A DNA stretch of 64,000 nucleotides, from contig NZ_JNKW01000006.1 in NCBI RefSeq assembly GCF_000702205.1, forward strand, positions 1 through 64,000, written 5' to 3'. Both the position numbers and the translations under genes were made by a program. Positions within the stretch are counted from its first letter, which is position 1, and each line of letters opens with the position of its first letter. Source of the stretch: Lachnospira multipara LB2003. GTDB lineage: Bacteria > Bacillota > Clostridia > Lachnospirales > Lachnospiraceae. The notes under the pieces are model-generated. The model had not been told where the DNA came from, made no database searches, and saw nothing but the letters and a program-made list of their open reading frames with translations. This document shows, one piece after another, positions 1-64,000 of this stretch.

Positions 1-740
1 TCTTTTATCCATTCTATCGGAATTCCGGTATTCTTATGCCACGCCTTATTATATCGGATACAAGAGCCGGCATGATCTTTTTCTCCGCAAATTAAAATAG
101 AAGGGCACTTAATCTCATATGGCAAATTGGCCTCCATTGCTTCCGCCAATATCCGATAGCCATGACCTGCTATTTTTGCATATCTCTCCTGATCACCATT
201 ATAGGTCATCATCATATTATGCATTATTTTTCTTCCATAGCTCGACCTAGCAACACCATTCGTTCCCAGCTTCAAAAGAGACTTCCAAGGATAGTGTCGA
301 TACACCGGCTCCATTCGCTTCAATAGCCAAATTTCTGCGGCCGTCACGTACCTACGCTGTAAAGGTGCCGAATCCACAGAAACAAAACCCTTTAACTTTT
401 CAGGATAAAGCTGTGCATACGCCTGTCCAACGTAACCGCCCATAGACTGACCAATAATTATAGGATGGTCAAATCCCTCTTTTACCAGAATTTCGTCTAG
501 CCATCTTGCTTTATCCATCAAATTAAAATCAAAGCGAAATGGCCAAGAAGCAGCATGCCCAGGTGCATCCCATACAAAAACCGGATACTTACTTTCAAAA
601 TATTCAATTTGCTTTTCAAACAATCTGTGATCTGCGGTAAGTCCAGGTAAAAAGACTAACTGCAACTCACTATTTATTGACTCTTTATTTATCCAATAAT
701 GTATATTGCCACATGGAGTAGCATATATTTGTTCTGTCAT
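1..740 (-). CDS. alpha/beta hydrolase, C-terminus cut by window edge
   Basis: The frame is open from ATG at 740 to the window edge, giving 246 residues without a stop. The nucleophile elbow GQSMGG (residues 97-102, Ser99) and the preceding oxyanion region LVFLPGLTADHRLF near residue 28 are typical of the alpha/beta hydrolase fold. A CGEKDH motif near the end is where the acidic residue of the triad is expected; the catalytic His would lie beyond base 1. A GGAGGGG ribosome site sits just before the start. The substrate cannot be told. It could be an esterase, lipase or C-C hydrolase. It is read toward the window edge and separated from marR by about 65 bases. Confidence 0.85.
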   Translation of the reverse strand, partial: MTEQIYATPCGNIHYWINKESINSELQLVFLPGLTADHRLFEKQIEYFESKYPVFVWDAPGHAASWPFRFDFNLMDKARWLDEILVKEGFDHPIIIGQSMGGYVGQAYAQLYPEKLKGFVSVDSAPLQRRYVTAAEIWLLKRMEPVYRHYPWKSLLKLGTNGVARSSYGRKIMHNMMMTYNGDQERYAKIAGHGYRILAEAMEANLPYEIKCPSILICGEKDHAGSCIRYNKAWHKNTGIPIEWIK

Positions 741-805
741 AATTCCCCTCCAGAATATTATATTAAAAATCCAAACTCCTCTACAAGATGGGTTATTAGG
801 TGATA

Positions 806-1222
806 TTATTTTTGAAATCTTTGCTGCAATATCTCTAGTGAATGGTATACCTGATTATATTGTTCATCTGTCCATTCACTTGTCAGCTTTTCATTAAATG
901 AAGCCAAGGCTTTTGATAATTTCGGATATATTTCATGTCCTGCCTCAGTAAGATATAATTTCTTGTTTCGTTTATCCTTTTGATCTATATCGCGTCGAAT
1001 AAGTCCCTTGTTTTCCAAAGCCTTAACAGCTCTTGCGGTCGCCGACTTATCTACGCTTACAAGCTCCGTAAGTCTATCTTGGGTAATCCCATCTTCATGT
1101 GCCAATGCCATAAAGTAAAGCTCTTCCCCTACGGTTATTCCAAATGGCTCAACAACGTCCTTTAATTCCATCGCAATTTCTCTTGAAAGAAGAGAAATGA
1201 TTCGCCCTATACTTGGTTTCAT
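806..1222 (-). CDS. MarR-family transcriptional regulator
   Basis: The 138-residue protein has the MarR layout. A helical N-terminus leads into a winged helix with recognition region SVDKSATARAVKALENKGL and wing RDIDQKDKRNKKLYLT (about residues 58-100), followed by a helical dimerisation tail. MarR proteins usually bind short palindromes and are released by small phenolic or oxidant ligands. The start ATG overlaps the stop of the upstream membrane-protein gene by 4 bases (ATGA), so the two are translationally coupled. A 20-bp palindrome at 1535-1554 overlaps the -35 box of this operon and is the obvious autoregulatory operator. The ligand is unknown. Confidence 0.92.
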   Translation of the reverse strand: MKPSIGRIISLLSREIAMELKDVVEPFGITVGEELYFMALAHEDGITQDRLTELVSVDKSATARAVKALENKGLIRRDIDQKDKRNKKLYLTEAGHEIYPKLSKALASFNEKLTSEWTDEQYNQVYHSLEILQQRFQK

Positions 1223-1494
1223 TTTGAGATCTCCTTCTTTTGTAACAGCTTATCTAAAACAACGTTCCACAAAACACTAACTACATATCCATACACTATA
1301 GATTTAGAGAGTGAGCCAAAGTAAAACATCCAAAATCCTTCGCTATAGCCCTTTATCCTAAGAAGTCCGGTCAAGGACAGTATTGATGTAAAAAAAATTG
1401 CAGGTAATATTATTTTTCCAGTGTTTGCTAATAACATAATATTACTCATTGTAAATCCCATAAGAACAGGGAAAATGTATCTCTTATACTTCAT
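1219..1494 (-). CDS. small membrane protein, DUF2798-like
   Basis: I chose the ATG at 1494 because it follows AAAGGAG at good spacing; an upstream ATG at 1530 lacks a ribosome site. The 91-residue product is nearly all membrane: segments lie at about residues 6-22, 24-42 and 55-80, with a charged Lys-rich tail. The opening KRYIFPVLMGFTMSNIM resembles DUF2798 proteins, small three- or four-helix proteins often paired with MarR regulators. It is first in the operon and overlaps marR by 4 bases, which suggests that it is the target gene under MarR control. The biochemical role is unknown. Confidence 0.7.
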   Translation of the reverse strand: MKYKRYIFPVLMGFTMSNIMLLANTGKIILPAIFFTSILSLTGLLRIKGYSEGFWMFYFGSLSKSIVYGYVVSVLWNVVLDKLLQKKEISK

Positions 1495-1520
1495 TTTATG
1501 ACTCCTTTCTTTGTAATTGA

Positions 1521-1554
1521 AATATATCATAACTTTAGTTGACGTGTCAACTAA
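1521..1554 (-). promoter_or_regulatory. promoter and MarR operator of the membrane-protein/marR operon
   Basis: On the minus strand TTGACA (1545-1550) and TATATT (1521-1526) are 18 bases apart, a good sigma-A promoter. The -35 box lies inside a palindrome at 1535-1554 with 9-base arms, TTAGTTGAC and GTCAACTAA, around a 2-base spacer. This size and symmetry suit a MarR dimer, and its position would block RNA polymerase. Confidence 0.75.
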
Positions 1555-1592
1555 TATTTTCAGTAACGTTTACTGTGCCATTTCTTCCCTAC

Positions 1593-1635
1593 AAAAAAAG
1601 GCCCAGAACCATTGATTTTACAATGATTCTGAGCT
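1593..1635 (-). terminator. Rho-independent terminator, copy 1 of a repeated element
   Basis: On the minus strand CAGAATCATTG and CAATGGTTCTG form an 11-bp stem (one G-T pair) around a 6-base loop, followed by GGCC and seven T. It ends transcripts of the XRE operon or of the short reading frame at 1655-1759. The same 42-base element recurs at 5841-5882 with a single-base difference, so the copies probably travelled with mobile DNA. Confidence 0.8.
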
Positions 1636-1654
1636 ACAGTCGTCATAGGTAATC

Positions 1655-1759
1655 CTATAAATAGGTTTTGCTCCCGTAGGCTTTACTATCGCTTGATGAT
1701 CGTACTGGTCGATCCGCATTTGCAATGTGTATTTTTTGCACATTGCTTTCTCGAATCAA
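1655..1759 (-). CDS. possible 34-residue peptide, TTG start
   Basis: A GAGGAGAAAG ribosome site lies directly before TTG at 1759, opening a 34-codon frame that reads MIRESNVQKIHIANADRPV and ends at TAG just before the shared terminator. The peptide is basic and has no membrane segment. The strong ribosome site and position between the XRE gene and terminator are the only support. It may instead be the head of a deleted gene. Confidence 0.35.
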   Translation of the reverse strand: MIRESNVQKIHIANADRPVRSSSDSKAYGSKTYL

Positions 1760-1848
1760 TTCTTTCTCCTCAAAAATATTATTTACATGCCTCGTAATTA
1801 TTGTCTATCCTGCTTAATTCCTGATAATAATTTTTCAATTAATCCAGC

Positions 1849-2181
1849 CTATTGTTTTAAAGCCTCTATATACCCCAACAATCTTTCTTTTTGCGATTTA
1901 TTAAGACTTTCCATTTCAATCAAAAGATCATATTCCTTTGTGCCTTTTGTAACCACTCGATAATCCAACTCCTCTACAGATTGAACTGTGTCCTGCAACA
2001 ATTCATACGGTGTTACATTTAACGCCTTACAAATAATCATTATTTTATCTGCAGACGGATTCGTTTTCTTTCGTTTCCAATCACTAATAGTACTCTGTGC
2101 TATTCCTGTAGCTTTCGAAAAATCCATCTGTGTAATTTCACGTTCTTCCATTAATTTAAAAATGCGTTCACTAATTGTCAT
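1849..2181 (-). CDS. XRE-family helix-turn-helix regulator
   Basis: The 110-residue protein begins with a classic lambda-repressor-like HTH at about residues 5-62. Helices 2-3 read MDFSKATGIAQSTISDWKRK, followed by NPSADKIMIICKALNVTPYEL, the usual family signature. The C-terminal 45 residues are charged and helical, probably for dimerisation (KEYDLLIEMESLNKSQKERL). Its start overlaps the end of the 147-residue gene upstream by 11 bases, so the two form a coupled operon. It likely represses its own operon through the inverted repeat at 2657-2677. A phage-type repressor or the antitoxin half of a toxin-antitoxin pair are both possible. Confidence 0.9.
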   Translation of the reverse strand: MTISERIFKLMEEREITQMDFSKATGIAQSTISDWKRKKTNPSADKIMIICKALNVTPYELLQDTVQSVEELDYRVVTKGTKEYDLLIEMESLNKSQKERLLGYIEALKQ

Positions 2182-2614
2182 TTTCTGCTCCTTTATCCAT
2201 CATGCTTTCTTCCACCCAGGCCTTAAACTCATCCGGGCATGCTACTATCCACTCAAAGAAATAAGAGGTTAGATTCTCAAGTGTAATTCCAAAATCTTTC
2301 AATGTATTTCGATTTAAGAAGTCGTAAACTTCGCTTTCCATAGAAAGTGAATATCCATCCTCCGAATCTGTTACACTAACTGGGTTTTCATAAAGCCTTT
2401 GCAATACTAACGCTCTGATAAAATCATCCATTTCTATTGTATTTTCTTTATCTAAATCGACCTTACCAAACAGTCGCTCATACAAATCAGAAGACATAAG
2501 GATTCTATCTGTATCAAATATTTTACATTTGACAGGATTTCCATAAACCTTATAAAAATCATCTGAATCAAATTTTTCTATCAATTCTCTAGAAGAAATC
2601 TCAGGATAAAACAT
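2171..2614 (-). CDS. hypothetical protein paired with the XRE regulator
   Basis: This 147-residue acidic, soluble protein is first in the operon with the XRE regulator. A very strong ribosome site (GAGGAGGG) precedes the ATG at 2614. There is no signal peptide or membrane segment, and I recognise no catalytic motif. The C-terminal part (about 95-140) looks helical and includes FFEWIVACPDEFKAWVE. Overlap with the XRE gene, plus a shared promoter with a repressor-type repeat, resembles toxin-antitoxin or phage-control modules, but no known toxin fold is visible. Function unknown. Confidence 0.65.
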   Translation of the reverse strand: MFYPEISSRELIEKFDSDDFYKVYGNPVKCKIFDTDRILMSSDLYERLFGKVDLDKENTIEMDDFIRALVLQRLYENPVSVTDSEDGYSLSMESEVYDFLNRNTLKDFGITLENLTSYFFEWIVACPDEFKAWVEESMMDKGAENDN

Positions 2615-2656
2615 AGCTTTCCCTCCTCGCTACCTTTTTGCATTTATACGTTCTTT

Positions 2657-2708
2657 CGTATATCATCCGTATATACGTTATATTACTTCCATATTCTAGC
2701 AATGTCAA
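2657..2708 (-). promoter_or_regulatory. promoter and inverted-repeat operator of the XRE operon
   Basis: On the minus strand TTGACA (2703-2708) and TAATAT (2680-2685) are exactly 17 bases apart, a near-consensus promoter. Just downstream, at 2657-2677, CGTATAT and ATATACG form an inverted repeat with a 7-base spacer over the expected transcription start, a good place for XRE repressor binding. Confidence 0.7.
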
Positions 2709-2811
2709 GATGCTATGTCATCATTATTTTTATACCAGACAGTACTGCGACCGTACTTTTTACAGTCATTTATCTCCATCCAATATTTCTGTAAGAAAAA
2801 GTTTTGTGGTA

Positions 2812-3315
2812 CTAACGATTAGTACCACGATTGTTTTCTATGTACTGAGCAAAATCAATTACCTTTGCTGGCTCTCTCTTAGCAGCAATCCCTAATCGTT
2901 CCATGTCTAATTTAAAAAGTTCACTCGGATGTCCATACGCATCAAATCCCTCTGGCTGGCAGATATCTCTGTTCAGATACTCACTAAGTTCCCATTGATA
3001 CTTTGCTTCTTTATCCAACTTTTTATCAAAATACTGTGCATCCATTACCATTCTGTTAATGCCACCAACCGATTTCCTACCATGAGTTTTTGTTACAGTT
3101 GTATCGCCTGACATTTTAAAATACTGTTCTATCCGATCCTCGGAGTATCCCATTTCCTGCATCACGCTATGAATCACACGGCTGATATACATTGTATAGT
3201 TATTCCAGTTTCTTGGTTCAATATCTGTCCATTCCTCTAATCTCATGCTTTGTCGCATGATAATCGCCTTCATGATTTCTTTTATATGTTCCCTTATAAG
3301 GATTTTCTCCAACAT
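2812..3315 (-). CDS. DUF6933-like protein, probably lacking its N-terminal half
   Basis: Residues 40-95, with a helix followed by the motif TVTKTHGRKSVGGINRMV, resemble the second half of DUF6933-type proteins (ITKTxNRSVxGxM). The first half expected of that family, a beta-strand region, is absent; in its place is a short Met-rich segment. Downstream residues (AKYQWELSEYLNRDIC to the end) are helical. No clear ribosome site precedes the ATG at 3315, and the DNA just upstream carries a fragment of an unrelated AlbA_2 gene. I infer a truncated or chimeric remnant rather than an intact gene. The family match is from memory of its motif and is tentative. Confidence 0.45.
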   Translation of the reverse strand: MLEKILIREHIKEIMKAIIMRQSMRLEEWTDIEPRNWNNYTMYISRVIHSVMQEMGYSEDRIEQYFKMSGDTTVTKTHGRKSVGGINRMVMDAQYFDKKLDKEAKYQWELSEYLNRDICQPEGFDAYGHPSELFKLDMERLGIAAKREPAKVIDFAQYIENNRGTNR

Positions 3316-3329
3316 ATACCGGACGCATA

Positions 3330-3494
3330 TTAAAATCGTTCATTCGGATCAGTCTTGGTTTTATCTTCTCTTACTCCAAGTATGATATATCCACCTTTTG
3401 TATTGGCAAATGCAGAATATGACTCATACACAGATTTTGGCACGCTTTTTCCTGTTCTTTTCGTACTTCTTATGCGTATCATTTGATACGCTTT
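3330..3494 (-). pseudogene. fragment of an AlbA_2 (Schlafen-type) domain protein
   Basis: The minus strand reads through 54 codons ending at TAA 3330-3332. It contains SVYESYSAFANTKGGYIILG followed by VREDK, the hallmark of the AlbA_2 (formerly AAA_4) domain: a conserved Ala-Phe-Ala-Asn-Thr then Gly-Gly and the I-L-G-V strand. Only the middle of the roughly 120-residue domain is present. The frame is cut upstream by a TGA next to an 18-bp perfect palindrome (3474-3491), and the rest of the protein is absent. It is a decayed relic. Confidence 0.6.
3474..3491. repeat. 18-bp perfect palindrome at the edge of the AlbA_2 remnant
   Basis: GCGTATCA and TGATACGC flank a 2-base spacer. It lies where the AlbA_2 reading frame breaks. 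It may be an old recombination junction or a binding site. From here to 3678 I see no intact gene, only a second weak inverted repeat (TATCACGA...TCGTGATA) near 3637-3662. Confidence 0.5.
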
Positions 3495-3678
3495 TCAGTA
3501 TATTCATACCGTTCGAATTCGATAGTTCCAAATCTATTTCTCATGGTAAATCATGTTAAATACGGCATTCTTATTTTCCACAATTACATGAAATGCCTTA
3601 TATTTCTTGTGCTTTTCGAAGAAATCGTATCATAATATTATCACGAGGCGCATCATCGTGATACTATAACTATATCGT

Positions 3679-4041
3679 TTATGCAAGACATATTTTTATT
3701 TCATTTTTTTGAAATCGATACAAATAGGCTTTTAAAGTTGCTTCACGATAACTTTGAATAATCGGATTAGCTGAATTGACGTGGTAATCATAGAGAACAA
3801 TAACCTCAAATTCTTTTAACCATTTTAATAATTGATTCCAATCCTCTTCTGTATCCACTTGTTCGTCGATATCTGCAATACTTATTTTTCGTATTAATGT
3901 TTTATTTATATCAAACAAGCAATAGTCGCAGCGATAATCCAGTATACATTTAACATCACCCTCAAAAACAGGGAAGTCATTTATATTTATGTCTTCATAA
4001 TTACAGTTAAGAAGAAATTTTTGATAAATATATTTACTCAT
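3679..4041 (-). CDS. hypothetical protein, possible immunity protein
   Basis: The product is a 120-residue soluble acidic protein with no signal peptide. It has paired aromatic/acidic stretches (FPVFEGDVKCILDYRCDYC; EEDWNQLLKWLKEFEVIVLY). I do not recognise a family. It is the last gene of a tightly packed minus-strand series and starts 5 bases after the stop of its neighbour at 4046. Position behind a toxin-like gene, small size and acidity fit an immunity protein, but this is inference from context only. Confidence 0.55.
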   Translation of the reverse strand: MSKYIYQKFLLNCNYEDININDFPVFEGDVKCILDYRCDYCLFDINKTLIRKISIADIDEQVDTEEDWNQLLKWLKEFEVIVLYDYHVNSANPIIQSYREATLKAYLYRFQKNEIKICLA

Positions 4042-4045
4042 GGCA

Positions 4046-4405
4046 TTACTCCAAATAAATATCTATTTCCCAAAAAGTTCCCGCCTGGATAGCACATTCC
4101 AAAGAGTCTATAACTTTTTTAATAGCTTTTTCTGCAATGTCATTTTTTTGCTTATTTAACATTTTATTAGCAGACTGTAATGCCTCCTTCAAATTTTCAT
4201 TAACGATTCGCTCTTCTTCGCAGACATCAATTATTGTTCCGAATCTTTCATCAAACTCTTGAAATAGGCCTTTAGGTTGTCTCAAAATATCATACTCCTC
4301 TTGAGTAAGTTCAAATGTCTTAACATTTGACATTTCTTCATCATAACCTTCAAATTCTTCTATCCCTATTTTATTTAATGGAACATTCATATAATATACA
4401 AACAT
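4046..4405 (-). CDS. hypothetical acidic protein, possible immunity protein
   Basis: This 119-residue protein is acidic (FEGYDEEMSN, EEEYD-like clusters). The second half is a predicted coiled coil with ERIVNENLKEALQSANKMLN, ending in AGTFWEIDIYLE. No membrane segment or catalytic motif is seen. It begins 9 bases after the end of the toxin-like gene at 4415 with an AGGTGAG ribosome site, so it is probably the partner of that gene. The assignment rests on gene order; the sequence itself is not familiar. Confidence 0.55.
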   Translation of the reverse strand: MFVYYMNVPLNKIGIEEFEGYDEEMSNVKTFELTQEEYDILRQPKGLFQEFDERFGTIIDVCEEERIVNENLKEALQSANKMLNKQKNDIAEKAIKKVIDSLECAIQAGTFWEIDIYLE

Positions 4406-4414
4406 TTACTCACC

Positions 4415-4834
4415 TCACATTCTCTTTTTAATCATATAATGAGTCGCCTTCTGAAACTCCGACTTACTTCTACCTCGTTTTTTCCCGTTGCTCTCAACTA
4501 CATTATATGCGTCGTCACCAAATTGGTCTAAGTACTGTCGTTTTCTGGTTTTTTTAGTTAAATCTTGTACTCGCAAATATCCACTAACATCAGCGACAAC
4601 TGCCTTAGTTCCGTCAGCACTATAGTAAATTATCTTACTCCCAACCACAACTGGTTTTGCACCAGGAGCAACAACAGATACAACATCATTAATATCCACT
4701 GTGTCCCATCCAACTCCATATTCAGCTTTTCTTGCATATCCTTGCTGAATCAGATCAGCTATCATTGAATCTCTTGTTGCCGCATCCTTCTGTGAGCTAA
4801 CTGCTTCTGAGTAATCTGTTTTAGCATCAGACAT
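4415..4834 (-). CDS. putative polymorphic-toxin C-terminal domain protein
   Basis: This 139-residue protein has an Ala/Val-rich N-terminal part and a strongly basic C-terminus (KKTRKRQYLDQFGDDAYNV, then RGRSKSEFQKATHYMIKKRM). The pattern K-S-E-F-x-x-x-T-H-Y-x-I-K-K-R resembles the end of several short domains found at the tips of polymorphic toxins (type 33-like), many of them nucleases or RNA-binding toxins. It has an AAGGAGG ribosome site, and its ATG overlaps the preceding stop (TAATG). It carries no secretion or delivery domain, so it would need a carrier or act as a detached cassette. The toxin call is inferred from the C-terminal pattern and neighbours. Confidence 0.5.
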   Translation of the reverse strand: MSDAKTDYSEAVSSQKDAATRDSMIADLIQQGYARKAEYGVGWDTVDINDVVSVVAPGAKPVVVGSKIIYYSADGTKAVVADVSGYLRVQDLTKKTRKRQYLDQFGDDAYNVVESNGKKRGRSKSEFQKATHYMIKKRM

Positions 4835-5010
4835 TATACTACCTCCTTCCTACGACTAAGACGTTGAAAGTCGGTAAAGACTTTATATTGTACTCCGTAT
4901 TCATCTAAAATATGAGCATATTCCGGTTTTAATTTACCATCAAAGAATGCTGTTTCAACGAGTGACACTCTAAAACCTTCATCAACAAGATTCTCTTTAC
5001 TTTTTGCCAT
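4834..5010 (-). CDS. short protein sharing the N-terminus of the DUF4417 protein
   Basis: I chose the ATG at 5010, which follows GAGGAAGAG; the longer frame to 5049 only extends into the upstream gene. The 58-residue product begins KENLVDEGFRVSLVETAFFDG. This nearly matches the first 24 residues of the DUF4417 protein at 6057-6734, then diverges into an unrelated tail (EYGVQYKVFTDFQRL). It overlaps the upstream putative immunity gene by 14 bases, just as the DUF4417 gene overlaps its own immunity paralogue. It looks like a truncated or rearranged copy in a duplicated cassette. Function unknown. Confidence 0.6.
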   Translation of the reverse strand: MAKSKENLVDEGFRVSLVETAFFDGKLKPEYAHILDEYGVQYKVFTDFQRLSRRKEVV

Positions 5011-5341
5011 TCTCTTCCTCCCACTTGAGGATATTCTCACAACTTTCAATCACCCCTGCAATATTATACTTGGAACATTCTTTAGGAAATTTTGTCATGA
5101 GAGTTTTATATCCTTCTACAAGTTCTTTACTTGAATATTTATCGACAATATCATCAATTACTTCACTTATCCAAGAGAACTCTTCAGCGGTACATTCAGT
5201 CTTTAAGAACTCAATTGTAGATGGAATGTCTTCAGAGAGAATTTCAATTTTCTTTTTTCGGCATTGTTCAATACCATAATCCCATTCATCATCTGTTTCT
5301 TCATGTTTTTTTATTACTTCTCTAAAACTATTTATATCCAT
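4997..5341 (-). CDS. putative EndoU-toxin immunity protein, copy 2
   Basis: The 114-residue acidic helical protein is a clear paralogue of the protein at 6718-7065. Both start MDI-FREVIK and share DIPSTI-FLK, CTAEE-SWISEVIDD and CAKYNIAG-like stretches over the whole length. Its ATG overlaps by one base the stop of a broken toxin tail (TAATG), exactly as copy 1 overlaps the EndoU-like gene. That repeated linkage is the reason for calling it an immunity protein. Here the matching toxin has been reduced to its last 31 codons, so this is an orphan immunity gene that may protect against kin toxins. Confidence 0.65.
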   Translation of the reverse strand: MDINSFREVIKKHEETDDEWDYGIEQCRKKKIEILSEDIPSTIEFLKTECTAEEFSWISEVIDDIVDKYSSKELVEGYKTLMTKFPKECSKYNIAGVIESCENILKWEEENGKK

Positions 5342-5436
5342 TATTTTCTACCGCCTTTCTTCCCAGGTTGCTTTGAATCTGGAAAAATCGTGCCAATTTG
5401 ACCATTTGTTTTAAATTCCTCATGATTAAATGTAAT
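5341..5436 (-). pseudogene. C-terminal tail of a second EndoU-like toxin
   Basis: Reading minus from 5436, 31 codons end at TAA 5341-5343. The last part, GQIGTIFPDSKQPGKKGGRK, matches the tail of the intact EndoU-like protein (IIATIFPDSNQPTKKRGKK). A TAG stands just upstream and the rest of the domain is missing. The remnant keeps the TAATG overlap with its immunity gene, showing that the toxin was lost by deletion and not by point decay alone. Confidence 0.65.
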
Positions 5437-5453
5437 CTACACTAATCCAGTAT

Positions 5454-5681
5454 TTATTTCACTATTGCTTTATCTCCATAAAATTGCATTAACATTAGAA
5501 TCATGGTACTTCCTGAAAGGATTCCATCCATAATACCTGCTGGTAATAAAAACATCATTAAGGTAAGAGTAATGGAAGAAATAATTAGAGACAAGGCCAA
5601 CCCCCACATTCGATTTTTAAGTAGACCTATTGCTCCTATTAATCGAATGACTCCATATATTGCCCCCATAACCATCATCAT
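5454..5681 (-). pseudogene. small membrane protein, probably N-terminally truncated
   Basis: The frame from the ATG cluster at 5681 gives 75 residues with two or three hydrophobic helices (GAIYGVIRLIGAIGLL; LALSLIISSITLTLMMFLL; TMILMLMQFYG). No ribosome site precedes this ATG. The same frame stays open a further 20 or so codons upstream, reading plausible protein (GIKYWSKTPYFQDNLY), before a TGA. That suggests the true start was lost. It lies between the DUF4417 gene and the broken toxin tail, and its family is not recognised. Confidence 0.45.
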
Positions 5682-5840
5682 ATAAAGATTATCTTGAAAA
5701 TATGGAGTTTTTGACCAATATTTAATTCCCCAATTTCCAAAATTTCACTCTTCCATGTAGTCATTACATCCAATATCTATCATAAAAAGTTGTACTATAA
5801 CTCGTCAAGCTGCAATTGAGAAAAAGGTATCAGCAAGCAT

Positions 5841-5882
5841 AAAAAAAGCCCAGAACCATTGATTTTACAATGATTCTGAGCT
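5841..5882 (-). terminator. Rho-independent terminator, copy 2 of the repeated element
   Basis: This is the same hairpin and T-tract as at 1593-1635, differing by one base. On the minus strand it lies about 175 bases beyond the DUF4417 gene and probably ends that operon. The flanks (5682-5840 and 5883-6056) hold no recognisable gene. The stretch at 6004-6046 repeats the motif TTATCA three times, as does 9494-9526 near the guaA boundary. Confidence 0.75.
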
Positions 5883-6056
5883 CTCGTGGATTACTCAAAT
5901 TTCCTAACTAAACCTGTGTCTCAAACATTTTTGTTAGGGTTTTCTGTTACGATTTGATTCCATTTGGTTTCAGCTGTCCATATCACACGGACTATATCAG
6001 CTAATGTTATCAAATTATTATCATGGAAGTGTTATCAAACCGGTTAAGGTGCACAA

Positions 6057-6734
6057 CTATTTTGTGGTTTTCATTCTTGTTATCCAATCAGGAAACTGCA
6101 CAAACTTGGTCCTATCAGACAGGCCTCCAAATATTTGATTTGGCATACTACCATAGACTAAAACCACTTGTGGTTCTAATTCGTCCAACATTGCTATAAG
6201 ACCTTCCCTGAAATACCTCTTAGATTCAGCTGTCTTTATCTGCCCATAAGTACCAACAGATACAATGCTATGCTTATCAACACCCTGAAAGGCAACCTTT
6301 TCTCCAAACAATGCATCTGTATATGTACGTTCGTCACCCCATCTTATATTAGGAATCACATATATCCCATGCTGTGAAAGATAGTATCCTACAGCTCTAT
6401 TAAGATAAATATCTGCTATTTGTACACATAATGGAGCATCGATATACAATGAACAGTCTGGCGATATGACTCCGGGATACCTTTTCAAATCATCTACAAA
6501 ATCCTCAGTATCAGTAAGAATTTCCCTGAAGTTTTTATCATGTTCATAAAAACATATGAAATCACTTTTATCTGTACTGCGTTCTCTAATAGAAAATGGA
6601 ATCATTCCTTTTGGAATAATTATCTCTTTTGGTGCATCTATATGAGGGATTTCAAATTTACCATCAAAAAAGGCTGTTTCGACAAGGTCGATTCTGAATC
6701 CCTCATCTACTAAATTTTCAACCTTTTTTCCCAT
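6057..6734 (-). CDS. DUF4417 family protein
   Basis: The ATG at 6734 is preferred: GGGAGA precedes it at proper spacing, and the start then aligns with that of the short paralogue at 5010. The longer frame to 6785 merely overlaps the upstream gene. Residues 60-225 carry the DUF4417 pattern: GVISPDCSLYIDAP, a following helix with LNRAVGYYL, then VIPNIRWGDERTY and VVLVYGSMPNQIFGG. DUF4417 is a family of unknown function often found on phages and mobile elements. Residues 1-24 are shared with the 58-residue protein at 4834-5010, so the N-terminus behaves as a separate module. It overlaps the putative immunity gene by 17 bases, which ties it to the toxin cassette. Confidence 0.8.
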   Translation of the reverse strand: MGKKVENLVDEGFRIDLVETAFFDGKFEIPHIDAPKEIIIPKGMIPFSIRERSTDKSDFICFYEHDKNFREILTDTEDFVDDLKRYPGVISPDCSLYIDAPLCVQIADIYLNRAVGYYLSQHGIYVIPNIRWGDERTYTDALFGEKVAFQGVDKHSIVSVGTYGQIKTAESKRYFREGLIAMLDELEPQVVLVYGSMPNQIFGGLSDRTKFVQFPDWITRMKTTK

Positions 6735-7065
6735 TTTCATTCTCCCATGTAAGTATCGCCTCTGCACTTTCAATGCTTCCTGCAATATTATACTTGGCGC
6801 ATTCCTCTGGGAACTTTATCATGAGATCTTTATAACACTGAATAAGTTCTCTGCTGGGAACCTTCTCTACTACATCATCAATTACTTCGCTAATCCACGA
6901 ATACTCTTCCGCTGTACAGTCATTTTTTAGAAAACTAATTGTAGAAGGAATATCCTCAGTGAGAATTTCAATCTCTTTTTTCCAGCACTGCTCAACTCCA
7001 TATGTCCACTCATCATTGGTTTCTTCGCGCTGTTTTATAACTTCTCTAAACTTTATAATATCCAT
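6718..7065 (-). CDS. putative EndoU-toxin immunity protein, copy 1
   Basis: The 115-residue, acidic, all-helical-looking protein has no signal peptide. Its ATG shares a base with the stop of the EndoU-like gene (TAATG), so it is translated in step with the toxin, the standard arrangement for cognate immunity. It is closely similar along its whole length to the protein at 4997-5341, with shared blocks EILTEDIPSTISFLKNDC-like, SWISEVIDD and KYNIAG. Direct evidence for immunity is lacking. The call comes from gene order, size, acidity and the duplicate cassette. Confidence 0.7.
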   Translation of the reverse strand: MDIIKFREVIKQREETNDEWTYGVEQCWKKEIEILTEDIPSTISFLKNDCTAEEYSWISEVIDDVVEKVPSRELIQCYKDLMIKFPEECAKYNIAGSIESAEAILTWENENGKKG

Positions 7066-7556
7066 TACTTTTTACCTCGTTTCTTTGTAGGTTGGTTTGA
7101 GTCGGGAAAGATAGTAGCAATGATGCCTTTAGTTCGTATCACACCAACACGAACACCTTTCCACATTCCAAAAACCTGTTTCCCATCTTTAACGGATGCA
7201 CTTTTATTGTGTTTTAAATTGGCCACGTGCTCACCGGCACGTTTAATATCTTTACTTGTCCAATCTTTAGGAAACCACGATTGTCCTGTACCTGACTGCT
7301 TAAACTTTTCTTTATGGTTAGGGACATATCCTACTCTGACTCCGTTTGGATATGTTTTCACAACATGATATTCTATGCCATATTTATCAAGTTCATTCAT
7401 TCCCGCCTGACCATGACCACCTGCTTTCAACCTTATATGTTGATTATTTACAGGTTTTGTATAATCGCCTTCATTTGAATGAACTACGGCATACTGGCTT
7501 GCAGATCCCCTTGCTCCATGTGTATTTAAAGTTCTTCCTGTTTTAGTTGTGCCCAT
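7065..7556 (-). CDS. EndoU-like nuclease toxin domain protein
   Basis: The 163-residue basic protein begins after an AGGAGGGG ribosome site. It has the motif order of bacterial EndoU nucleases: LKAGGHGQAG (His48) near residue 43, a strand-rich middle with NGVRVGYVPNHK, GQSWFPKDWT at 91-100, and the closing strands GVRVGVIRTKG then IATIFP at 134-151. EndoU domains cleave RNA and tip many contact-dependent inhibition toxins. Family proteins usually carry a long delivery part; here only a short 35-residue leader precedes the domain, so it is a detached cassette or uses an unknown carrier. It is coupled to a putative immunity gene and DUF4417. The catalytic Lys is not assigned with certainty. Confidence 0.75.
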   Translation of the reverse strand: MGTTKTGRTLNTHGARGSASQYAVVHSNEGDYTKPVNNQHIRLKAGGHGQAGMNELDKYGIEYHVVKTYPNGVRVGYVPNHKEKFKQSGTGQSWFPKDWTSKDIKRAGEHVANLKHNKSASVKDGKQVFGMWKGVRVGVIRTKGIIATIFPDSNQPTKKRGKK

Positions 7557-7677
7557 AATAGTCCCCTCCTGTCATAATCGACAGACAAGGAACTAAAACA
7601 ATTTCTTTAATCATATGTACCTCATCTTTCTGCCAGCATATCCACTGGCTAAACAATAAAAATATTCTATTTTTTTA

Positions 7678-7792
7678 TTGCTCTCATAGAAAGATTGTGG
7701 TAGAATAAGTCTTACCTAGTTAGAGAGATTCTACAGAATCTTTCGCTGAGAGAACGTATAGCTGCTCCAACAGTTATACGTTTTTCTTTTTT
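7678..7792 (+). ncRNA. candidate small RNA with promoter and terminator
   Basis: TTGCTC (7678-7683) and TAGAAT (7701-7706) are 17 bases apart. About 40 bases further on, AACGTATAGCTG and CAGTTATACGTT form a 12-bp stem (7753-7782) followed by a T-rich tract to 7792. Between them AGATTC-TACA-GAATCT makes a second small hairpin. The predicted transcript is about 80 bases with no reading frame and no gene close downstream on the plus strand. It lies between the EndoU-like and Fic genes. Confidence 0.45.
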
Positions 7793-7849
7793 ATCGCAAT
7801 CAAATCACATCACCCCGCCTTTCAAGAAGTTTTTATCAGCAAATTATTC

Positions 7850-8941
7850 TTAGCGAATAATATCTAATAATCCATAATATATATATTTTTTATTTCTCTG
7901 TTTACCGTCGGTTATAAGAATTTTTTCGTCAACCATAATATTCAAAAGCCTATTAACACTCGTCAGTGGAAGCTTTGTTTTTTCAACAATCTGCTTAGCT
8001 GTTGTGATTGGATATTGATATAACATGTTAATAACTGGCACCACATTAGACGATTTTGTAAAATTACATGCAATACTCATATGTGAATCATATAGTTTGT
8101 TTATTGCTGTAACAATGCTGATATACTTATCACATTGTTTCGCAACTGTAGCGAGAAAGAATTTAATCCACTCGTTCCAATCATCTTTCTGCCTTATATT
8201 GTTTAGGAGGTTATAATATCTCAATTTATCATGTTCAAGTGCTTCACTAACAAAAAAACAAGGAAGTTCTATTTGTTTTGTATAATACAAATACAGCGGA
8301 ATAAGCATTCTTCCAACACGCCCATTTCCATCCATAAATGGATGTATAGTCTCAAACTGAGCATGTATGACTGCTATTCTTACTAAAGGCTTTAGAATAT
8401 CAGACGGCTCATTGATATAAGAGATTAAATTATCCATTAGCTCTGGTACCTTCTCTGGGGCCGGAGGCGTATATGTAATTGCATGTGTTCCGTCATTTTT
8501 CCCTATATAGTTTTGTTCTGTTCTGTATTTTCCAATAACTTCAGGTTTTCTCACATTCCCATTCATCAGGATGGAATGCAGTTCACAAAAGAATTCATTT
8601 GAAAAATTTTCTCTTCCCAATATATGAATGCCTTTTTTTGATGCGTTAAGATAATTGAGAACTTCATTAATATTCTGATCAGAATCATTTGGCTCTGCCT
8701 GATTTGTAAGTACACCATCAAGTGTTGCCTGCGTTCCTTCTAGCAAAGACGAAGCCAGCGCTTCTTTTTGCTGTAATGTCGGCATGAACCAGTTGCTTTC
8801 CAACTTGCTATCAACAATCTTCTCTTTATACACCTCAAGTTTGGCAGTTGCATCTATCAATTCATCCAAAAAATACGAATAATCAATTCTCCCATTACTT
8901 AAAGGTAAAAAACTTGCGTTATAAGCCTGCACATTACCCAT
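7850..8941 (-). CDS. Fic family protein with N-terminal inhibitory helix and C-terminal winged helix
   Basis: The 363-residue protein has the full Fic active site HPFMDGNGRVGR (H200 to R211), which transfers AMP or another nucleotide moiety to protein hydroxyls. An inhibitory motif SSLLEG (S64, E68, G69), of the S/T-x-x-x-E-G/N type, lies before the Fic core, marking an intramolecularly inhibited class II Fic. Residues 300-350 look like a winged helix (TAKQIVEKTKLPLTSVNRLL), so it may also bind DNA. GGAGGTG precedes the ATG at 8941. It is monocistronic, read toward the candidate sRNA, with an operator pair wrapped around its promoter. No separate antitoxin gene is seen, consistent with self-inhibition. 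Confidence 0.92.
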   Translation of the reverse strand: MGNVQAYNASFLPLSNGRIDYSYFLDELIDATAKLEVYKEKIVDSKLESNWFMPTLQQKEALASSLLEGTQATLDGVLTNQAEPNDSDQNINEVLNYLNASKKGIHILGRENFSNEFFCELHSILMNGNVRKPEVIGKYRTEQNYIGKNDGTHAITYTPPAPEKVPELMDNLISYINEPSDILKPLVRIAVIHAQFETIHPFMDGNGRVGRMLIPLYLYYTKQIELPCFFVSEALEHDKLRYYNLLNNIRQKDDWNEWIKFFLATVAKQCDKYISIVTAINKLYDSHMSIACNFTKSSNVVPVINMLYQYPITTAKQIVEKTKLPLTSVNRLLNIMVDEKILITDGKQRNKKYIYYGLLDIIR

Positions 8942-8959
8942 ATGTTCACCTCCAAAATA

Positions 8960-9004
8960 AATATAACGCCATTAAAACCAAATGTCAACATTTTTGGTTT
9001 TAAT
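8960..9004 (-). promoter_or_regulatory. fic promoter framed by a 12-bp inverted repeat
   Basis: On the minus strand TTGACA (8983-8988) and TATATT (8960-8965) are exactly 17 bases apart, a near-consensus promoter for fic. Perfect 12-base arms ATTAAAACCAAA (8971-8982) and TTTGGTTTTAAT (8993-9004) flank the -35 box, one inside the spacer and one upstream. A dimer binding both arms would cover the -35 box. The winged-helix tail of the Fic protein is a natural candidate regulator. Confidence 0.75.
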
Positions 9005-9095
9005 AATTTTCTATAATCCAAAATATAGCGCATTTAGAAGTCTATTTTTATACTGAATTCTTATCGTTCACTATATCTAGATCTATTTCTTCATC

Positions 9096-9124
9096 AGACA
9101 ACAACATACAGTATTTTGTTGTCT
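9096..9124. repeat. 9-bp inverted repeat upstream of fic
   Basis: AGACAACAA (9096-9104) and TTGTTGTCT (9116-9124) are perfect arms with an 11-base spacer. The spacing equals that of the neighbouring AAAACCAA-type repeats, but the half-site differs. It may be an operator for another regulator or an attachment-type site. No promoter is clearly tied to it. Confidence 0.45.
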
Positions 9125-9131
9125 AAGATAG

Positions 9132-9162
9132 TAAAAACCAATAAAACCATATTTGGTTTTTA
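9132..9162. promoter_or_regulatory. second AAAACCAA-type operator
   Basis: TAAAAACCAA (9132-9141) and TTGGTTTTTA (9153-9162) repeat the half-site and spacing of the fic promoter operator (10-11 bases between arms). Its centre lies about 160 bases upstream of the first operator. Two like sites could support looping or cooperative repression. Confidence 0.55.
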
Positions 9163-9163
9163 A

Positions 9164-9340
9164 GACTTCTCCCCATCTTTAGAACATGCAGAGAGTAATT
9201 ATAATATCTGGATGGATAAGTCCGAAGCACTCAGATTCGGTCAGATTACCCTGGATGAATACGATGCCTGGAGATATCACTATCCAACACCTGGTCAGAC
9301 AACTCATTCGCACTTCGCAACTGTTCCACCCCAGAAATAA
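9164..9340 (+). pseudogene. orphan coding fragment, family not recognised
   Basis: A plus-strand frame open from the stop at 9161 to TAA at 9338 reads a convincing C-terminus containing WMDKSEALRFGQITLDEYDA followed by WRYHYP. There is no ribosome site or plausible start, and codons before 9200 look random. The style (EALRFGQITLDEYDAWRY) recalls the ends of recombinase or mobilisation proteins of Firmicutes, but I cannot place it. It is probably a relic of the element integrated beside guaA. Confidence 0.4.
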
Positions 9341-9393
9341 TTTGAGCAAATCTTATCCGAATGGTTTCAACCGGCTAACATAAAGGCAAAAAG

Positions 9394-9437
9394 AAAAGGC
9401 CTTGCTAAGCTATTCATTAGCTTAACAAGACCTTTTT
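9394..9437. terminator. bidirectional Rho-independent terminator downstream of guaA
   Basis: AAAAGGCCTTGCTAAGCT and AGCTTAACAAGACCTTTT form an 18-base stem with three mismatches around a 7-base loop. T-rich tracts follow on both strands. On the minus strand it lies about 145 bases after the guaA stop and is the nearest terminator for it. The stretch 9441-9581 holds no gene, only three TTATCA motifs at 9494-9526. Confidence 0.7.
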
Positions 9438-9581
9438 AAGTCTTTGCTGAAACCTCACCTGCTAACCTTTTGTATTACTCATAAATAATGCTCGGTTATC
9501 AAGTGTTATCATTTTGTTATCAAATCGCTTTTCAAAATCCTTAGAATCCGCATAAATACAGTATTCTTCAGACTTCGTTAA

Positions 9582-11123
9582 TTATTCAAATTCTATTGTA
9601 GCTGGTGGTTTACTTGTGCAATCATACATTACACGGTTTACACCCTTAACTTCGTTAACAATTCTGTTAGCTACCTTAGTTAATACATCCCAAGGAATCT
9701 GAGCACAATCAGCTGTCATGAAATCTGATGTCATAACGGCACGAAGTGCGATAGCATAATCATAAGTTCTGCCATCACCCATAACACCTACTGAACGCAT
9801 GTTAGTAAGTGCTGCGAAGTACTGACCAAGATTCTTGTCAACGCCAGCCTTAGCAAGTTCTTCTCTGTAAATGTAATCAGCATCCTGAACGATATGTACC
9901 TTCTCAGCTGTTACCTCACCGATAATTCTAATTCCAAGACCTGGTCCTGGGAATGGCTGACGGAATACGAGATTATCCGGAAGACCAAGTTCAAGACCAG
10001 CCTTACGAACCTCATCCTTAAATAACATACGAAGTGGCTCAATGATTTCCTTGAAATCAACAAAATCTGGAAGACCACCTACGTTGTGGTGAGACTTAAT
10101 TACTGCTGACTTACCAAGACCTGATTCAATAACATCTGGGTAAATAGTTCCCTGTGCAAGGAAATCAACAGCACCAATCTTCTTAGCTTCTTCTTCGAAA
10201 ACTCTGATGAATTCTTCACCAATAATCTTACGCTTAGCCTCTGGTTCTGTAACACCAGCAAGCTTGCTATAATAACGCTCCTGAGCGTTAACACGAATAA
10301 AGTTAAGGTCGAAATTACCATTATGACCAAATACAGCCTCAACCTCATCGCCTTCATTTTTTCTTAAAAGACCATGATCTACGAATACACATGTAAGCTG
10401 CTTACCAATAGCACGAGCAAGTAAAGCTGCTGCAACAGATGAATCAACACCACCTGATAGGGCAAGTAAAACCTTACCGTCGCCTACTTTTTCACGAATC
10501 TGAGCAATTGTAGTTTCAACGAAAGAATCCATCTTCCAATCACCACTACATTCACAAACATTATATAAGAAGTTTCTAATCATCTTCTGTCCCTCTACAG
10601 AGTGCATAACCTCTGGATGGAACTGAACTGCATATAACTTCTTAGCTTCATCTTCCATAGCTGCAATTGGGCAGTTTGGAGTATGACCGATTACCTTAAA
10701 GCCCTCTGGAGCCTTAGCAATATAATCTGTATGACTCATCCAAGTTATTGTCTTAGGGCTAACGCCTTCAAATAACTTAGAATTAACATCTACTTCTACC
10801 TCTGTCTTACCATATTCACTAACTGGTGCAGTTAAAACCTGACCACCAAGCTTATGAGCCATAAGCTGTGAACCATAACAAATACCAAGAATAGGTATAC
10901 CTGCTTCCATGATAGCCTTATCATAACTAGGTGATTCTTCCTCATAAACACTATTAGGACCACCTGTAAAAATGATACCCTTTGGCTTTCTTGCGATAAT
11001 ATCCTCTAACTTAGTAGTATAAGGGATAACTTCTGCGTATACATTACATTCACGTACACGTCTTGCTATAAGCTGATTATACTGTCCACCGAAATCAAGT
11101 ACTAATACTAACTCGCTGTTCAA
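9582..11123 (-). CDS. guaA: GMP synthase (glutamine-hydrolysing)
   Basis: GuaA converts XMP to GMP using ATP and glutamine in the last step of guanine nucleotide synthesis. All parts are present in 513 residues. The class I glutaminase has nucleophile Cys82 in GICYGSQ and His169/Glu171 in QFHPEV. The ATP pyrophosphatase has P-loop SGGVDSS at 223-229, followed by the C-terminal dimerisation domain with KPPATIEFE at the end. An AGGAGGAC ribosome site precedes the ATG. It is transcribed alone, divergently from the alarmone synthetase gene. Its leader carries a long hairpin (11153-11212). The 3' end abuts accessory DNA, matching its known use as an integration site in many bacteria. Confidence 0.98.
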
Positions 11124-11152
11124 TTAATTGTCCTCCTATTCTTAATCTATAT

Positions 11153-11212
11153 TAACCAAAAACTGCGCTTACAAAATTTAGCTTTTGCAATATTACTGCA
11201 GATTTTTGGTTA
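11153..11212 (-). promoter_or_regulatory. structured leader hairpin of guaA
   Basis: TAACCAAAAACTGC and GCAGATTTTTGGTTA pair over 14 bp with one bulge. Within lies a second stem, TTGCAAAA with TTTTGTAA, capped by a 6-base loop. On the guaA transcript this two-level stem ends about 15 bases before the ribosome site. No T-tract follows, so it is not a terminator. It does not carry the conserved core of the purine riboswitch as I know it. It could stabilise the mRNA or bind a regulator. Confidence 0.45.
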
Positions 11213-11404
11213 TCATCATAACAATCATCAAAATGACGTCTTTTTATTATACATTTCACTAAGAGATTAATCAACCAATATTATATCGCAAAACGAAGAT
11301 ATTTTACAAGAATACATAAAGTTTAAACTTTGTTTATTAACCTTTAAAGTAATTAATGTTATAATTTAGAGAAGAGTTTTAATTGGAGGTTTTACTTTAG
11401 AAAT

Positions 11405-12151
11405 ATGGATATTAATGCAAATAATTTATATAGCAATTCCCCTTACAGTAAAGTAAGCGATGAATATAATGCTAAACAAATCGCAAAAATGGTAAGTGAT
11501 GGAGATATACCATTATCTGAACTTGAATTAGTATTTAAAGAGACACAAAAAATGCTTGCAAATTACAAATGTGCCATGCTAGAAGTTGAGACAAAGTTCA
11601 AAGTTTTAAATGAGCAATTTTCACTTGATCATGAAAGAAACCCTATATCATCAATTTCTACAAGACTTAAATCACCTCAAAGTATCGCTGAAAAACTACG
11701 TCGCAAAAACATACCTTTAGGACTAAAGTCTATTGAAAAAAATATGTATGATGTAGCCGGCGTAAGAGTTGTTTGCTCTTTTGTTGATGATGTTTATTTT
11801 CTTGCAGACTGTCTATTACAACAGGATGATGTCCGTTTAATTCAAAGAAAAGATTATATCAAAGAACCAAAGAGTAACGGATATAGAAGTCTTCACTTAA
11901 TTATAGAGACACCTATTTTCCTAGAAAACGAAAAGCGCTACATGAAAGTTGAAGTCCAGCTTCGTACAATCGCTATGGAATTCTGGGCTAACCTAGACCA
12001 CAAGATGCGCTATAAAAAAGATATGGATCCTGTAATGTTAACTCTTACATCTAATGAACTTTATGAATGCGCTTCTCTAAGTGCTGACTTAGATAGAAGA
12101 ATGCAAGCTGTAAGAGATATGATTGAAGGCAGTAAGGAAAAAAATAATTAA
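11405..12151 (+). CDS. small alarmone synthetase, GTP pyrophosphokinase (RelQ/YjbM type)
   Basis: The 248-residue protein has only the RelA/SpoT synthetase domain. It contains KNIPLGLKSIEKNMYDVAGV then RVVCSF near residue 115, and the substrate loop EPKSNGYRSLHLII near residue 160, followed by EVQLRT and the catalytic-region acid before FWANLDHKMRYK. It lacks the HD hydrolase, TGS and ACT domains, so it makes (p)ppGpp but cannot degrade it. Length and motif order fit the SAS1/RelQ group of Firmicutes. The ribosome site GGAGGT is 14 bases from the ATG, a little far, but an in-frame stop rules out an earlier start. It is divergent from guaA, whose GMP product feeds its GTP/GDP substrate pool. 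Confidence 0.93.
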   Translation: MDINANNLYSNSPYSKVSDEYNAKQIAKMVSDGDIPLSELELVFKETQKMLANYKCAMLEVETKFKVLNEQFSLDHERNPISSISTRLKSPQSIAEKLRRKNIPLGLKSIEKNMYDVAGVRVVCSFVDDVYFLADCLLQQDDVRLIQRKDYIKEPKSNGYRSLHLIIETPIFLENEKRYMKVEVQLRTIAMEFWANLDHKMRYKKDMDPVMLTLTSNELYECASLSADLDRRMQAVRDMIEGSKEKNN

Positions 12152-12166
12152 AAGCAATATAATAAC

Positions 12167-12235
12167 AAAAAGCTATGGAGATTTAGATATTCCCCTATCC
12201 AATTGATAGGGGCGTATCCAATTTCCATAGCTTTT
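12167..12235. terminator. bidirectional terminator, nested stems
   Basis: The outer arms AAAAGCTATGGA and TCCATAGCTTTT enclose an inner stem, CCCCTATC with GATAGGGG. T-rich tracts follow on both strands. It separates the converging alarmone synthetase and HAD genes. Confidence 0.8.
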
Positions 12236-12292
12236 ATTTTCTATTTAATTTTTATCTTAAATTTATCACATTTAAATTTATCACATAAATTT

Positions 12293-12955
12293 TTAGGCTG
12301 TCTGATTTAATTCCTTAACCACATCAATAACCTGGCTTAAGTCATCCTTTACGCAATAACAAAGTTCTCTTATATCATCTTTAATCTTAATAGTATCTGG
12401 CACATGCACCACCTTCATATTAGCAGCATGACCTGCCTTAATTCCATTAATACTATCTTCAATTACTATGCATTCCTCAGGCTTAACATTAACAATACCT
12501 GCTGCCTTTAAGAAAATATCTGGTGCCGGTTTACTATGCTCAATCTCATCGCCATAAGCAATACCATCAAGATAATCATAAGCTCCAATGTTTGTTAAAT
12601 TCTTAAAAGCCGACTCTCTTCTTGTTGAAGTAGCCACCGCACACTTAAGTCTGGCTTCCTTAATGAAATCTAGAAGTTCAAAAAGTCCTTTTTTTACAGG
12701 AACTCCTTCTGTCTCTCTTAGCTTATAAACAAACTGAGTTCTTAATTCTCTTACTTCCCAGAAATCTGCCTTATCGCCAAAATATTCCTTAAATTTAACA
12801 GCGCTATCACTAGGAGAAGCCCCCTTAAATTCATCCATAAGCCAGTTAGGAAGCTCGATGCCTTTTTGCTTAGCACCCCACTGCCAGCCAAGATTTGATT
12901 GACGTTCAGTATCAATCATTACTCCATCCATGTCAAAAATTACTGCTTTTATCAT
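12293..12955 (-). CDS. HAD-superfamily phosphatase, beta-phosphoglucomutase-like
   Basis: The 220-residue protein carries HAD motif I DMDGVMIDTE at residues 8-17 (nucleophile Asp8, acid Asp10), a helical cap after it, motif II with VATSTRRESA near 108, a conserved Lys in HSKPAPDIF near 146 and motif III VIEDSINGIKAG near 165. This is the subfamily I set of phosphoglucomutase / phosphoglycolate-type sugar phosphatases. The substrate is not clear; an anhydro-sugar or sugar phosphate is likely. It follows uvrA by 85 bases on the same strand and may be co-transcribed. Confidence 0.9.
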   Translation of the reverse strand: MIKAVIFDMDGVMIDTERQSNLGWQWGAKQKGIELPNWLMDEFKGASPSDSAVKFKEYFGDKADFWEVRELRTQFVYKLRETEGVPVKKGLFELLDFIKEARLKCAVATSTRRESAFKNLTNIGAYDYLDGIAYGDEIEHSKPAPDIFLKAAGIVNVKPEECIVIEDSINGIKAGHAANMKVVHVPDTIKIKDDIRELCYCVKDDLSQVIDVVKELNQTA

Positions 12956-13040
12956 TAAACTAACTCCAATTCATGTCTCTTTTTTACAAAATCTTATGAG
13001 CTTAACTATTCCCGCCAAGTCCAGAAACTATGTCAAGTTT

Positions 13041-15899
13041 TTACAAATACTTCTTAAGATACTGTCCTGTGTAAGACTTCTTAACCTTGCAAACTTCCTC
13101 AGGTGTACCCTTTGCAATAACAGTACCACCTCTAGCACCGCCTTCAGGTCCCATATCAATAATATAATCTGCAGTCTTAATAACATCAAGATTATGTTCA
13201 ATTACAACTACTGTATTACCGCCTTCCGCAAGCTTTTGCAAAATTTCCACAAGCTTATGAACGTCAGCAAAATGTAGACCTGTTGTTGGTTCATCCAAGA
13301 TGTAAATTGTCTTACCTGTACTTCTCTTTGAAAGCTCTGTTGCAAGCTTAATTCTTTGAGCCTCACCACCTGAAAGTTCAGTTGATGGCTGACCAAGTCT
13401 AATATATGAAAGACCTACGTCATTTAAAGTTTCGATTTTACGCTTAACTGATGGCACATTTTCAAAGAAATCAACTGCTTCCTCTACTGTCATATTAAGA
13501 ACGTCATAAATTGACTTGCCCTTATATTTAACCTCAAGAGTTTCTCTATTGTAACGCTTACCATCACAAACCTCACAAGGCACGTAAACATCAGGAAGGA
13601 AATGCATTTCAATCTTAATGATACCGTCTCCTGAACAAGCCTCACAACGACCGCCCTTAACATTAAAACTAAAGCGGCCCTTATTATAACCTCTTTCCTT
13701 AGCATCAACAGTTCCTGCAAAAAGGTCACGAATCTGGTCAAACACACCTGTATAAGTAGCAGGATTTGAACGAGGAGTTCTACCAATTGGACTCTGGTCA
13801 ATATCAATAACCTTATCAAGCTGTTCTATTCCATCAATTCCATCATGATCACCTGCAATTATTCTTGCTCTATTTAGGGATTTTGCCAAATGTTTATGTA
13901 GAATTTCATTAACCAATGAACTCTTACCTGAACCTGAAACACCAGTAACACAAGTAATTACGCCAAGTGGGAAATCTACATCAATATTCTTTAGATTGTT
14001 CTCTCTAGCACCTCTAACCTTAATCCAGCCAGTTGGCTTACGGCGTGTAGTTGGTACAGGAATCTTTATCTTGCCGCTAAGATAAGCACCTGTAATAGAT
14101 TCTTTACAAGCCATAATCTCGTCGGCATTACCTGTTGCAACAACTTCTCCACCATTTTTACCAGCACCCGGACCAATATCTACAATATAATCTGCAGCTC
14201 TCATTGTATCTTCATCATGTTCAACTACAATAACTGAATTTCCAAGATCACGTAGATGTAAAAGTGTTCCAAGAAGCTTATCGTTATCCCTTTGATGAAG
14301 GCCAATACTTGGTTCATCTAGTATATAAGCAACACCAACTAAACCTGAACCAATCTGAGTAGCCAAACGAATACGCTGAGCCTCACCACCAGATAATGTT
14401 CCCGTTGCTCTTGAAAGAGAAAGATAATCAAGACCAACATCCATAAGAAATTTAACTCTCGCCTTAATTTCCTTTAAGAGCTCTTTACCAATAAATAGCT
14501 GTCTTTGTGTAAGCTCCATTTCCTCAAGATATTTTGATAGGTCACATACAGCCATGTTAGTTATTTCATAAATATTTTTATCTGCTATAGTTACAGCAAG
14601 AGATGATGCCTTAAGTCTCTTACCCTTACAGGTCTTACAAGGTCTTATTCTCATAAATTCTTCATACTGCTGCTTAGCGTTATCAGAACCTGCCTCTCTG
14701 TATCTTCTCTCCATATTACTTATAAGACCATCAAAAGTAATATCATACACGCCTTCACCACGCTGTCCCTTATACTTAACCTTTATAGATTTACCTCTTG
14801 TTCCATTAATAATGATATCCTTAATGTCATCAGAATAATCTTTAAATGGTGTATCAAGAGAAAAACCATACTCCTTAGCCACTGCATTCATAATTGCACC
14901 AGTCCAGCTCTTAGCATCTGATACTGACTGCCATCCTGGGCTTGCAATAGCACCTTCATTAATTGATAAAGACTCATCTGGAATAAGAAGCTCTATATCA
15001 AAATTCATAGTATATCCAATACCTAAACAGTCAGGACACGCACCAAATGGATTATTGAAAGAGAAACTTCTTGGCTGAATCTCATCAATTGAAATACCAC
15101 AATCAGGGCAGGCAAAGCTCTGAGAAAAATTAATAGGCTCGCCACCAATAACATCAACCATCATAATACCATCTGCAAGTTTAAGAGCTGTTTCCACAGA
15201 ATCTGTAAGTCTTTTATTAATGCCTTCCTTAACCACAAGTCTATCAACTACAATTTCAATATTATGCTTCTGATTTTTGTTTAACTTAATTTCTTCTGAT
15301 AAATCATACACTTCACCATCTACGTTTACACGAACATAGCCCTGCTTTTTTGCCTGTTCAAAAAGCTTAGTATGTTCACCCTTACGACCTCTAACTACTG
15401 GAGCAAGAATCTGAATCTTAGTTCTTTCAGGTAAATCTAGAATCTGGTCTACCATCTGATCTACTGTCTGCTTGTTAATTTCCTTACCACATTTTGGACA
15501 ATGAGGAATACCAATTCTTGCATATAATAGTCTGAAATAATCATAAATTTCTGTAACTGTTCCCACTGTAGATCTTGGGTTTCTATTAGTACTCTTCTGA
15601 TCAATTGAAATTGCAGGTGATAATCCTTCAATTAATTCTACCTGTGGTTTTTCCATCTGTCCTAAGAACTGTCTAGCATATGAAGATAGCGACTCCATAT
15701 ATCTTCTCTGACCTTCTGCATAAATTGTATCAAATGCTAAACTTGACTTACCAGAACCTGAAAGTCCTGTAAGTACAACAAGCTTATTTCTTGGAATATC
15801 TACATCAATTCCCTTTAAGTTGTGCTCACTTGCACCACGAATCTTAATAAAATCTGTAAATCCGCCTCGTTTCATGTCTTTTTTGTTCAATTCACTCAT
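13041..15899 (-). CDS. uvrA: excinuclease ABC subunit A
   Basis: UvrA is the damage-sensing ATPase of nucleotide excision repair; a UvrA dimer loads UvrB on the lesion. The 952-residue protein is full length. The first ATPase has [14 protein letters not shown] near residue 45 and the second has [14 protein letters not shown] near 650. There are two LSGGEAQRI signatures and the zinc-finger CxxC pairs ([21 protein letters not shown] with CEVCDGK). It lies 73 bases downstream of uvrB on the same strand, so the two subunits form one operon. No clear LexA box was found upstream of uvrB. Confidence 0.98.
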
Positions 15900-15971
15900 T
15901 TACTATTCCTATCTTTCTTTAATCTCATTTATCTTATATATAACAAGCTATTTCTTACTTATTCTCATATA

Positions 15972-17963
15972 TTATTTATTTTCATAAATATATTTATTAA
16001 CTTCAATCATCTTATCACGCAATTCTGCTGCCAATTCAAAGTTAAGCTCTGCTGCTGCCTTACGCATATTTTTCTCAATTTCTTTCTTAACCTTCTCAAG
16101 TTCCTTAATAGACATAGATTCAAAATCAACCTTAAGCTTATCAGAACCTGCATCTGGATCTGCTGCCCTGGTAATTGTAATAAGGTCACGTACTGCCTTC
16201 TTAATGGTCTGAGGTGTAATTCCATGTTCCTTATTATAAGCTGCCTGTATCTCTCGACGACGTTCCGTCTCTTTAATAGCCTTATCCATGGATTCAGTAA
16301 TTGTATCTGCATACATAATTACATGACCTTCTGCATTTCTAGCTGCACGACCAATAGTCTGAATAAGTGAAGTTTCTGTACGAAGGAAACCTTCCTTATC
16401 TGCATCAAGAATAGCAACTAAGCTAATCTCTGGAATATCAAGACCTTCTCTTAATAAGTTAATACCTACCAATACATCAAAGCCGTCAAGACGCATATCA
16501 CGAATAATTCTTTGACGTTCCATTGTATCAATATCCGCATGTAAGTATTCAACTCTAATTCCTACTTCCTTAAGATACTCTGTTAAATCCTCAGCCATTT
16601 TCTTAGTAAGAGTTGTAACAAGAACCTTATTTTTCTTAGCTGTCTCCTTATTAATCTCTGAAATCAAGTCATCAATCTGACCCTCAATTGGTCGTACACT
16701 AATCTCCGGATCAAGTAGACCTGTTGGTCTTATAACCTGTTCTGCTCTTAAAAGCTCATGTTCTTCCTCATACTTACTTGGTGTTGCTGACACGAACAAC
16801 ATCTGACTAATCTTTGACTCAAATTCCGAAAAATTAAGAGGTCTATTATCCTTAGCCGATGGAAGTCTAAAACCATAATCCACAAGGGTTGATTTTCTTG
16901 ACTGATCCCCGGCATACATACCACGAATCTGAGGAATTGTAATATGACTTTCATCTACAATAATGAGAAAATCCTCTGGGAAGTAATCCATAAGGGTATA
17001 TGGTGGGCAACCTGCTGGCAATCCTGCTAAATGTCTTGAGTAGTTCTCAATGCCTGAGCAAAATCCAGTTTCTTGCATCATCTCAATATCAAAGTTAGTT
17101 CTTTCTTCTATTCTCTGAGCCTCAAGAAGTCTATCCTCGGACTTAAAGTATTTAATTCTTTCTGCAAGTTCTATCTTAATATTCTCAATGGCTGCCATCA
17201 TCTTCTCTTTTTCAACAACATAGTGAGAATTTGGGAAAATGGCTACATGATCTCTAATCGCCTTAACTTCACCGGTTAATGAATCAATCTCTGAAATTCT
17301 ATCAACCTCATCTCCAAAAAATTCTACACGAATTGCATCACCTGAAGATGCCGATGGATAAATCTCAACCACATCACCACGAACTCTAAAAGTACCACGT
17401 TTAAAATCCTGATCACTTCGCATATACTGCATATCAATAAGTCTACGTAGCATGTCATCTCTATCCTTTTCCATACCTGGACGAAGAGAAACTACCATGT
17501 TCTGATAGTCTACTGGAGCACCCAGTCCATATATACAAGATACAGACGCTACAATAATAACATCCTTTCTTTCTGAAAGGGCTGCTGTTGCTGAGTGTCG
17601 CAATTTGTCTATCTCATCATTAATAGCCGAGTCCTTAGCAATATATGTATCACTTTGTGGCACATAAGCTTCCGGCTGATAATAATCGTAGTAAGAAACG
17701 AAATATTCCACCGCATTCTCTGGAAAAAACTCTTTCATTTCACTATATAACTGAGCTGCCAAAGTCTTATTATGAGAAATAATAAGAGTTGGCTTTTGAA
17801 CTTTCTCTATAATATTGGCCATTGTAAATGTCTTACCAGAACCTGTAACACCTACTAAAGTCTCAAACTGATTACCCATTTCAAAACCCTTTGCCAATTC
17901 TTCTATGGCTCGGGGCTGATCCCCTGTAGGTTCGTATTCTGAATGTAAAACGAATTTATCCAT
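15972..17963 (-). CDS. uvrB: excinuclease ABC subunit B
   Basis: UvrB is the central helicase-like subunit of excision repair; it verifies damage and recruits UvrC. The 663 residues include Walker A GVTGSGKT near 40, the beta-hairpin region [18 protein letters not shown] around 92-110, the DEAD-like motif VDESH near 335, helicase motif VI with QTIGRAARN near 540, and the C-terminal UVR domain ([20 protein letters not shown]) that binds UvrC. AGGAGGTC precedes the ATG. It heads the uvrB-uvrA pair and follows ctpA on the same strand after 240 bases that hold no recognisable gene. Confidence 0.98.
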
Positions 17964-18206
17964 AAAGACCTCCTGTTATTATCTACTAAAATCTTATATT
18001 CTCTGCTTTATCAACAAAAAAGAAAATATCACGTTAAATTGTACACAATGCATTTATCTATTATACACATTCCTTGCATTTATTACTATAGCACAAATCA
18101 ATTAAAAAAGGCCCATTTATTAGAACGAATTTTCGATTTTTTTAGAATTACCTATAAAATCTAGCTTTCGCTCAATAAATAAGCCTTATAAATTTTCTAT
18201 TAATTT

Positions 18207-19526
18207 TTAGTTAGCAAGCTGTCCCTTAACATAATTAATAGCTGCCTCTAGCTGATTATCAGTATCACTTTCGCTATCTGGCTCTACTACCATATCAGGT
18301 GTAACGCCCTTACCATGAATATCCTGGCCATTTGGTGTAAAATACTTGGCAATTGTGTACTTAATTGCGCTACCATCAGTTAATGGCTGTATTGTCTGAA
18401 CAATGCCCTTTCCAAAGGTCTGTGTTCCAATAATAGCTCCTTTTTTATAGTCCTGTACTGCACCTGCAAAAATCTCTGATGCACTAGCACTATCACCATT
18501 AACTAAGACTGCCAATGGAACATTTAACTCATTATTATCATCGCCAATATAATTCTGGCGATCACCATTAACATCCTCTGTATAAACGATTAATCCATCT
18601 GGTAAAATATATTCAAGCATATCTTTAACTGTTGTTAATACGCCACCTGGATTGTTTCTAATATCAATTACAAGTCCAACCATACCCTGGTTAGTTAAAT
18701 CTTCAATTGCTGATTTAAACTGCTTTGTTGTTACTTCATCAAACTGAGAAATAGATATATATCCTATATTTCCTTCCATCATACTATATGATACAGTCTG
18801 AACCTTAATTTCATCTCTTGTTACAATCACATCTGATGATGTATCATCTCTTATTATTGTTAATGTAACTGTAGTTCCCTTATCACCCTTAATTAAGGCA
18901 ATAGCTTCGCTTAAATCCATTGATGTTATATCAGTTCCATCTACATACTTTATTCTATCGCCCTCTTTAAGACCTGCCTTCTTAGCTGGTGAATCATCAT
19001 AAACCTGGGCAAGAGCAATTGTTCCGTCTTCCATCTTAGTACATGCTGCGCCAATTCCATAGAACTTACCTGATGTGGATTCTAGAATTGATTTATATTC
19101 ATCTGGATTATAATAAACTGTATATCTATCTCCATATGCGCTTAAATAAGCCTTATAAATCATATCTTCTGCAGTTTCTTTATCGGCATCTTCAAAATAA
19201 AAACCCTTTTGAAGAACTGATTCAAGTAAGTTTAATTTACCTGATACTTCACTACCGATTCCCTCACCATCTGTGGCAGAGCTAGGCTGTACATATATAG
19301 AACCATCTGTAGCTATATGTAAATGACCTGTATTAATAAGAGCCATTCCACCTACAATCACAATAAATACTATGCAAATCAATGTCGATAGTACTCCGAT
19401 TAAAACTCCTCTAGCAAGTATACCTTCATTCACTTTTTTTTGTGTGTAAAGATTACCATATTGTTTAGAAAAGTCTCCCTCGCCAAATGGGTTTACACTG
19501 AAATCATTCTCATTCTTATTATTCAT
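18207..19526 (-). CDS. ctpA: carboxy-terminal processing protease, S41 family
   Basis: The 439-residue protein has one N-terminal membrane anchor (about 38-64) with the rest outside the cell. A PDZ domain at about 150-240 includes GIGAACT and the DSPAKKAGLKEGDRI groove. The S41 protease core follows, with nucleophile Ser348 in SASASEIF and general base Lys373 in TFGKGIVQT, 25 residues apart as in E. coli Prc. Ctp proteases trim periplasmic or wall-associated proteins, often peptidoglycan hydrolases. Directly upstream on the same strand is an M23 hydrolase gene, followed by ftsX and ftsE, so a role in controlling that hydrolase is reasonable. That link is an inference. Confidence 0.95.
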   Translation of the reverse strand: MNNKNENDFSVNPFGEGDFSKQYGNLYTQKKVNEGILARGVLIGVLSTLICIVFIVIVGGMALINTGHLHIATDGSIYVQPSSATDGEGIGSEVSGKLNLLESVLQKGFYFEDADKETAEDMIYKAYLSAYGDRYTVYYNPDEYKSILESTSGKFYGIGAACTKMEDGTIALAQVYDDSPAKKAGLKEGDRIKYVDGTDITSMDLSEAIALIKGDKGTTVTLTIIRDDTSSDVIVTRDEIKVQTVSYSMMEGNIGYISISQFDEVTTKQFKSAIEDLTNQGMVGLVIDIRNNPGGVLTTVKDMLEYILPDGLIVYTEDVNGDRQNYIGDDNNELNVPLAVLVNGDSASASEIFAGAVQDYKKGAIIGTQTFGKGIVQTIQPLTDGSAIKYTIAKYFTPNGQDIHGKGVTPDMVVEPDSESDTDNQLEAAINYVKGQLAN

Positions 19527-19616
19527 TTTTCTAACTTCCTATCTTTCATTCTAAGCTATAATTTTGAAGCCACTTTAATTATACTGTATTTTTTAGTTAT
19601 TTCTAGCAAAATATGT

Positions 19617-20855
19617 CTATCTATTAAAGTAACTCCAAGGATTGACATAAGCTCCATCTTTTCTTACATCAAAATGCAAATGCGCACCTGTCGAATTGCC
19701 GGTTGTTCCCATTAAACCAATTTTTTGTCCAGTTTTTACATAATCACCTACTGAAACAAGAAGAGATGAGCAATGTAGGTATCTTGTATATAGTCCATTG
19801 CCATGATAAATCATTATGTAATTACCAGCAGATGAGCTATATGTTGCAATTACTACCTTTCCTTCGTAAGCTGCATAAATTGGATCTCCTGAAACACCTC
19901 TAGTTACAGCTCCTACATCAATACCCTTATGTGGTGCACTTCTTCCATCAGTATCTCCATAATCAGATGTAATTCTTGTAGATGTTGTAGGCCATTTAAA
20001 CTTACCACCATCGTAATTAGTTACTGATGATTTTGCTGCCTCTTCCTTTCTAATAGATTCCTCTATAGATGCAATTTCATTTTCAATTTTCTGCTGTTCT
20101 GCCTCTAACTTACTATAATATGTCTGCTCTGCTGCAACTGTTTGATTTAAACTATTAAGCTGATTATTTTTTTCTGTTTGTAATAAAGAAAGAGCTGCAA
20201 CTTGATCTTGTAATGACCCCTGCATTGTTACAAGTTGTTCTTTTTCTGATTCTAAATCAGACTTTGTTTTAGCAATAAAATCAACTGTTTCTTTATATTT
20301 TTCAAGCATCTGTCTATCGTATTTAGTTAACTGATTAATATACTCAGCCTTACTTAACAGATCTGCCATATCTTCTGCATTAAGCAACATCCCTAAATAT
20401 GTCTCTTCATTATGTTCATACATAAACTTAATTCTAAGTTTCATATGATCATATTGTACATCAGCATCTTTTTGAGCCTCTTCTAGCTGTGTCTGGGTAT
20501 TAGCTATAGTGGTTTCTAAGTCACTAATCTGGGTATTTAATGCATCAAGAGACGCGTTCATTGTTGCCATTTGCGAATCTAAACTCTTAATAACATCTTC
20601 AATACTACCCTTTTGCCTGTTTAAGTCTTCAATGTACTTCTTAGTCTCATCAAGCTGATTTTGGACATTTTGCTGCCTATTCTTAGCATCATTTAAATCG
20701 GACTTATTATCCCCGAAAATAACAAGCGTTTTTCCGCCTAAAGAAATGGTTAACGCTACAACCATGATTCCCACAATACATTTTTTAACTACACATTTTA
20801 TGCTCTTTTTCTTAAAAATGTGCATCCCCTTAATAAATGATTTCTCAGTCCTCAT
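19617..20855 (-). CDS. FtsEX-linked M23 peptidoglycan hydrolase (EnvC/PcsB type)
   Basis: I chose the ATG at 20855, which follows AGGAGGTAAC; the longer frame to 20891 lacks a ribosome site. The 412-residue protein has an N-terminal signal/anchor helix (CIVGIMVVALTISLGG, about 30-45). A long coiled coil runs from about 50 to 285 (KSDLNDAKNRQQNVQNQLDE and similar heptads). The C-terminal M23 domain has HKGIDVG near 310 and the zinc site HLHFDVR near 390. Coiled coil plus LytM domain next to ftsX/ftsE is the known design of hydrolases activated by FtsEX during division. Both M23 zinc motifs look intact, so it is likely active. Confidence 0.93.
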   Translation of the reverse strand: MRTEKSFIKGMHIFKKKSIKCVVKKCIVGIMVVALTISLGGKTLVIFGDNKSDLNDAKNRQQNVQNQLDETKKYIEDLNRQKGSIEDVIKSLDSQMATMNASLDALNTQISDLETTIANTQTQLEEAQKDADVQYDHMKLRIKFMYEHNEETYLGMLLNAEDMADLLSKAEYINQLTKYDRQMLEKYKETVDFIAKTKSDLESEKEQLVTMQGSLQDQVAALSLLQTEKNNQLNSLNQTVAAEQTYYSKLEAEQQKIENEIASIEESIRKEEAAKSSVTNYDGGKFKWPTTSTRITSDYGDTDGRSAPHKGIDVGAVTRGVSGDPIYAAYEGKVVIATYSSSAGNYIMIYHGNGLYTRYLHCSSLLVSVGDYVKTGQKIGLMGTTGNSTGAHLHFDVRKDGAYVNPWSYFNR

Positions 20856-21020
20856 GTTACCTCCTCTCCTAAAGGTCACATGCCCTCGCACGTAATACTA
20901 TTTAGTTATAATCACAATTTTTATCCCCCCTCACGAGGATAATTCGACTTTTTTATTATATCATATATTTTCATATAAACATAGAAATATTAGCAAAAGT
21001 AATAAAATTTCCTAAAAAAA

Positions 21021-21060
21021 ATGGATTTAGAAAATCCAATAAAGGAAATTCTAAATCCAT
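21021..21060 (-). terminator. terminator after ftsX
   Basis: ATGGATTTAGAA and TTCTAAATCCAT form a 12-bp stem; on the minus strand it is followed by eight T. It separates ftsEX from the M23 hydrolase gene, so the latter needs its own promoter or read-through. Confidence 0.8.
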
Positions 21061-21085
21061 ATATAAACATGCCCCGAATTGTGTA

Positions 21086-21991
21086 TTAAACATCTGCGTG
21101 CTTTCTAACCGCAAAGAATGTACCAACAATACCAATTACAATTCCAAGGAAAACTGAAATTGGAACAAGAACGCTAAATACACTACTTGCAGGTAAGAAA
21201 TTTAGGATATTCTGAAGTACTGAGAATTTACTTAGTACATAATTTACTAAACCTGAGTAAATATATCTAAGAATAATTGTAGGAATAAGAGCACCTACTA
21301 AACCAATTATGATACCTTCTACGAAGAATGGCGCATTTACGAAAGCATCCGTAGCACCAATATACTTCATAATCGAAATTTCATCCTTACGAACAGTAAT
21401 ACCAATAACAATTGTATTAGTAATAAGGAATATAGAAACAGCAAGAAGAATCGCAATAATAGCAATTGCAACGTAACTAACAAGTCTTGCAGCTGATGCA
21501 AGCCCTGAAGCTGTAGCTTCTGATCTGTTAACCTGTCTTACACCATCAAGATTCTCTAGATATTCTACTAATTCCTTCTGATCATCTGCATTATTAAGAT
21601 ATACTTCATAAGAAGCAGATGATGCTAATGGGTTATCTGTAAAACCTTCTGCAAGTTCTGGATATTCAGCAAAATATTCAGACTTGAAATTATCCCAAGC
21701 TTCTTCAGCTGTTGTATAGTGAATTCTATTAACTTCTGATCTCTGACTAATTGTATCACCAAGCTTCAAAATTCCTGTTTCATCTAAATCATCATTAAAG
21801 AATACTGTTACTGCAATTTCACTTTCGGCACTTTGAATCATATACTGAAAATTAGCAATTAATGAATAAAAAACGCCAAAAAGAAAAATACATGCTGCAA
21901 TTGTAGCCATTGAGGCTAACGAGAATAATCTATTACGATGGATATTCTTAAATCCATCAGCTATATGATACCATAACGATCTAATCTTCAT
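21086..21991 (-). CDS. ftsX: cell division protein FtsX
   Basis: FtsX is the membrane half of the FtsEX complex that switches on septal peptidoglycan hydrolases. The ATG at 21991 (MKIRSLW) is preferred to 22018: it follows GGGTGG and gives the usual length of about 300 residues. There are four membrane segments: one near residues 20-42, then three in the last 130 residues (YVAIAIIAILLAVSIFLITN; VEGIIIGLVGALIPTII; SVLVPISVFLGIVIGIVGT). An extracellular loop of about 115 residues between the first and second would contact the hydrolase. It overlaps ftsE by 11 bases, so the subunits are coupled. Confidence 0.96.
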   Translation of the reverse strand: MKIRSLWYHIADGFKNIHRNRLFSLASMATIAACIFLFGVFYSLIANFQYMIQSAESEIAVTVFFNDDLDETGILKLGDTISQRSEVNRIHYTTAEEAWDNFKSEYFAEYPELAEGFTDNPLASSASYEVYLNNADDQKELVEYLENLDGVRQVNRSEATASGLASAARLVSYVAIAIIAILLAVSIFLITNTIVIGITVRKDEISIMKYIGATDAFVNAPFFVEGIIIGLVGALIPTIILRYIYSGLVNYVLSKFSVLQNILNFLPASSVFSVLVPISVFLGIVIGIVGTFFAVRKHADV

Positions 21992-22667
21992 AGAAATAAC
22001 CACCCTTTTCCATATCACTTATAATCTTGCCTTCACTCATAGTAATTGTTCTCTTACGCATCTGCTGAACAATTTCCATATTGTGTGTAACTACTAAAAC
22101 AGTTGTACCCTGCTTATTTACCTGGTCAAGAATTCTCATGATTTCATTAGAATTAGCAGGATCAAGGTTACCTGTTGGTTCATCACATAACAAAATCTCA
22201 GGATTATTTACAAGGGCTCTAGCAATAGCAACTCTTTGTTGTTCACCACCTGATAATTCATTAGGATATGACTTATACTTATCAAGTAAGCCTACCATTG
22301 AAAGCATTGCAAGTACTCTTCCCTTAATCTTACGACTTGGAGCTTCGACTACTTTTTGCGCAAATGCAATATTATCAGCTATGTTTCTATCTGGTAATAG
22401 ACGGAAATCCTGGAACACTACGCCTATATCTCTTCTAAGATATGGTAACTTCTTTCTAGTAATCTTATTTAGTAACTTCTTGTTAACATAAATCTTACCC
22501 GATGTTGGATCTAATTCCTTAAGCAATAGTTTAATAAGAGTAGATTTACCTGAACCACTCTTACCAACTATAAAGACAAATTCTCCCTTCTGTATATGAA
22601 GGTCAATACCATTAAGCGCAGGAACGCCTGTGGTATATGTCTTAGTGACATTTTCCATTATTATCAT
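21981..22667 (-). CDS. ftsE: cell division ATP-binding protein FtsE
   Basis: This is the 228-residue ABC ATPase partner of FtsX. Walker A GKSGSGKST lies near 34-42, a Q-loop VFQDFRLLPDRN near 84-95, signature ELSGGEQQRVAIARAL near 138, Walker B ILLCDEPTGNLDP near 158 and the H-loop VVTHNME near 193. Length and the D-R-N after the Q-loop match FtsE and not general exporters. A GGAGGAT ribosome site precedes the start. It lies 30 bases downstream of a PucR-type regulator gene. Confidence 0.97.
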   Translation of the reverse strand: MIIMENVTKTYTTGVPALNGIDLHIQKGEFVFIVGKSGSGKSTLIKLLLKELDPTSGKIYVNKKLLNKITRKKLPYLRRDIGVVFQDFRLLPDRNIADNIAFAQKVVEAPSRKIKGRVLAMLSMVGLLDKYKSYPNELSGGEQQRVAIARALVNNPEILLCDEPTGNLDPANSNEIMRILDQVNKQGTTVLVVTHNMEIVQQMRKRTITMSEGKIISDMEKGGYFYED

Positions 22668-22697
22668 TTTTTACATCCTCCGTTTGTTCCATACATT

Positions 22698-23789
22698 CTA
22701 GTACGGATCTCTACTCTCCATATATTTCATATATTTTACAACCATTAATGCAATCTTAAATGTAATTGCATCGTCAAAAACTCTTAAATCAAGGCCTGTT
22801 GTCTTCTGAAGTTTATCAAGTCTATATACTAATGTATTTCTATGAATATATAACTGTCTTGATGTTTCAGATACATTCAAGCTATTATCAAAGAATTTAT
22901 TGATTGTAGATAAAGTCTCTTCATCAAAATCGTCTGGTGACTTAGCTTCAAAAATTTCCTTTATAAACATTTGACAAAGTGGAATTGGTAACTGATAAAT
23001 AAGTCGTCCAATTCCTAATCTGTTATATGCTACAACATTCTTATCTTCGTAGAAAATCTTACCTACGTCTAGGGCCATCTTAGCTTCCTTATAAGAACGT
23101 GATACTTCTCTAATATCATTAACTATTGTACCGTATGCCACGTGTGCCATACTCATAGCTTCTGTGTTAAGCATATCAATAATAACTTCAGCTATCTTAT
23201 CAAGTTCTTCATAGCTTTCATTACCCTTGACTTCCTTAACTAAAATAATGCTTTTTTCATCTACTGCTGTAATAAAGTCTTTAGCCTTAGAAGCATATAA
23301 ACCTCTAACTATTTCTAAAGCATTAGTGTCTTTCTCATGCTTAGTTTCAATAATATATACAACTCTCTTAACATCAGTCTCAATATGAAGCTTCTCTGCT
23401 CTTGTATACATATCTACTCTAAGAAGGTTATCTAATAAAAGATTCTTGATAAAATTGTCCTTATCAAATCTTTCCTTATATGCTACTGTTAGATTCTGCA
23501 CCTGAAATGCAGCCATCTTTCCTATCATGTAAATATCATCACTTGTTCCCTTAGCTAGAACAATATATTCCAATGTCATATCATCCATAACTTTGAAAAA
23601 TTGATAGCCATTAACTACCTGGCTTTCAGCTGGTGAATCAATAAAACTTATAGCATCAGCTATGCAATCTGATACATCATCAAAGGTTTTAGCTGCAACT
23701 TTACCATCTGCGTCAATAACGCATAGATCAACTCTTGATATTGCTTTAAGTCCATCTACTGTTGTCTGTAAAATTTGATTTGATACCAT
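22698..23789 (-). CDS. PucR/CdaR-type helix-turn-helix regulator
   Basis: The 363-residue protein ends with the PucR C-terminal HTH (about 305-360): FFDNSLNVSETSRQLYIHRN then TLVYRLDKLQKTTGLDLR. This is the signature of sugar-diacid/purine regulators of the CdaR group. The middle (about 130-280) resembles the GGDEF-like sensing domain of that family, and the N-terminus a small ligand-binding region. It is transcribed ahead of ftsE-ftsX with a 30-base gap. This linkage to division genes is common in Lachnospiraceae and suggests the name reflects fold more than sugar-acid function. Ligand unknown. Confidence 0.88.
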   Translation of the reverse strand: MVSNQILQTTVDGLKAISRVDLCVIDADGKVAAKTFDDVSDCIADAISFIDSPAESQVVNGYQFFKVMDDMTLEYIVLAKGTSDDIYMIGKMAAFQVQNLTVAYKERFDKDNFIKNLLLDNLLRVDMYTRAEKLHIETDVKRVVYIIETKHEKDTNALEIVRGLYASKAKDFITAVDEKSIILVKEVKGNESYEELDKIAEVIIDMLNTEAMSMAHVAYGTIVNDIREVSRSYKEAKMALDVGKIFYEDKNVVAYNRLGIGRLIYQLPIPLCQMFIKEIFEAKSPDDFDEETLSTINKFFDNSLNVSETSRQLYIHRNTLVYRLDKLQKTTGLDLRVFDDAITFKIALMVVKYMKYMESRDPY

Positions 23790-24025
23790 TCTTCACCTCT
23801 TAATCACTTGTTTATTAATCTATCTATCCTCTAAACATTATAACAACATATTAATTCTACTGTTTAATAACAGTTATAAAGTCACCTTAAGCTAAGCATT
23901 ATACCCCTAGCCTAAATACACACCTAATATTGTATAGCAATTCCCCTAAAAATAAAAGCAAAAACTAATTTTTTTTACAATTTTTCAAATCTTTTCACAC
24001 CATTTTCACAATTTACAATATAAAA

Positions 24026-24051
24026 AAGGTGTGCAACAAGTTGCACACCTT
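24026..24051 (-). terminator. terminator of the carbohydrate ABC ATPase gene
   Basis: AAGGTGTGCAA and TTGCACACCTT form an 11-bp perfect stem; six T follow on the minus strand. The rest of the 300-base gap (23790-24090) holds no gene. Confidence 0.85.
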
Positions 24052-24090
24052 AAAAATCTTTCCAACAATATTAATCTCTTTTAAAAATAA

Positions 24091-25206
24091 TTAGTGAGTA
24101 ATGATCTGCTGTGTTTCCTTATCAAATACATGGATTCTTTCAACAGCCATAGCTAATGTGATTGTATCCTTAACTCTTGCAGTTGTTCTAGGATTTACCT
24201 TAGCTGTGCATGTCTGACCATTGATATCATAGTGAAGGTTAACTTCAGCACCAAGTAATTCGTAAACCTTAACTACTGTCTGGAACTTACCATCAGCATG
24301 AGCTTCGATAAATTCTGCATCATCCTTAATATCTTCTGGACGGATACCAGCTACTACTGTCTTACCAGCGTAACCACCATCGATTAACTTCTTAGCCTTG
24401 TCAGCTGGAAGCTTAATTACAACGTCATCAGCTAACTTAAGAGATACTTCTGAACCGTTAGCAACAACTTCAGCATCAATTAAGTTCATCTGAGGTGAAC
24501 CAATGAAACCAGCAACGAATAAGTTATCTGGTAAGTTGTAAAGGTTCTGTGGAGTATCAACCTGCTGAATTACACCATCCTTTAAAACTACGATTCTTGT
24601 ACCAAGTGTCATAGCTTCTGTCTGATCATGTGTAACGTAGATGATTGTTGTTTCAAGCTGCTGATGAAGCTTAGAAATTTCTACTCTCATCTGAACTCTT
24701 AACTTAGCATCAAGGTTTGATAAAGGCTCATCCATAAGGAATACCTTAGGTGAACGAACAATAGCACGACCCATAGCAACTCTCTGTCTCTGACCACCTG
24801 ATAAAGCCTTTGGCTTTCTGTCAAGTAAGTGCTCAAGATCAAGGATCTTAGCAGCCTCACGTACCTTATGGTCGATTTCATCCTTTGGAGTCTTTCTTAA
24901 CTTAAGAGCAAAAGCCATGTTATCATATACTGTCATATGTGGGTAAAGAGCATAGTTCTGGAATACCATTGCGATATCTCTATCCTTAGGCTCTACATCA
25001 TTTACTAACTTATCATCAATCCATAACTCACCTGAGCTGATTTCTTCAAGACCAGCGATCATACGAAGAGTTGTAGACTTACCACAACCTGAAGGTCCTA
25101 CGAAGATGATGAATTCCTTGTCTGCGATTTCAAGGTTAAAATCCTTAACAGCTACGAAGCCGTTAGAATATACTTTACATACGTTCTTTAAAGATAAACT
25201 TGCCAT
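24091..25206 (-). CDS. carbohydrate ABC transporter ATPase, MsmX/UgpC type
   Basis: The 371-residue ATPase has the CUT1 layout. The nucleotide-binding half has Walker A GPSGCGKST near 38-46, signature LSGGQRQRVAMGRAIVR near 135, Walker B VFLMDEPLSNLDAKLR near 155 and VTHDQTEAMTLG near 193. The C-terminal TOBE/MalK regulatory domain has VAGIRPEDI near 290 and ends with IHVFDKETQQ. No permease or binding protein gene is near, so it is probably a shared, multitask ATPase energising several sugar importers, as MsmX does in Bacillus. It is monocistronic with its own terminator. Confidence 0.95.
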   Translation of the reverse strand: MASLSLKNVCKVYSNGFVAVKDFNLEIADKEFIIFVGPSGCGKSTTLRMIAGLEEISSGELWIDDKLVNDVEPKDRDIAMVFQNYALYPHMTVYDNMAFALKLRKTPKDEIDHKVREAAKILDLEHLLDRKPKALSGGQRQRVAMGRAIVRSPKVFLMDEPLSNLDAKLRVQMRVEISKLHQQLETTIIYVTHDQTEAMTLGTRIVVLKDGVIQQVDTPQNLYNLPDNLFVAGFIGSPQMNLIDAEVVANGSEVSLKLADDVVIKLPADKAKKLIDGGYAGKTVVAGIRPEDIKDDAEFIEAHADGKFQTVVKVYELLGAEVNLHYDINGQTCTAKVNPRTTARVKDTITLAMAVERIHVFDKETQQIITH

Positions 25207-25598
25207 TATTGTTTCCTCCCAAAAATGTTAACTGTGGGCATCACTCGCCCTCATGTTCAATAATATACAACAAAGCCCTTAACAAATTCTATATCCGATT
25301 TTGCCAAAGATTGATATTCTTATTTGACAAATTCGTCATTTAGTCATTTTTCATGTTACTTTTCACCAAAACAATCATAGATATATATGTTAACATTCAC
25401 AAAAAATTAACATTTTCTTTGCCATTTAGACATAATTTAGAATTATAAATTTTTTGTTTATAATTAGGAAAATCCCCATCTTTTATTGATTTTTACCTAT
25501 TCCAATGTTATTATTTATTTACAAAAGACAGTAACTAAATATATTAGTCGTCTTAAATAGAACAATGATTGTTCTAATATGAAATGGAGGCGTTGCCA
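25207..25598. other. divergent intergenic region with a candidate yjfB promoter
   Basis: The 392-base gap separates the ABC ATPase gene (minus) from the YjfB-like gene (plus). TTTAGA (25436-25441) and TATAAT (25459-25464) are 17 bases apart on the plus strand and could drive the small gene, leaving a leader of about 125 bases. I saw no flagellar sigma-D consensus. Nothing else is recognisable in this AT-rich stretch. Confidence 0.35.
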
Positions 25599-25775
25599 AT
25601 GGTAATAGGAGGTATTTCTACCAACATCAGTACCAATGACGTCCAAAGTGATGTATCAGTTCTTATGCTAAGAAAGCAACTTGATACAATTGAGCAAGGA
25701 GGCGTTGATTTAACCAAGATGATGGAGCAATCCGTCAATCCAACTGTAGGCGGAAACATTGATCTTACCGTTTAA
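25599..25775 (+). CDS. YjfB-like putative motility protein
   Basis: I chose the ATG at 25599 (MVIGGIST), which follows GGAGGCG; a frame starting at 25584 overlaps that site. The 58-residue peptide matches the YjfB family pattern: a helix with SDVSVLMLRKQLDTIEQGG, then MMEQSVNP and a Gly-rich end GGNIDLTV. Members are called putative motility proteins because they are expressed with flagellar genes in Bacillus; the molecular role is unknown. It stands alone here, divergent from the ABC ATPase and followed by a strong terminator, with no flagellar gene in the window. Confidence 0.85.
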   Translation: MVIGGISTNISTNDVQSDVSVLMLRKQLDTIEQGGVDLTKMMEQSVNPTVGGNIDLTV

Positions 25776-25856
25776 TCCAAGGTATTAAATTTATTGTTAT
25801 ACCGCAATCACCAAACAGGTGATAACTAGACTTGAAATTAAGACATAAAATAAAAG

Positions 25857-25889
25857 CCCTGAATATTAGTTCAAAGCTAATATTCAGGG
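25857..25889. terminator. strong bidirectional terminator
   Basis: CCCTGAATATTAG and CTAATATTCAGGG form a perfect 13-bp stem. A T-rich tract follows on the plus strand and TTTTATTTTATG on the minus. It ends both the YjfB-like gene and the CPBP protease gene. Confidence 0.88.
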
Positions 25890-25908
25890 TATTTTTACAT
25901 TACTATTT

Positions 25909-26919
25909 TTACATTACTATTAAAGAAAAGATCATATAACAAAGAGCCATTATAATACCACATACTAGAGGTATTGTAATAAGTCTGTTTTTTTCACTTT
26001 TCTCTTCTTCTGTTGATACTGTATCTTCTTTTTCCTTATCGTCTTGTTTATTATATTCTTGTTCATTGTAATCCGTTGTATTTACTAAGCTTAAATCATC
26101 TATTTCTTTCTTATTCTTCTTATCCAAAATCTGAATAACAAAAATCGCAATTGCAAGGAATAATAATCCAGAAACAAATAATCCGCCTAATTGTGTAGCC
26201 TTTTCCGCTACTGTCATAGATGCAGCCTCTGCTTTTGAATTAGTTACAATATCCTCATCTACAAACTTAAGTAAGTAAGACATTGTAACTGAATATGTAT
26301 TAAAAGCAAAATGAGCTAACATGGATGATAAAATTGAGCCTGTAGCTTCTGTTAATTTTGCAAGTACAATTCCCATGAATGTAGCATATACAAACTGGTC
26401 AAAATTCAAATGGAATAATCCAAATAAAACGCCTGATAAAACTATAGCTCCTAGGTATTTACCACTTTTTCTATATGTGCCATAGAATAATCCTCTAAAT
26501 GTTACCTCTTCTACAAAAGCTGGCATAACAGCTATAAGAATAAGCTGCACAATAAAAGGATATGGATTTACAAGTGCTACTGTTGTGGATGCTGCATTCT
26601 CCACGAAAAGACCTGTAACACTAGTTAAAAACATTGCCATTGGAATGATTAAATATCCCACTAAAAGCGATAAAATAACTTCTTTAAGGCTTAAAAGCTT
26701 TATTCTAAACTCACTTATCTTTACCTTAGTTACTAAGCAGTAGATAAGAACCATACTTAGTATTATTATCTCATTTTGTAAATACATTACCCATGTTGGC
26801 ACTGCATTAACTATTCCTGATTGAATCATTATTTTTTCTATGATTGCAACCGCCAAATTTAAAAAGATGAAGCCAAAAATAAAAAATGGAAAAAAAAGAT
26901 TAACCTTTTTTATTTCCAT
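25909..26919 (-). CDS. CPBP family intramembrane metalloprotease
   Basis: The 336-residue protein has about eight membrane helices and the CPBP (CAAX protease / bacteriocin-processing) motifs. These are EEVTFRG with Glu137, Glu138 and Arg142; GLFHLNFDQF with His170; and a final SMLAHFAFNT with His203. These residues bind zinc within the membrane in the family. A charged linker (about 275-315, rich in Glu and Lys) precedes one last hydrophobic helix, unusual for the family. It overlaps ridA by 10 bases. Substrates are unknown; family roles include prenyl-protein processing and bacteriocin self-immunity. Confidence 0.9.
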   Translation of the reverse strand: MEIKKVNLFFPFFIFGFIFLNLAVAIIEKIMIQSGIVNAVPTWVMYLQNEIIILSMVLIYCLVTKVKISEFRIKLLSLKEVILSLLVGYLIIPMAMFLTSVTGLFVENAASTTVALVNPYPFIVQLILIAVMPAFVEEVTFRGLFYGTYRKSGKYLGAIVLSGVLFGLFHLNFDQFVYATFMGIVLAKLTEATGSILSSMLAHFAFNTYSVTMSYLLKFVDEDIVTNSKAEAASMTVAEKATQLGGLFVSGLLFLAIAIFVIQILDKKNKKEIDDLSLVNTTDYNEQEYNKQDDKEKEDTVSTEEEKSEKNRLITIPLVCGIIMALCYMIFSLIVM

Positions 26920-27287
26920 GCAATAGCCTCCACTTCTAGTAATACATCCTTAGGAAGTCTTGCAACTTCTACGCAAGAACGAGCTGGGAATGGTTCCTTA
27001 AAATAGTTCTTATAGACTTCATTAATCTTGCCAAAGTCGTTCATATCCTTGATAAACACTGTAGTCTTAACAATATTCTCTGCCTTAGAGCCTGAAGCTT
27101 CAACTAAATTAATTAAGCTCTGGAAAGCTCTATTAGCCTGAGCCTCAACACCACCTTCTACAATGGCGCCTGTTTCAGGATCTACTGGTATTACACCTGA
27201 TGTATAAACCATATTATTAACTTCAATTGCCTGTGAATAAGGTCCAATTGCGCCTGGAGCCTTATTAGTACTTATAACTTTCTGCAT
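26910..27287 (-). CDS. ridA: RidA family enamine/imine deaminase
   Basis: The 125-residue protein is full length for RidA, a cytosolic trimer that hydrolyses reactive enamines and imines from PLP enzymes such as threonine dehydratase. Typical features are the opening NKAPGAIGPYSQAIEVNN, TSGVIPVDPETG, the middle TTVFIKDMNDFGKINEVY, and the substrate-binding Arg in FPARSCVEVARLPKD near residue 103, with the following LLEVEAIA. A GGAGGAAAC ribosome site precedes the start. It is first in a two-gene unit with the CPBP protease. Confidence 0.96.
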   Translation of the reverse strand: MQKVISTNKAPGAIGPYSQAIEVNNMVYTSGVIPVDPETGAIVEGGVEAQANRAFQSLINLVEASGSKAENIVKTTVFIKDMNDFGKINEVYKNYFKEPFPARSCVEVARLPKDVLLEVEAIAWK

Positions 27288-27366
27288 AGTTTCCTCCCGT
27301 TAATATTATTTGCCTATAGGTTTTAGGCTTTTTTGCAAACGCATTATATAAATTTTATAACAATAA

Positions 27367-27454
27367 AGCGGATTGCACAAGTGTACAATCCGCTATAAAT
27401 TGTTGCAAATGCGAAGCAATTGCAATGTAGCCTCATGCCAGTAAATGCATGAGG
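27367..27454 (-). terminator. two hairpins after cvfB
   Basis: CCTCATGC...GCATGAGG (27431-27454) lies just after the cvfB stop, and AGCGGATTG...CAATCCGCT (27367-27394) follows. The second has a T-rich tail on the minus strand (TTTATTGTT) and is the likelier terminator. The pair may act together. Confidence 0.55.
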
Positions 27455-27462
27455 TTCAAATA

Positions 27463-28290
27463 TCACTTAATAATATCAATTGTTGATTCGTTAATCTTAA
27501 CCTTGCCTTCTTTAAGAAGTCTTCCTATAGCTCTCTTAAAGGCATTCTTACTCATATTAAAATGCTTCTTTATTAACTCTGGATCAGCCTTATCTGTAAA
27601 TGGAATGCTTCCACCTAGCTTAGTCATCTTATTATAAATAAATGTAGAATCTTCATCCATCTGAATGTAAGCCTTCTGCTTTAAACTAATAACAAGCTTA
27701 CCGTCTTCTCTTACTCTTGTAACTCTACCAAAAACCTCATCTCCAACATTAATCTCTTCAAAGACTTCATTCATTGGAATAAATCCCTGGTATTTATTAT
27801 CAACAGCAACATAAATTCTATAATTAGGAGCAATTCCCACAACAGTTCCTTGAATTGCTGAATCCTTAACGTAGTTAGAATCTGTAGTTAAGTATTTATT
27901 AACCTTCATTGAAGCTGCTAATCTATTACTCTTATCAATATAAAGTGTAACAAGATATTCCTTGCCAACTTCAGCCTTAACTGGCTGCTCTTTAAATGGC
28001 ATAAGCAAATCTTTTTCTAAGCCCCAATCAAGGAATGCACCAATCTTACTTACCTCAGACACCTTAAGTCTTGCAAGTTCTCCTAACTTAATCTTAGGTG
28101 TTCTTGTAGTAGCAATTAATCTGTCTGAAGAATCAAGATATACAAACACAGTTAATGCATCGCCCTCTTCTATATCTTCAGGAACCTCCTTCTTTGGTAA
28201 TAAAACCTTCTCGTCTTTAGTTCCTAAATAAACACCGAAATCCGTCCTATTCACAACATTAAGACATTGTACTTTACCTAATTCGATCAT
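27463..28290 (-). CDS. CvfB-like S1 RNA-binding protein
   Basis: The 275-residue protein has the CvfB plan: tandem S1-type beta domains and a C-terminal winged helix. Residues 1-65 (VVNRTDFGVYLGT, EDIEEGDALTVFVYLDSSDR) and 68-135 (SEVSKIGAFLDWGLEKDLLM) are the first two S1 folds. A third lies at 145-210 (GTVVGIAPNYRIYVAVDN, then FGRVTRVREDGKLVISLKQK). The end (GGSIPFTDKADPELIKKHF, FKRAIGRLLKEGKV) is the winged helix. CvfB binds RNA and affects virulence factors in Staphylococcus; its exact target is unknown. Confidence 0.92.
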   Translation of the reverse strand: MIELGKVQCLNVVNRTDFGVYLGTKDEKVLLPKKEVPEDIEEGDALTVFVYLDSSDRLIATTRTPKIKLGELARLKVSEVSKIGAFLDWGLEKDLLMPFKEQPVKAEVGKEYLVTLYIDKSNRLAASMKVNKYLTTDSNYVKDSAIQGTVVGIAPNYRIYVAVDNKYQGFIPMNEVFEEINVGDEVFGRVTRVREDGKLVISLKQKAYIQMDEDSTFIYNKMTKLGGSIPFTDKADPELIKKHFNMSKNAFKRAIGRLLKEGKVKINESTIDIIK

Positions 28291-28340
28291 CTTAACCTCC
28301 TCTGGTTCTGCCTAATGAACCGCATAATTTGACATAAAAA

Positions 28341-28364
28341 AACCTCCGCAAAGCTGCGGAGGTT
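28341..28364 (-). terminator. terminator after tRNA-Gln
   Basis: AACCTCCGC and GCGGAGGTT form a 9-bp stem with seven T following on the minus strand, five bases beyond the tRNA. Confidence 0.88.
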
Positions 28365-28368
28365 CTAG

Positions 28369-28441
28369 CTGGGCTTGAGGGATTCGAACCCCCGAAATGC
28401 TGGAATCAGAATCCAGTGCCTTACCACTTGGCGAAAGCCCA
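28369..28441 (-). tRNA. tRNA-Gln(CTG)
   Basis: On the minus strand the acceptor stem TGGGCTT/AAGCCCA, T-arm GGTTCGAATCC and anticodon stem CTGGA/TCCAG enclose the loop TTCTGAT with anticodon CTG. The discriminator is G, as expected for Gln. CCA is not encoded. Confidence 0.95.
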
Positions 28442-28535
28442 ATATCGTTAGCGACGAGACAAATTATACTACACCCACAAATTAATTGCAAGTACTTTTT
28501 TTATTTTTTTGTAATTTTTTTCTCGTCGCCTTTAA

Positions 28536-29075
28536 TTACATTAATTGTTTAGCGGAATTCTTAATATTTAAGCATGTGTACATAGCTATAATTACAACTA
28601 TTACCTCTACTACTGTTGACTGTACTGAAACAGCTGACATAAAGATAAAGTAATGAGCAAAGATTACTGCTGCAAGTACAAACCACATAATCTGATAATT
28701 TCTTGTAACAGCTTGCTTATCCTGAACCTTAGCCTCAAGCATAAGAGCCTCAATAAAATAGTATGTAAAATAAATACTAAAAATTACTGATATACCAATT
28801 GATATTGAATACATAGTCGAAGCTACATCGCTAGGCCATGATAAGCTATTAATAACCTGTGAAACAATCGCTCCAATAAGTCCTAACCACGAAACAACAA
28901 ATGCTTTCTTAGAAAGGGAATTAATAGTTCTAAATCCTTGCATTCCACAGATAATAAGAATATATCCTATTATGTCACTTGATACATCTAGTCTAACTAT
29001 TCCCATAGTAATCAAAAATCTAACTGATATTAAAAAAACACCAATTAATATTAAATTTAAACTTTTCCTGTTCAT
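28536..29075 (-). CDS. hypothetical five- or six-helix membrane protein
   Basis: The 179-residue protein is mostly hydrophobic. Segments lie near residues 8-27, 33-50, 58-78, 88-112, 125-145 and 150-168, including VIFSIYFTYYFIEALMLEA. There are no conserved catalytic residues that I recognise. It is a single gene, read toward tRNA-Gln, with its own long upstream gap. No family name can be given with confidence. Confidence 0.75.
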   Translation of the reverse strand: MNRKSLNLILIGVFLISVRFLITMGIVRLDVSSDIIGYILIICGMQGFRTINSLSKKAFVVSWLGLIGAIVSQVINSLSWPSDVASTMYSISIGISVIFSIYFTYYFIEALMLEAKVQDKQAVTRNYQIMWFVLAAVIFAHYFIFMSAVSVQSTVVEVIVVIIAMYTCLNIKNSAKQLM

Positions 29076-29220
29076 TATTGCACTTCCTTGAAATAAAAAT
29101 AAATCACAATGAGTATTTTATAAGAAGATACATCTATGGTCAATCACTACAATTAAGTATTTATGATTTTTATACATTTTTTACTCATTATGTATGATTT
29201 TTCTTACAAAATAATCAAAT

Positions 29221-29253
29221 ATCCTGTCACGGTCGCGTCTGCCGTGACAGGAT
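29221..29253 (-). terminator. hairpin after the DHHW protein gene
   Basis: ATCCTGTCACGG and CCGTGACAGGAT form a perfect 12-bp stem. The tail on the minus strand (ATTTGATTATTTT) is T-rich but interrupted. It is the only stem between this gene and the next. Confidence 0.65.
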
Positions 29254-29306
29254 TGGTAGGAGTTTTCTTTAGCATAATAGCTAAAGTTAAATATGAAAAA
29301 TTTTAC

Positions 29307-30761
29307 TTACTGGCATACTCTAGATAGCTCATCTATACGAGCCGATGTGGATGTAGCAGTTGCATTATTAATAAATAATACATTTTGAATATTATATTGG
29401 CTCACAAGGTCTGATACTGTGCCGTCATAATATCTATAGTCAATAACATAGATATTCTGGAAATTCTCTGTAAGAAATGGAACCAAGGCATTGCCAAAGG
29501 ATTCCTTAATTACAAGAATTGATGAACCATCATTAATATTCGGATTGGTTATTGTGGAATAAGAATTATCACCGCCAATTAAGGCGCTGTACTTACTTGT
29601 TATGTTCCAACCTGTTACATCTGTTACTATATTGTAATCTGTAAGCACGTTATCACTGTTTACAAACTGCATTTTATTAGTTGAGCTTGGCACATAAGTT
29701 ACAAAAGAATCTGGCGAACTATATAGCGAAGATGCTCTTGTCTGTGTGTAAAAGCTTCCAACAAAATTACCGCAATCTAACATCGTAAATGAATCAAGAC
29801 TTGCAGGTGCCTTATTTATCTGTGTCATAAATGCACTATATGCGTAATATGCACCAAGACTTGTCCAATGATGATCTGTTCTAAAGTAAATATATTCGTT
29901 TCTGTGTTCCTTTAACAAGTCGTAAATATAGCATTTACCAACATTTGAATTCATTTTACTAAACATATATAAAATAGCTTTTTTCTGATTACTGCTTGAA
30001 ATACTGTTACGAGTTGCATCATCAAGTACAATATCTATACTTGTTGGAACAATCATATCATAAACTCTTGCCCTTCCTTCTAAGTTACTTGCAAGGTTAT
30101 TAACCACGCTTGCGTACCTATCAGACTCAGACTGAAGGAATGTAAAATAATTATATCCGCTATTTTCAACAACAAATATTGACCCTAAGGACTCACCTGC
30201 CTTGGCTGCTGTACTGCCATCAGTATCCTCAACTTCCATGCCAATATCACTTGCCGATATATTAGTGTTCTTGTATGAATAATTTGCAATAAGACTTTGG
30301 TCTGCCATAACTTCTCCATATGCTACCTCAGTTTCATCTAAACCATCCACAAGATTTTTATTAACAAAATCCATTTCATCTATATCTACATCTGGAATAT
30401 CATCACCCTTTACAATTTCACCATGGATGGAATTGGTGTGAAATCCGTATGTATTATTAAGTACCTCACTACACACAATCAAACCATCTCTTCCAGGAAA
30501 TGTGTCTGAAAACCATGTATCAATACTTGCAAAATATTCTCCACTTAAAAATGATTCCATTGTAAATTTGGGAAATTTACTAAGAGTTCTTCTCTCTGTT
30601 ATAGACTCAGTAGGTCTAAGCGGTATCATAAGCGAAATGGTTGCCCCAATGACAATCATGCATAAAAAGACGATTATCTTGACAATTGCGGCTTTTTTAA
30701 TAATAAACTCCCTGTATTTTGCAGATGTTTTATCAATTCTGCTTTCACTATTACTTTTCAT
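29307..30761 (-). CDS. DHHW-family SGNH-like protein, partner of MBOAT
   Basis: The ATG at 30761 is used; a TTG two codons earlier is possible. One membrane anchor near residues 25-45 (KIIVFLCMIVIGATISLMI) is followed by a large extracellular domain. The motif FRTDHHWTSLGAYYAY near residue 290 names the family and belongs to the AlgJ/AlgX/DltD-like group of SGNH enzymes. A GNALVPFLTEN block near 425 follows KESF, where such proteins carry their catalytic Ser. It follows an MBOAT O-acyltransferase gene by 146 bases on the same strand. The pair probably moves acyl groups onto a wall polymer outside the cell. Confidence 0.9.
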   Translation of the reverse strand: MKSNSESRIDKTSAKYREFIIKKAAIVKIIVFLCMIVIGATISLMIPLRPTESITERRTLSKFPKFTMESFLSGEYFASIDTWFSDTFPGRDGLIVCSEVLNNTYGFHTNSIHGEIVKGDDIPDVDIDEMDFVNKNLVDGLDETEVAYGEVMADQSLIANYSYKNTNISASDIGMEVEDTDGSTAAKAGESLGSIFVVENSGYNYFTFLQSESDRYASVVNNLASNLEGRARVYDMIVPTSIDIVLDDATRNSISSSNQKKAILYMFSKMNSNVGKCYIYDLLKEHRNEYIYFRTDHHWTSLGAYYAYSAFMTQINKAPASLDSFTMLDCGNFVGSFYTQTRASSLYSSPDSFVTYVPSSTNKMQFVNSDNVLTDYNIVTDVTGWNITSKYSALIGGDNSYSTITNPNINDGSSILVIKESFGNALVPFLTENFQNIYVIDYRYYDGTVSDLVSQYNIQNVLFINNATATSTSARIDELSRVCQ

Positions 30762-30906
30762 GAACAACTTTCTTCTTTCCTAATCTCTACTCTAAAAATA
30801 ATGTCTGTTTTGTTCAAACGTCTCCCTACAATATTTCTCCAGATATTGTAACGTTTCTAGTTTAATAATGTCCGTTTAATTCAATGGTACAAATCCCCAT
30901 TAGCAC

Positions 30907-32382
30907 CTAGAATCTAAAATAAATAAACGGATTATAACTATTACCAATCAGACAAACTGTTGATAAGAAAAGCAGAACAACCGGGATAATAACATTTAGA
31001 ATATTGTAAATGTAGACAAATGCTACCTCCCTATTTACCCCTAAATCTCTTATCTTAGCAGCCACCTTTTTAACAAGTGGTGTTACAGCAATTATTAAAA
31101 TTACAAAGAATATCACATTATTGATAAATATTGTGTTGGTTTCAAGGTTAGTAAATTCATTGCCATTTAGTCCAAAAAGGCTACGAATTACTTGCTTTAT
31201 AACCGAGAAATCTTCGAATCTAAATAAAACCCATCCGAAGAAAACCACAATTAATGTATATATTCTTCCAATTACTGCTCTTGCTATATTTCCAATTTTA
31301 TCAAAAAACTTTAAAAGAAACAACTTCTCGATAGATAAAAATGCAAAAAAATACAATCCCCAAAGTACAAAATTAAATGAAGCTCCATGCCATAGACCTG
31401 TAAGTCCCCATACTATAAACATATTAAGGATTTGTCTTTTTATTCCCTTTCTATTACCTCCTAAGGGAATGTATAAATAATCCCTAAAGAAGGTACTTAG
31501 GGAAATATGCCATCTTCTCCAAAACTCAGTAATAGATTTTGATATATATGGATAATTAAAGTTTTCCTTATACTCAAATCCAGTCATTTTTCCAAGGCCA
31601 ATAGCCATATCTGAGTATGCAGAAAAATCAAGATAAATATAAATCATATAAAGAATACTTGCTATCCAAGCCCCAAGCACTGTAACCTGACTAGCAGCAA
31701 TTGCACTAGCATCATCAGGAAGTATATCTTTTATGATACTTGCGCAGGTATTAGCTAAAATTGTCTTTTTTGCAAGACCAACACAAAATCTTGATATACC
31801 ATCATTCATATTGTTAATGCTTGTTTTTCTTTCCTTAAGATCATCAGCAATGTCCTTATAACGAACAATTGGACCAGCAATACACTGATGGAATAATGAT
31901 GCATAAAGCAAAACCCTTGCATAATTAGTCTCAGCCTCAATCTCACCTCTATAAACATCAACAACATATGAAATAAGCTGGAATGTATAAAAAGAAATAC
32001 CAACCGGCAAAATTATATCTGGTATAACACGTGGCACACCAATTACAGCTTTTAAAATCTCGCATGTAAAGCCGGTATATTTAAAAATTCCTAGAATAAG
32101 CAAATTGGCAGCAACTGTTAAGCCAAGTGCTAAATGTCTGTTTTTTTCCATGTTTGGATTATTAACATCACTTGATGCCTTGGCTATTCTAACAGCGCCA
32201 AAATAGCTTACAAAAGCAGAGGCCATCATAATCAACAAATATGTTGGTGATGACCACGCATAAAATACTAATGAAAAAAATAGAACACAAAGATTTTTCT
32301 TCTTTATGTCAGATATTACCGCATAACACAACAAATTTACCGGTAAAAAAATGTACACAAATAACAGGCTTGAAAAAACCAT
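30907..32382 (-). CDS. MBOAT family O-acyltransferase
   Basis: The 491-residue protein has about ten membrane helices and the MBOAT core. It contains PVGISFYTFQLISYVVDVYR near 126, the arginine-rich block SITEFWRRWHISLSTFFRDY near 293, YIPLGGNRKG, and the active-site His332 in LTGLWHGASFNF. This matches AlgI/DltB-type enzymes that carry acyl groups across the membrane for O-acylation of surface polysaccharide or teichoic acid. The DHHW/SGNH gene follows on the same strand. No adenylation enzyme or carrier is beside it, so acetyl-CoA rather than D-alanyl carrier is the likely donor. Confidence 0.94.
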   Translation of the reverse strand: MVFSSLLFVYIFLPVNLLCYAVISDIKKKNLCVLFFSLVFYAWSSPTYLLIMMASAFVSYFGAVRIAKASSDVNNPNMEKNRHLALGLTVAANLLILGIFKYTGFTCEILKAVIGVPRVIPDIILPVGISFYTFQLISYVVDVYRGEIEAETNYARVLLYASLFHQCIAGPIVRYKDIADDLKERKTSINNMNDGISRFCVGLAKKTILANTCASIIKDILPDDASAIAASQVTVLGAWIASILYMIYIYLDFSAYSDMAIGLGKMTGFEYKENFNYPYISKSITEFWRRWHISLSTFFRDYLYIPLGGNRKGIKRQILNMFIVWGLTGLWHGASFNFVLWGLYFFAFLSIEKLFLLKFFDKIGNIARAVIGRIYTLIVVFFGWVLFRFEDFSVIKQVIRSLFGLNGNEFTNLETNTIFINNVIFFVILIIAVTPLVKKVAAKIRDLGVNREVAFVYIYNILNVIIPVVLLFLSTVCLIGNSYNPFIYFRF

Positions 32383-32413
32383 ATCCCCTTTTACTCCCTC
32401 TCTCTATTCAATT

Positions 32414-33079
32414 TTAAAAATTGTCAGCCCCATCCTCTACTTCGCTGTCACTATCATCTTTCTCGTTACTAGATGGTTCCTCTAAAGCCTTGAAAATTCT
32501 AGCAAAGATATAGGAATCCGCATATAGAATAATTGGAATTGTCAAAACCATTACGATAAAATATAGATATGTAAAATACAACAAAGCAACAGTAATAACT
32601 AACATTACTATTGTCTGTGGCAAGTGATGAACACATATAACTAGCGCGTTCTTTATAGTTCCCATTATAGTATTATTATATCTTGAAAGCAATGCAAAAG
32701 AATATAAAACTATTGCGACATATATTAAACCTATACCAATAGTTAAGTACACAAAGCCAACAGCAATTGTTCCTCCTCCATTATGGCCCCATAAAAGCGC
32801 AGCTTTGTAGTTGCCATAAAGAACAATGCCAATAACAGCTAATACAAGTTCAAGACCTATACCCTGTACAATATTTAGCTTAAATGACTTAAAAAAGTCC
32901 TTATAGACATAACTTTCCTCGTCTAATACAAGCTTTCTACCTGCATAAAAAGCAGCTGTAAGAGATGCACCAATTGTAACCATTGGAATGCAACATATAG
33001 CTGTAATAATTGCTAAAATAATAAAATCTCCAGTTTTTACTAATGCTCTAAAAATTCTACCATCTATAAACGAATTCAT
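32414..33079 (-). CDS. DUF624 (YesL-like) membrane protein
   Basis: The ATG at 33079 (MNSFIDG) is chosen because TTGGAGG precedes it; the longer frame to 33100 includes that site. The 221-residue protein has about five membrane helices, and the family opening DGRIFRALVKTGDFIILAII then IPMVTIGASLTAAFYAGRK is clear. DUF624 proteins are often encoded beside carbohydrate ABC transporters; the role is unknown. The tail is acidic (DDSDSEVEDGADNF). It lies 31 bases upstream of the MBOAT gene on the same strand, so it may be co-transcribed with the O-acylation pair. Confidence 0.85.
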   Translation of the reverse strand: MNSFIDGRIFRALVKTGDFIILAIITAICCIPMVTIGASLTAAFYAGRKLVLDEESYVYKDFFKSFKLNIVQGIGLELVLAVIGIVLYGNYKAALLWGHNGGGTIAVGFVYLTIGIGLIYVAIVLYSFALLSRYNNTIMGTIKNALVICVHHLPQTIVMLVITVALLYFTYLYFIVMVLTIPIILYADSYIFARIFKALEEPSSNEKDDSDSEVEDGADNF

Positions 33080-33289
33080 AACATCCTCCAATTTTACCAT
33101 AACAAAAATTTAGCTAGCCAAAGAAACCAACAAACAGTTGTAATTATACTTAAATAGGCATCAAAAGGCAAAGAAATTTTCTGGTAGTTTCTAAAATGTT
33201 TATAAAAGCTGTTTTTAATTGTTTTCAATTATGCTAAACTTCAAAATGCCCTGTTGGGTAATATTAGATTATGGATAGGAAGATTAATA

Positions 33290-33982
33290 ATGGCTAAAGG
33301 AAATGGAGTGCGCGATGAAATTAAGGAACAACGCGCTAAATTTAAGGATTTTTCATTCAAGCAAAAAATTGCTTATATATGGACATACTACAGATTACCT
33401 ATTTTTGCAGTTATTTGTGCAATTCTTGTAGTTGCATCATTTATAAATGCATACATACGAAATAACTACGACACTGTCTGCACAATTATTTCCTGTGACG
33501 GATATATAACAGGTCATAGAACTGATGATGACGCACTATCTAAGGGCTTTACAAAATACCTTGGAATAGATGGAAAAAAGACAAGAATCGACATCGACTA
33601 TTCATACAATATGCAAGGTGATGATCTCGATGGTGCTGTAACAGTAAGTATTAACAAGATTTATATTCTTGCAAACACAGGGGATATGGATGGATTTATG
33701 GCAAACTATGATGACATAACATATTTTTGCACTAATAAAGACACATTTTTCCTTGATTTAAGAGAAGTTCTTACAGAAGAGGAGTTAGCAAAAATCTCCG
33801 ACAATCTCATTTATTATACAGATGGTGATGGAAATGATGTGCCTGTAGCTGTTGATATTAGTAACTCACCTGTTATTACAAGCACTGATTTATCAACAAA
33901 TCATCCATGTTATGGAGTTGTTAATTCATCACCAAATTATGAAAATGCTGTAGACTTTATAAGATATGTATTCAACCTATAA
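33290..33982 (+). CDS. hypothetical membrane-anchored protein
   Basis: The ATG at 33290 follows AGGAAG and is preferred to 33254. The 230-residue product has a basic cytosolic head (RDEIKEQRAKFKDFSFKQKI), one membrane helix at about 36-57 (LPIFAVICAILVVASFINAY) and an outer domain of about 170 residues. This domain is acidic and has mixed alpha/beta-looking sequence (GDDLDGAVTVSINKIYILAN). I do not recognise a family. It is divergent from the DUF624 gene, with a short shared upstream region, and followed by a terminator. Confidence 0.75.
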   Translation: MAKGNGVRDEIKEQRAKFKDFSFKQKIAYIWTYYRLPIFAVICAILVVASFINAYIRNNYDTVCTIISCDGYITGHRTDDDALSKGFTKYLGIDGKKTRIDIDYSYNMQGDDLDGAVTVSINKIYILANTGDMDGFMANYDDITYFCTNKDTFFLDLREVLTEEELAKISDNLIYYTDGDGNDVPVAVDISNSPVITSTDLSTNHPCYGVVNSSPNYENAVDFIRYVFNL

Positions 33983-34051
33983 TTAAAGCATATATAGATT
34001 TATGACTACAAAGCTAGGCAAAAAATAAATACAAAAATATATAAAACAAGA

Positions 34052-34085
34052 AAAACTCTATGCACAACGCGTGACATAGAGTTTT
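34052..34085 (+). terminator. terminator of the membrane-anchored protein gene
   Basis: AAAACTCTATG and CATAGAGTTTT pair over 11 bp with a T-rich tail (TTTTCTTAAT). The remaining gap to 34219 holds nothing recognisable. Confidence 0.75.
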
Positions 34086-34218
34086 CTTAATAGTTATATA
34101 GTATTAGTATGGTGTCCTTTTGTTGTAAAGCTTTGGAAAGCTTTATATATTATATATAACACTTTTTCTCAAAAAATACAAACTTTTTTCAATTTTTCTA
34201 TTATTTTTCTATTATTTT

Positions 34219-35160
34219 TTAGATTTCTATTCTGTAAATATTCATTTCTCCCACATCTCTAGCATAAATTCTAAAGCCTAGTTTTTCAGCCAAAGCAATG
34301 GATGGGAAATTCTCTTTATGCACGCAAGCAAAAAGTTCATCCAAATTAAGCACAGTTCTGGCATAATCTAAGATTCCCTGACATGCCTCATAGGCATAGC
34401 CCTTACCCTGATAAGCTTTTCCAATTAAATAACCTATTTCTTGTTTAGTCTCACCGTCAATTTCCCTGTTCTCAATTCCTGCTCTACCAATTAATTCATT
34501 GCTATCCTTTTTAAAGACAAGCCAAAGTCCATATCCAAAGAAAGTATACATGTTTTGAATATAGTTTTTTACAAATTCAACTTCCTCATCGTAAGGATAG
34601 AGTTTTTCTACAAAATCACAGGACTTTAAAGAATCATATAACTTAATATAAGCTGGCATATCATCAAGACACATTTCTCTAATTATTAGTCTTTCAGTCT
34701 GAAAAATTTCTAAGGGCTTTCCTACTTTTCTAAAGAAAACGCTTCTTAAATAATCTTCATTTAAGTCCTCGGCCTCAAAAAGCACATATTTAGCATGTCC
34801 ATAATACTCAATTCCAAGCCCAATATCTATGCTTCTTCCTAGCTCATCGTCAGTAAACTCATAACTGTTGTCAAACTTCTTTTTTTCATATAAATCCACT
34901 AAATCACAGTCGCTAATCACAAGTGAATTCATATTATTGCCTTTAATCATTCTTACGATGATATCTTCTAATTTAGTTAAATTCACGGTCTCACAACTAA
35001 TCTTATCTCCAGAAATTTTATAATAAGAAATGCCATCATCACTGTTTATCGCAATATTTATATTCTTGGCCCAAGCTGACATTACCTTAAAATCCGGATT
35101 CAGTTCTATATTTAGGTTATCATCAATATAAATATAGATATTTTCCAAATTCTCAATCAT
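34219..35160 (-). CDS. GNAT N-acetyltransferase with an extra N-terminal domain
   Basis: The last 160 residues are a GNAT domain of the RimJ/RimL type. It contains QTERLIIREMCLDDMPAYI near 155, WLVFKKDSNELIGRAGIENR, and the acetyl-CoA loop IGKAYQGKGYAYEAC near 250, then FACVHKENFPSIALAEKLGF. The first 150 residues are not part of the usual GNAT; they look like a small acidic alpha/beta domain (NIYIYIDDNLNIEL) and are seen fused to GNATs in Lachnospiraceae. The acceptor is unknown. It is a single gene, divergent from the cyclophilin gene. Confidence 0.88.
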   Translation of the reverse strand: MIENLENIYIYIDDNLNIELNPDFKVMSAWAKNINIAINSDDGISYYKISGDKISCETVNLTKLEDIIVRMIKGNNMNSLVISDCDLVDLYEKKKFDNSYEFTDDELGRSIDIGLGIEYYGHAKYVLFEAEDLNEDYLRSVFFRKVGKPLEIFQTERLIIREMCLDDMPAYIKLYDSLKSCDFVEKLYPYDEEVEFVKNYIQNMYTFFGYGLWLVFKKDSNELIGRAGIENREIDGETKQEIGYLIGKAYQGKGYAYEACQGILDYARTVLNLDELFACVHKENFPSIALAEKLGFRIYARDVGEMNIYRIEI

Positions 35161-35263
35161 AATTGACTTTTCCTATCCACTTATTTAGAATTGACATTGT
35201 TTACATTTATATGTTTATTTTAACATTATTTAAGCAAATAATAAATACATGGAGGAAATTTAA

Positions 35264-35785
35264 ATGGCACAGAATCCAATAGTTACAATCACAATGGAAA
35301 ACGGCGATGTTATGAAGGCTGAGCTTTATCCAGAAATCGCACCAAACACAGTAAATAACTTTATTAGTCTTATAAAAAAAGGTTTCTATGATGGAGTAAT
35401 CTTCCACAGAGTAATCGCTGGTTTTATGATTCAGGGTGGCGATCCAGACGGTACAGGTATGGGCGGCCCAGGATACAGCATCAAAGGTGAATTTAGCAAC
35501 AACGGATTTAAGAATGATTTAAAGCATACAAAGGGTGTTCTTTCAATGGCAAGAACAATGATACCTGATTCAGCAGGTTCTCAGTTCTTCATTATGCATG
35601 AAACATCACCACATCTTGATAGAGAATACGCAGCATTCGGTAAATTAATCGAAGGCGAAGATGTATTAAACAAAATTGCTACAACAGACGTTGACTGGAA
35701 TGACAGACCAATTGTTCCACAGGTAATGAAGACAGTTACTGTTGATACATTTGGAGTTGAATATCCAGAACCAGAAACAGTATAA
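35264..35785 (+). CDS. peptidyl-prolyl cis-trans isomerase, cyclophilin type
   Basis: The 173-residue cytosolic cyclophilin speeds proline isomerisation in protein folding. The active-site block FHRVIAGFMIQGGDPDGTG lies near residue 46 with the catalytic Arg, followed by GGPGYSIKGEF, then GVLSMARTMIPDSAGSQFFI near 100 and FGKLIEGEDVLNKIA near 125. There is no signal peptide. An AGGAGG-type site (GGAGGAAAT) precedes the ATG. It is monocistronic, with a terminator 35 bases after the stop. Confidence 0.96.
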   Translation: MAQNPIVTITMENGDVMKAELYPEIAPNTVNNFISLIKKGFYDGVIFHRVIAGFMIQGGDPDGTGMGGPGYSIKGEFSNNGFKNDLKHTKGVLSMARTMIPDSAGSQFFIMHETSPHLDREYAAFGKLIEGEDVLNKIATTDVDWNDRPIVPQVMKTVTVDTFGVEYPEPETV

Positions 35786-35820
35786 TTTGCTAAACAATAT
35801 TACATTTTTCTAATAATAAA

Positions 35821-35869
35821 AAAGACATAGGTCAGGGCAAGCATCTAACTAGTCCTAATCTATGTCTTT
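35821..35869 (+). terminator. terminator of the cyclophilin gene
   Basis: AAAGACATAG and CTATGTCTTT form a 10-bp stem with a 29-base loop, followed by a long T-rich tract. Confidence 0.75.
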
Positions 35870-35989
35870 TTTTCTTTGTCTTTTATTTTCTATGTCTTTT
35901 ATTTTCTTTAATTTTTTATTTATTTAAAGCCTATTGGTTGACACTGCTTTGGTGTGCTCTGCAGTATCATTTGTTACCAATTTTCTTAG

Positions 35990-36817
35990 TTAGAAATGGC
36001 CTCCTGAACTTCCAGAATTTCCACCACCAAAACTACCTCCTCCAGAGGAACTTGATGACCTTTCAATTTTACGCTTAGTTACTGTTGTATTAATAAACAC
36101 ATCTTCCCTAGCATTCACATTATATTTGTGATTCTTTACATAAGTCATATCGGTTGTTGTTGTCTTTGCCTTAGCATTGCATACAGCAATAAAAGTTATA
36201 ATAGTAGCAGCAAACAATGCAATAAGAAGCTTAATTGCAAAATGCTCAGTTAATTTTTCTTTCGTAGTTGGAACATGAGTGCCATCAATAATAGCAGTCT
36301 TTATATCACTAACAAATTTTGAACAGCCACCATAATAATTGCCATTAGCAAGCTTTGATTCAGCTTTTTCCCTAATACTGTCAAGCTTACTTTGCGAAAT
36401 GCTTGACTTAGCCACACCAGAAGTTACGATTCTATCAGCTCTACTTGTCATATCAATCGCATATGCACAGGCATCACAATTACTTCCACTGCCATTAAAT
36501 CCGTACTCTGTTTCAAGAATATTTCTTACATATTTATCCATCACGCTGCCATCATATCCATAGCTAAATGTAATGATAACAATATCACAGTTCGCGCTGT
36601 CTGAGGCAGTTTTGCACATTTTTTCCAGCTGATCTTCTTCAATATCCGATAGAACATTAGCGTCATCAATAACATAATCCTTAGTTTCAGTTGCAGTAAC
36701 CACCATTGGTTTAAGACTCTCTTGAATAAAATCTACCAAAATAAAGCTTGAAAAAATAAGACATAATATAGCAACAAAACCAATTTTTTTCTTAAAATTA
36801 CAATTTATAGTTTTCAT
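35990..36817 (-). CDS. TPM-domain protein with Gly/Ser-rich tail
   Basis: The 275-residue protein has an N-terminal membrane helix (VAILCLIFSSFILVDF, about 13-30), an outer TPM domain (YVIDDANVLSDIEEDQLEKM at about 48, CDIVIITFSYGYDG near 77, TSRADRIVTSG near 127) and a second helix near 200-220. A tail of Ser and Gly (SSSSGGGSFGGGNSGSSGGH) follows. This is the common TPM-phosphatase/YgcG-like architecture. Family roles range from phosphatase to photosystem repair; in Clostridia it is unknown. Its ATG shares a base with the stop of the zinc-ribbon gene (TAATG), so the two work together. Confidence 0.87.
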   Translation of the reverse strand: MKTINCNFKKKIGFVAILCLIFSSFILVDFIQESLKPMVVTATETKDYVIDDANVLSDIEEDQLEKMCKTASDSANCDIVIITFSYGYDGSVMDKYVRNILETEYGFNGSGSNCDACAYAIDMTSRADRIVTSGVAKSSISQSKLDSIREKAESKLANGNYYGGCSKFVSDIKTAIIDGTHVPTTKEKLTEHFAIKLLIALFAATIITFIAVCNAKAKTTTTDMTYVKNHKYNVNAREDVFINTTVTKRKIERSSSSSGGGSFGGGNSGSSGGHF

Positions 36818-37893
36818 TATATGTATAACCCTCCAATCATAAGAATAACGAGGATTATAATAAATACTGTTATAAAGAATACAATTCCTCTTTTTATGCT
36901 AACCGGTCTATCTGCAACAATTTTTCCAGTCTGACCGTTAATATAAAAGCTATAATTCTTGTCATTGTATTTAAAATTAAGCATCCATACCGGCAAAAGA
37001 GCATAGGTGTTTTTTAAGTCACTGACACTAACATCATTTCCATTAACAACAACACTAGTATAGCCTTTAATTGTGCCCCTTGTGATATTTGTAATGGACT
37101 CCTTAGCTCTAGACTTGGTTCTATCCTCAATTTCCTCTGCATTATAATTGTATTTTTCAGACAAATAACCCTGAAGATAACCCTTCTTAAATTCCACAAG
37201 TTCCTGATAATTAAAGGGCTCAAGCTTGTCCATTCGCTCATCTGGCATTTTCTCAGATGCATCAGCTGGAATCTTGTCAAAATTAGCACTAACATCTCTG
37301 TAAATTCTGTAATGATCAGTGTAAGTATATTCGTAATCCCCACGTCTAACCACTCTTACTCTATTAGCAAGGGCATTCATCTTAGAATTAGCGCTATAAT
37401 CGTAGAGCCAAAAAGGCACATAAATACCGCTAATCTTCTCAACCACGCTATTTCTAGCTAAGGATCTAGGCGTAAGAATTCCTTTTTTTAACCAATCCTT
37501 GTAGGCTGTAACAGCCGCATCTTTATTAATCTTAAAAGGAATAACATAGTCAGGGCTAAATTCCCCATCTAAACGCTCCTCAACAAGATTAGGATTTCCA
37601 CAATAAGAACAAAAAGTAGCAGATGTAAACTTATCAGTTACAAGCTTAGCACCACAACTTTGGCAGTGAAAAACCTTCATATTCTCAGAAGAATCTCCAT
37701 CATATTCACCAGCATCTGATGAAAATTCTTCATTATTGTTATCGTTATATTCGCTTTCTAATTCTTTGATGTATTTATCATAATCAACAACATCAATATT
37801 AGTACCACAACTAGCACAAGCAAGTTTCTGTGTAGCAGAATCAAAAGACATCGCAGCCCCACAATTTGGGCATTTATAAATAGTAGCCGACAT
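36817..37893 (-). CDS. zinc-ribbon membrane protein, partner of the TPM protein
   Basis: The ATG at 37893 follows GGGAGG and is chosen over a TTG four codons earlier. The 358-residue protein begins with two zinc ribbons: CPNCGAAM with CASCG (about 8-35) and CQSCGAKL with CSYCG (about 77-100). A helical and beta middle follows (IPFKINKDAAVTAYKDWLKK; GIYVPFWLYDYSANSKMNAL) and one C-terminal membrane helix (VFFITVFIIILVILMIGGLY). This architecture is common beside TPM or YgcG-like genes in Firmicutes, and the function is unknown. It overlaps the TPM gene by one base. Confidence 0.85.
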   Translation of the reverse strand: MSATIYKCPNCGAAMSFDSATQKLACASCGTNIDVVDYDKYIKELESEYNDNNNEEFSSDAGEYDGDSSENMKVFHCQSCGAKLVTDKFTSATFCSYCGNPNLVEERLDGEFSPDYVIPFKINKDAAVTAYKDWLKKGILTPRSLARNSVVEKISGIYVPFWLYDYSANSKMNALANRVRVVRRGDYEYTYTDHYRIYRDVSANFDKIPADASEKMPDERMDKLEPFNYQELVEFKKGYLQGYLSEKYNYNAEEIEDRTKSRAKESITNITRGTIKGYTSVVVNGNDVSVSDLKNTYALLPVWMLNFKYNDKNYSFYINGQTGKIVADRPVSIKRGIVFFITVFIIILVILMIGGLYI

Positions 37894-38155
37894 AAATCCT
37901 CCCAATATTTTTGGAAAAAATATGACATTTTCTCCATTTGAAAAAATTCTACTTTCTTTTTAAGGAAACGTCAACCGCATAAAATTGCACTATTCACCAA
38001 GAAAACACTAGAAAAAGAAACGTTCATAAAAAATTCATATACCTTTAAATAAAACTTTACAGTATGTGCACAAACTCTTCACTTTTATTTCCTATACTAC
38101 AAGAGTAGTAAGATTTATAAATGCAATGAAAACACTTTTTGTTTTTTCATAAATC
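37894..38155. other. AT-rich intergenic DNA upstream of the zinc-ribbon gene
   Basis: I see no gene here. TATACT at 38091-38096 could be a plus-strand -10 box for the short terminator-ended transcript described next, but the -35 region is poor. Confidence 0.25.
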
Positions 38156-38223
38156 GAGTTGCATTAAATGCAGCTCTCCTCCCTCTTTTCATCGTCTGTC
38201 CCACGACAGACGATGTTTTTTTT
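38156..38223 (+). ncRNA. hairpin plus strong terminator, candidate small RNA end
   Basis: A first stem GAG(T)TGCAT / ATGCA(G)CTC lies at 38156-38176. It is followed by ATCGTCTGTC-ccac-GACAGACGAT (38191-38214), a perfect 10-bp stem with eight T. This is a textbook plus-strand terminator, yet no plus-strand gene lies upstream; the nearest upstream gene is on the other strand. So a short untranslated transcript probably ends here. Confidence 0.45.
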
Positions 38224-38240
38224 GCGTTTAATTGGGATTC

Positions 38241-38365
38241 AGGCTGCCAGCTTTGTCTGGGCTGCGCGGCTGCGGCTGGACTGGCGGGCAGGCTGTGGCT
38301 GCGCTGGCAGGCTTTGTCCGGGCGGGCAGGCTGTGGCTGCGCTGGCAGGCTGCGGCTGCGCTGGC
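38241..38365. repeat. GC-rich 19-bp minisatellite
   Basis: Four 19-base units with consensus AGGCTGTGGCTGCGCTGGC run from 38290 to 38365, the second more diverged. Related degenerate units extend back to 38241. The block is strikingly GC-rich in AT-rich DNA. Nineteen is not a multiple of three, and frames through it give unrelated Ala/Trp/Arg-rich text, so it is not a coding repeat. Confidence 0.8.
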
Positions 38366-38690
38366 AGAATGCAGCATATTTTATGGCTTGCAAGACAAAT
38401 CTTATCCATATCAACAATTTTTCCTTCAAAAAGGCAACAAATCTAAAAAAATCGAGAGTGGTTTTCATCTTTTTCCCATATTTTATTCAGATTTAGATTA
38501 TTTACATTTCAAATCAGGAGAAAAAAGAGTGAAAAAATTGCCTTTTTGGATCATTTTTCTTCCTTACGGATTAGCCTTAAATTTATTGAACAAATCAAAA
38601 CGAGAAAAAATAATCTGTATTGGACTTTTTCTCTCATTTTGGGCAATACAGCCTGCCCATACACCGAAGAATTCTTCCGCGCCCTCCATT

Positions 38691-38950
38691 AGTTCACAAC
38701 ATTCCCCACAGGCACTTCTCCCCACTAGCTCACTTCTCCCCACTAGCTCACTTCTCCCCACTAGCTCACTTCTCCCCACTAGTTCACAATATCCCCCCAG
38801 GCACTTCTCCCCACTAGTTCACAATATCCCCCCAGGCACATCTCCCACCAGTTCACAATACCCCCACAGGCACTTCTCCCCACCAGTTCACAATATCCCC
38901 CCAGGCACTTCTCCCCACTAGTTCACAATATCCCCCAGACTCTTCTCCCC
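38691..38950. repeat. C-rich 35-bp minisatellite with 18-bp derivative units
   Basis: The long unit, about 35 bases (AGTTCACAATATCCCCCCAG then GCACTTCTCCCCACT), is present about six times with small changes. Between the first and second copy lie three exact 18-base units, AGCTCACTTCTCCCCACT, which look like a shortened form of the long unit. There are no unique spacers, so it is not a CRISPR array. Each unit contains C5-C6 runs. Confidence 0.85.
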
Positions 38951-38967
38951 CTGCTCACAAATCAAAA

Positions 38968-39006
38968 AAGGGTCCAAAGCCACATTCCACATGGCTCTGA
39001 ACCCTT
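38968..39006 (-). terminator. terminator of the small membrane protein gene
   Basis: AGGGTCCAAAGCCA and TGGCTCTGAACCCT pair with two mismatches; six T follow on the minus strand. Confidence 0.75.
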
Positions 39007-39142
39007 ACTCTTTATTACTTTTTCTTTATTGATTTGTCTCTATTTCGTTACTCTATCCCTTTATTTCTTACCGCTTCGTACTTATTTTGCTAAATCTATT
39101 CCTTTGTCCGTTATTGCTTTAAATTCTAGCTTTTCTTAAACC

Positions 39143-39439
39143 TTACAATATGAAAAAAGAAATTATTGTACAAATTGCACCTAGCACAACAAGCACAATT
39201 CCTGTCTTTATATTCTTCTGGCTCTTTAGTTTGCTCATCTCAATTTCATTTCTCTTGTCGAAAAATATATGAAAATCCCTTTTTGCCGCGATAATCTTAA
39301 CTGCACCTATAAACAAGGCAACAATTCCAATCAAAAATAACATAAAACCAATAAATGGCAGGAAGGAATCTCCAGCATATGCTTCACTATTATAAAAATC
39401 AACGTCTAATAACACATTAGACATACTAAATAAATCCAT
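39143..39439 (-). CDS. hypothetical two-helix membrane protein
   Basis: The ATG at 39439 follows AATAGGAG; the frame to 39457 overlaps that site. The 98-residue protein has membrane helices near residues 27-50 (FLPFIGFMLFLIGIVALFIG) and 77-97 (IKTGIVLVVLGAICTIISFF), joined by a basic cytosolic loop (AAKRDFHIFFDKRNEIEMSK). No family is recognised. It is a single gene with a terminator about 140 bases after the stop. Confidence 0.7.
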   Translation of the reverse strand: MDLFSMSNVLLDVDFYNSEAYAGDSFLPFIGFMLFLIGIVALFIGAVKIIAAKRDFHIFFDKRNEIEMSKLKSQKNIKTGIVLVVLGAICTIISFFIL

Positions 39440-39934
39440 AATAACTCCTATTAACATTTAATAAGCTGTTAGAAAACACGTATTCATTCCAACTAGCCTA
39501 ACTTACGTAATTACTCTAACGCGTTAGAAAGAGTCCTTATCTTTAAAGAGTCCTTATCTTTAAAAAGTTCTCCCTCAACTCGCTATTATTGTAGCATTTA
39601 GCACCTTGCAATTCAATAAACTAATCATAAACTATATGAGAAAAGATACTTAATTTTTCATAGAATTTTTTAAATTTTATGACGGAATTTGTATTTCTTT
39701 TGTTAATTTTGCACGAATAATATTTACAAAAGCATAGTTAATATGATAATATTAATTCGTTAAAAAATTGACAATTAAAAAACTTAGGCAAAATACCACA
39801 TTTTTACTTTTCATTTCTATTTATTTAGTTTATAATTAGTTTAGTTTATGGCGGTGGCCAATAATTTAATATATAATCAAATTTTCTTGGGGTGATTGCC
39901 TAACAGTTAACTAAATTTACGGAGGTATTATAAT
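39440..39934. other. intergenic region with palindrome, direct repeat and fba promoter
   Basis: A 14-bp perfect palindrome, TCTAACGCGTTAGA, lies at 39515-39528. It is followed at once by two tandem copies of AGAGTCCTTATCTTTAA (39530-39566). On the plus strand TTTTCA (39808-39813) and TATAAT (39831-39836) are 17 bases apart and may be the fba promoter. TTGACA at about 39768-39773 is another possible -35 box with a weak -10. Confidence 0.4.
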
Positions 39935-40801
39935 ATGTTAGTTTCAGCAAAAGAAATGCTAGACAAGGCTGTTGCTGGTCACTATGCAGTTGGTCAGTTC
40001 AACATTAACAATCTTGAATGGACAAAGTCAATTCTTCTTACAGCAGAAGAATTAAAGGCTCCAGTTATCTTAGGTGTATCTGAAGGTGCTGGTAAGTATA
40101 TGACAGGTTTTAAGACTGTTGCAGCTATGGTTAAGGCTATGGATGAATCACTTGGAATTACAGTTCCTGTAGCTCTTCACCTTGATCATGGTACATACGA
40201 AGGTTCTTATAAGTGTATCGAAGCTGGTTTCTCATCAATCATGTTTGATGGTTCACACTATGCTATCGAAGAGAACGTAGAGAAGACAAAGGAATTAGTT
40301 AAGATTTGTCACGAAAAGGGTATCTCAATCGAAGCTGAAGTTGGTGGTATCGGCGGTGAAGAAGATGGCGTTGTTTCACAGGGTGAATGCGCTGATCCTA
40401 AGGAATGCAAGTCAATTGCTGACCTTGGCGTTGATATGTTAGCAGCTGGTATTGGTAATATCCATGGTAAGTACCCAGCTGATTGGGCTGGACTTAGATT
40501 TGACGTATTAGAGTCAATCAAGGCTGAAATCGGTGATATGCCATTAGTTCTTCACGGTGGTACAGGTATCCCTGAAGACCAGATTAAGAAGGCTATCTCA
40601 CTTGGCGTTGCTAAGATTAACGTTAATACAGAATGCCAGTTAGTATTTGCAGATGCAACAAGAAAATATGTTGAAGCTGGTAAGGACTTAGAAGGTAAGG
40701 GTTATGACCCAAGAAAGCTTCTTGCTCCTGGTGCTCAGGCAATTAGAGACATCGTTGCTGAGAAGATTAGACTCTTTGGTTCAGATGGTAAGGCTAACTA
40801 A
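39935..40801 (+). CDS. fba: class II fructose-1,6-bisphosphate aldolase
   Basis: The 288-residue protein is a zinc-dependent class II aldolase cleaving fructose-1,6-bisphosphate in glycolysis. Seen are VPVALHLDHGTYEG near residue 78 (catalytic Asp and zinc His), GFSSIMFDGSHYAIEEN, EAEVGGIGGEEDG near 132, NIHGKYPADWAG with a zinc His near 177, LVLHGGTGIPEDQIKKA near 206 and INVNTECQLVF near 230. ACGGAGG precedes the ATG. Codons are notably regular, as expected for a highly expressed gene. It is transcribed alone with a terminator 50 bases downstream. Confidence 0.97.
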   Translation: MLVSAKEMLDKAVAGHYAVGQFNINNLEWTKSILLTAEELKAPVILGVSEGAGKYMTGFKTVAAMVKAMDESLGITVPVALHLDHGTYEGSYKCIEAGFSSIMFDGSHYAIEENVEKTKELVKICHEKGISIEAEVGGIGGEEDGVVSQGECADPKECKSIADLGVDMLAAGIGNIHGKYPADWAGLRFDVLESIKAEIGDMPLVLHGGTGIPEDQIKKAISLGVAKINVNTECQLVFADATRKYVEAGKDLEGKGYDPRKLLAPGAQAIRDIVAEKIRLFGSDGKAN

Positions 40802-40851
40802 GATAATGTTATTTCTTTGATGCAATTATTTAAAGGAATATGATATAATTA

Positions 40852-40886
40852 ACTCGGGTATGCTCAGTGTTTACCCGAGTTTTTTA
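40852..40886 (+). terminator. terminator of fba
   Basis: ACTCGGGTA and TACCCGAGT form a 9-bp stem around an 11-base loop, followed by six T. Confidence 0.88.
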
Positions 40887-40955
40887 TCAACAAGTATTTT
40901 ACCAATACAAACACTTATCTTTTTACACGAAATATGAACTAGGAGGATAGAAATA

Positions 40956-41882
40956 ATGGGAGATAACACTTTCTACGATGATGACGACATCTATATGGAT
41001 GAAGAAACTAAAAAGAATGAAGATGAAGAAGACGAGGCTGATGAGCAATTTGATAAGCAAGAAGCTAGAAAAAAGCGAAGAAAAATCATTAATCGCGTTA
41101 TTCTAATCGTTGCCGCTTGTGTTTTTATTTTTTCTGCATACAAATTAATAGATATTCTTCTCGAATATAAAAAAGGTACAGATACCTACAATGCAGTAGA
41201 AAATGATGTAATTATTGACGATCAGCAATCTGTTATTCTCCAAGATGAGAATGGACAACAGTCATCTGTTGATATTCCTTTCGTATATGATGACGCAGCA
41301 CTAAAAGCAATTAATCAATATGCCATAGGATATATGTATATTCCATCTATTAACTTAAGACTTCCAATGGTACAGTATTCAGATAATGATTACTACCTAC
41401 ACCATCTAATTGATGGCACATACAATGCAAATGGTTGTTTATTCGAGGATTACAGAATAACAGATGGAATTAATTCAAGCCACGTAATAATTTACGGACA
41501 CAACATGAATAATGGTAGTATGTTTGGTTTATTAAAATACTACAGAAATGCTAGTTACTATCAGACAGACAATAACAATAAAATTTATATCTACACTGGA
41601 GATGAATTAAGAGAATATACTATTTTTTCTTGTTATCAGAGCGAACCAATTAGCGATACATACACTTATAACTTCTCAGATGTTCCAACAATGAGAGCTT
41701 GGGCAGAAAGAATGAAGGGACAATCCCTTTATGACACAGGTGTTAATATTTCTAATTCAAATCAGGTACTTACATTATCTACATGTACTAGTGATGGTAA
41801 AGATAGATTTATTGTTCATGCAACACATACAGGTACTGCTAAGATTTCAAAAACAGAGGAATCTAGTGCAGCAACTAACTAA
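40956..41882 (+). CDS. sortase, class B-like
   Basis: The 308-residue protein has a long acidic, Lys-rich cytosolic head, one membrane anchor (about 45-63, NRVILIVAACVFIFSAYKLI) and an outer sortase fold. The catalytic set is complete: His182 in YGHNMNNGSMFG, Cys277 in TLSTC and Arg284 in DRFIVHA. The YGHNM and TLSTC forms, with an added helix between, fit class B or the related Clostridial group. Sortases anchor LPxTG-like proteins to peptidoglycan or pilins to each other. No substrate gene is in the window, so it is probably a housekeeping enzyme. The head of about 40 residues is longer than usual. Confidence 0.92.
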   Translation: MGDNTFYDDDDIYMDEETKKNEDEEDEADEQFDKQEARKKRRKIINRVILIVAACVFIFSAYKLIDILLEYKKGTDTYNAVENDVIIDDQQSVILQDENGQQSSVDIPFVYDDAALKAINQYAIGYMYIPSINLRLPMVQYSDNDYYLHHLIDGTYNANGCLFEDYRITDGINSSHVIIYGHNMNNGSMFGLLKYYRNASYYQTDNNNKIYIYTGDELREYTIFSCYQSEPISDTYTYNFSDVPTMRAWAERMKGQSLYDTGVNISNSNQVLTLSTCTSDGKDRFIVHATHTGTAKISKTEESSAATN

Positions 41883-41964
41883 TAAAAAAGGTAAGCGTAC
41901 ATTTTTAAATTCACTTTACTTATTCCACATAAAGGCAGTTTAAACAATAAAGTGTAAATATAAA

Positions 41965-41998
41965 AAATCGCACATCGATTATGATGTGCGATTTTTTT
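41965..41998. terminator. bidirectional terminator between sortase and glutamine synthetase genes
   Basis: AAATCGCACATC and GATGTGCGATTT form a perfect 12-bp stem with runs of T on both strands, serving the two converging genes. Confidence 0.88.
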
Positions 41999-42030
41999 AT
42001 ATGGTTAAATCTAACTAGCAACGTTTATAA

Positions 42031-44142
42031 TTAAACTTCAAAGATTAATTCCTCATACTGAGGGAATGGCCAATATTCTTCATCTACAAGAGTTTCAAGC
42101 TTGTCAGCTGGAGCTCTTAATTCATCCATATCAACCTTAATAACATCTCTAAAGTATTTAGCATTTTCCATAGCACCTGTAACACTGCTTGCCTTTGCTA
42201 AATCATCAGCTAACTTTGTCTGTGCAGCCTTAACAGCCTTAAGTTCTCTAGTAATATCTGAAAGAATTTCCTTCTGAACACTATTATCACAGCCAAGTTC
42301 AGCTACTGCAAGTGCTGAGTTAGCAACTTCTGTTGAATAAGAAATAACTGATGGAATAATCTCTTTAGCAGCCATATCAAGCATTGTTCTAGCTTCGATA
42401 TTGATTGCCTTAGAATATGCTTCATACTTAATCTCAGATCTTGATTCAAGCTCTGTCTTAGTAAATACGCCAAATTCCTCGAATAGCTTAACAGCCTTAT
42501 CAGTTGTAAGTGCAGAAATTGCATCTACCATATTTCTAATGTTTGGAAGACCTCTCTTCTCTGCCTCTTCAACCCATTCATCAGAATATCCGTTACCATT
42601 AAATACAATCTTATGATATTTTGTAAAGAGTTCCTTAATCTTATCATGAACAGCAAGATCAAGATTCTCTGCTTTTTCTAATTCGTCACAAACTTCCTTC
42701 ATTGCTTCTGCTGTAATTGTATTAAGAACTACATTAGCTGGAGCAATTGAGTCTGCTGAACCAACCATTCTAAATTCGAACTTATTACCTGTGAAGGCAA
42801 ATGGTGATGTTCTGTTTCTATCTGTTGCATCCTTAGCAAGATCTGGTAATGTTGATGCACCAGTCTTTAATTTACCCTTCTGGATTGAGCTTGTAGCATC
42901 ACCCTTATCAATAAGCTGCATAACAACATCTTCTAACTGCTCACCAAGGAACATAGAGATAATTGCTGGAGGTGCTTCGTTAGCGCCTAATCTATGATCG
43001 TTACCAACGTTAGAAGCAGACTCTCTTAAAAGATCTGAATGCTCACTAACAGCCTTCATGATACATCCAAGAACTAATAAGAACTGGACATTTTGATGAG
43101 GTGTCTTACCTGGATCTAATAAGTTTACGCCATTATCTGTTGTAAGAGACCAGTTATTGTGCTTACCTGAACCATTAACACCTGCAAATGGCTTCTCATG
43201 TAAAAGGCATACAAGATTATGTCTATAAGCAACCTTTTTCATAACTTCCATTGTTAACTGGTTATTATCTGTAGCAATATTGCACTGTGCATAGATTGGA
43301 GCAAGCTCGTGCTGTGCTGGTGCAACTTCGTTATGCTGAGTCTTAGCTGAAACGCCAAGCTTCCATAACTCTTCATTGACATCCTTCATATAAGCTGCAA
43401 TTCTTTCACGAATAGCACCAAAGTAATGGTCATCTAATTCCTGACCCTTTGGAGGCATGCTACCAAATAATGTTCTGCCTGCAAATACTAAGTCTTTTCT
43501 CTGTAAATATTTATCTCTATCAACAATGAAGTACTCCTGTTCAGCACCAACTGATGCTGTAACCTTTGTAGCTTCTGTATTGCCAAATAACCTAACTAAA
43601 CGGAGTGCCTGCTTACTAACAGCATCCATTGAACGAAGAAGTGGAGTTTTTTGATCAAGTGCCTCACCTGTATAAGAACAAAAAGCTGTTGGAATGATTA
43701 AAGTAGCACCTGCTGCATCTTCTCTTACGAATGCTGGAGAAGTACAATCCCATGCTGTATAACCTCTTGCTTCAAATGTTGCTCTTAAACCACCTGATGG
43801 GAATGATGAAGCATCTGGCTCACCTTTAATTAACTCCTTACCTGAGAATTCCATTAGAACCTTTCCATTTTCCTTTGGTGCAGAGATAAATGAATCATGC
43901 TTTTCAGCAGTTGCACCTGTAAGTGGTTGGAACCAGTGTGTATAGTGTGTTGCACCTTTCTCAATAGCCCAATCCTTCATTGCATTAGCAATGACATCAG
44001 CATCTGCTAAACTTAATTCCTGCTTACCATCCATTGTTAATCGTAAATTCTTATAAACGTTTTTTGGTAAACGCTCCTTCATTACAGTATCGTTAAATAC
44101 GTTCTCGCCAAAGATATCGGCTACATTGAATTTCTCACTCAT
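42031..44142 (-). CDS. glnN: type III glutamine synthetase
   Basis: The ATG at 44142 is preferred (AAAGGTAAAG before it); the frame to 44178 adds an unlikely head. The 703-residue protein matches the large GSIII class, which makes glutamine from glutamate, ammonia and ATP. Seen are [20 protein letters not shown] near 115, [13 protein letters not shown] near 205, [16 protein letters not shown] near 275, the ATP-site [11 protein letters not shown] near 325, and [20 protein letters not shown] near 455. GSIII is typical of Bacteroides, Butyrivibrio and related anaerobes. It is transcribed alone behind a leader of about 285 bases containing an intrinsic terminator, implying control by transcription read-through. 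Confidence 0.96.
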
Positions 44143-44334
44143 AACTTCTTTACCTTTCTCGCTAATATTCTTAATCAAAATTAAGAACTAATACCAATAC
44201 ATAGTCTACAAAACTTTATAAAATTAATCAACTGTTGAAAATAACAATTTTTCCATAAAATTTCTCAAGTTTTGTCGCATTTTTACTATGTAGCTTTGTA
44301 CTTTATTTTCTTAAGGTTATGGGAAAATAAAAAA

Positions 44335-44376
44335 GGCGTTCACCAAAGGTACAAATACACCCTTTACGTGAACGCC
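44335..44376 (-). terminator. leader terminator (attenuator) ahead of glutamine synthetase
   Basis: GGCGTTCAC and GTGAACGCC form the outer 9-bp stem and AAAGG/CCTTT an inner one; six T then ATTTT follow on the minus strand. It lies 190 bases before the synthetase start and about 55 bases downstream of the predicted transcription start, so unregulated transcripts would stop before the gene. Confidence 0.8.
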
Positions 44377-44400
44377 ATTGTTCCTAGTTTAAATTAAGTC

Positions 44401-44463
44401 CGAACCGCCGTGTTCTTGCGTTTCGTTCTTAAATAAAATACATTAAATTCATAACTAATGCAA
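44401..44463 (-). promoter_or_regulatory. glutamine synthetase promoter and 5' leader hairpin
   Basis: TTGCAT (44458-44463) and TATTTT (44435-44440) are 17 bases apart on the minus strand. Right after the expected start, CGAAACGC and GCGGTTCG (44401-44425) form an 8-base stem with one A-G mismatch and a 9-base loop. GAACG in its 5' side could also pair with CGTTC in the terminator stem, a possible antiterminator. I could not fit the A-N-N-G hexaloops expected for an ANTAR target. Confidence 0.5.
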
Positions 44464-44626
44464 GTAAATTTCAGCAAAAGTTAATAATGTTAAAGATATC
44501 AATGAATTTTCTTGTTATAATTAGTCATTTCTTTATTATATGCCTAATAATATTTAGTTCATATCTTTACAAACATTATATATATGCCATTGGACTTAAA
44601 AATCTTAACCAATACTAGGAAGCTTA

Positions 44627-45106
44627 TTAATTTGGATAACTAAGTCTATCTAAAGTTGGTCTATCAAGAACTTCTGACTTAAACTTTCTAACATAAATCT
44701 TAGCTAAATTAAGATTGTTATCTAGGTAATTTCCGCAATCTCTTGGAGTTGCCCCTGGGATTTCTCCTGTAAATGAAAGTGCAAAATCTGCTGCCTCTCT
44801 AAGAACTGGAATTATATCTTCTGATTTTAAATCACCAGCAAAAATCAAATAAAAACCTGTTCTGCATCCCATTGGTCCAAAATAAATTGTCTTAGAACCC
44901 CATTCTTCATGATTTCTAAAAAATGTTGCCCATAAATGCTCTATTGTATGAATTCCAGGGTTATCCATAGGTGCCTCAACATTAGGTCTTGTAAATCGTA
45001 GATCAAATGTTGTGATTACTTCATCTCCTACATGATCTTTTCTTGAAACATATACACCAGTAAGAAGGTCTATATGATTTACTGTAAAACTTGCTATTTT
45101 TTCCAT
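44627..45106 (-). CDS. luxS: S-ribosylhomocysteine lyase, AI-2 synthesis
   Basis: LuxS splits S-ribosylhomocysteine into homocysteine and the autoinducer-2 precursor DPD, linking the activated methyl cycle to signalling. The 159 residues are full length. Metal ligands are His53 and His57 in HTIEHLWATFFRN and Cys124 in DCGNY; catalytic Cys81 lies in GPMGCRTGFY. GAAAGGATT precedes the ATG. It follows the NYN-LOTUS gene by 29 bases on the same strand. Beyond its stop, 44377-44626 hold only the glutamine synthetase promoter region. Confidence 0.97.
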   Translation of the reverse strand: MEKIASFTVNHIDLLTGVYVSRKDHVGDEVITTFDLRFTRPNVEAPMDNPGIHTIEHLWATFFRNHEEWGSKTIYFGPMGCRTGFYLIFAGDLKSEDIIPVLREAADFALSFTGEIPGATPRDCGNYLDNNLNLAKIYVRKFKSEVLDRPTLDRLSYPN

Positions 45107-45135
45107 AAATAATCCTTTCTATGTGCATCAAAGGC

Positions 45136-46092
45136 TTATTTAAAATCTTCTTCATCCACAGACAAGACAATCTTTCGACCATCAACATCTCGAATTGTTA
45201 AGCTCTTGATGCTATTTATAAATTTAGAAAGTGTAGAATAACCATATTCCTTAACTTTAAAATTAGGATATTTGCCGTGAATACGCTGTCCTAGAGCACC
45301 AAGCTCCATTCCAGTTCCATTGGTATCTTCTATACTTTTTATTGCAAAATCTGTTACGTGTTTTCTAACTGACAAATCTTCTCTAAGTCTAACAATAACT
45401 GTATTATTAATATTAATTACATCAAAGCCTTCTATTTCCTCAAGGAACTTAGATAATGAGCTATATCCGTAATTTCTTACATCGAAATCTGAATATTTTT
45501 TCTGAAGTCTGCTGCCAATTTCACCTAGTCCACTTTGTCTTCCCTTATTGTCATTCTCAGTAATTATCTCAATTATAGCATTCTCTACAACACTTTGTTT
45601 CAAGATATTCTTAGGCTTTTTAATCTGCTTAGTATCAGTTTCCACCTCATCTTCATTCTGATCAACAATAAGCTCAAGATCTGTAAATACAGAGCAGGCC
45701 GCTCTAAAGGATTTAGGAGTCTTATTCTCTCCCATACCAATAACTTCCATACCTGACTCTCTTAGTCTACTTGCTAACTTGGTAAAATCTCCATCACTAC
45801 TTACTATGCAAAAACCATTGACGCTATGAGTATAAAGGATATCCATAGCATCAATAATCAAAGTAGAATCTGTAGCGTTCTTACCTACTGTATTTCTAAA
45901 CTGCTGGATAGGAGTTATGGAATTTTCCATAAGCTCCTTCTTCCATTTTCCTGATTGTGGACTTGTCCAGTCACCATAAATTCTTTTATATGTAACAACT
46001 CCGTATTTAGTCATTTCATCCAAAATACTTCGAATATATTTTGAAGAAATATTATCTGAATCAATTAAAACTGCATATCTCTTATCATCCAT
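45136..46092 (-). CDS. NYN (LabA-like PIN) domain protein with two LOTUS/OST-HTH domains
   Basis: The ATG at 46092 follows GAGGTGAGGG and is preferred to 46116. The N-terminal NYN domain (about 1-150), a PIN-like nuclease fold, has the acidic residues in YAVLIDSDNIS, DSTLIIDAMDILY and FCIVSSDGDFTKLASRL. Two LOTUS (OST-HTH) repeats follow at about 175-245 and 250-315, each with the same core (SRLQKKYSDFDVRNYGYSS; QRIHGKYPNFKVKEYGYST). LOTUS domains bind RNA, notably G-rich or structured RNA. A NYN nuclease with two such domains is probably an RNA-cleaving or RNA-quality enzyme. It lies just upstream of luxS. Confidence 0.9.
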   Translation of the reverse strand: MDDKRYAVLIDSDNISSKYIRSILDEMTKYGVVTYKRIYGDWTSPQSGKWKKELMENSITPIQQFRNTVGKNATDSTLIIDAMDILYTHSVNGFCIVSSDGDFTKLASRLRESGMEVIGMGENKTPKSFRAACSVFTDLELIVDQNEDEVETDTKQIKKPKNILKQSVVENAIIEIITENDNKGRQSGLGEIGSRLQKKYSDFDVRNYGYSSLSKFLEEIEGFDVININNTVIVRLREDLSVRKHVTDFAIKSIEDTNGTGMELGALGQRIHGKYPNFKVKEYGYSTLSKFINSIKSLTIRDVDGRKIVLSVDEEDFK

Positions 46093-46131
46093 ACCCTCAC
46101 CTCTTATTTTTCCCAAAAATTACACATGAAC

Positions 46132-46199
46132 ATCAGCCATTAGAATTGCCTTCGGCAATGGGGCTGACGCCTAGTAGCAAGTGCTAAAGCACTTGCTAC
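46132..46199. repeat. pair of adjacent hairpins (REP-like)
   Basis: CAGCC...GGCTG encloses ATTGCC-TTC-GGCAAT (C-TTCG-G tetraloop) at about 46135-46167. Next to it, GTAGCAAGTGCT-aa-AGCACTTGCTAC (46173-46198) is a perfect 12-bp stem. No T-tract follows either. The pair fills the space between two minus-strand genes, and the second stem touches the stop of the 60-residue gene. Confidence 0.6.
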
Positions 46200-46378
46200 A
46201 TTTGGTGTCTTACTACTTTATATTCGTCGTTGCTTTGGTAATATGGGCAATTCTTATATTTTGAATTTAATAGACGTGCATAGTCGTCTTCATCCATATT
46301 AACATCGCATACATATTCTTCTAGTTCTTCATCGAATACTAGATTATTGCAATAATCGCAACTATATTGTGACGCCAT
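46196..46378 (-). CDS. small Cys-rich protein, DUF6472-like
   Basis: The 60-residue protein has a probable zinc-binding pattern: CDYC near the start, a Cys in EEYVCDVNMDEDDYAR, and CPYYQSNDEY near 44. This layout, with acidic middle and CPYY, is that of DUF6472-type proteins, common in Lachnospiraceae and of unknown function. GGAGGTAAT precedes the ATG. It follows the CydDC-like gene by 34 bases on the same strand. Confidence 0.75.
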   Translation of the reverse strand: MASQYSCDYCNNLVFDEELEEYVCDVNMDEDDYARLLNSKYKNCPYYQSNDEYKVVRHQM

Positions 46379-46412
46379 TATTACATTACCTCCATCTTCA
46401 CAAGGCTTTTAG

Positions 46413-49400
46413 TTAGACTAAAATCTTGTTGTCTACAATATTCATAGTTGAATCCCTATGAGAGACAATTATTATTGTCTTATTTTTACAACTATCTGCT
46501 AAAGACTTAAGGATTATACCTTCATTTAAAGAATCAAGATTAGATGTTGGCTCATCCATTAATATAACATTACCATCATGTAAAAATGCTCTAGCCACAC
46601 CTATTCTTTGCTTCTCGCCACCAGATAAGGCATCCCCTAATTCTCCAATAACTGTATCGTAAGCCTTTGGTAGGCTCATTACAAAGTCATGTAGGGAAGC
46701 TTTCTTAGCTGCCTCAATGATCTCTTCTCTCGTGGCATCTGCCTTAGCAATAGCAATATTTGCTGCAATTGTATCATTAAACAATTCTGTTTCTTGACTA
46801 ACAAAAGCAAGATTATCTCTTAAAGATACTGTGTTAATATCCTTAACATCACTATCTTCAATCTTGATACTACCATTTGAAACATCGTAATATCTCATAA
46901 TTAGCTTAAGCAATGTAGACTTACCACATCCACTCTTACCATAAATTCCTGTAATCTTACCCTTTTCAAAAAAAGCATTGTAGTCACGCAATATTTCTTT
47001 TTCATTATACGCAAATGAAACTTTATCGGCAACTATTTTTAATCCAGTATTAGTCTTTATAATATCCTTAGAGTCTGTTATCTCCTCAGTTTCTGGCTTC
47101 TCATCTATTATGGCAATTACTCTTTTTGCACTAGCAAGTGTATTAGTAAATGTGTTAGAAAGCGATGATAATGCTGTTACAGGTCCAAAGGAAGATAGCA
47201 TAGCCACTGTGCTTATAATGCACTGTGTGTATGTAATAGCGTTATTATCTGCAAGGAATAACATTGTTACAAACATAATATATGATGCAAGGTAAATGCA
47301 AAGGTTAGTCCACATCTTTGAACTTCCCTCAATTCTGCTAAGTCTTAACTGGATTTTTGATAGTCTATTAGACATCTTAGCCATGTTAAGTCTTCTTGTT
47401 AAACCAGCATTATACTGAATTGTTTCATCAAGTCCTCGATATGAATCAAGGCAATAGCTGTTTAAATCACCAAAATTCTTTCTATAATCCTGACCTAATT
47501 TCTTATTTAACTTACTTGTAACTAAAGGAATAATAATTCCAACTGTAATGTAAGCAAGCGCTGCAATTACAGCAGCAATACTTGAAATATGTCCAAAAAA
47601 TACAAGCATAATTACACTTACTAAAACAGCAATAGCAATCGGGCTAATTGTATGTGCATAAAAAACCTCAAGTAATTCAATATCAGATGTTATAACTGAT
47701 ATTAGATTTCCTCTATCCTTACTATCAAGCTTAGCAGGTGCTAACTTTGAAAGGGCTGCAAACACTTTATGTCTTATTATTGCAAGAAGCTTAAATGCAA
47801 TAAAATGGTTACAATACTGTTCAGCATAATGTAAAAATCCTCTAAGAATAGCTATCACAAAAAGAATAATACATGCTGTATTTCTCTGGCTGTCTGATAA
47901 ACCACAAACCAAATCTCCCACCACACCATTAGCTTCAAAGTGGGATCCAAAGTATTGAGTAATAATACCTGTGGCAAAAATCGAAATTGATATTGCGCAC
48001 ATATAACCAATTGTTCCAAGAATAATAGCTCCAAGCATTATAGGTGCTAAAGGCTTTACTAAGCCAAGAAGTCTAAATAAAGTAACTAAGCCGTTAATTT
48101 CTTTACTTTCATTAACAGGCATCTTAACAGTATCATTCTTAATTTCCTCTGATTCTTGTGATTCTTTATTATCAAAGAATCCAAATCCGGAGTTGTTATT
48201 TTGCTCAACTGTTTCATAGTGGTTAAGCTTTTTATATCCCTTAATTTCATATAAAGAGTTACGAACCTTTAGGAAGGCTTCCTGTCTTTGTTCCTTATCT
48301 CTTACCTCTTCAAGGATTTTTTGTTGTCTTAATTCTTCTAATTCCTGTTGTCTCTTTTGTTCAATATCCTCTTCACTGTTATAGAGACAAACGCCACTTC
48401 TTGTATCAATTACATTAATATCAGAAGCGTTTTTTGTATGGAAATTCTCTAGGGCATCTTGAGCGTTATAAAGCTTAGCATATTCGCCATATCCCTTAGT
48501 TTTTCCAGCCTTATTATCAATATTAAGGATAAGTTCATTATGAGTTCCAGCCTCTACAATTTGACCATCCTTTAACATATAAATGCAGTCAGAATTTACA
48601 ACATTCTTTAATCTGTGTGATATTAAAAGAACTGTTTTTACTTTAGCTAATTTATGAATTAAATTCATAATTATTTCTTCACTGCCCGCATCAATATTAG
48701 ATGTAGCCTCATCAAAAATATACATTGGTGTATCGCAAAGAAGCGCTCTAGCAACACATAATCTCTGAGCCTGTCCACCTGATAAATTAGTTGCTCTCTC
48801 GTTAATAAGAGTATCTAGTCCTTCTCTGTCCTTAAAGACTTCATCTAAGTCTACACTTTTAAGAACTTCCCACATATCCTCATCGCTTGCATCTGCATTA
48901 GCCTGTAAGAGGTTTTGGCGAACTGTTCCCTTAAATAGGTAACTGTTATTTTTAACTAATGTAATATTGCTTAATAAGCTTTCATGTCTTATTTCTTCAA
49001 TATTAATTCCGTTTACTTTAATTGTACCCTTAAAATCTCTTAGCTTACCTGTAAGAATTGCGGCAATTGTACTCTTACCGCTTCCTGATTCACCAACTAA
49101 AGAGATAAAACTGTTAGCTGGAAGTGTAAGATCAATTCCCTTTAGAATCTGTCTTTCACTATCATATCCAAAGCTTACATTCTCCATAAGAATACTTATA
49201 GAATCAGCCTTTTCACCCTTCATAAAATTAATTGTTGCTTCTTTAGAATCAACTAAGTCCTTGCTTCCCTTTGCAGGTTCTTCTAAATCAAGCAATCTAA
49301 AAATCTTATCTGAAGCTGCCATTCCATTCATAGCAATATGGAAATATGAGCCAAGTAATCTAAGTGGTATAAAAAATTCAGAAGAAAGTAGAATAATTGA

Positions 49401-50291
49401 AAGAGCTCCTGCTAATCCAACATTTCCCTTAAAATATTCTGATATAACAACAATCATACCAACTGCTGCCCCACCATATGCCACAATATCCATAACAGAT
49501 GTGGAATTTAGCTGCATTGTTAGTACTTTCATTGTGATTTTTCTAAATCTATTAGACTCTTCATCCATTAATTCTGCCTTAGCTTTATCAGCCTGATATA
49601 TCTTTAGAGTTGTAAGGCCATTTAAATTATCAAGGAATGAATCCCCTAATTCTGTGTAGATACCCCAATATTTGCTAAGTAGTTTTTTTGCGATTTTTTG
49701 CACAACTACAATAGAAATAGGAATAAGTGGTACACATATTAATAACACAACACTTGCCTTAACATTAATATTAACTAATACAATAAATAATGTTATTGGA
49801 GCAAGTAGGCTATAAAATAACTGAGGTAAATATTTTCCAAAATATGTCTCAAGCTGTTCCACGCCTTCAGTGCTAAGCTGTACAACTTCTGCTGTGCTAA
49901 CACTTTCCTTATATGAAGGACCAAGTCTAAGCAATTTATCATAGATCTTATCTCTTAATACTTTCTTTACGTTAGCGCTAGATAGATAATTGATTCTAGC
50001 AAGAAGTTTGTCCGAAATCATTCTAATAATAACCAATAAAAGTAATGTAACAAGTACTAATAAAAGCATTGTGTAATTAACATGGATTCCAGCAACATCC
50101 ACAATAACCCATTCAATCGCCACATTATGCAGCGCTGATGGAACGCTTTCACTAAACACATCTGCTACAAAACTAGTTAATGTAAAAATAGCTAACATCT
50201 GTGCTACAAGTGAAACCCACTGAATTATAATATTTAGATATATATATTTCTTAGAGTTTGACAATAGCTTTACTAATCTAGTCTTAATCAT
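46413..50291 (-). CDS. fused CydDC-like ABC transporter
   Basis: The 1292-residue protein joins two full ABC exporter halves, each with six membrane helices and an ATPase. The first ATPase has GESGSGKST near 395 and NLSGGQAQRLCVARAL near 495; the second has GKSGCGKSTLL near 1115 and ALSGGEKQRIGVARAF near 1215. Between them lies a Gln/Glu-rich charged linker (about 600-720). CydD and CydC are normally separate genes whose product exports cysteine or glutathione, or acts on heme, for cytochrome bd assembly. Here they are a single chain and no cydAB is in the window. Anaerobes of this group often have such fusions; the transported molecule is unproven. Confidence 0.88.
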   Translation of the reverse strand: MIKTRLVKLLSNSKKYIYLNIIIQWVSLVAQMLAIFTLTSFVADVFSESVPSALHNVAIEWVIVDVAGIHVNYTMLLLVLVTLLLLVIIRMISDKLLARINYLSSANVKKVLRDKIYDKLLRLGPSYKESVSTAEVVQLSTEGVEQLETYFGKYLPQLFYSLLAPITLFIVLVNINVKASVVLLICVPLIPISIVVVQKIAKKLLSKYWGIYTELGDSFLDNLNGLTTLKIYQADKAKAELMDEESNRFRKITMKVLTMQLNSTSVMDIVAYGGAAVGMIVVISEYFKGNVGLAGALSIILLSSEFFIPLRLLGSYFHIAMNGMAASDKIFRLLDLEEPAKGSKDLVDSKEATINFMKGEKADSISILMENVSFGYDSERQILKGIDLTLPANSFISLVGESGSGKSTIAAILTGKLRDFKGTIKVNGINIEEIRHESLLSNITLVKNNSYLFKGTVRQNLLQANADASDEDMWEVLKSVDLDEVFKDREGLDTLINERATNLSGGQAQRLCVARALLCDTPMYIFDEATSNIDAGSEEIIMNLIHKLAKVKTVLLISHRLKNVVNSDCIYMLKDGQIVEAGTHNELILNIDNKAGKTKGYGEYAKLYNAQDALENFHTKNASDINVIDTRSGVCLYNSEEDIEQKRQQELEELRQQKILEEVRDKEQRQEAFLKVRNSLYEIKGYKKLNHYETVEQNNNSGFGFFDNKESQESEEIKNDTVKMPVNESKEINGLVTLFRLLGLVKPLAPIMLGAIILGTIGYMCAISISIFATGIITQYFGSHFEANGVVGDLVCGLSDSQRNTACIILFVIAILRGFLHYAEQYCNHFIAFKLLAIIRHKVFAALSKLAPAKLDSKDRGNLISVITSDIELLEVFYAHTISPIAIAVLVSVIMLVFFGHISSIAAVIAALAYITVGIIIPLVTSKLNKKLGQDYRKNFGDLNSYCLDSYRGLDETIQYNAGLTRRLNMAKMSNRLSKIQLRLSRIEGSSKMWTNLCIYLASYIMFVTMLFLADNNAITYTQCIISTVAMLSSFGPVTALSSLSNTFTNTLASAKRVIAIIDEKPETEEITDSKDIIKTNTGLKIVADKVSFAYNEKEILRDYNAFFEKGKITGIYGKSGCGKSTLLKLIMRYYDVSNGSIKIEDSDVKDINTVSLRDNLAFVSQETELFNDTIAANIAIAKADATREEIIEAAKKASLHDFVMSLPKAYDTVIGELGDALSGGEKQRIGVARAFLHDGNVILMDEPTSNLDSLNEGIILKSLADSCKNKTIIIVSHRDSTMNIVDNKILV

Positions 50292-50318
50292 TTTAAATTC
50301 CTGTCTTTCTTATTCATT

Positions 50319-51167
50319 TTAATACTCATCTAAGAAGTGATGCTTTACTCCCTTTTTCTTATATGCCACAACTGTGTCTACATTGACATTCTCCACACTT
50401 CTAAAAATATTTTTCTCAATAATAGGGTCTTTAGCTGCAAGCTCCTTAATTAGAGCCTTAGTCTCTGCCCTCTTAGAAGTGAGATTCGCATCGTTATTAG
50501 CCACAGCCTCAGTCATTCTGCAGGCACATTGAATAAAGGTCAATTTATTGTATGCGCACCAATGTTTAATGTCCTCTTCCCTAATTAAATACATAGGCCT
50601 TATTAGTTCCATTCCTTCAAAATTAGTGCTATGGAGCTTCGGCATCATTGTCTGTACCTGCCCTCCATATAACATACCCATAAGAATTGTCTCAATAACA
50701 TCATCAAAATGATGCCCAAGAGCAATCTTATTACATCCCAATTCCTTAGCCTTAGAATATAAATATCCACGTCTCATTCTTGCACAAAGATAACAAGGGC
50801 TTTCCACTATCTCTGCAACAGTATCAAAAATCTCAGTCTTAAAAACCTGAATTGGAATGTTTAATAACTTAGCATTTTCTTCGATTTTCTTCGAGTTAAC
50901 TTCGTTATAACCCGGATTCATTACAAGAAAAACTAATTCAAAATTGTTTCGTCCATGCTTTTTAAGCTCCTGGAAAAGCTTAGCAAGAAGCATAGAATCC
51001 TTACCACCTGAAATACAAACAGCTATCTTGTCTCCATCCTTAATTAAATCATATTCATTAAGGGCTTTAGTAAACTGTCTCCAAATGGGTTTTCTAAATT
51101 TTTTTACGATGCTTCGTTCAATATACGCCGCATCAATTATAGGTTCATTACTATCTTCCAAATTCAT
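50319..51167 (-). CDS. TtcA-like PP-loop tRNA thiolation enzyme
   Basis: The ATG at 51167 is used; the frame also allows TTG two codons earlier. The 282-residue protein has the PP-loop ATP-pyrophosphatase motif VCISGGKDSMLLAKLF near 51, CYLCARMRRGYLY near 135 and CACRMTEA near 205, matching the CxxC and downstream Cys that bind the iron-sulfur cluster in the TtcA group. GHHFDDVIETILMGM near 160 is a second family signature. TtcA inserts sulfur at tRNA cytidine 32. Related TtuA-type enzymes act on other bases, so the exact site is uncertain. It follows the EAL gene and precedes the fused ABC transporter on the same strand. Confidence 0.87.
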   Translation of the reverse strand: MNLEDSNEPIIDAAYIERSIVKKFRKPIWRQFTKALNEYDLIKDGDKIAVCISGGKDSMLLAKLFQELKKHGRNNFELVFLVMNPGYNEVNSKKIEENAKLLNIPIQVFKTEIFDTVAEIVESPCYLCARMRRGYLYSKAKELGCNKIALGHHFDDVIETILMGMLYGGQVQTMMPKLHSTNFEGMELIRPMYLIREEDIKHWCAYNKLTFIQCACRMTEAVANNDANLTSKRAETKALIKELAAKDPIIEKNIFRSVENVNVDTVVAYKKKGVKHHFLDEY

Positions 51168-51264
51168 AAACAACTATTAACCTTTCCCTTTTTAAACCTT
51201 TTGCTGGTATATAATACCATCTTTAAATCCTTTATACAAATTAAAAAAATGTAATAAGTTTCTA

Positions 51265-53178
51265 CTAGTTGTCTATCCCATTAAACCTCTTTACATACTC
51301 AATAAATTCATCCTCCGGAATTGGTCTAGAAAAATAAAAGCCCTGACAATAGTCACAACCTAATTCCTCCATAAGTTCCTTTTGTTCGCGGGTTTCTACA
51401 CCTTCCTGGACGATTTTTCTTCCCATTCTTTTGCCCATTTCAATTGTGTTCTTGAGCATTATCATTGCTTCTTCATCCTCTAGAGCTCTCCATAATATTT
51501 CTCTATCAATCTTAAGTAGCTTAAAATCAATATTAAATACGCTACTCATACTAGCAAAACCTGCTCCAAAATCATCAATTGATGTGGCAAAACCTAAATC
51601 ACGCAACTTTCTTATGGTACGTTTCATAACCTCAGTATTTTCAACTGCTGCCGTCTCTGTGATTTCAAGATTTAGCATTGTTATATCCACATTGTATTTT
51701 TTAATAATGTCTGTAAAACGATCCGTTAAGTCTCTTTGCATGCACTGAACTGGAGATAAATTAACTTCCACATAATCAATTCCAAGACTCTTAACATCGT
51801 TAGTACCAAGGAATCTACAAACATCTTCAAATACAAATTCTCCAATACCTATAATAGAACCATTTTTCTCAGCAGTTCTAATAAACTCCTCAGGATTAAT
51901 GGCACCAATGTCTGGATCGTATAATCTAAGAAGCGCCTCTGCCGATTTAATCTTGTTATTCTTTCTGTCCCAGATAGGTTGGTAATAAACCTTAAACTGG
52001 TTAGTAATTAGGGCCTTTCTTACGGCACGTTCGATTTTTAAACGTCTCTTTATCTCCTCAAGCCCGTTGCCAGAAATAAATGTTAACCTCTGTCCATTAC
52101 CGGCTTCCACATTACCAAGCAATAATAATTCCTCAACCCTATTAAGATTATCCGGAACACTCACCTCATAAATCACCACATTGTATTCAATATCAATGTC
52201 GTTTATTTTCCACGGCTCTCTAAATCTAGTATTAAGAGTATATGAAAAATATTCTGATTTGTTACGGTTTTCGCCTGCTAATACAACTGCAAAAACACCC
52301 ATATTAAGCGAATATACAACAGCTGATTTATCAATGCTCTTTAACCATGTTGCCACCCTTTTTAAACTGGCATTTATCTGGTCTATACCAAGAACTGACA
52401 TATATCCATCAATATTAGTAAATTTTATAATAAGTACTCCAAACTTATTATTACTTTCAATTAGGATATTTACATCTCGCTTAAAAGTGTCTCTACTATA
52501 GACATTGTATTCAAGCACCTTATGACTTGCCTCATCATCAAGAGTAAGCATTACCGATACATAAACTATTGACTGAACAAATAGCTCAATCAAAATCCTA
52601 GGATAGAAATACTGGACCACTATAGCTATAATTCCACCAAGAATGAATGTAAATAGAATAACCACTTTTCTTACACCAATTACCTTAATGTAATAGAACA
52701 TATGCCCAATAAACATAAAAGCATAAAAGCATGATACTCCATAAATAAAAATCATCCATGGTCCTCTCACGTAATTCATATTATTATCTATTGAAAAGAT
52801 CATATTATTGAATACGTTAAGAATTACAAGTGCCACATTAAATAAATATGGTATTCCAAGAAGCACATACCTTGTCTTTGGTGTCTTATAAAAAGCACCT
52901 GAAACCATATTTACGTATATGTAGTGCAAGTAAATTACACCATTATGAATTATAAAATATAGCGTCGTCGCTAGGTAAACTATAGGAAAATTAACGCTTC
53001 CTGGCTTATTCATTCCCCAAACAAAAACTATATCTAGAATTGAACAAATAAGACCATTATAGACTATTAACTCAAAAACCCTATTCTCGTGCCTTTTTCT
53101 GTCTTTAATAACCTGCATGCAGACTATAACAACAATACTCACTATTATAGCGCATACATCAAAATCAAAATTATACAT
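51265..53178 (-). CDS. membrane-bound EAL c-di-GMP phosphodiesterase with degenerate GGDEF
   Basis: The 637-residue protein starts with seven or so membrane helices (1-210) that form a sensor. A GGDEF-like domain (about 225-370) follows, in which the active-site loop has decayed to LNMGVF (291-296), so it should not make c-di-GMP. The EAL domain (about 390-630) keeps the catalytic set: SAEALLRL (Glu414), VEVNLSPVQ, LEITETAAVEN, IDDFGAGFASM, KIDREIL and QEGVET (usual form AEGVET). It should hydrolyse c-di-GMP, with the dead GGDEF perhaps sensing GTP. It is a single gene; the signal is unknown. Confidence 0.93.
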   Translation of the reverse strand: MYNFDFDVCAIIVSIVVIVCMQVIKDRKRHENRVFELIVYNGLICSILDIVFVWGMNKPGSVNFPIVYLATTLYFIIHNGVIYLHYIYVNMVSGAFYKTPKTRYVLLGIPYLFNVALVILNVFNNMIFSIDNNMNYVRGPWMIFIYGVSCFYAFMFIGHMFYYIKVIGVRKVVILFTFILGGIIAIVVQYFYPRILIELFVQSIVYVSVMLTLDDEASHKVLEYNVYSRDTFKRDVNILIESNNKFGVLIIKFTNIDGYMSVLGIDQINASLKRVATWLKSIDKSAVVYSLNMGVFAVVLAGENRNKSEYFSYTLNTRFREPWKINDIDIEYNVVIYEVSVPDNLNRVEELLLLGNVEAGNGQRLTFISGNGLEEIKRRLKIERAVRKALITNQFKVYYQPIWDRKNNKIKSAEALLRLYDPDIGAINPEEFIRTAEKNGSIIGIGEFVFEDVCRFLGTNDVKSLGIDYVEVNLSPVQCMQRDLTDRFTDIIKKYNVDITMLNLEITETAAVENTEVMKRTIRKLRDLGFATSIDDFGAGFASMSSVFNIDFKLLKIDREILWRALEDEEAMIMLKNTIEMGKRMGRKIVQEGVETREQKELMEELGCDYCQGFYFSRPIPEDEFIEYVKRFNGIDN

Positions 53179-53213
53179 TATATATCTCCATACTAGCTAG
53201 TTCATAAATTAAA

Positions 53214-53241
53214 ATGGTGATGCTAATTAAAGCATCACCAT
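53214..53241 (-). terminator. hairpin after the cytidylate-kinase-like gene
   Basis: ATGGTGATGCT and AGCATCACCAT form a perfect 11-bp stem, with TTTTAATTTATG after it on the minus strand. Confidence 0.75.
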
Positions 53242-53272
53242 ACTACCTAACAATTATATCAGATTTTTAAAA

Positions 53273-54322
53273 TTATTTACATCCGTTATTTACAATCTCT
53301 GCTATAAAATCGATAGTTCCTTCGATACCATATCTAGAACTATTGATACAGAAATCATATTGATTAGCCTCATACCAATCCTTGCTAGTATAATACTTAT
53401 AATACTTAGCTCTGAATTTATCGACTTTTCTTAAGTGCTTCTTAGCTGTCTTATAATCTGTTCCATTAATTTCCATCATTCTCTTAATACGCTCATCTTC
53501 TGGAGCTGTAATAAAGATACTAATATGTGGAATATGGTTATTAGTAAGAATTGCATCAGCACATCTACCCATAACAACAAAATCTCTATCTTTAGCATTA
53601 TCACAAAGGATTTCACTAATCTTAAAGAATATTGCATCCTTTAAAGGTAAACCATGATATCTATTCAAATTAGTTAGAAGATATTTTAACTGATCAGAAT
53701 TTTTCTCATAGTAAATGCTTGAACGCTTTCTATCATATTTATAGCCAATGTCTGTTGATTTCTTAATATCATTAACATTGCGACCGTGTCCTAGATTGTT
53801 AATAACTTCCTGGAAAATTTCAGCATCATAAAAATTGCATTTTAATTTATCTGCAAGGCCAAAACCAATTTCTGTTCCGGCACTACCATATGTTCTATTA
53901 ATGCAGATAATTCTATGATGTTTTTCTTCTGTTTCTACTGTCTTACTAACATCTGATAATTTAGCTGCTTCGTAATCAAGAATTTCAACGCCACCAAAAC
54001 CAACTGACATATCCTGTAGTTGCTTAATGATACTATCATATTCAATCATAATAGACTTCCATGTTGCGTAATCCTTTTTCTTAATTGATCGAGCCATATT
54101 ACCAATTAAGGCAACAATACTTCTTGAAGCGTGAGACTTATGGCTTTCTGCTATAGTCTCCATAATTTCTTCAATAGATGACTGCTTGTCATCGCTAAAT
54201 AATCTACCTAGGTTTGAGCCCGTAGCTGTATAAACCTTTTTATCTAATTCATATATACGTTCAGCTAATTTAGCAAAATCAGCCTCTGTATATTTACTTT
54301 TTATCTTTTCATTTTCGCCCAT
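53273..54322 (-). CDS. cytidylate kinase-like family protein
   Basis: The C-terminal 210 residues match the cytidylate-kinase-like family: ICINRTYGSAGTEIGFGLAD near 143, a modified P-loop region, then FYDAEIFQEVINNLGHGRNV, FVVMGRCADAIL near 250 and the lid HISIFITAPEDERIKRMMEI. The first 130 residues are an extra helical domain (ADFAKLAERIYELDKKVYTA and onward) not found in true Cmk. The phosphate acceptor is unknown. It overlaps nothing but lies 11 bases after the antiporter gene, so the two are co-transcribed. That linkage hints at a regulatory nucleotide or transport-linked kinase role. Confidence 0.85.
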   Translation of the reverse strand: MGENEKIKSKYTEADFAKLAERIYELDKKVYTATGSNLGRLFSDDKQSSIEEIMETIAESHKSHASRSIVALIGNMARSIKKKDYATWKSIMIEYDSIIKQLQDMSVGFGGVEILDYEAAKLSDVSKTVETEEKHHRIICINRTYGSAGTEIGFGLADKLKCNFYDAEIFQEVINNLGHGRNVNDIKKSTDIGYKYDRKRSSIYYEKNSDQLKYLLTNLNRYHGLPLKDAIFFKISEILCDNAKDRDFVVMGRCADAILTNNHIPHISIFITAPEDERIKRMMEINGTDYKTAKKHLRKVDKFRAKYYKYYTSKDWYEANQYDFCINSSRYGIEGTIDFIAEIVNNGCK

Positions 54323-54333
54323 ACTCTAACCTC

Positions 54334-55680
54334 CTATAAGAAGAAAACCAAAGTATCAAGTATGAATACAGGAACAAGAATACCTATTGACCATTTCATA
54401 TAGCCAAAGAAGCTTGGCATTCTAATACCGTTTTCATCAGATATTGATTTAATCATAAAGTTTGGTGCATTACCAATATATGTATTAGCACCCATAAATA
54501 CTGCACCACATGAGATTGCAAGTAACATATGAGTTGGAATTGTACCAACTGTTGTTGCTATACCTGCCTGATATCCTAGTGTTCCTGCAGCTGTAAGGAA
54601 TACTAAATATGTTGGTGTATTGTCTAAGAAACTTGAAAGCGCACCAGTTGTCCAGAACATCTGAAGTGGCTTAGTTAAACCTAAATCAGGACCTACAGCC
54701 TTTAGAAGTGTAAGGGCTGGAGCCATTGTAATAAAAATACCAATGAAAAGGATTGCAACCTCTTCAATAGCACCCCATGTAAAGTGGTTTCTTTCTCTGA
54801 TTTCTTTCTTAGTTGTCTTAAATGAAAGAAGAGCAGCAAGAAGAATAATTACACACTCAATAATTGCTGGATATGTAAATGTTACTTCACCAAGAATATG
54901 AAGTCCTAAAACTTCGCCTTCTGCATTCTGGAATGCTGACATTGTAGGAAGCACACCACTTAAGATAACAGCAACTACAATCATAACAAGGAAAATTAAG
55001 TTATGAAGTCCTGAGAACTTAATCTCTGTACCTGGCTTGCTAAGATCTGGTCTGCGTCCTCTAGCTAAATCTCTTCTGTATCTCTTTCTATCTATTAAAT
55101 AGAAAATAATAGATAATACAATTACGTTAAATATGAATACAGGGAATAGATTTAAGCTCCAGAAGAATGGAACACCTCTCATAAAGCCCATTAAAAGTGG
55201 TGGATCACCCATAGGTGTAAGTGCACCACCTAAGTTACTAATCATAAATATAAAGAAAATCATAATATGACTCTTATGTCTTCTCCATGAATTCATCTTA
55301 ATAATAGGTCTTACCATAAGCATTGATGAACCTGTAGTACCAATTATACTTGAAAGGAAAGTACCTATAATTAAGAGTGCTGTATTAACACCTGGTGAAC
55401 CAGCTAAGTCACCATCAAAAGAAATGTTACCAGCAACACAATATAAACCGAATAATAGAACAATGAAGGTTACATAGTCTCCAAAGAAACTTTCTAACAT
55501 AGATTCAGCTGTTCCAAATAAACTATTATGAATTGTGAATAGAATTGCAAAAACAATAATCCAAAATGCTACTGCAATTCCCTTATACTTTTCCCACCAT
55601 TCAGCTTTAAAAATAGGAAATAGAGCTATACATAACAATAATCCCACAAATGGTAGGCATAAAATTATAGAATTAACCAT
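54334..55680 (-). CDS. Na+/H+ antiporter-like protein (CitMHS_2/NhaD type)
   Basis: The 448-residue protein has about 11-12 membrane helices. The ion-transporter-superfamily features are TTGSSMLMVRPIIKMNSWRR near 115 and SNLGGALTPMGDPPLLMGF near 145, and a second repeat with SSFLDNTPTYLVFLTAAG near 355 and GANTYIGNAPNFMIK near 405. These paired re-entrant loops mark the NhaD/arsenite/citrate carrier fold. Ion specificity is a family inference. It is first of a two-gene unit with the cytidylate-kinase-like gene. Confidence 0.88.
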   Translation of the reverse strand: MVNSIILCLPFVGLLLCIALFPIFKAEWWEKYKGIAVAFWIIVFAILFTIHNSLFGTAESMLESFFGDYVTFIVLLFGLYCVAGNISFDGDLAGSPGVNTALLIIGTFLSSIIGTTGSSMLMVRPIIKMNSWRRHKSHIMIFFIFMISNLGGALTPMGDPPLLMGFMRGVPFFWSLNLFPVFIFNVIVLSIIFYLIDRKRYRRDLARGRRPDLSKPGTEIKFSGLHNLIFLVMIVVAVILSGVLPTMSAFQNAEGEVLGLHILGEVTFTYPAIIECVIILLAALLSFKTTKKEIRERNHFTWGAIEEVAILFIGIFITMAPALTLLKAVGPDLGLTKPLQMFWTTGALSSFLDNTPTYLVFLTAAGTLGYQAGIATTVGTIPTHMLLAISCGAVFMGANTYIGNAPNFMIKSISDENGIRMPSFFGYMKWSIGILVPVFILDTLVFFL

Positions 55681-55883
55681 AAATTTACTCCTTCTGTTAA
55701 TTAATAGTAATTAACTTGTTCTTACAATTTGAGTATTCTACTCTTGATTGTATACAAAATCAATACTCTAATCACTTTTTGAATGTTTTTTATCAACTAC
55801 CAATTTTTGTGACTGCGGATTATTATAACTCTAATTTTTAATAAATGTAAGATGAAATTTTTATAAAATGTAATGTTTTTTCA

Positions 55884-57434
55884 TTAGTTAAAATTGTGAC
55901 CAAAAAATAGCACCTTACAAATTTCCCCTAGAGTTTTAGTTGAATATCCTGTGAAATTACTATCATAAGGTGTAACAAAAAGCAGAAATACTGTCATTAT
56001 TGTAATAAGGCACAAATACGCAATATTTCTTCTAAAGTTATTTTTAAATCTAGCATCTATTGTTTCTGATAGAGCACCTATGCAAATAAATGCATTCACT
56101 CCCATCAAAAATAAGAAGTCCATCTTATATCTTTCAAGCAAATATGGAGTCCAAAGTATTGATGTTATAGTAATAATTACAGGGATAAAATTAAGTATCA
56201 TAGTAAATAAATAGATACCATCCTTTGATAGCTTTTCACGCACGCGTCTAAAAAATACTGCAAATACCACTAATAACATTGGAAATTCCACAAATATTCC
56301 AGAGAAACCTATAAATGGAAATTCTTTCTTAACATTCTTATATTTAATAAAATTGTCCGCCAATCCATTAATTACCCTAACCAGATCAAATTCCTCAAAG
56401 AAAGAACCGTAAGCTGTCTGATCTGCTACTGTCATCTGGTAGCTTTGTCCAAATTCAAATGGATTCTCAAATCTAATCTGATTATACACCATTAAAGCTA
56501 GAGCTACAACCAAGTAAGGAATCATGGCTATAAACAAGGTAATCACTGCATTTTTAATCTTAGCCTTACTTTTAGTAATATATTCTCCTGCAAGGCATTT
56601 TTTTATGAATCTAATAACAATAGGAATTGTGGCAAGACATATTAAACCAACTGTTGGTCTACATCCCCAACTAAGGGCGCCAAATAATGCTCCTATTAAG
56701 GCATAAATTCTTACTTTCTTAAGACTAGTCTCAACATATACTCCACGTATAAGAAAGTAAAGACTCCAAATCTGACAACATATAGCTGCTGCAATAGCAG
56801 TGCAATAAAGCTCTGGTGCATCCATAATATACCAAAGACTAAGCAGAGAAATCGTTAGATATAAAAGCATATTAAGCATTAAGGGAGTGTTTTTAAAGAA
56901 TCTCTTTTTAAGTAAATCAAAGAGTAGGAATAATCCCAGCAAAAATAAAGCCACCATTATTCTTGTAGCCATAATTGTTGGAAGGTCCATTCCCGTAATC
57001 ATTCTAAAGGGAAGAAAAAATACCAATACAGGCACAACACCAAAATACATGTAATACTTTCCATTATAAAAAGCACTATCCCAATGAACCTTAACACCTT
57101 CATCTAATCGTGCCTCGTAATCATAAGGATTATCCATTGTAAGAAGTTTCTCATCAATATCATCAAATTCTAGATAAAGATGTCCATGTAGAAAGCTTCT
57201 TGCAAGTAACTCATATTGATTATGATGATTTTCATTCCTACCATTCCATGTAGGGCTAAAGCCCATTGGAACTAACACAAGAATCATAGTTAGAACAATA
57301 GTTGATATTTTAATCACTCTATTTCTTTGTCCATTTTTTTCAAAATCATCTTTCCAAAAGCATGACTTTTTATTAAAGGCATAAAAGCATGCAATTATCA
57401 AAGCCCATATAATTATACTGCATAATATGTACAT
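55884..57434 (-). CDS. GT-C-like polytopic glycosyltransferase or membrane protein
   Basis: The 516-residue protein has about 11-12 membrane helices. After the first helices lies an outer loop with NHHNQYELLARSFLHGHLYL near 72, followed by NPYDYEARLDEGVKVHWD and FYNGKYYMYFGVVPVL. This His/Asp-rich first loop is typical of GT-C (family 39-like) enzymes that use lipid-linked sugars. It lies 11 bases downstream of a dolichol-phosphate-mannose-like family 2 transferase, which could make its lipid-linked sugar donor. The acceptor is unknown; protein or wall-polymer glycosylation is possible. Confidence 0.75.
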   Translation of the reverse strand: MYILCSIIIWALIIACFYAFNKKSCFWKDDFEKNGQRNRVIKISTIVLTMILVLVPMGFSPTWNGRNENHHNQYELLARSFLHGHLYLEFDDIDEKLLTMDNPYDYEARLDEGVKVHWDSAFYNGKYYMYFGVVPVLVFFLPFRMITGMDLPTIMATRIMVALFLLGLFLLFDLLKKRFFKNTPLMLNMLLYLTISLLSLWYIMDAPELYCTAIAAAICCQIWSLYFLIRGVYVETSLKKVRIYALIGALFGALSWGCRPTVGLICLATIPIVIRFIKKCLAGEYITKSKAKIKNAVITLFIAMIPYLVVALALMVYNQIRFENPFEFGQSYQMTVADQTAYGSFFEEFDLVRVINGLADNFIKYKNVKKEFPFIGFSGIFVEFPMLLVVFAVFFRRVREKLSKDGIYLFTMILNFIPVIITITSILWTPYLLERYKMDFLFLMGVNAFICIGALSETIDARFKNNFRRNIAYLCLITIMTVFLLFVTPYDSNFTGYSTKTLGEICKVLFFGHNFN

Positions 57435-57445
57435 TAATACTCCCC

Positions 57446-58192
57446 CTATTTTTCATCATAATAATGTAAAAAATAGACTCTATAAAAAATCTTCCAGGTG
57501 TCTACAAAGGCTCTAAATATATCCTTTAGTCCAATTCTATTAACACCCTTATCACGCACAAATACAACTTCAACTGGCATCTGTGCAATCTTAGCCCCTC
57601 TTCTGTGAACTGCAACTAACAATTCTATATCATAAGCAAATCCTGCTGTTCTAATTAAATGGCCCACCGGTTTTATAGCAGATGCTCTAAATACCTTTAA
57701 ACCCGTCTGTGTATCCTTTACATTTAAATGAAACAAGCATAATAGCATTAAATAATAACCCATGCTAATTACCTTTCGTTTAAATGGATACTTTAATTTA
57801 GAATCTTTATGAAATTTACAGCCAATAACCACATCCTTATTGTCTGTTATCATCTTCTCTAAATAGCCTTCTAACTGACTCGGATTAAGTTCCAAATCTG
57901 CATCAACAAAAGCTATATATTCTCCATCTGATTGCATTACACCAGCCATAATCGCGTTCCCCTTACCACGATTCTTACCATACGAAACCGGTCTAATACG
58001 ACCATCCTTTCTTGCTGCCCTTTTGATTTCTTCTAAGGTGTTATCCTTACTTCCATCATTAACCACAACTATTTCAAAGTCCTCTACGAAATTACTTACA
58101 ATTTCTACTGTCTTAATTAAATTGCCATATATAAGAGTTTCTTCGTTATATGCTGGCATAACTACCGATAATTTTCCGTCTAAATCTAGCAT
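57446..58192 (-). CDS. family 2 glycosyltransferase, polyprenyl-phosphate sugar synthase-like
   Basis: The ATG at 58192 is used; GTG one codon earlier is possible. The 248-residue soluble protein has the GT-A fold: LSVVMPAYNEET near residue 8, FEIVVVNDGSKDNTLEEIKR near 38, GKGNAIMAG, the metal motif FVDADLELNP (DAD) near 94, and DTQTGLKVFRA near 160. It resembles DPM1-type enzymes that place a sugar on polyprenyl phosphate. It lies 11 bases upstream of the GT-C-like gene, a usual donor-maker and user pair. Confidence 0.9.
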   Translation of the reverse strand: MLDLDGKLSVVMPAYNEETLIYGNLIKTVEIVSNFVEDFEIVVVNDGSKDNTLEEIKRAARKDGRIRPVSYGKNRGKGNAIMAGVMQSDGEYIAFVDADLELNPSQLEGYLEKMITDNKDVVIGCKFHKDSKLKYPFKRKVISMGYYLMLLCLFHLNVKDTQTGLKVFRASAIKPVGHLIRTAGFAYDIELLVAVHRRGAKIAQMPVEVVFVRDKGVNRIGLKDIFRAFVDTWKIFYRVYFLHYYDEK

Positions 58193-58216
58193 CACCCAAT
58201 ATCCTTCTCCATAAAA

Positions 58217-58246
58217 AATGAGTACTGTAACAATACAGTACTCATT
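58217..58246 (-). terminator. terminator of the DUF3048 gene
   Basis: AATGAGTACTGT and ACAGTACTCATT form a perfect 12-bp stem; on the minus strand TTTTTTAT follows. Confidence 0.75.
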
Positions 58247-58283
58247 ATAACAATTGCATTTTTAAATATCTACAGATTAACCA

Positions 58284-59351
58284 TTATTCTACATCAAGAC
58301 CAAATTCTGTAGAATGAAGTTCCACATATGTTCTACCATCTGATAGTTCTATTTCTTCCCCTGTTTGTGCATATGTATAAACTGTTTTTGAGTGTCTGTC
58401 TGCCTTGCTCCAATTAATTGGTACTGCATAACCATTAGTAATATAAAGACCTGTACCAGATCCTATTGTATCAATATCAAGGCAGTAATTATCTGGCATG
58501 TAACCATATGAAATATTCTGCACAATAACGTTTTTGGCACTAAACTGCTCACCTGTACCATAATCAACTGCATCTGTACCATTGTTAGCTCTTAAATACA
58601 TCTTAGATTCTGCATCATATGTAAATGTTGTTGTCTGAGCTCCACCAAGAGTTACTGATACTGTATTAGCGCTTGTAACATCTGCCTTACTAGAAAGATC
58701 CACATCTGATGGATTATAATTAAAGACTAGTGTATCGCTTGCATTATCACTTTCCATCTCAAAGCCCTTAGAATCCTTAGCATAATCTAAAAGCTTAGCT
58801 GTTGATGTATAAGCTGTATGCTCTGTTGCAAGATTTCTAGGATTCTCTCTCCAGAATGGCGAATCATACATACCATTAATATCAGAAATGCCTGTGCTAT
58901 CAATCTGTGAAATAGCCCAATCACTTCCACCAAAATGAACAAAAATAGCATCTGATTCAAAACAATAATCTAGCATATTATGTCTAGCACTTCTAACAGT
59001 ACCTACCTGAATATCATCCGTAACATCTTTAAAGAAAGATAATAATCTTGTCTGTCCACCTTCAACTGGAATCTCATAAATAAGATAAGCACTATTTAAC
59101 CCTCTTTGTACTGTTGTTGCTGGATATACATTGTTAATAGAAATCGCAAATGGTCTTGATTTTGAATCTGTATTTACAATATCAACCTTATCAGTCTTAG
59201 GCTGTGTTGTCTCCTCAGATTCTGCTGCCACTTCTCCACTAGTGTACTCAGCTATAGATGTCTTTTTCTTACTACATGCCCCCAAAGTTAAAATTGCACT
59301 TGTAGAAAAAAGACATATAAGCATAATCGAAAATAATCTCTTTACTTTCAC
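58284..59351 (-). CDS. DUF3048 lipoprotein (YerB-like)
   Basis: The 355-residue protein starts with a lipoprotein signal ending in the lipobox LGAC (Cys26), so it is exported and lipid-anchored. After a short linker come the DUF3048 N-domain (RPFAISINNVYPATTVQRGL near 66; YLIYEIPVEGGQTRLLSFF) and C-domain (VGTVRSARHNMLDYCFESDA near 118 through YVELHSTEFGLD). The opposing His/Arg block GTVRSAR is conserved. YerB-like proteins are linked to wall or spore-coat functions in Bacilli; the activity is unknown. It is a single gene with a GGAGGG-type site before the ATG. Confidence 0.9.
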   Translation of the reverse strand: MKVKRLFSIMLICLFSTSAILTLGACSKKKTSIAEYTSGEVAAESEETTQPKTDKVDIVNTDSKSRPFAISINNVYPATTVQRGLNSAYLIYEIPVEGGQTRLLSFFKDVTDDIQVGTVRSARHNMLDYCFESDAIFVHFGGSDWAISQIDSTGISDINGMYDSPFWRENPRNLATEHTAYTSTAKLLDYAKDSKGFEMESDNASDTLVFNYNPSDVDLSSKADVTSANTVSVTLGGAQTTTFTYDAESKMYLRANNGTDAVDYGTGEQFSAKNVIVQNISYGYMPDNYCLDIDTIGSGTGLYITNGYAVPINWSKADRHSKTVYTYAQTGEEIELSDGRTYVELHSTEFGLDVE

Positions 59352-59511
59352 GATGCCCCCTCCTCTCTATTAATAGTTTAATTTTACTATTAAAGAGGCA
59401 TTTATTCAAGTATCTGTAATAAACATTCACTTACGATATAATTATATAGACGAATATGAATAATTTGGACATTTAAGAACAATAGACATTACTTATTGTA
59501 GAAAAAAGAAA

Positions 59512-59541
59512 AACACCTAAGAATATAAAATTCTTAGGTGC
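59512..59541. terminator. bidirectional terminator after tRNA-Leu
   Basis: CACCTAAGAAT and ATTCTTAGGTG form an 11-bp stem; on the minus strand it is followed by TTTTTCTTTTTTC, about 30 bases after the tRNA. Confidence 0.8.
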
Positions 59542-59570
59542 AATGTTTAAATATCACATTATTTATTAAA

Positions 59571-59657
59571 TGCCGGCAACGGGAATCGAACCCGTATGGG
59601 AGTATAAGTCCCGCAGGATTTTAAGTCCTGTGCGTCTGCCAGTTCCGCCACACCGGC
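59571..59657 (-). tRNA. tRNA-Leu(TAA)
   Basis: The long variable arm of a class II tRNA, acceptor GCCGGTG with TGCCGGC and T-arm GGTTCGATTCC are present. Anticodon stem CAGGA/TCCTG encloses loop CTTAAAA, anticodon TAA. CCA is not encoded. Confidence 0.95.
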
Positions 59658-59885
59658 ATAACTGCTATCTCTAGCAATTACACGTCTGATGAATCAGACC
59701 TTGAATATGGTATCACGAGAAAGGAATTAAGTCAATGCTTTTTTTCAAATTCTTGTGATTATTACATGCTAATCTGGCGTAGCCTAAGTTATCCTAACGA
59801 TGCATCCTTTCCTTATTCTTGGGAATCGATCTTTCGATTAATAAGGTATCAGGATTGCTTTACTACCTGCAGAATATCATGCAAA

Positions 59886-59967
59886 TGGGCGGAGAAGGAT
59901 TCGAACCTTCGAAGGCAGTGCCAGCAGATTTACAGTCTGTCCCCTTTGGCCACTCGGGAATCCACCC
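59886..59967 (-). tRNA. tRNA-Tyr(GTA)
   Basis: A class II tRNA with acceptor GGGTGGA/TCCGCCC, T-arm GGTTCGAATCC and anticodon stem CAGA/TCTG around CTGTAAA, anticodon GTA. The 228-base gap to tRNA-Leu (59658-59885) holds nothing else that I recognise. Confidence 0.95.
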
Positions 59968-60130
59968 ATCTATAAAGGTTTAAAAGTGCCTAAATAAGGC
60001 ATCTCTCAAACTTTTGCAAGTTTAACATAACATATTAGTATATGCAATAGATTTTTGTACTCATTAATAAACATTTTACTTTTTTCACAAATTTGTCACA
60101 AATCAGACAATTATTTTATGAGATATAAAC

Positions 60131-60178
60131 AAATGCGTGCATTCAAAAGTCTACAAAAGACTCCAAATACACGCACTT
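60131..60178. terminator. terminator after the acyl carrier protein gene
   Basis: ATGCGTGCATT pairs imperfectly with the stretch ending ACACGCA, with an inner AGTCT/AGACT stem. T runs follow mainly on the plus strand, so its strength for the minus-strand operon is modest. Confidence 0.55.
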
Positions 60179-60201
60179 TTTCACATATTATTGTTTAAAT
60201 A

Positions 60202-60429
60202 TTAGTCTTCCTGTAATCTGTTTACCATATCAAGTAATCCCTTAGCGCTATTAAAATTAGCTGGAATAATTTCACTTGCAGGAATAGAAATATCATATTC
60301 ATCTGAAAGTGCTGATATAATCTGTAAGATATCAAATGAATCTAAGATATGATCATCAATAAGTGTTGTGCAATTCTCAAAATCAACGTCTTCTTTAACG
60401 TCCTGTAAAATTTCAATTAATTCTTCCAT
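60202..60429 (-). CDS. stand-alone acyl/peptidyl carrier protein (DltC-like)
   Basis: The 75-residue acidic helical protein carries the phosphopantetheine site DSFD (Ser31), followed by ILQIISALSDEYDISIPASE, the standard carrier-protein pattern. It is last in a tight minus-strand operon after a PLP enzyme and an adenylation enzyme that has no carrier domain of its own. It is therefore the probable acceptor of the activated amino acid or amine. Size and context resemble DltC; a fatty-acid ACP is less likely because no fatty acid genes are near. Confidence 0.9.
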   Translation of the reverse strand: MEELIEILQDVKEDVDFENCTTLIDDHILDSFDILQIISALSDEYDISIPASEIIPANFNSAKGLLDMVNRLQED

Positions 60430-60445
60430 TTATAATTCCTCTTTT

Positions 60446-61651
60446 CTATTGTATTGAATTTATCTCGTAGCTTTCTACGAAATCTCTAGCCATTGTTATA
60501 CCATTATCCCATAACACTACTCTTGGCATTGTACGACTTAAGAAGAGATAAATTCCCTCTGTAATAGAGTACGCTCCCATGTTAAAGAATGCAAGTACAT
60601 CTCCCATTTTTAAATCTATTGGTAATTGGCTAACTATCACATCATTAGTTGTACATAAGCTACCATATAAACAATACTTCTTCTTTGTGTCCTTATCTTG
60701 TAGGTCCTGTGAAGAAAAAATGTATTCGTCACTGCTTAAATTATAGAGCTTAGGCACCTTCATTCCCATCATCTGACCATAGTAATTAATGTGGTTTAAA
60801 CCTCCGTCAATAAAGGCAAAATCCACACCCTTATTAGACTTCATATCTACTATGCTAGTTAAATAATAACCGCAGAATGTTGCAAGAAATCTACCCATTT
60901 CAATTGTTACTTCATAACCCATATCTGAAACTTTATTTAATTCATCACTAATTTCCTTTAGTGGAAGAAGTGTGTCTGAGTAGTCATCTTCTGCAAAAAT
61001 AGGGACTTTAGCCCCAGGACCATATTCAACTCTTTCCATTTTAAAGCCATGTTCTTTCTCTATTAATTCAAGAAAATCTGTAACTTTAGCCAATTCCTTC
61101 AACTGCTTAGAGCTATGTTTTTTCTGAGTTCCTGTAAAGAAGTGAATACCTTTTATGTTTAATTTGTCGAATTTATCCCTATTATCAATTACATAAAGGA
61201 AATCTTCCTTGCTCATACCAAACTGGTTGCCACCATTAAGTCTTAAGATTACATTAACCTTAGTCTTAGCATACTTCTGAATTAATTCCACATGACGAAG
61301 AGATTCAGCTGTAAATGTACCTACTCTACCGCCTTGGCCTACACCATATTCAATAGCTCTCTTAACATCTTTGTCTGATTTATGCACACCTGAATATATG
61401 ATTTTATCAGGATTTATCTTATATTTAGCACAAATTTCTAATTCTCCTGGTGAGCATACTTCTAAACCATCTAGATCATCAACAATAGCAGATGTTAAAA
61501 ATGGATTAGCCTTAATTGAAAAAACTAGACCTATCTTATCACCAATTATTTGTCTTATTTGTCCAATTCTTTCTTTAACTTCAGCTACATCAAATACATA
61601 TGTTGGAGTGCCACATTCCTTGGCAACCTTTTTTAATTCTTCTATATTCAT
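60446..61651 (-). CDS. PLP enzyme of the diaminopimelate/ornithine decarboxylase fold
   Basis: The 401-residue protein is a fold type III PLP enzyme. The PLP lysine is Lys47 in VFSIKANPF. The Gly-rich phosphate site lies near GVGQGGRVGTF, EMGRFLATFCGYYL is near 262, and YGSLCTTNDVI near 335 carries the Cys typical of decarboxylases. DapA/LysA proper are usually longer in the C-domain and carry different substrate residues, so this is a relative acting on a lysine-, ornithine- or carboxylated-amine-like substrate. It lies between the adenylation gene (18-base gap) and the carrier gene (16-base gap), so its product is probably what is activated or what is formed on the carrier. Confidence 0.85.
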   Translation of the reverse strand: MNIEELKKVAKECGTPTYVFDVAEVKERIGQIRQIIGDKIGLVFSIKANPFLTSAIVDDLDGLEVCSPGELEICAKYKINPDKIIYSGVHKSDKDVKRAIEYGVGQGGRVGTFTAESLRHVELIQKYAKTKVNVILRLNGGNQFGMSKEDFLYVIDNRDKFDKLNIKGIHFFTGTQKKHSSKQLKELAKVTDFLELIEKEHGFKMERVEYGPGAKVPIFAEDDYSDTLLPLKEISDELNKVSDMGYEVTIEMGRFLATFCGYYLTSIVDMKSNKGVDFAFIDGGLNHINYYGQMMGMKVPKLYNLSSDEYIFSSQDLQDKDTKKKYCLYGSLCTTNDVIVSQLPIDLKMGDVLAFFNMGAYSITEGIYLFLSRTMPRVVLWDNGITMARDFVESYEINSIQ

Positions 61652-61669
61652 ATTAGTCCCTTACCTTAA

Positions 61670-63202
61670 TTATTCTAGTCCTACTACTTTCTTAAGAGCA
61701 TTTCTATCAATTTTACCATTTTTAGTCATTGGCATTTCATCAAGTATGAATACCTTATTAGGAATCATAAATGGTGGCAAATCCTCTCTTAAGCCCTCAA
61801 GAAGTTCCTTCTTATCTACATCACCTGTGGCAACAAGTAATAACTTCTTCTTATTGTTATCATATAAACAACAACTTCTTTCTACATGTTCCTTAGAACT
61901 TGCAGCAACTTCGATTTCTCCAAGTTCAATACGCTGTCCCATATGTTTAACCTGGAAATCCTTACGAGAAACATAATATAGAAGACCATTCTCATCAAAT
62001 CGACCTAAATCTCCTGTTCTATACATCATTTCAAGGAAGTTCTTATTAGCTGGGTTTGGCATAAATGCTCTACTTGTCTTATCTGGATCTTTATAGTATC
62101 CAAGGGCTAAACATGCTCCTGATACACAGATTTCGCCAACTTCACCTGGCTTTGTAATCTCTTCATCATCTTCATTTAATAAGAATACATGCTCATTCTC
62201 AAATGCCTTACCTGCAGGAATTACTTCCTTTAAGTCATATTCCCTATCTACAATATGATATGTACAATTACATGTTATTTCTGTTGGACCATATACATTG
62301 ATATATGTGGCATTTGGAAGATATTTTTTCCAAACATTAAGCTGCTTTATTGGCATTACTTCACCTGAGAAGATTACCTTCTTAACTGTTTCTGGAACCT
62401 TATATCCAAAGCCATTCATTATTGAAACAAAACACATTGCACTAACTGCCCATACAAGCACTGTTGGCTTTCTATCTACCAAATAATCCATAAGCTGTGT
62501 TGGATTAGAAAAATATGCTCTTGGTATAATATTAACTGTACCACCAACTGAAATTGATGCGAAGATATCCTTTACTGATACATCAAAATCAAATGGTGCC
62601 TGATTTGCCCAAACGTCTGATTCTGTCAAATCAAATGTCTTATTAAATACTGTAATAAAATCTATAATAGAGCCATGTCCTACCACAACGCCCTTTGGTG
62701 TTCCTGTACTTCCACTTGTAAAGTTTACATATACAGGATCATTAGACATTGCACTACGTCTTACTTTTTCTAAAAGCTCTTTATCTATTTCTGTGTTGTC
62801 CTTTAGATGTTCCTCTAAATTAACGATTCTTGTACCTTCATATCCACCAAATAAAATCTCTGCATTAGAGAAATTCTCATTATCTGTAAAAATTACTCTT
62901 GGTGTAAGAGTTTCAATTACCTTTAACTGTCTAACTTCAGGACTTCTTAAATCTATAAATGAATAAAACGCTCTTGCCTTTAATGTTGCAAACATACCTG
63001 CTGTAGCATCTACGCATTTTTCAAGGTAGAAAGCTACTGCTTCTCTTGGCTTAATGCCAATTTCCTTTAAAAGAAAAGTTGCTAGTCTATCGCTCTTCTC
63101 TTCTAAATCTCCATAAGTTATTGTCTTTACTGTGTCAGCAAAAGCTACCTTTCCTGGTAATCTCTTAGCTGAATTTTCTAACCAATCTAATACATTATTC
63201 AT
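61670..63202 (-). CDS. amino-acid adenylation enzyme (DltA-like)
   Basis: The 510-residue enzyme has the complete ANL-family motif set: VNFTSGSTGTPKGVVVGH near 150, NVYGPTEITC near 290, YRTGDLGRFDENG near 385, SRKDFQVKHMGQRIELGE near 405 and the catalytic Lys in TKNGKIDRNAL near 498. It lacks a carrier domain and so must load the separate acyl carrier protein, as DltA loads DltC. Overall order resembles DltA, but the context has a PLP enzyme in place of dltB next to it, so D-alanine is only one option. The selectivity pocket cannot be read with confidence by eye. Confidence 0.9.
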   Translation of the reverse strand: MNNVLDWLENSAKRLPGKVAFADTVKTITYGDLEEKSDRLATFLLKEIGIKPREAVAFYLEKCVDATAGMFATLKARAFYSFIDLRSPEVRQLKVIETLTPRVIFTDNENFSNAEILFGGYEGTRIVNLEEHLKDNTEIDKELLEKVRRSAMSNDPVYVNFTSGSTGTPKGVVVGHGSIIDFITVFNKTFDLTESDVWANQAPFDFDVSVKDIFASISVGGTVNIIPRAYFSNPTQLMDYLVDRKPTVLVWAVSAMCFVSIMNGFGYKVPETVKKVIFSGEVMPIKQLNVWKKYLPNATYINVYGPTEITCNCTYHIVDREYDLKEVIPAGKAFENEHVFLLNEDDEEITKPGEVGEICVSGACLALGYYKDPDKTSRAFMPNPANKNFLEMMYRTGDLGRFDENGLLYYVSRKDFQVKHMGQRIELGEIEVAASSKEHVERSCCLYDNNKKKLLLVATGDVDKKELLEGLREDLPPFMIPNKVFILDEMPMTKNGKIDRNALKKVVGLE

Positions 63203-63316
63203 TTCATTCCTTCTTCCCGCGAACTTACATTATCATACGTATTATTTTTATTCGCCATCTCTTATTGTACCCTTGTTTTTGTTTCTAATAAAGTGAAAAA
63301 TTTTATTGTATAAAAA

Positions 63317-64000
63317 CTAATATTTTATTGTCTGGATACATCTTTTTTCATATGCCACATCTGTTCCTACTTGTCTTGCATTAACTATTATCTTAATGCA
63401 TCCATTGTCGTTACCATCGGAATTAAGTGGAATCACTGCGCTTGTATCAGTAGAGTAATCTTTTATTACATCCACCTGACATGTTGTTTCATTATATACG
63501 GTGTACTGATATTCCACCTCCACATTAGTTCCTTTATAACTAATAGGTGTTACACATATACTATCGCCCTCACACTTGGTTTTAAACCAAACCGTAGATA
63601 TATAATCTATGGAATTTAGGTATTCTTCTGGTGTGTAGAATAAAGAATCCACGTCAGTTCCCGCGTCTTTTTTTAATAAAAAATTAGCTATTGATGTTGA
63701 GAAAGCCTCTGAGCCCTCTTTATTCATATGTTCATGGTCAAAATAGTACTTATCGCTATTAGTAAAAAGCTCATCCTTAGCTAAACTAAAATCATAATAT
63801 GAAGCACCATATTCACTAAATAAACTCTGTAGTAGTAACATTTTTTCAAAATATTCATCACCATTAGTGCCATAGCTTAATATATCAAAAGCCGGTCTTG
63901 GTGTGGCAACTACCACAAGTTCCACTCCTGCATCCTTACACATACTTGCTATATCTCTTAATTCCTGTAGCGAATCCTCACTAAAGGTTTCAGAGTAATA
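63317..64000 (-). CDS. SGNH/DltD-like exported protein, N-terminus beyond window
   Basis: The frame is open to the window edge, so the start lies beyond base 64000; an internal Met at 63943 is not the true start. The visible 227 residues include VELVVVATPRPAFDILSYG, then the SGNH-type catalytic pair in YYFDHEHMNKEGSEAFSTSI near 100 (Asp and His), followed by a beta-rich C-terminal domain (VTPISYKGTNVEVEYQYTVY). This is the layout of DltD-like or alginate-type acyl-transfer partners. It precedes the adenylation gene by 114 bases on the same strand and is probably part of the same Dlt-like system. Confidence 0.75.
   Translation of the reverse strand, partial: YYSETFSEDSLQELRDIASMCKDAGVELVVVATPRPAFDILSYGTNGDEYFEKMLLLQSLFSEYGASYYDFSLAKDELFTNSDKYYFDHEHMNKEGSEAFSTSIANFLLKKDAGTDVDSLFYTPEEYLNSIDYISTVWFKTKCEGDSICVTPISYKGTNVEVEYQYTVYNETTCQVDVIKDYSTDTSAVIPLNSDGNDNGCIKIIVNARQVGTDVAYEKRCIQTIKY

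Follow-up and report, generated by a model that had tools for sequence, protein, structure and literature searches.

The last genes of the window, which is the whole stretch of DNA analysed here (64,000 nucleotides of contig NZ_JNKW01000006.1 of Lachnospira multipara LB2003), encode a variant of the D-alanine machinery for surface decoration. An additional enzyme probably strips CO2 from a carrier-bound amino acid, and what is attached outside the cell would then be another amine, perhaps beta-alanine or GABA. The aminoacyl groups on Gram-positive surfaces determine charge, tolerance of antimicrobial peptides and host sensing, and are commonly taken to be D-alanine. If the present reading is true, common gut and rumen bacteria bear a different surface ester, made via decarboxylation on a carrier, and the label of D-alanine ligase for these adenylation enzymes would often be wrong. 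To our knowledge, carrier-bound decarboxylation has been known so far only from antibiotic pathways, and no description of this cassette was found in the titles and abstracts of the open-licence papers searched.

Organization of the cassette

The cassette is a run of genes on one strand, in the order MBOAT, SGNH protein, adenylation enzyme, PLP enzyme and carrier (Table 1). The preliminary description of this DNA had placed the last four of these genes here, and their coordinates were confirmed, as were, by Pfam families over cut-off, the adenylation enzyme (AMP-binding and AMP-binding_C), the carrier (PP-binding) and the PLP enzyme (Orn_Arg_deC_N and Orn_DAP_Arg_deC). It had also advised reading past base 64000 for an MBOAT or DltB gene; the rest of the SGNH gene was found there, followed by a gene for a DltB-like MBOAT. 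Since promoter-like sites were no more frequent than in shuffled sequences (27 against a shuffle mean of 35.3 in the promoter scan), no promoter is claimed for the gap of 114 bp that precedes the adenylation gene. Terminator-like sites numbered 5, against 2.6 in shuffles.

Table 1. Genes of the cassette, with positions in the window unless the contig is named.
Gene	Position	Strand	Product
Carrier protein	60202-60429	-	75 aa; predicted pantetheine site Ser31 in DSFD
PLP enzyme, alanine-racemase fold	60446-61651	-	401 aa; proposed decarboxylase of a carrier-bound amino acid
Amino-acid adenylation enzyme, stand-alone	61670-63202	-	510 aa; pocket DVKVISVCNK
SGNH acyltransferase, C-terminal part in the window	63317-64000	-	whole gene at contig 63317-64693, 458 aa
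DltB-like MBOAT, outside the window	contig 64721-66412 (L004:6722-8413)	-	563 aa; C-terminus FMYANY

PLP enzyme

The nearest PDB sequence to the PLP enzyme is BtrK (E 2e-27, single-sequence search), which was also the first of the 51 PDB sequences matched by the profile of the PLP family, at 209 bits; SbnH and a diaminopimelate decarboxylase (DAPDC) came behind it with 175. BtrK converts BtrI-S-glutamate into BtrI-S-GABA (PMC7857480). Cultured Lachnospira multipara has a PLP enzyme with 71% identity to that of the cassette. In the predicted structure of the PLP enzyme (pLDDT 93.3), BtrK and DAPDC were tied, with Z scores of 38.7 and 38.8 and Foldseek E values of 6.9e-29 and 5.7e-29, respectively; as judged from this model, BtrK and lysA-type enzymes cannot be told apart by fold alone.

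In LysA, diaminopimelate is held by a CE motif and an RPxxY stretch. Lys47 and Cys333, the latter aligning with the cysteine of the decarboxylases, are present in all 106 aligned PLP enzymes, and Cys333 is followed by Thr or Ser in 105 of them and by Met in one, never by Glu, which is the residue in the lysA-type enzyme of the same genome. No RPxxY stretch follows DGG in the PLP enzyme family. Opposite the Arg of lysA the two alignments disagree, HMMER setting Tyr290 at the Arg of 2p3e and MAFFT leaving the RP stretch of lysA as an insertion. Against TIGR01048 the PLP enzyme scored 148.4 bits (cut-off, 297.9). The same genome carries separate lysA-type and nspC genes away from the cassette; the product of the former, at 282.6 bits slightly below the cut-off of 297.9, is putatively called lysA-type from this score together with its MRPAMY and CENND motifs. 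That the PLP enzyme is a plain lysine-pathway decarboxylase was rejected, because it is without the lysA motifs and because of these separate lysA-type and nspC genes.

Adenylation enzyme and its pocket

The adenylation enzyme matches TIGR01733 over cut-off (NCBIfam), whereas the DltA models stay under theirs (TIGR01734, 271.8 bits; cut-off, 559.85), and the earlier term DltA-like thus holds as a likeness and fails as an identification with DltA. The pocket is of the form DVKxxS(L/V)CNK in 86 of the 98 aligned adenylation enzymes and of the IAR type, without D235, in the remaining 12. In GrsA numbering, D and V occupy positions 235 and 236 in the 86, Ser occupies 301 in all 98, and the DVK pocket has Lys at 239. 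The combination of D235, a bulkier 236 and Ser301 is described for beta-amino-acid adenylation in PMC11253843. The positions of K330/R331 of VinN are held by Cys and Asn in 86 of 98, and the shortened beta13-beta14 loop of VinN was not seen when loop length was compared by eye with DltA-type enzymes only.

Among 200 sampled Lachnospiraceae genomes, the six DltAs over cut-off all showed the pocket DLMVLCTV(A/C)K, unlike that of the cassette. Ten matches to the DltA model exceeded 470 bits; nine of these, including all six, had this pocket, and the tenth (L152, 489 bits, under cut-off) had DVIVIAGVLK. By this comparison of predicted pocket residues, the pocket of the cassette enzyme is not that of DltA. 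Neither an adenylation enzyme for D-alanine only nor a plain biosynthetic decarboxylase, the two findings against which the preliminary description had set its proposal, is seen at the level of sequence, the pocket differing from DltA's and a separate lysA-type gene being present.

Lys239 could hold a second carboxylate of the substrate; this tentative sense of Lys or Arg at 239 is drawn from pocket codes, and no paper giving the code strings was found among the open-licence papers searched. Lys239 also occurs in adenylation enzymes of the DAK class; of 24 such enzymes, 23 have no PLP gene.

Carrier, SGNH protein and MBOAT

The best NCBIfam models for the carrier were AsbD and DltC, both below cut-off, and Ser31 was present in 67 of 67 aligned carriers, that of the window included. 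The SGNH protein of the window matched no Pfam family and no PDB sequence, and a search of the genome with the DltD family PF04914 gave nothing at E <= 1. The SGNH fold is clear in a confident model of a Lachnospira homologue (L046), which begins with a helix and carries an additional beta domain at its C-terminus. DltD (6pfx) came top by Foldseek E value for this model (1.2e-6), but with a low TM of 0.32/0.38; in a second fold search it reached Z 12.3-12.7 over 233-259 residues, equal to or below other SGNH enzymes, which reached up to Z 13.9. The earlier term DltD-like therefore finds no basis in sequence, and the modelled fold does not set DltD apart from other SGNH enzymes. In the aligned SGNH proteins, Gly61 and His322 are present in 73 of 73, Ser63 in 71 and Asp319 in 62.

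The MBOAT protein matches the Pfam family MBOAT, and its only two PDB matches are DltB sequences (E 4.8e-27); its Lachnospira homologue scored 174.8 bits against TIGR04091 (cut-off, 375). The catalytic WHG histidine is present in 67 of 67 aligned MBOATs, including that of the window locus. In the named loci, each of the 66 complete MBOATs ends in (F/M)xYxx(F/Y), the strict form FxYxxF being present in 57. By its sequence, this tail is predicted to be an acyl-shuttle hexapeptide of the PatA and DltX type. The genome gave no DltX match over the cut-off of 25 bits, the best reaching 16.9.

Recurrence of the cassette and its linkage with pocket type

The cassette recurs in many Lachnospiraceae and was also seen in Coriobacteriia, Erysipelotrichaceae and Treponema. 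Of 45 homologous loci in which the PLP gene is flanked on each side by 6 kb or more, 35 have all five genes within 6 kb, indicating that the grouping is not due to chance; the PLP gene is within 6 kb of a same-strand adenylation gene in 43 of the 45. In the family set (the 200 sampled Lachnospiraceae genomes, searched for adenylation relatives at E <= 1e-80, with 99 matches), 40 of 42 PLP genes have one of these adenylation genes within 6 kb. Such relatives were present in 82 of the 200 genomes and DltA over cut-off in 6, and for this reason the naming as D-alanine ligase would often be wrong. Replacement of canonical dlt by mutual exclusion is not supported, since in G082 and G152 the PLP gene occurs alongside a DltA over cut-off.

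The pocket was read in all 99 adenylation matches. A PLP gene lies within 6 kb of 40 of them (36 DVK, 1 DIK, 2 IAR and 1 DAK), leaving 59 without (11 DVK, 1 IAR and 47 with other pockets). The PLP-adjoining enzymes thus have a DVK/DIK or IAR pocket in 39 of 40 cases, the exception being of the DAK class (L246). Conversely, 12 of the 51 enzymes with DVK/DIK or IAR pockets, two of them at contig ends (L162 and L245), have no PLP gene within 6 kb (L201 is a DVK example), and the loaded group can apparently be used without the PLP enzyme. In seven of these genomes no PLP match was found at E <= 1e-40, in a listing that missed one G112 gene and so leaves absence unproven. By these counts, the pocket and the PLP gene are not strictly coupled one to one. 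The association gave a Fisher value of 1.9e-13 on 92 rows, which ignores relatedness and is not counted as proof.

A quick tree made with FastTree groups DVK with IAR enzymes (61 rows, support 93), with other nearby forks open; on this group parsimony required the PLP state to change 8 times. This cassette belongs to a larger Dlt-like set, the other members of which differ in their pockets and almost never have the PLP gene. Genes for a formyltransferase (in L199, for example) or a GNAT were observed in a few sister cassettes. We put forward, tentatively, the wider view that gut Lachnospiraceae and others may use one chassis of carrier, MBOAT and SGNH protein with many adenylation specificities and with cargo-remodelling enzymes (PLP decarboxylase; formyltransferase or GNAT), giving diverse surface esters, decarboxylated omega-amino acids included, and not mainly D-alanine.

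Proposed mechanism and alternatives

For the cassette itself we lean, with moderate confidence, to a Dlt-like surface acylation with carrier-bound decarboxylation, the omega-amine product being passed to a surface glycan. From the above features we infer the following route. The adenylation enzyme would activate L-aspartate or L-glutamate by the side-chain carboxyl, aspartate being slightly preferred, and load it on the stand-alone carrier; the BtrK-like PLP enzyme would strip the free alpha-carboxyl, giving beta-alanyl- or 4-aminobutyryl-carrier. By analogy with PatA and DltX (PMC12148441), the MBOAT would relieve the carrier of its acyl group and hold this on the tyrosine in the FxYxx(F/Y) motif at the MBOAT's C-terminus, one protein doing the joint job of DltB and DltX. 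The exported SGNH protein would then take the acyl group on its serine and pass it to a hydroxyl of the surface glycan, and the ester-linked omega-amino acid would add positive charge to the surface.

The route is favoured by BtrK as the nearest solved sequence, VinN/VinL/VinO as a further precedent, the missing lysA motifs, the pocket with D, V, Ser and Lys239, the linkage in 35 of 45 loci, the shuttle motif in 66 of 66 MBOATs and the lack of DltX over cut-off. Pointing the other way are the 12 of 51 enzymes without a PLP neighbour, Lys239 in the DAK class, the unmatched K330/R331 of VinN, the tie in fold, the DAK neighbour of L246 and the disagreement of HMMER and MAFFT. The preliminary description had offered two ideas, namely that an unusual amino acid is loaded and modified, or that one bound to the carrier is decarboxylated. 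The second is the best supported, by BtrK, the non-DltA pocket and the PLP gene beside DVK/DIK or IAR enzymes in 39 of 40 cases, and is weakened by the 12 of 51; substrate, product and acceptor stay as proposed above.

It is unlikely that the PLP enzyme instead decarboxylates a free amino acid to beta-alanine, GABA or a diamine-type product, which the adenylation enzyme then loads, the operon being a supply-plus-Dlt unit. The DAPDCs with which it is tied in fold do act on a free amino acid, and same-pocket cassettes without the PLP gene could use another source of product; however, BtrK, the nearest solved enzyme by sequence, acts on a carrier, and the substrate of SbnH, which shares second place with the best DAPDC, is a citryl conjugate (PMC7857480). 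The absence of the lysA CE and RPxxY motifs also argues against a free substrate, and Lys239 would suit a second carboxylate, which is missing in a beta- or gamma-amino acid.

The linkage of PLP and adenylation genes within 6 kb (40 of 42 in the family set; 43 of 45, same-strand, in the named set) makes it improbable that Asp or Glu is activated at the alpha-carboxyl, in the manner of an ordinary NRPS domain, with the PLP enzyme working elsewhere and co-transcribed for another reason, even though the 12 of 51 and the presence of Lys239 in the mostly PLP-less DAK class would agree with it. Most improbable is racemisation or epimerisation by the PLP enzyme, with a D-amino acid other than alanine being loaded: classic Dlt takes a D-amino acid and Ala_racemase_N gives a weak match (23.5 bits; cut-off, 24.1), but the decarboxylase C-terminal sheet domain is over its Pfam cut-off and Cys333 is invariant.

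Comparison with known systems

The proposed decarboxylating Dlt-like cassette shares parts with several known systems. It resembles the exosortase A-associated pair in that TIGR03099 is the best NCBIfam model for the PLP enzyme and the adenylation enzyme also matches TIGR03098, but both scores fall well short of the cut-offs (166.1 of 478.45 and 207.6 of 592.35 bits, respectively). With dltXABCD it shares the adenylation enzyme, the stand-alone carrier, the DltB-like MBOAT and an exported SGNH protein. It differs from dltXABCD in its pocket (DVK..CNK against DltA's), in the added PLP enzyme, in the shuttle tyrosine fused to the MBOAT in place of a DltX, and in the extra C-terminal beta domain modelled for the SGNH homologue. 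The MBOAT-SGNH pairs of the PatA/PatB type have the C-terminal FxYxxF-type motif and the SGNH partner in common with the cassette, but their donor is acetyl-CoA, whereas a carrier protein is the expected donor here; other MBOAT/SGNH pathways are without a similar carrier, according to PMC12148441.

The starter logic of the macrolactams, VinN/VinL/VinO (and FlvN), likewise joins an adenylation enzyme, a stand-alone carrier and a PLP decarboxylase, the decarboxylation taking place on the carrier after loading (PMC11284099). The cassette pocket is like that of VinN in D235, the bulkier 236 and Ser301 and unlike it in that K330/R331 are not conserved; instead of a polyketide synthase, which was not seen beside the cassette, its partners are the MBOAT and SGNH proteins. 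With BtrI/BtrJ/BtrK of butirosin the cassette shares the BtrK-nearest PLP enzyme, the carrier and the proposed decarboxylation of an amino acid loaded by its side chain. An NRPS-type adenylation enzyme takes the place of BtrJ, an ATP-grasp ligase, and where butirosin has an aminoglycoside acceptor the cassette has a membrane export and transfer pair.

Organization and distribution of the cassette

The Dlt-like operon with a PLP enzyme of the decarboxylase fold, as noted in the preliminary description, was confirmed by location of its genes in the 2.58-Mb genome (21 contigs), with Pfam matches over cut-off for all the products except the SGNH protein, for which the Pfam search matched no family. 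The window corresponds to C5:1-64000, and the MBOAT/DltB gene sought past base 64000 is present. The gaps between the five genes, in transcription order, are 27, 114, 18 and 16 bases.

Genes of the cassette and further features (window positions unless stated)
Feature	Position	Strand	Remarks
MBOAT gene	contig 64721-66412, beyond window edge	-	First in transcription order; Pfam MBOAT
SGNH gene	contig 63317-64693	-	Second
Adenylation enzyme gene	61670-63202	-	Third; Pfam AMP-binding
PLP enzyme gene	60446-61651	-	Fourth; Pfam Orn_Arg_deC_N and Orn_DAP_Arg_deC
Carrier gene	60202-60429	-	Fifth; Pfam PP-binding
481-aa protein	C5:66648-68093 (L004:8649-10094), just beyond window edge	+	Divergent from MBOAT gene; predicted secreted; ubiquitin domain (PF00240, E 2.6e-28); signal peptide and C-terminal anchor by eye
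516-aa membrane-like protein	55884-58195	-	No Pfam family; beside GT2 glycosyltransferase; possibly glycan side-chain unit
Second MBOAT gene	30907-32382, within 29307-32382	-	C-terminus FIYFRF; adjoined by 486-aa exported-looking protein, may be polysaccharide O-acetylation partner (by eye)
Third MBOAT gene	contig 109201		C-terminus FMYAMF
Further stand-alone adenylation enzyme	C1:470255-471667 (L010)		Pocket DIESIGTVCK; under DltA cut-off; adjoins GNAT-like gene (by eye)
Reading frame of locus L246	L246:7713-11057	-	Rib, Ig-like and transglutaminase domains behind PLP domain; real fusion or assembly fault

The PLP enzyme was detected in 40 of 200 genomes of the host's family (E <= 1e-40), one further PLP gene being present in genome G112, and in 3 of 299 genomes of the phylum, its own included (E <= 1e-50), indicating a patchy distribution. 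Among the pattern matches listed for named genomes, 568 of 595 encode a relative, the closest listed being those of Lachnospira pectinoschiza and L. multipara (71%). The best 80 of these 568 listed loci, chosen by the PLP gene, include Lachnospira, Butyrivibrio, Roseburia, Dorea, Gemmiger, Ruminococcus, Slackia, Olsenella, Tractidigestivibacter, Erysipelotrichaceae and Treponema; with Treponema among them, an acceptor other than teichoic acid is conceivable. For the 45 of the best 80 whose PLP gene is flanked by 6 kb or more in each direction, the adenylation gene was found within 6 kb in 43, the carrier in 42, and the MBOAT and SGNH genes in 39 each. The full set of five lies within 6 kb in 35 loci, and one or more genes are missing from the other 10. 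The cassette is a conserved unit.

The MBOAT and SGNH proteins

Two DltB sequences were the only PDB matches of the MBOAT (best E 4.8e-27), which ends in FMYANY. In PatA, as described in PMC12148441, a tyrosine within the FXYXXF motif at the C-terminus carries the acyl group, the role that DltX plays for DltB; in other MBOAT/SGNH pathways, according to that paper, the motif is on the MBOAT itself, with no similar carrier protein. All 66 complete MBOATs of the named loci (best 80 listed, extra MBOAT genes counted) end in (F/M)xYxx(F/Y), 57 of them in strict FxYxxF, and the WHG histidine is present in 67 of 67 MBOATs, the window's included. Neither a DltX over cut-off nor, by sequence, a DltD was found in the genome.

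For a structure model of an SGNH homologue of L. multipara (pLDDT 91.2), Foldseek gave DltD as the top match (E 1.2e-6), yet with a TM of just 0.32/0.38. In a second comparison DltD entries reached Z 12.3-12.7 over 233-259 residues, and other SGNH enzymes up to Z 13.9; the C-terminal beta domain of the model (about residues 373-468) was barely covered. Gly61 and His322 are present in 73 of 73 aligned sequences, Ser63 in 71 and Asp319 in 62.

Substrate pocket and PLP enzyme

The adenylation enzyme scored over cut-off for the general amino-acid adenylation model and far below the cut-off of both DltA models, and by these profiles is classed as not DltA. Ten pocket positions were taken from the alignment, the GrsA numbering being our own assignment. 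The pocket reads DVKxxS(L/V)CNK in 86 of 98 aligned enzymes and IARx(C/I)SQASK in 12, with Ser301 in all 98. Within the host's bacterial family, DLMVLCTV(A/C)K was found in all six DltAs over cut-off and in 9 of 10 DltA-model matches above 470 bits. That the cassette pocket stays so constant from phylum to phylum suggests a fixed choice of one or two substrates. Asp235, a bulkier residue at 236 and Ser301 are shared with beta-amino-acid-activating enzymes, above all VinN (as described in PMC11253843); Lys330 and Arg331 of VinN are not conserved. At position 239, Lys or Arg may bind a second carboxylate, a reading helped by substrate codes that were not found in the open-licence literature searched. 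The IAR-type enzymes lack Asp235 and may use a different acid.

By sequence the PLP enzyme is BtrK-like: BtrK was its best PDB match (E 2e-27), and the family profile gave 209 bits for BtrK against 175 each for SbnH and the best diaminopimelate decarboxylase. Elsewhere the genome encodes a lysA-type enzyme of its own, with MRPAMY and CENND motifs, as well as a carboxynorspermidine decarboxylase. All 106 aligned cassette enzymes retain both the cysteine and the PLP lysine; Thr or Ser follows the cysteine in 105 of them and Glu in none, and an NH(V/L)NYxGQ-like stretch occurs where RPxxY would stand. Tyr290 lies opposite Arg of a diaminopimelate decarboxylase in the HMMER alignment; MAFFT places the lysA stretch as an insertion. 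The structure model (pLDDT 93.3) matched BtrK (Z 38.7, rmsd 2.5, 373 aligned) and a diaminopimelate decarboxylase (Z 38.8, rmsd 2.4, 370 aligned) equally, likewise by Foldseek, so the modelled fold does not decide between them.

Proposed reaction

BtrK is described as decarboxylating glutamate bound to the carrier BtrI, and SbnH as acting on a citryl conjugate (PMC7857480); VinO is described as decarboxylating 3-methylaspartyl-VinL, for which prior loading is required (PMC11284099). Of the two ideas in the preliminary description, decarboxylation of a carrier-bound amino acid is the better supported, judged by the likeness to BtrK and the non-DltA pocket. Side-chain loading of Asp or Glu is the most economical reading, because alpha-carboxyl loading would rule out alpha-decarboxylation; if the distal carboxyl were the one attached to the carrier, the alpha-amino-acid end would stay open to PLP chemistry. 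Given side-chain loading, aspartate is somewhat favoured as the substrate, glutamate is a weaker candidate and any other acid is improbable. Aspartate and beta-alanine are our preferred pair, given the VinN-type features of the pocket and the tendency of a GABA thioester to cyclise to the lactam. Butirosin synthesis probably blocks this closure with a protecting group, and the title of a 2005 paper in the reference list of PMC7857480 refers to protective-group chemistry.

Related cassettes and coupling of pocket to PLP gene

Relatives lacking the PLP gene weigh most against a simple account. A search that used the adenylation enzyme as query and took no notice of the PLP gene gave 99 matches in 82 of the same 200 family genomes (E <= 1e-80); DltA was over cut-off in just 6 of the 200. 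A PLP gene lies within 6 kb of 40 matches and of none of the other 59, all of whose flanks were examined, together with stretches of five PLP-linked matches for reading pockets. By first pocket residues, the 40 PLP-linked enzymes comprise 36 DVK, 1 DIK, 2 IAR and 1 DAK, and the 59 PLP-less ones 11 DVK, 1 IAR and 47 others. The PLP gene thus tracks two pocket types, yet is not obligatory. At the sole DAK locus with a PLP gene (L246), the PLP domain stands at the start of a reading frame of 1114 aa that also encodes surface-protein domains.

Among the 49 other-pocket, PLP-less rows (the 47 and two further), carrier, MBOAT and SGNH genes lie within 6 kb in 32, which are Dlt-like cassettes with other pockets, frequently DAKCAGLGMK and SMLYLALDIK. 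In three DVK loci that are PLP-less within the stretch examined (L162, L198 and L199; the L162 stretch stops at a contig end) a Formyl_trans_N gene adjoins that of the adenylation enzyme or the carrier, and the loaded group may there be N-formylated. A GNAT gene is present in two cassettes, L157 (other pocket) and L215 (DVK). This handful of loci, three with a formyltransferase and two with GNAT, hints at tailoring of the loaded group as a theme. Two further loci, L155 and L156 (pockets DAPIICMYAK and DNLFLCLDVK), have an adenylation enzyme and carrier and no MBOAT or PLP gene within the stretch examined, and lie in apparent nonulosonic-acid gene clusters (by eye).

Comparison with known systems

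No prior description of the cassette was found in the open-licence literature searched. By the tests made, it appears to fall outside the Dlt D-alanylation system; it represents a novel version of the Dlt/MBOAT-SGNH type that includes a BtrK-like enzyme. It very likely works like the Dlt system downstream of the carrier. With a carrier present, the shuttle motif on the MBOAT and no DltX over cut-off, the cassette unites a donor held on a carrier, as in Dlt, with a shuttle tail fused to the MBOAT, as in PatA.
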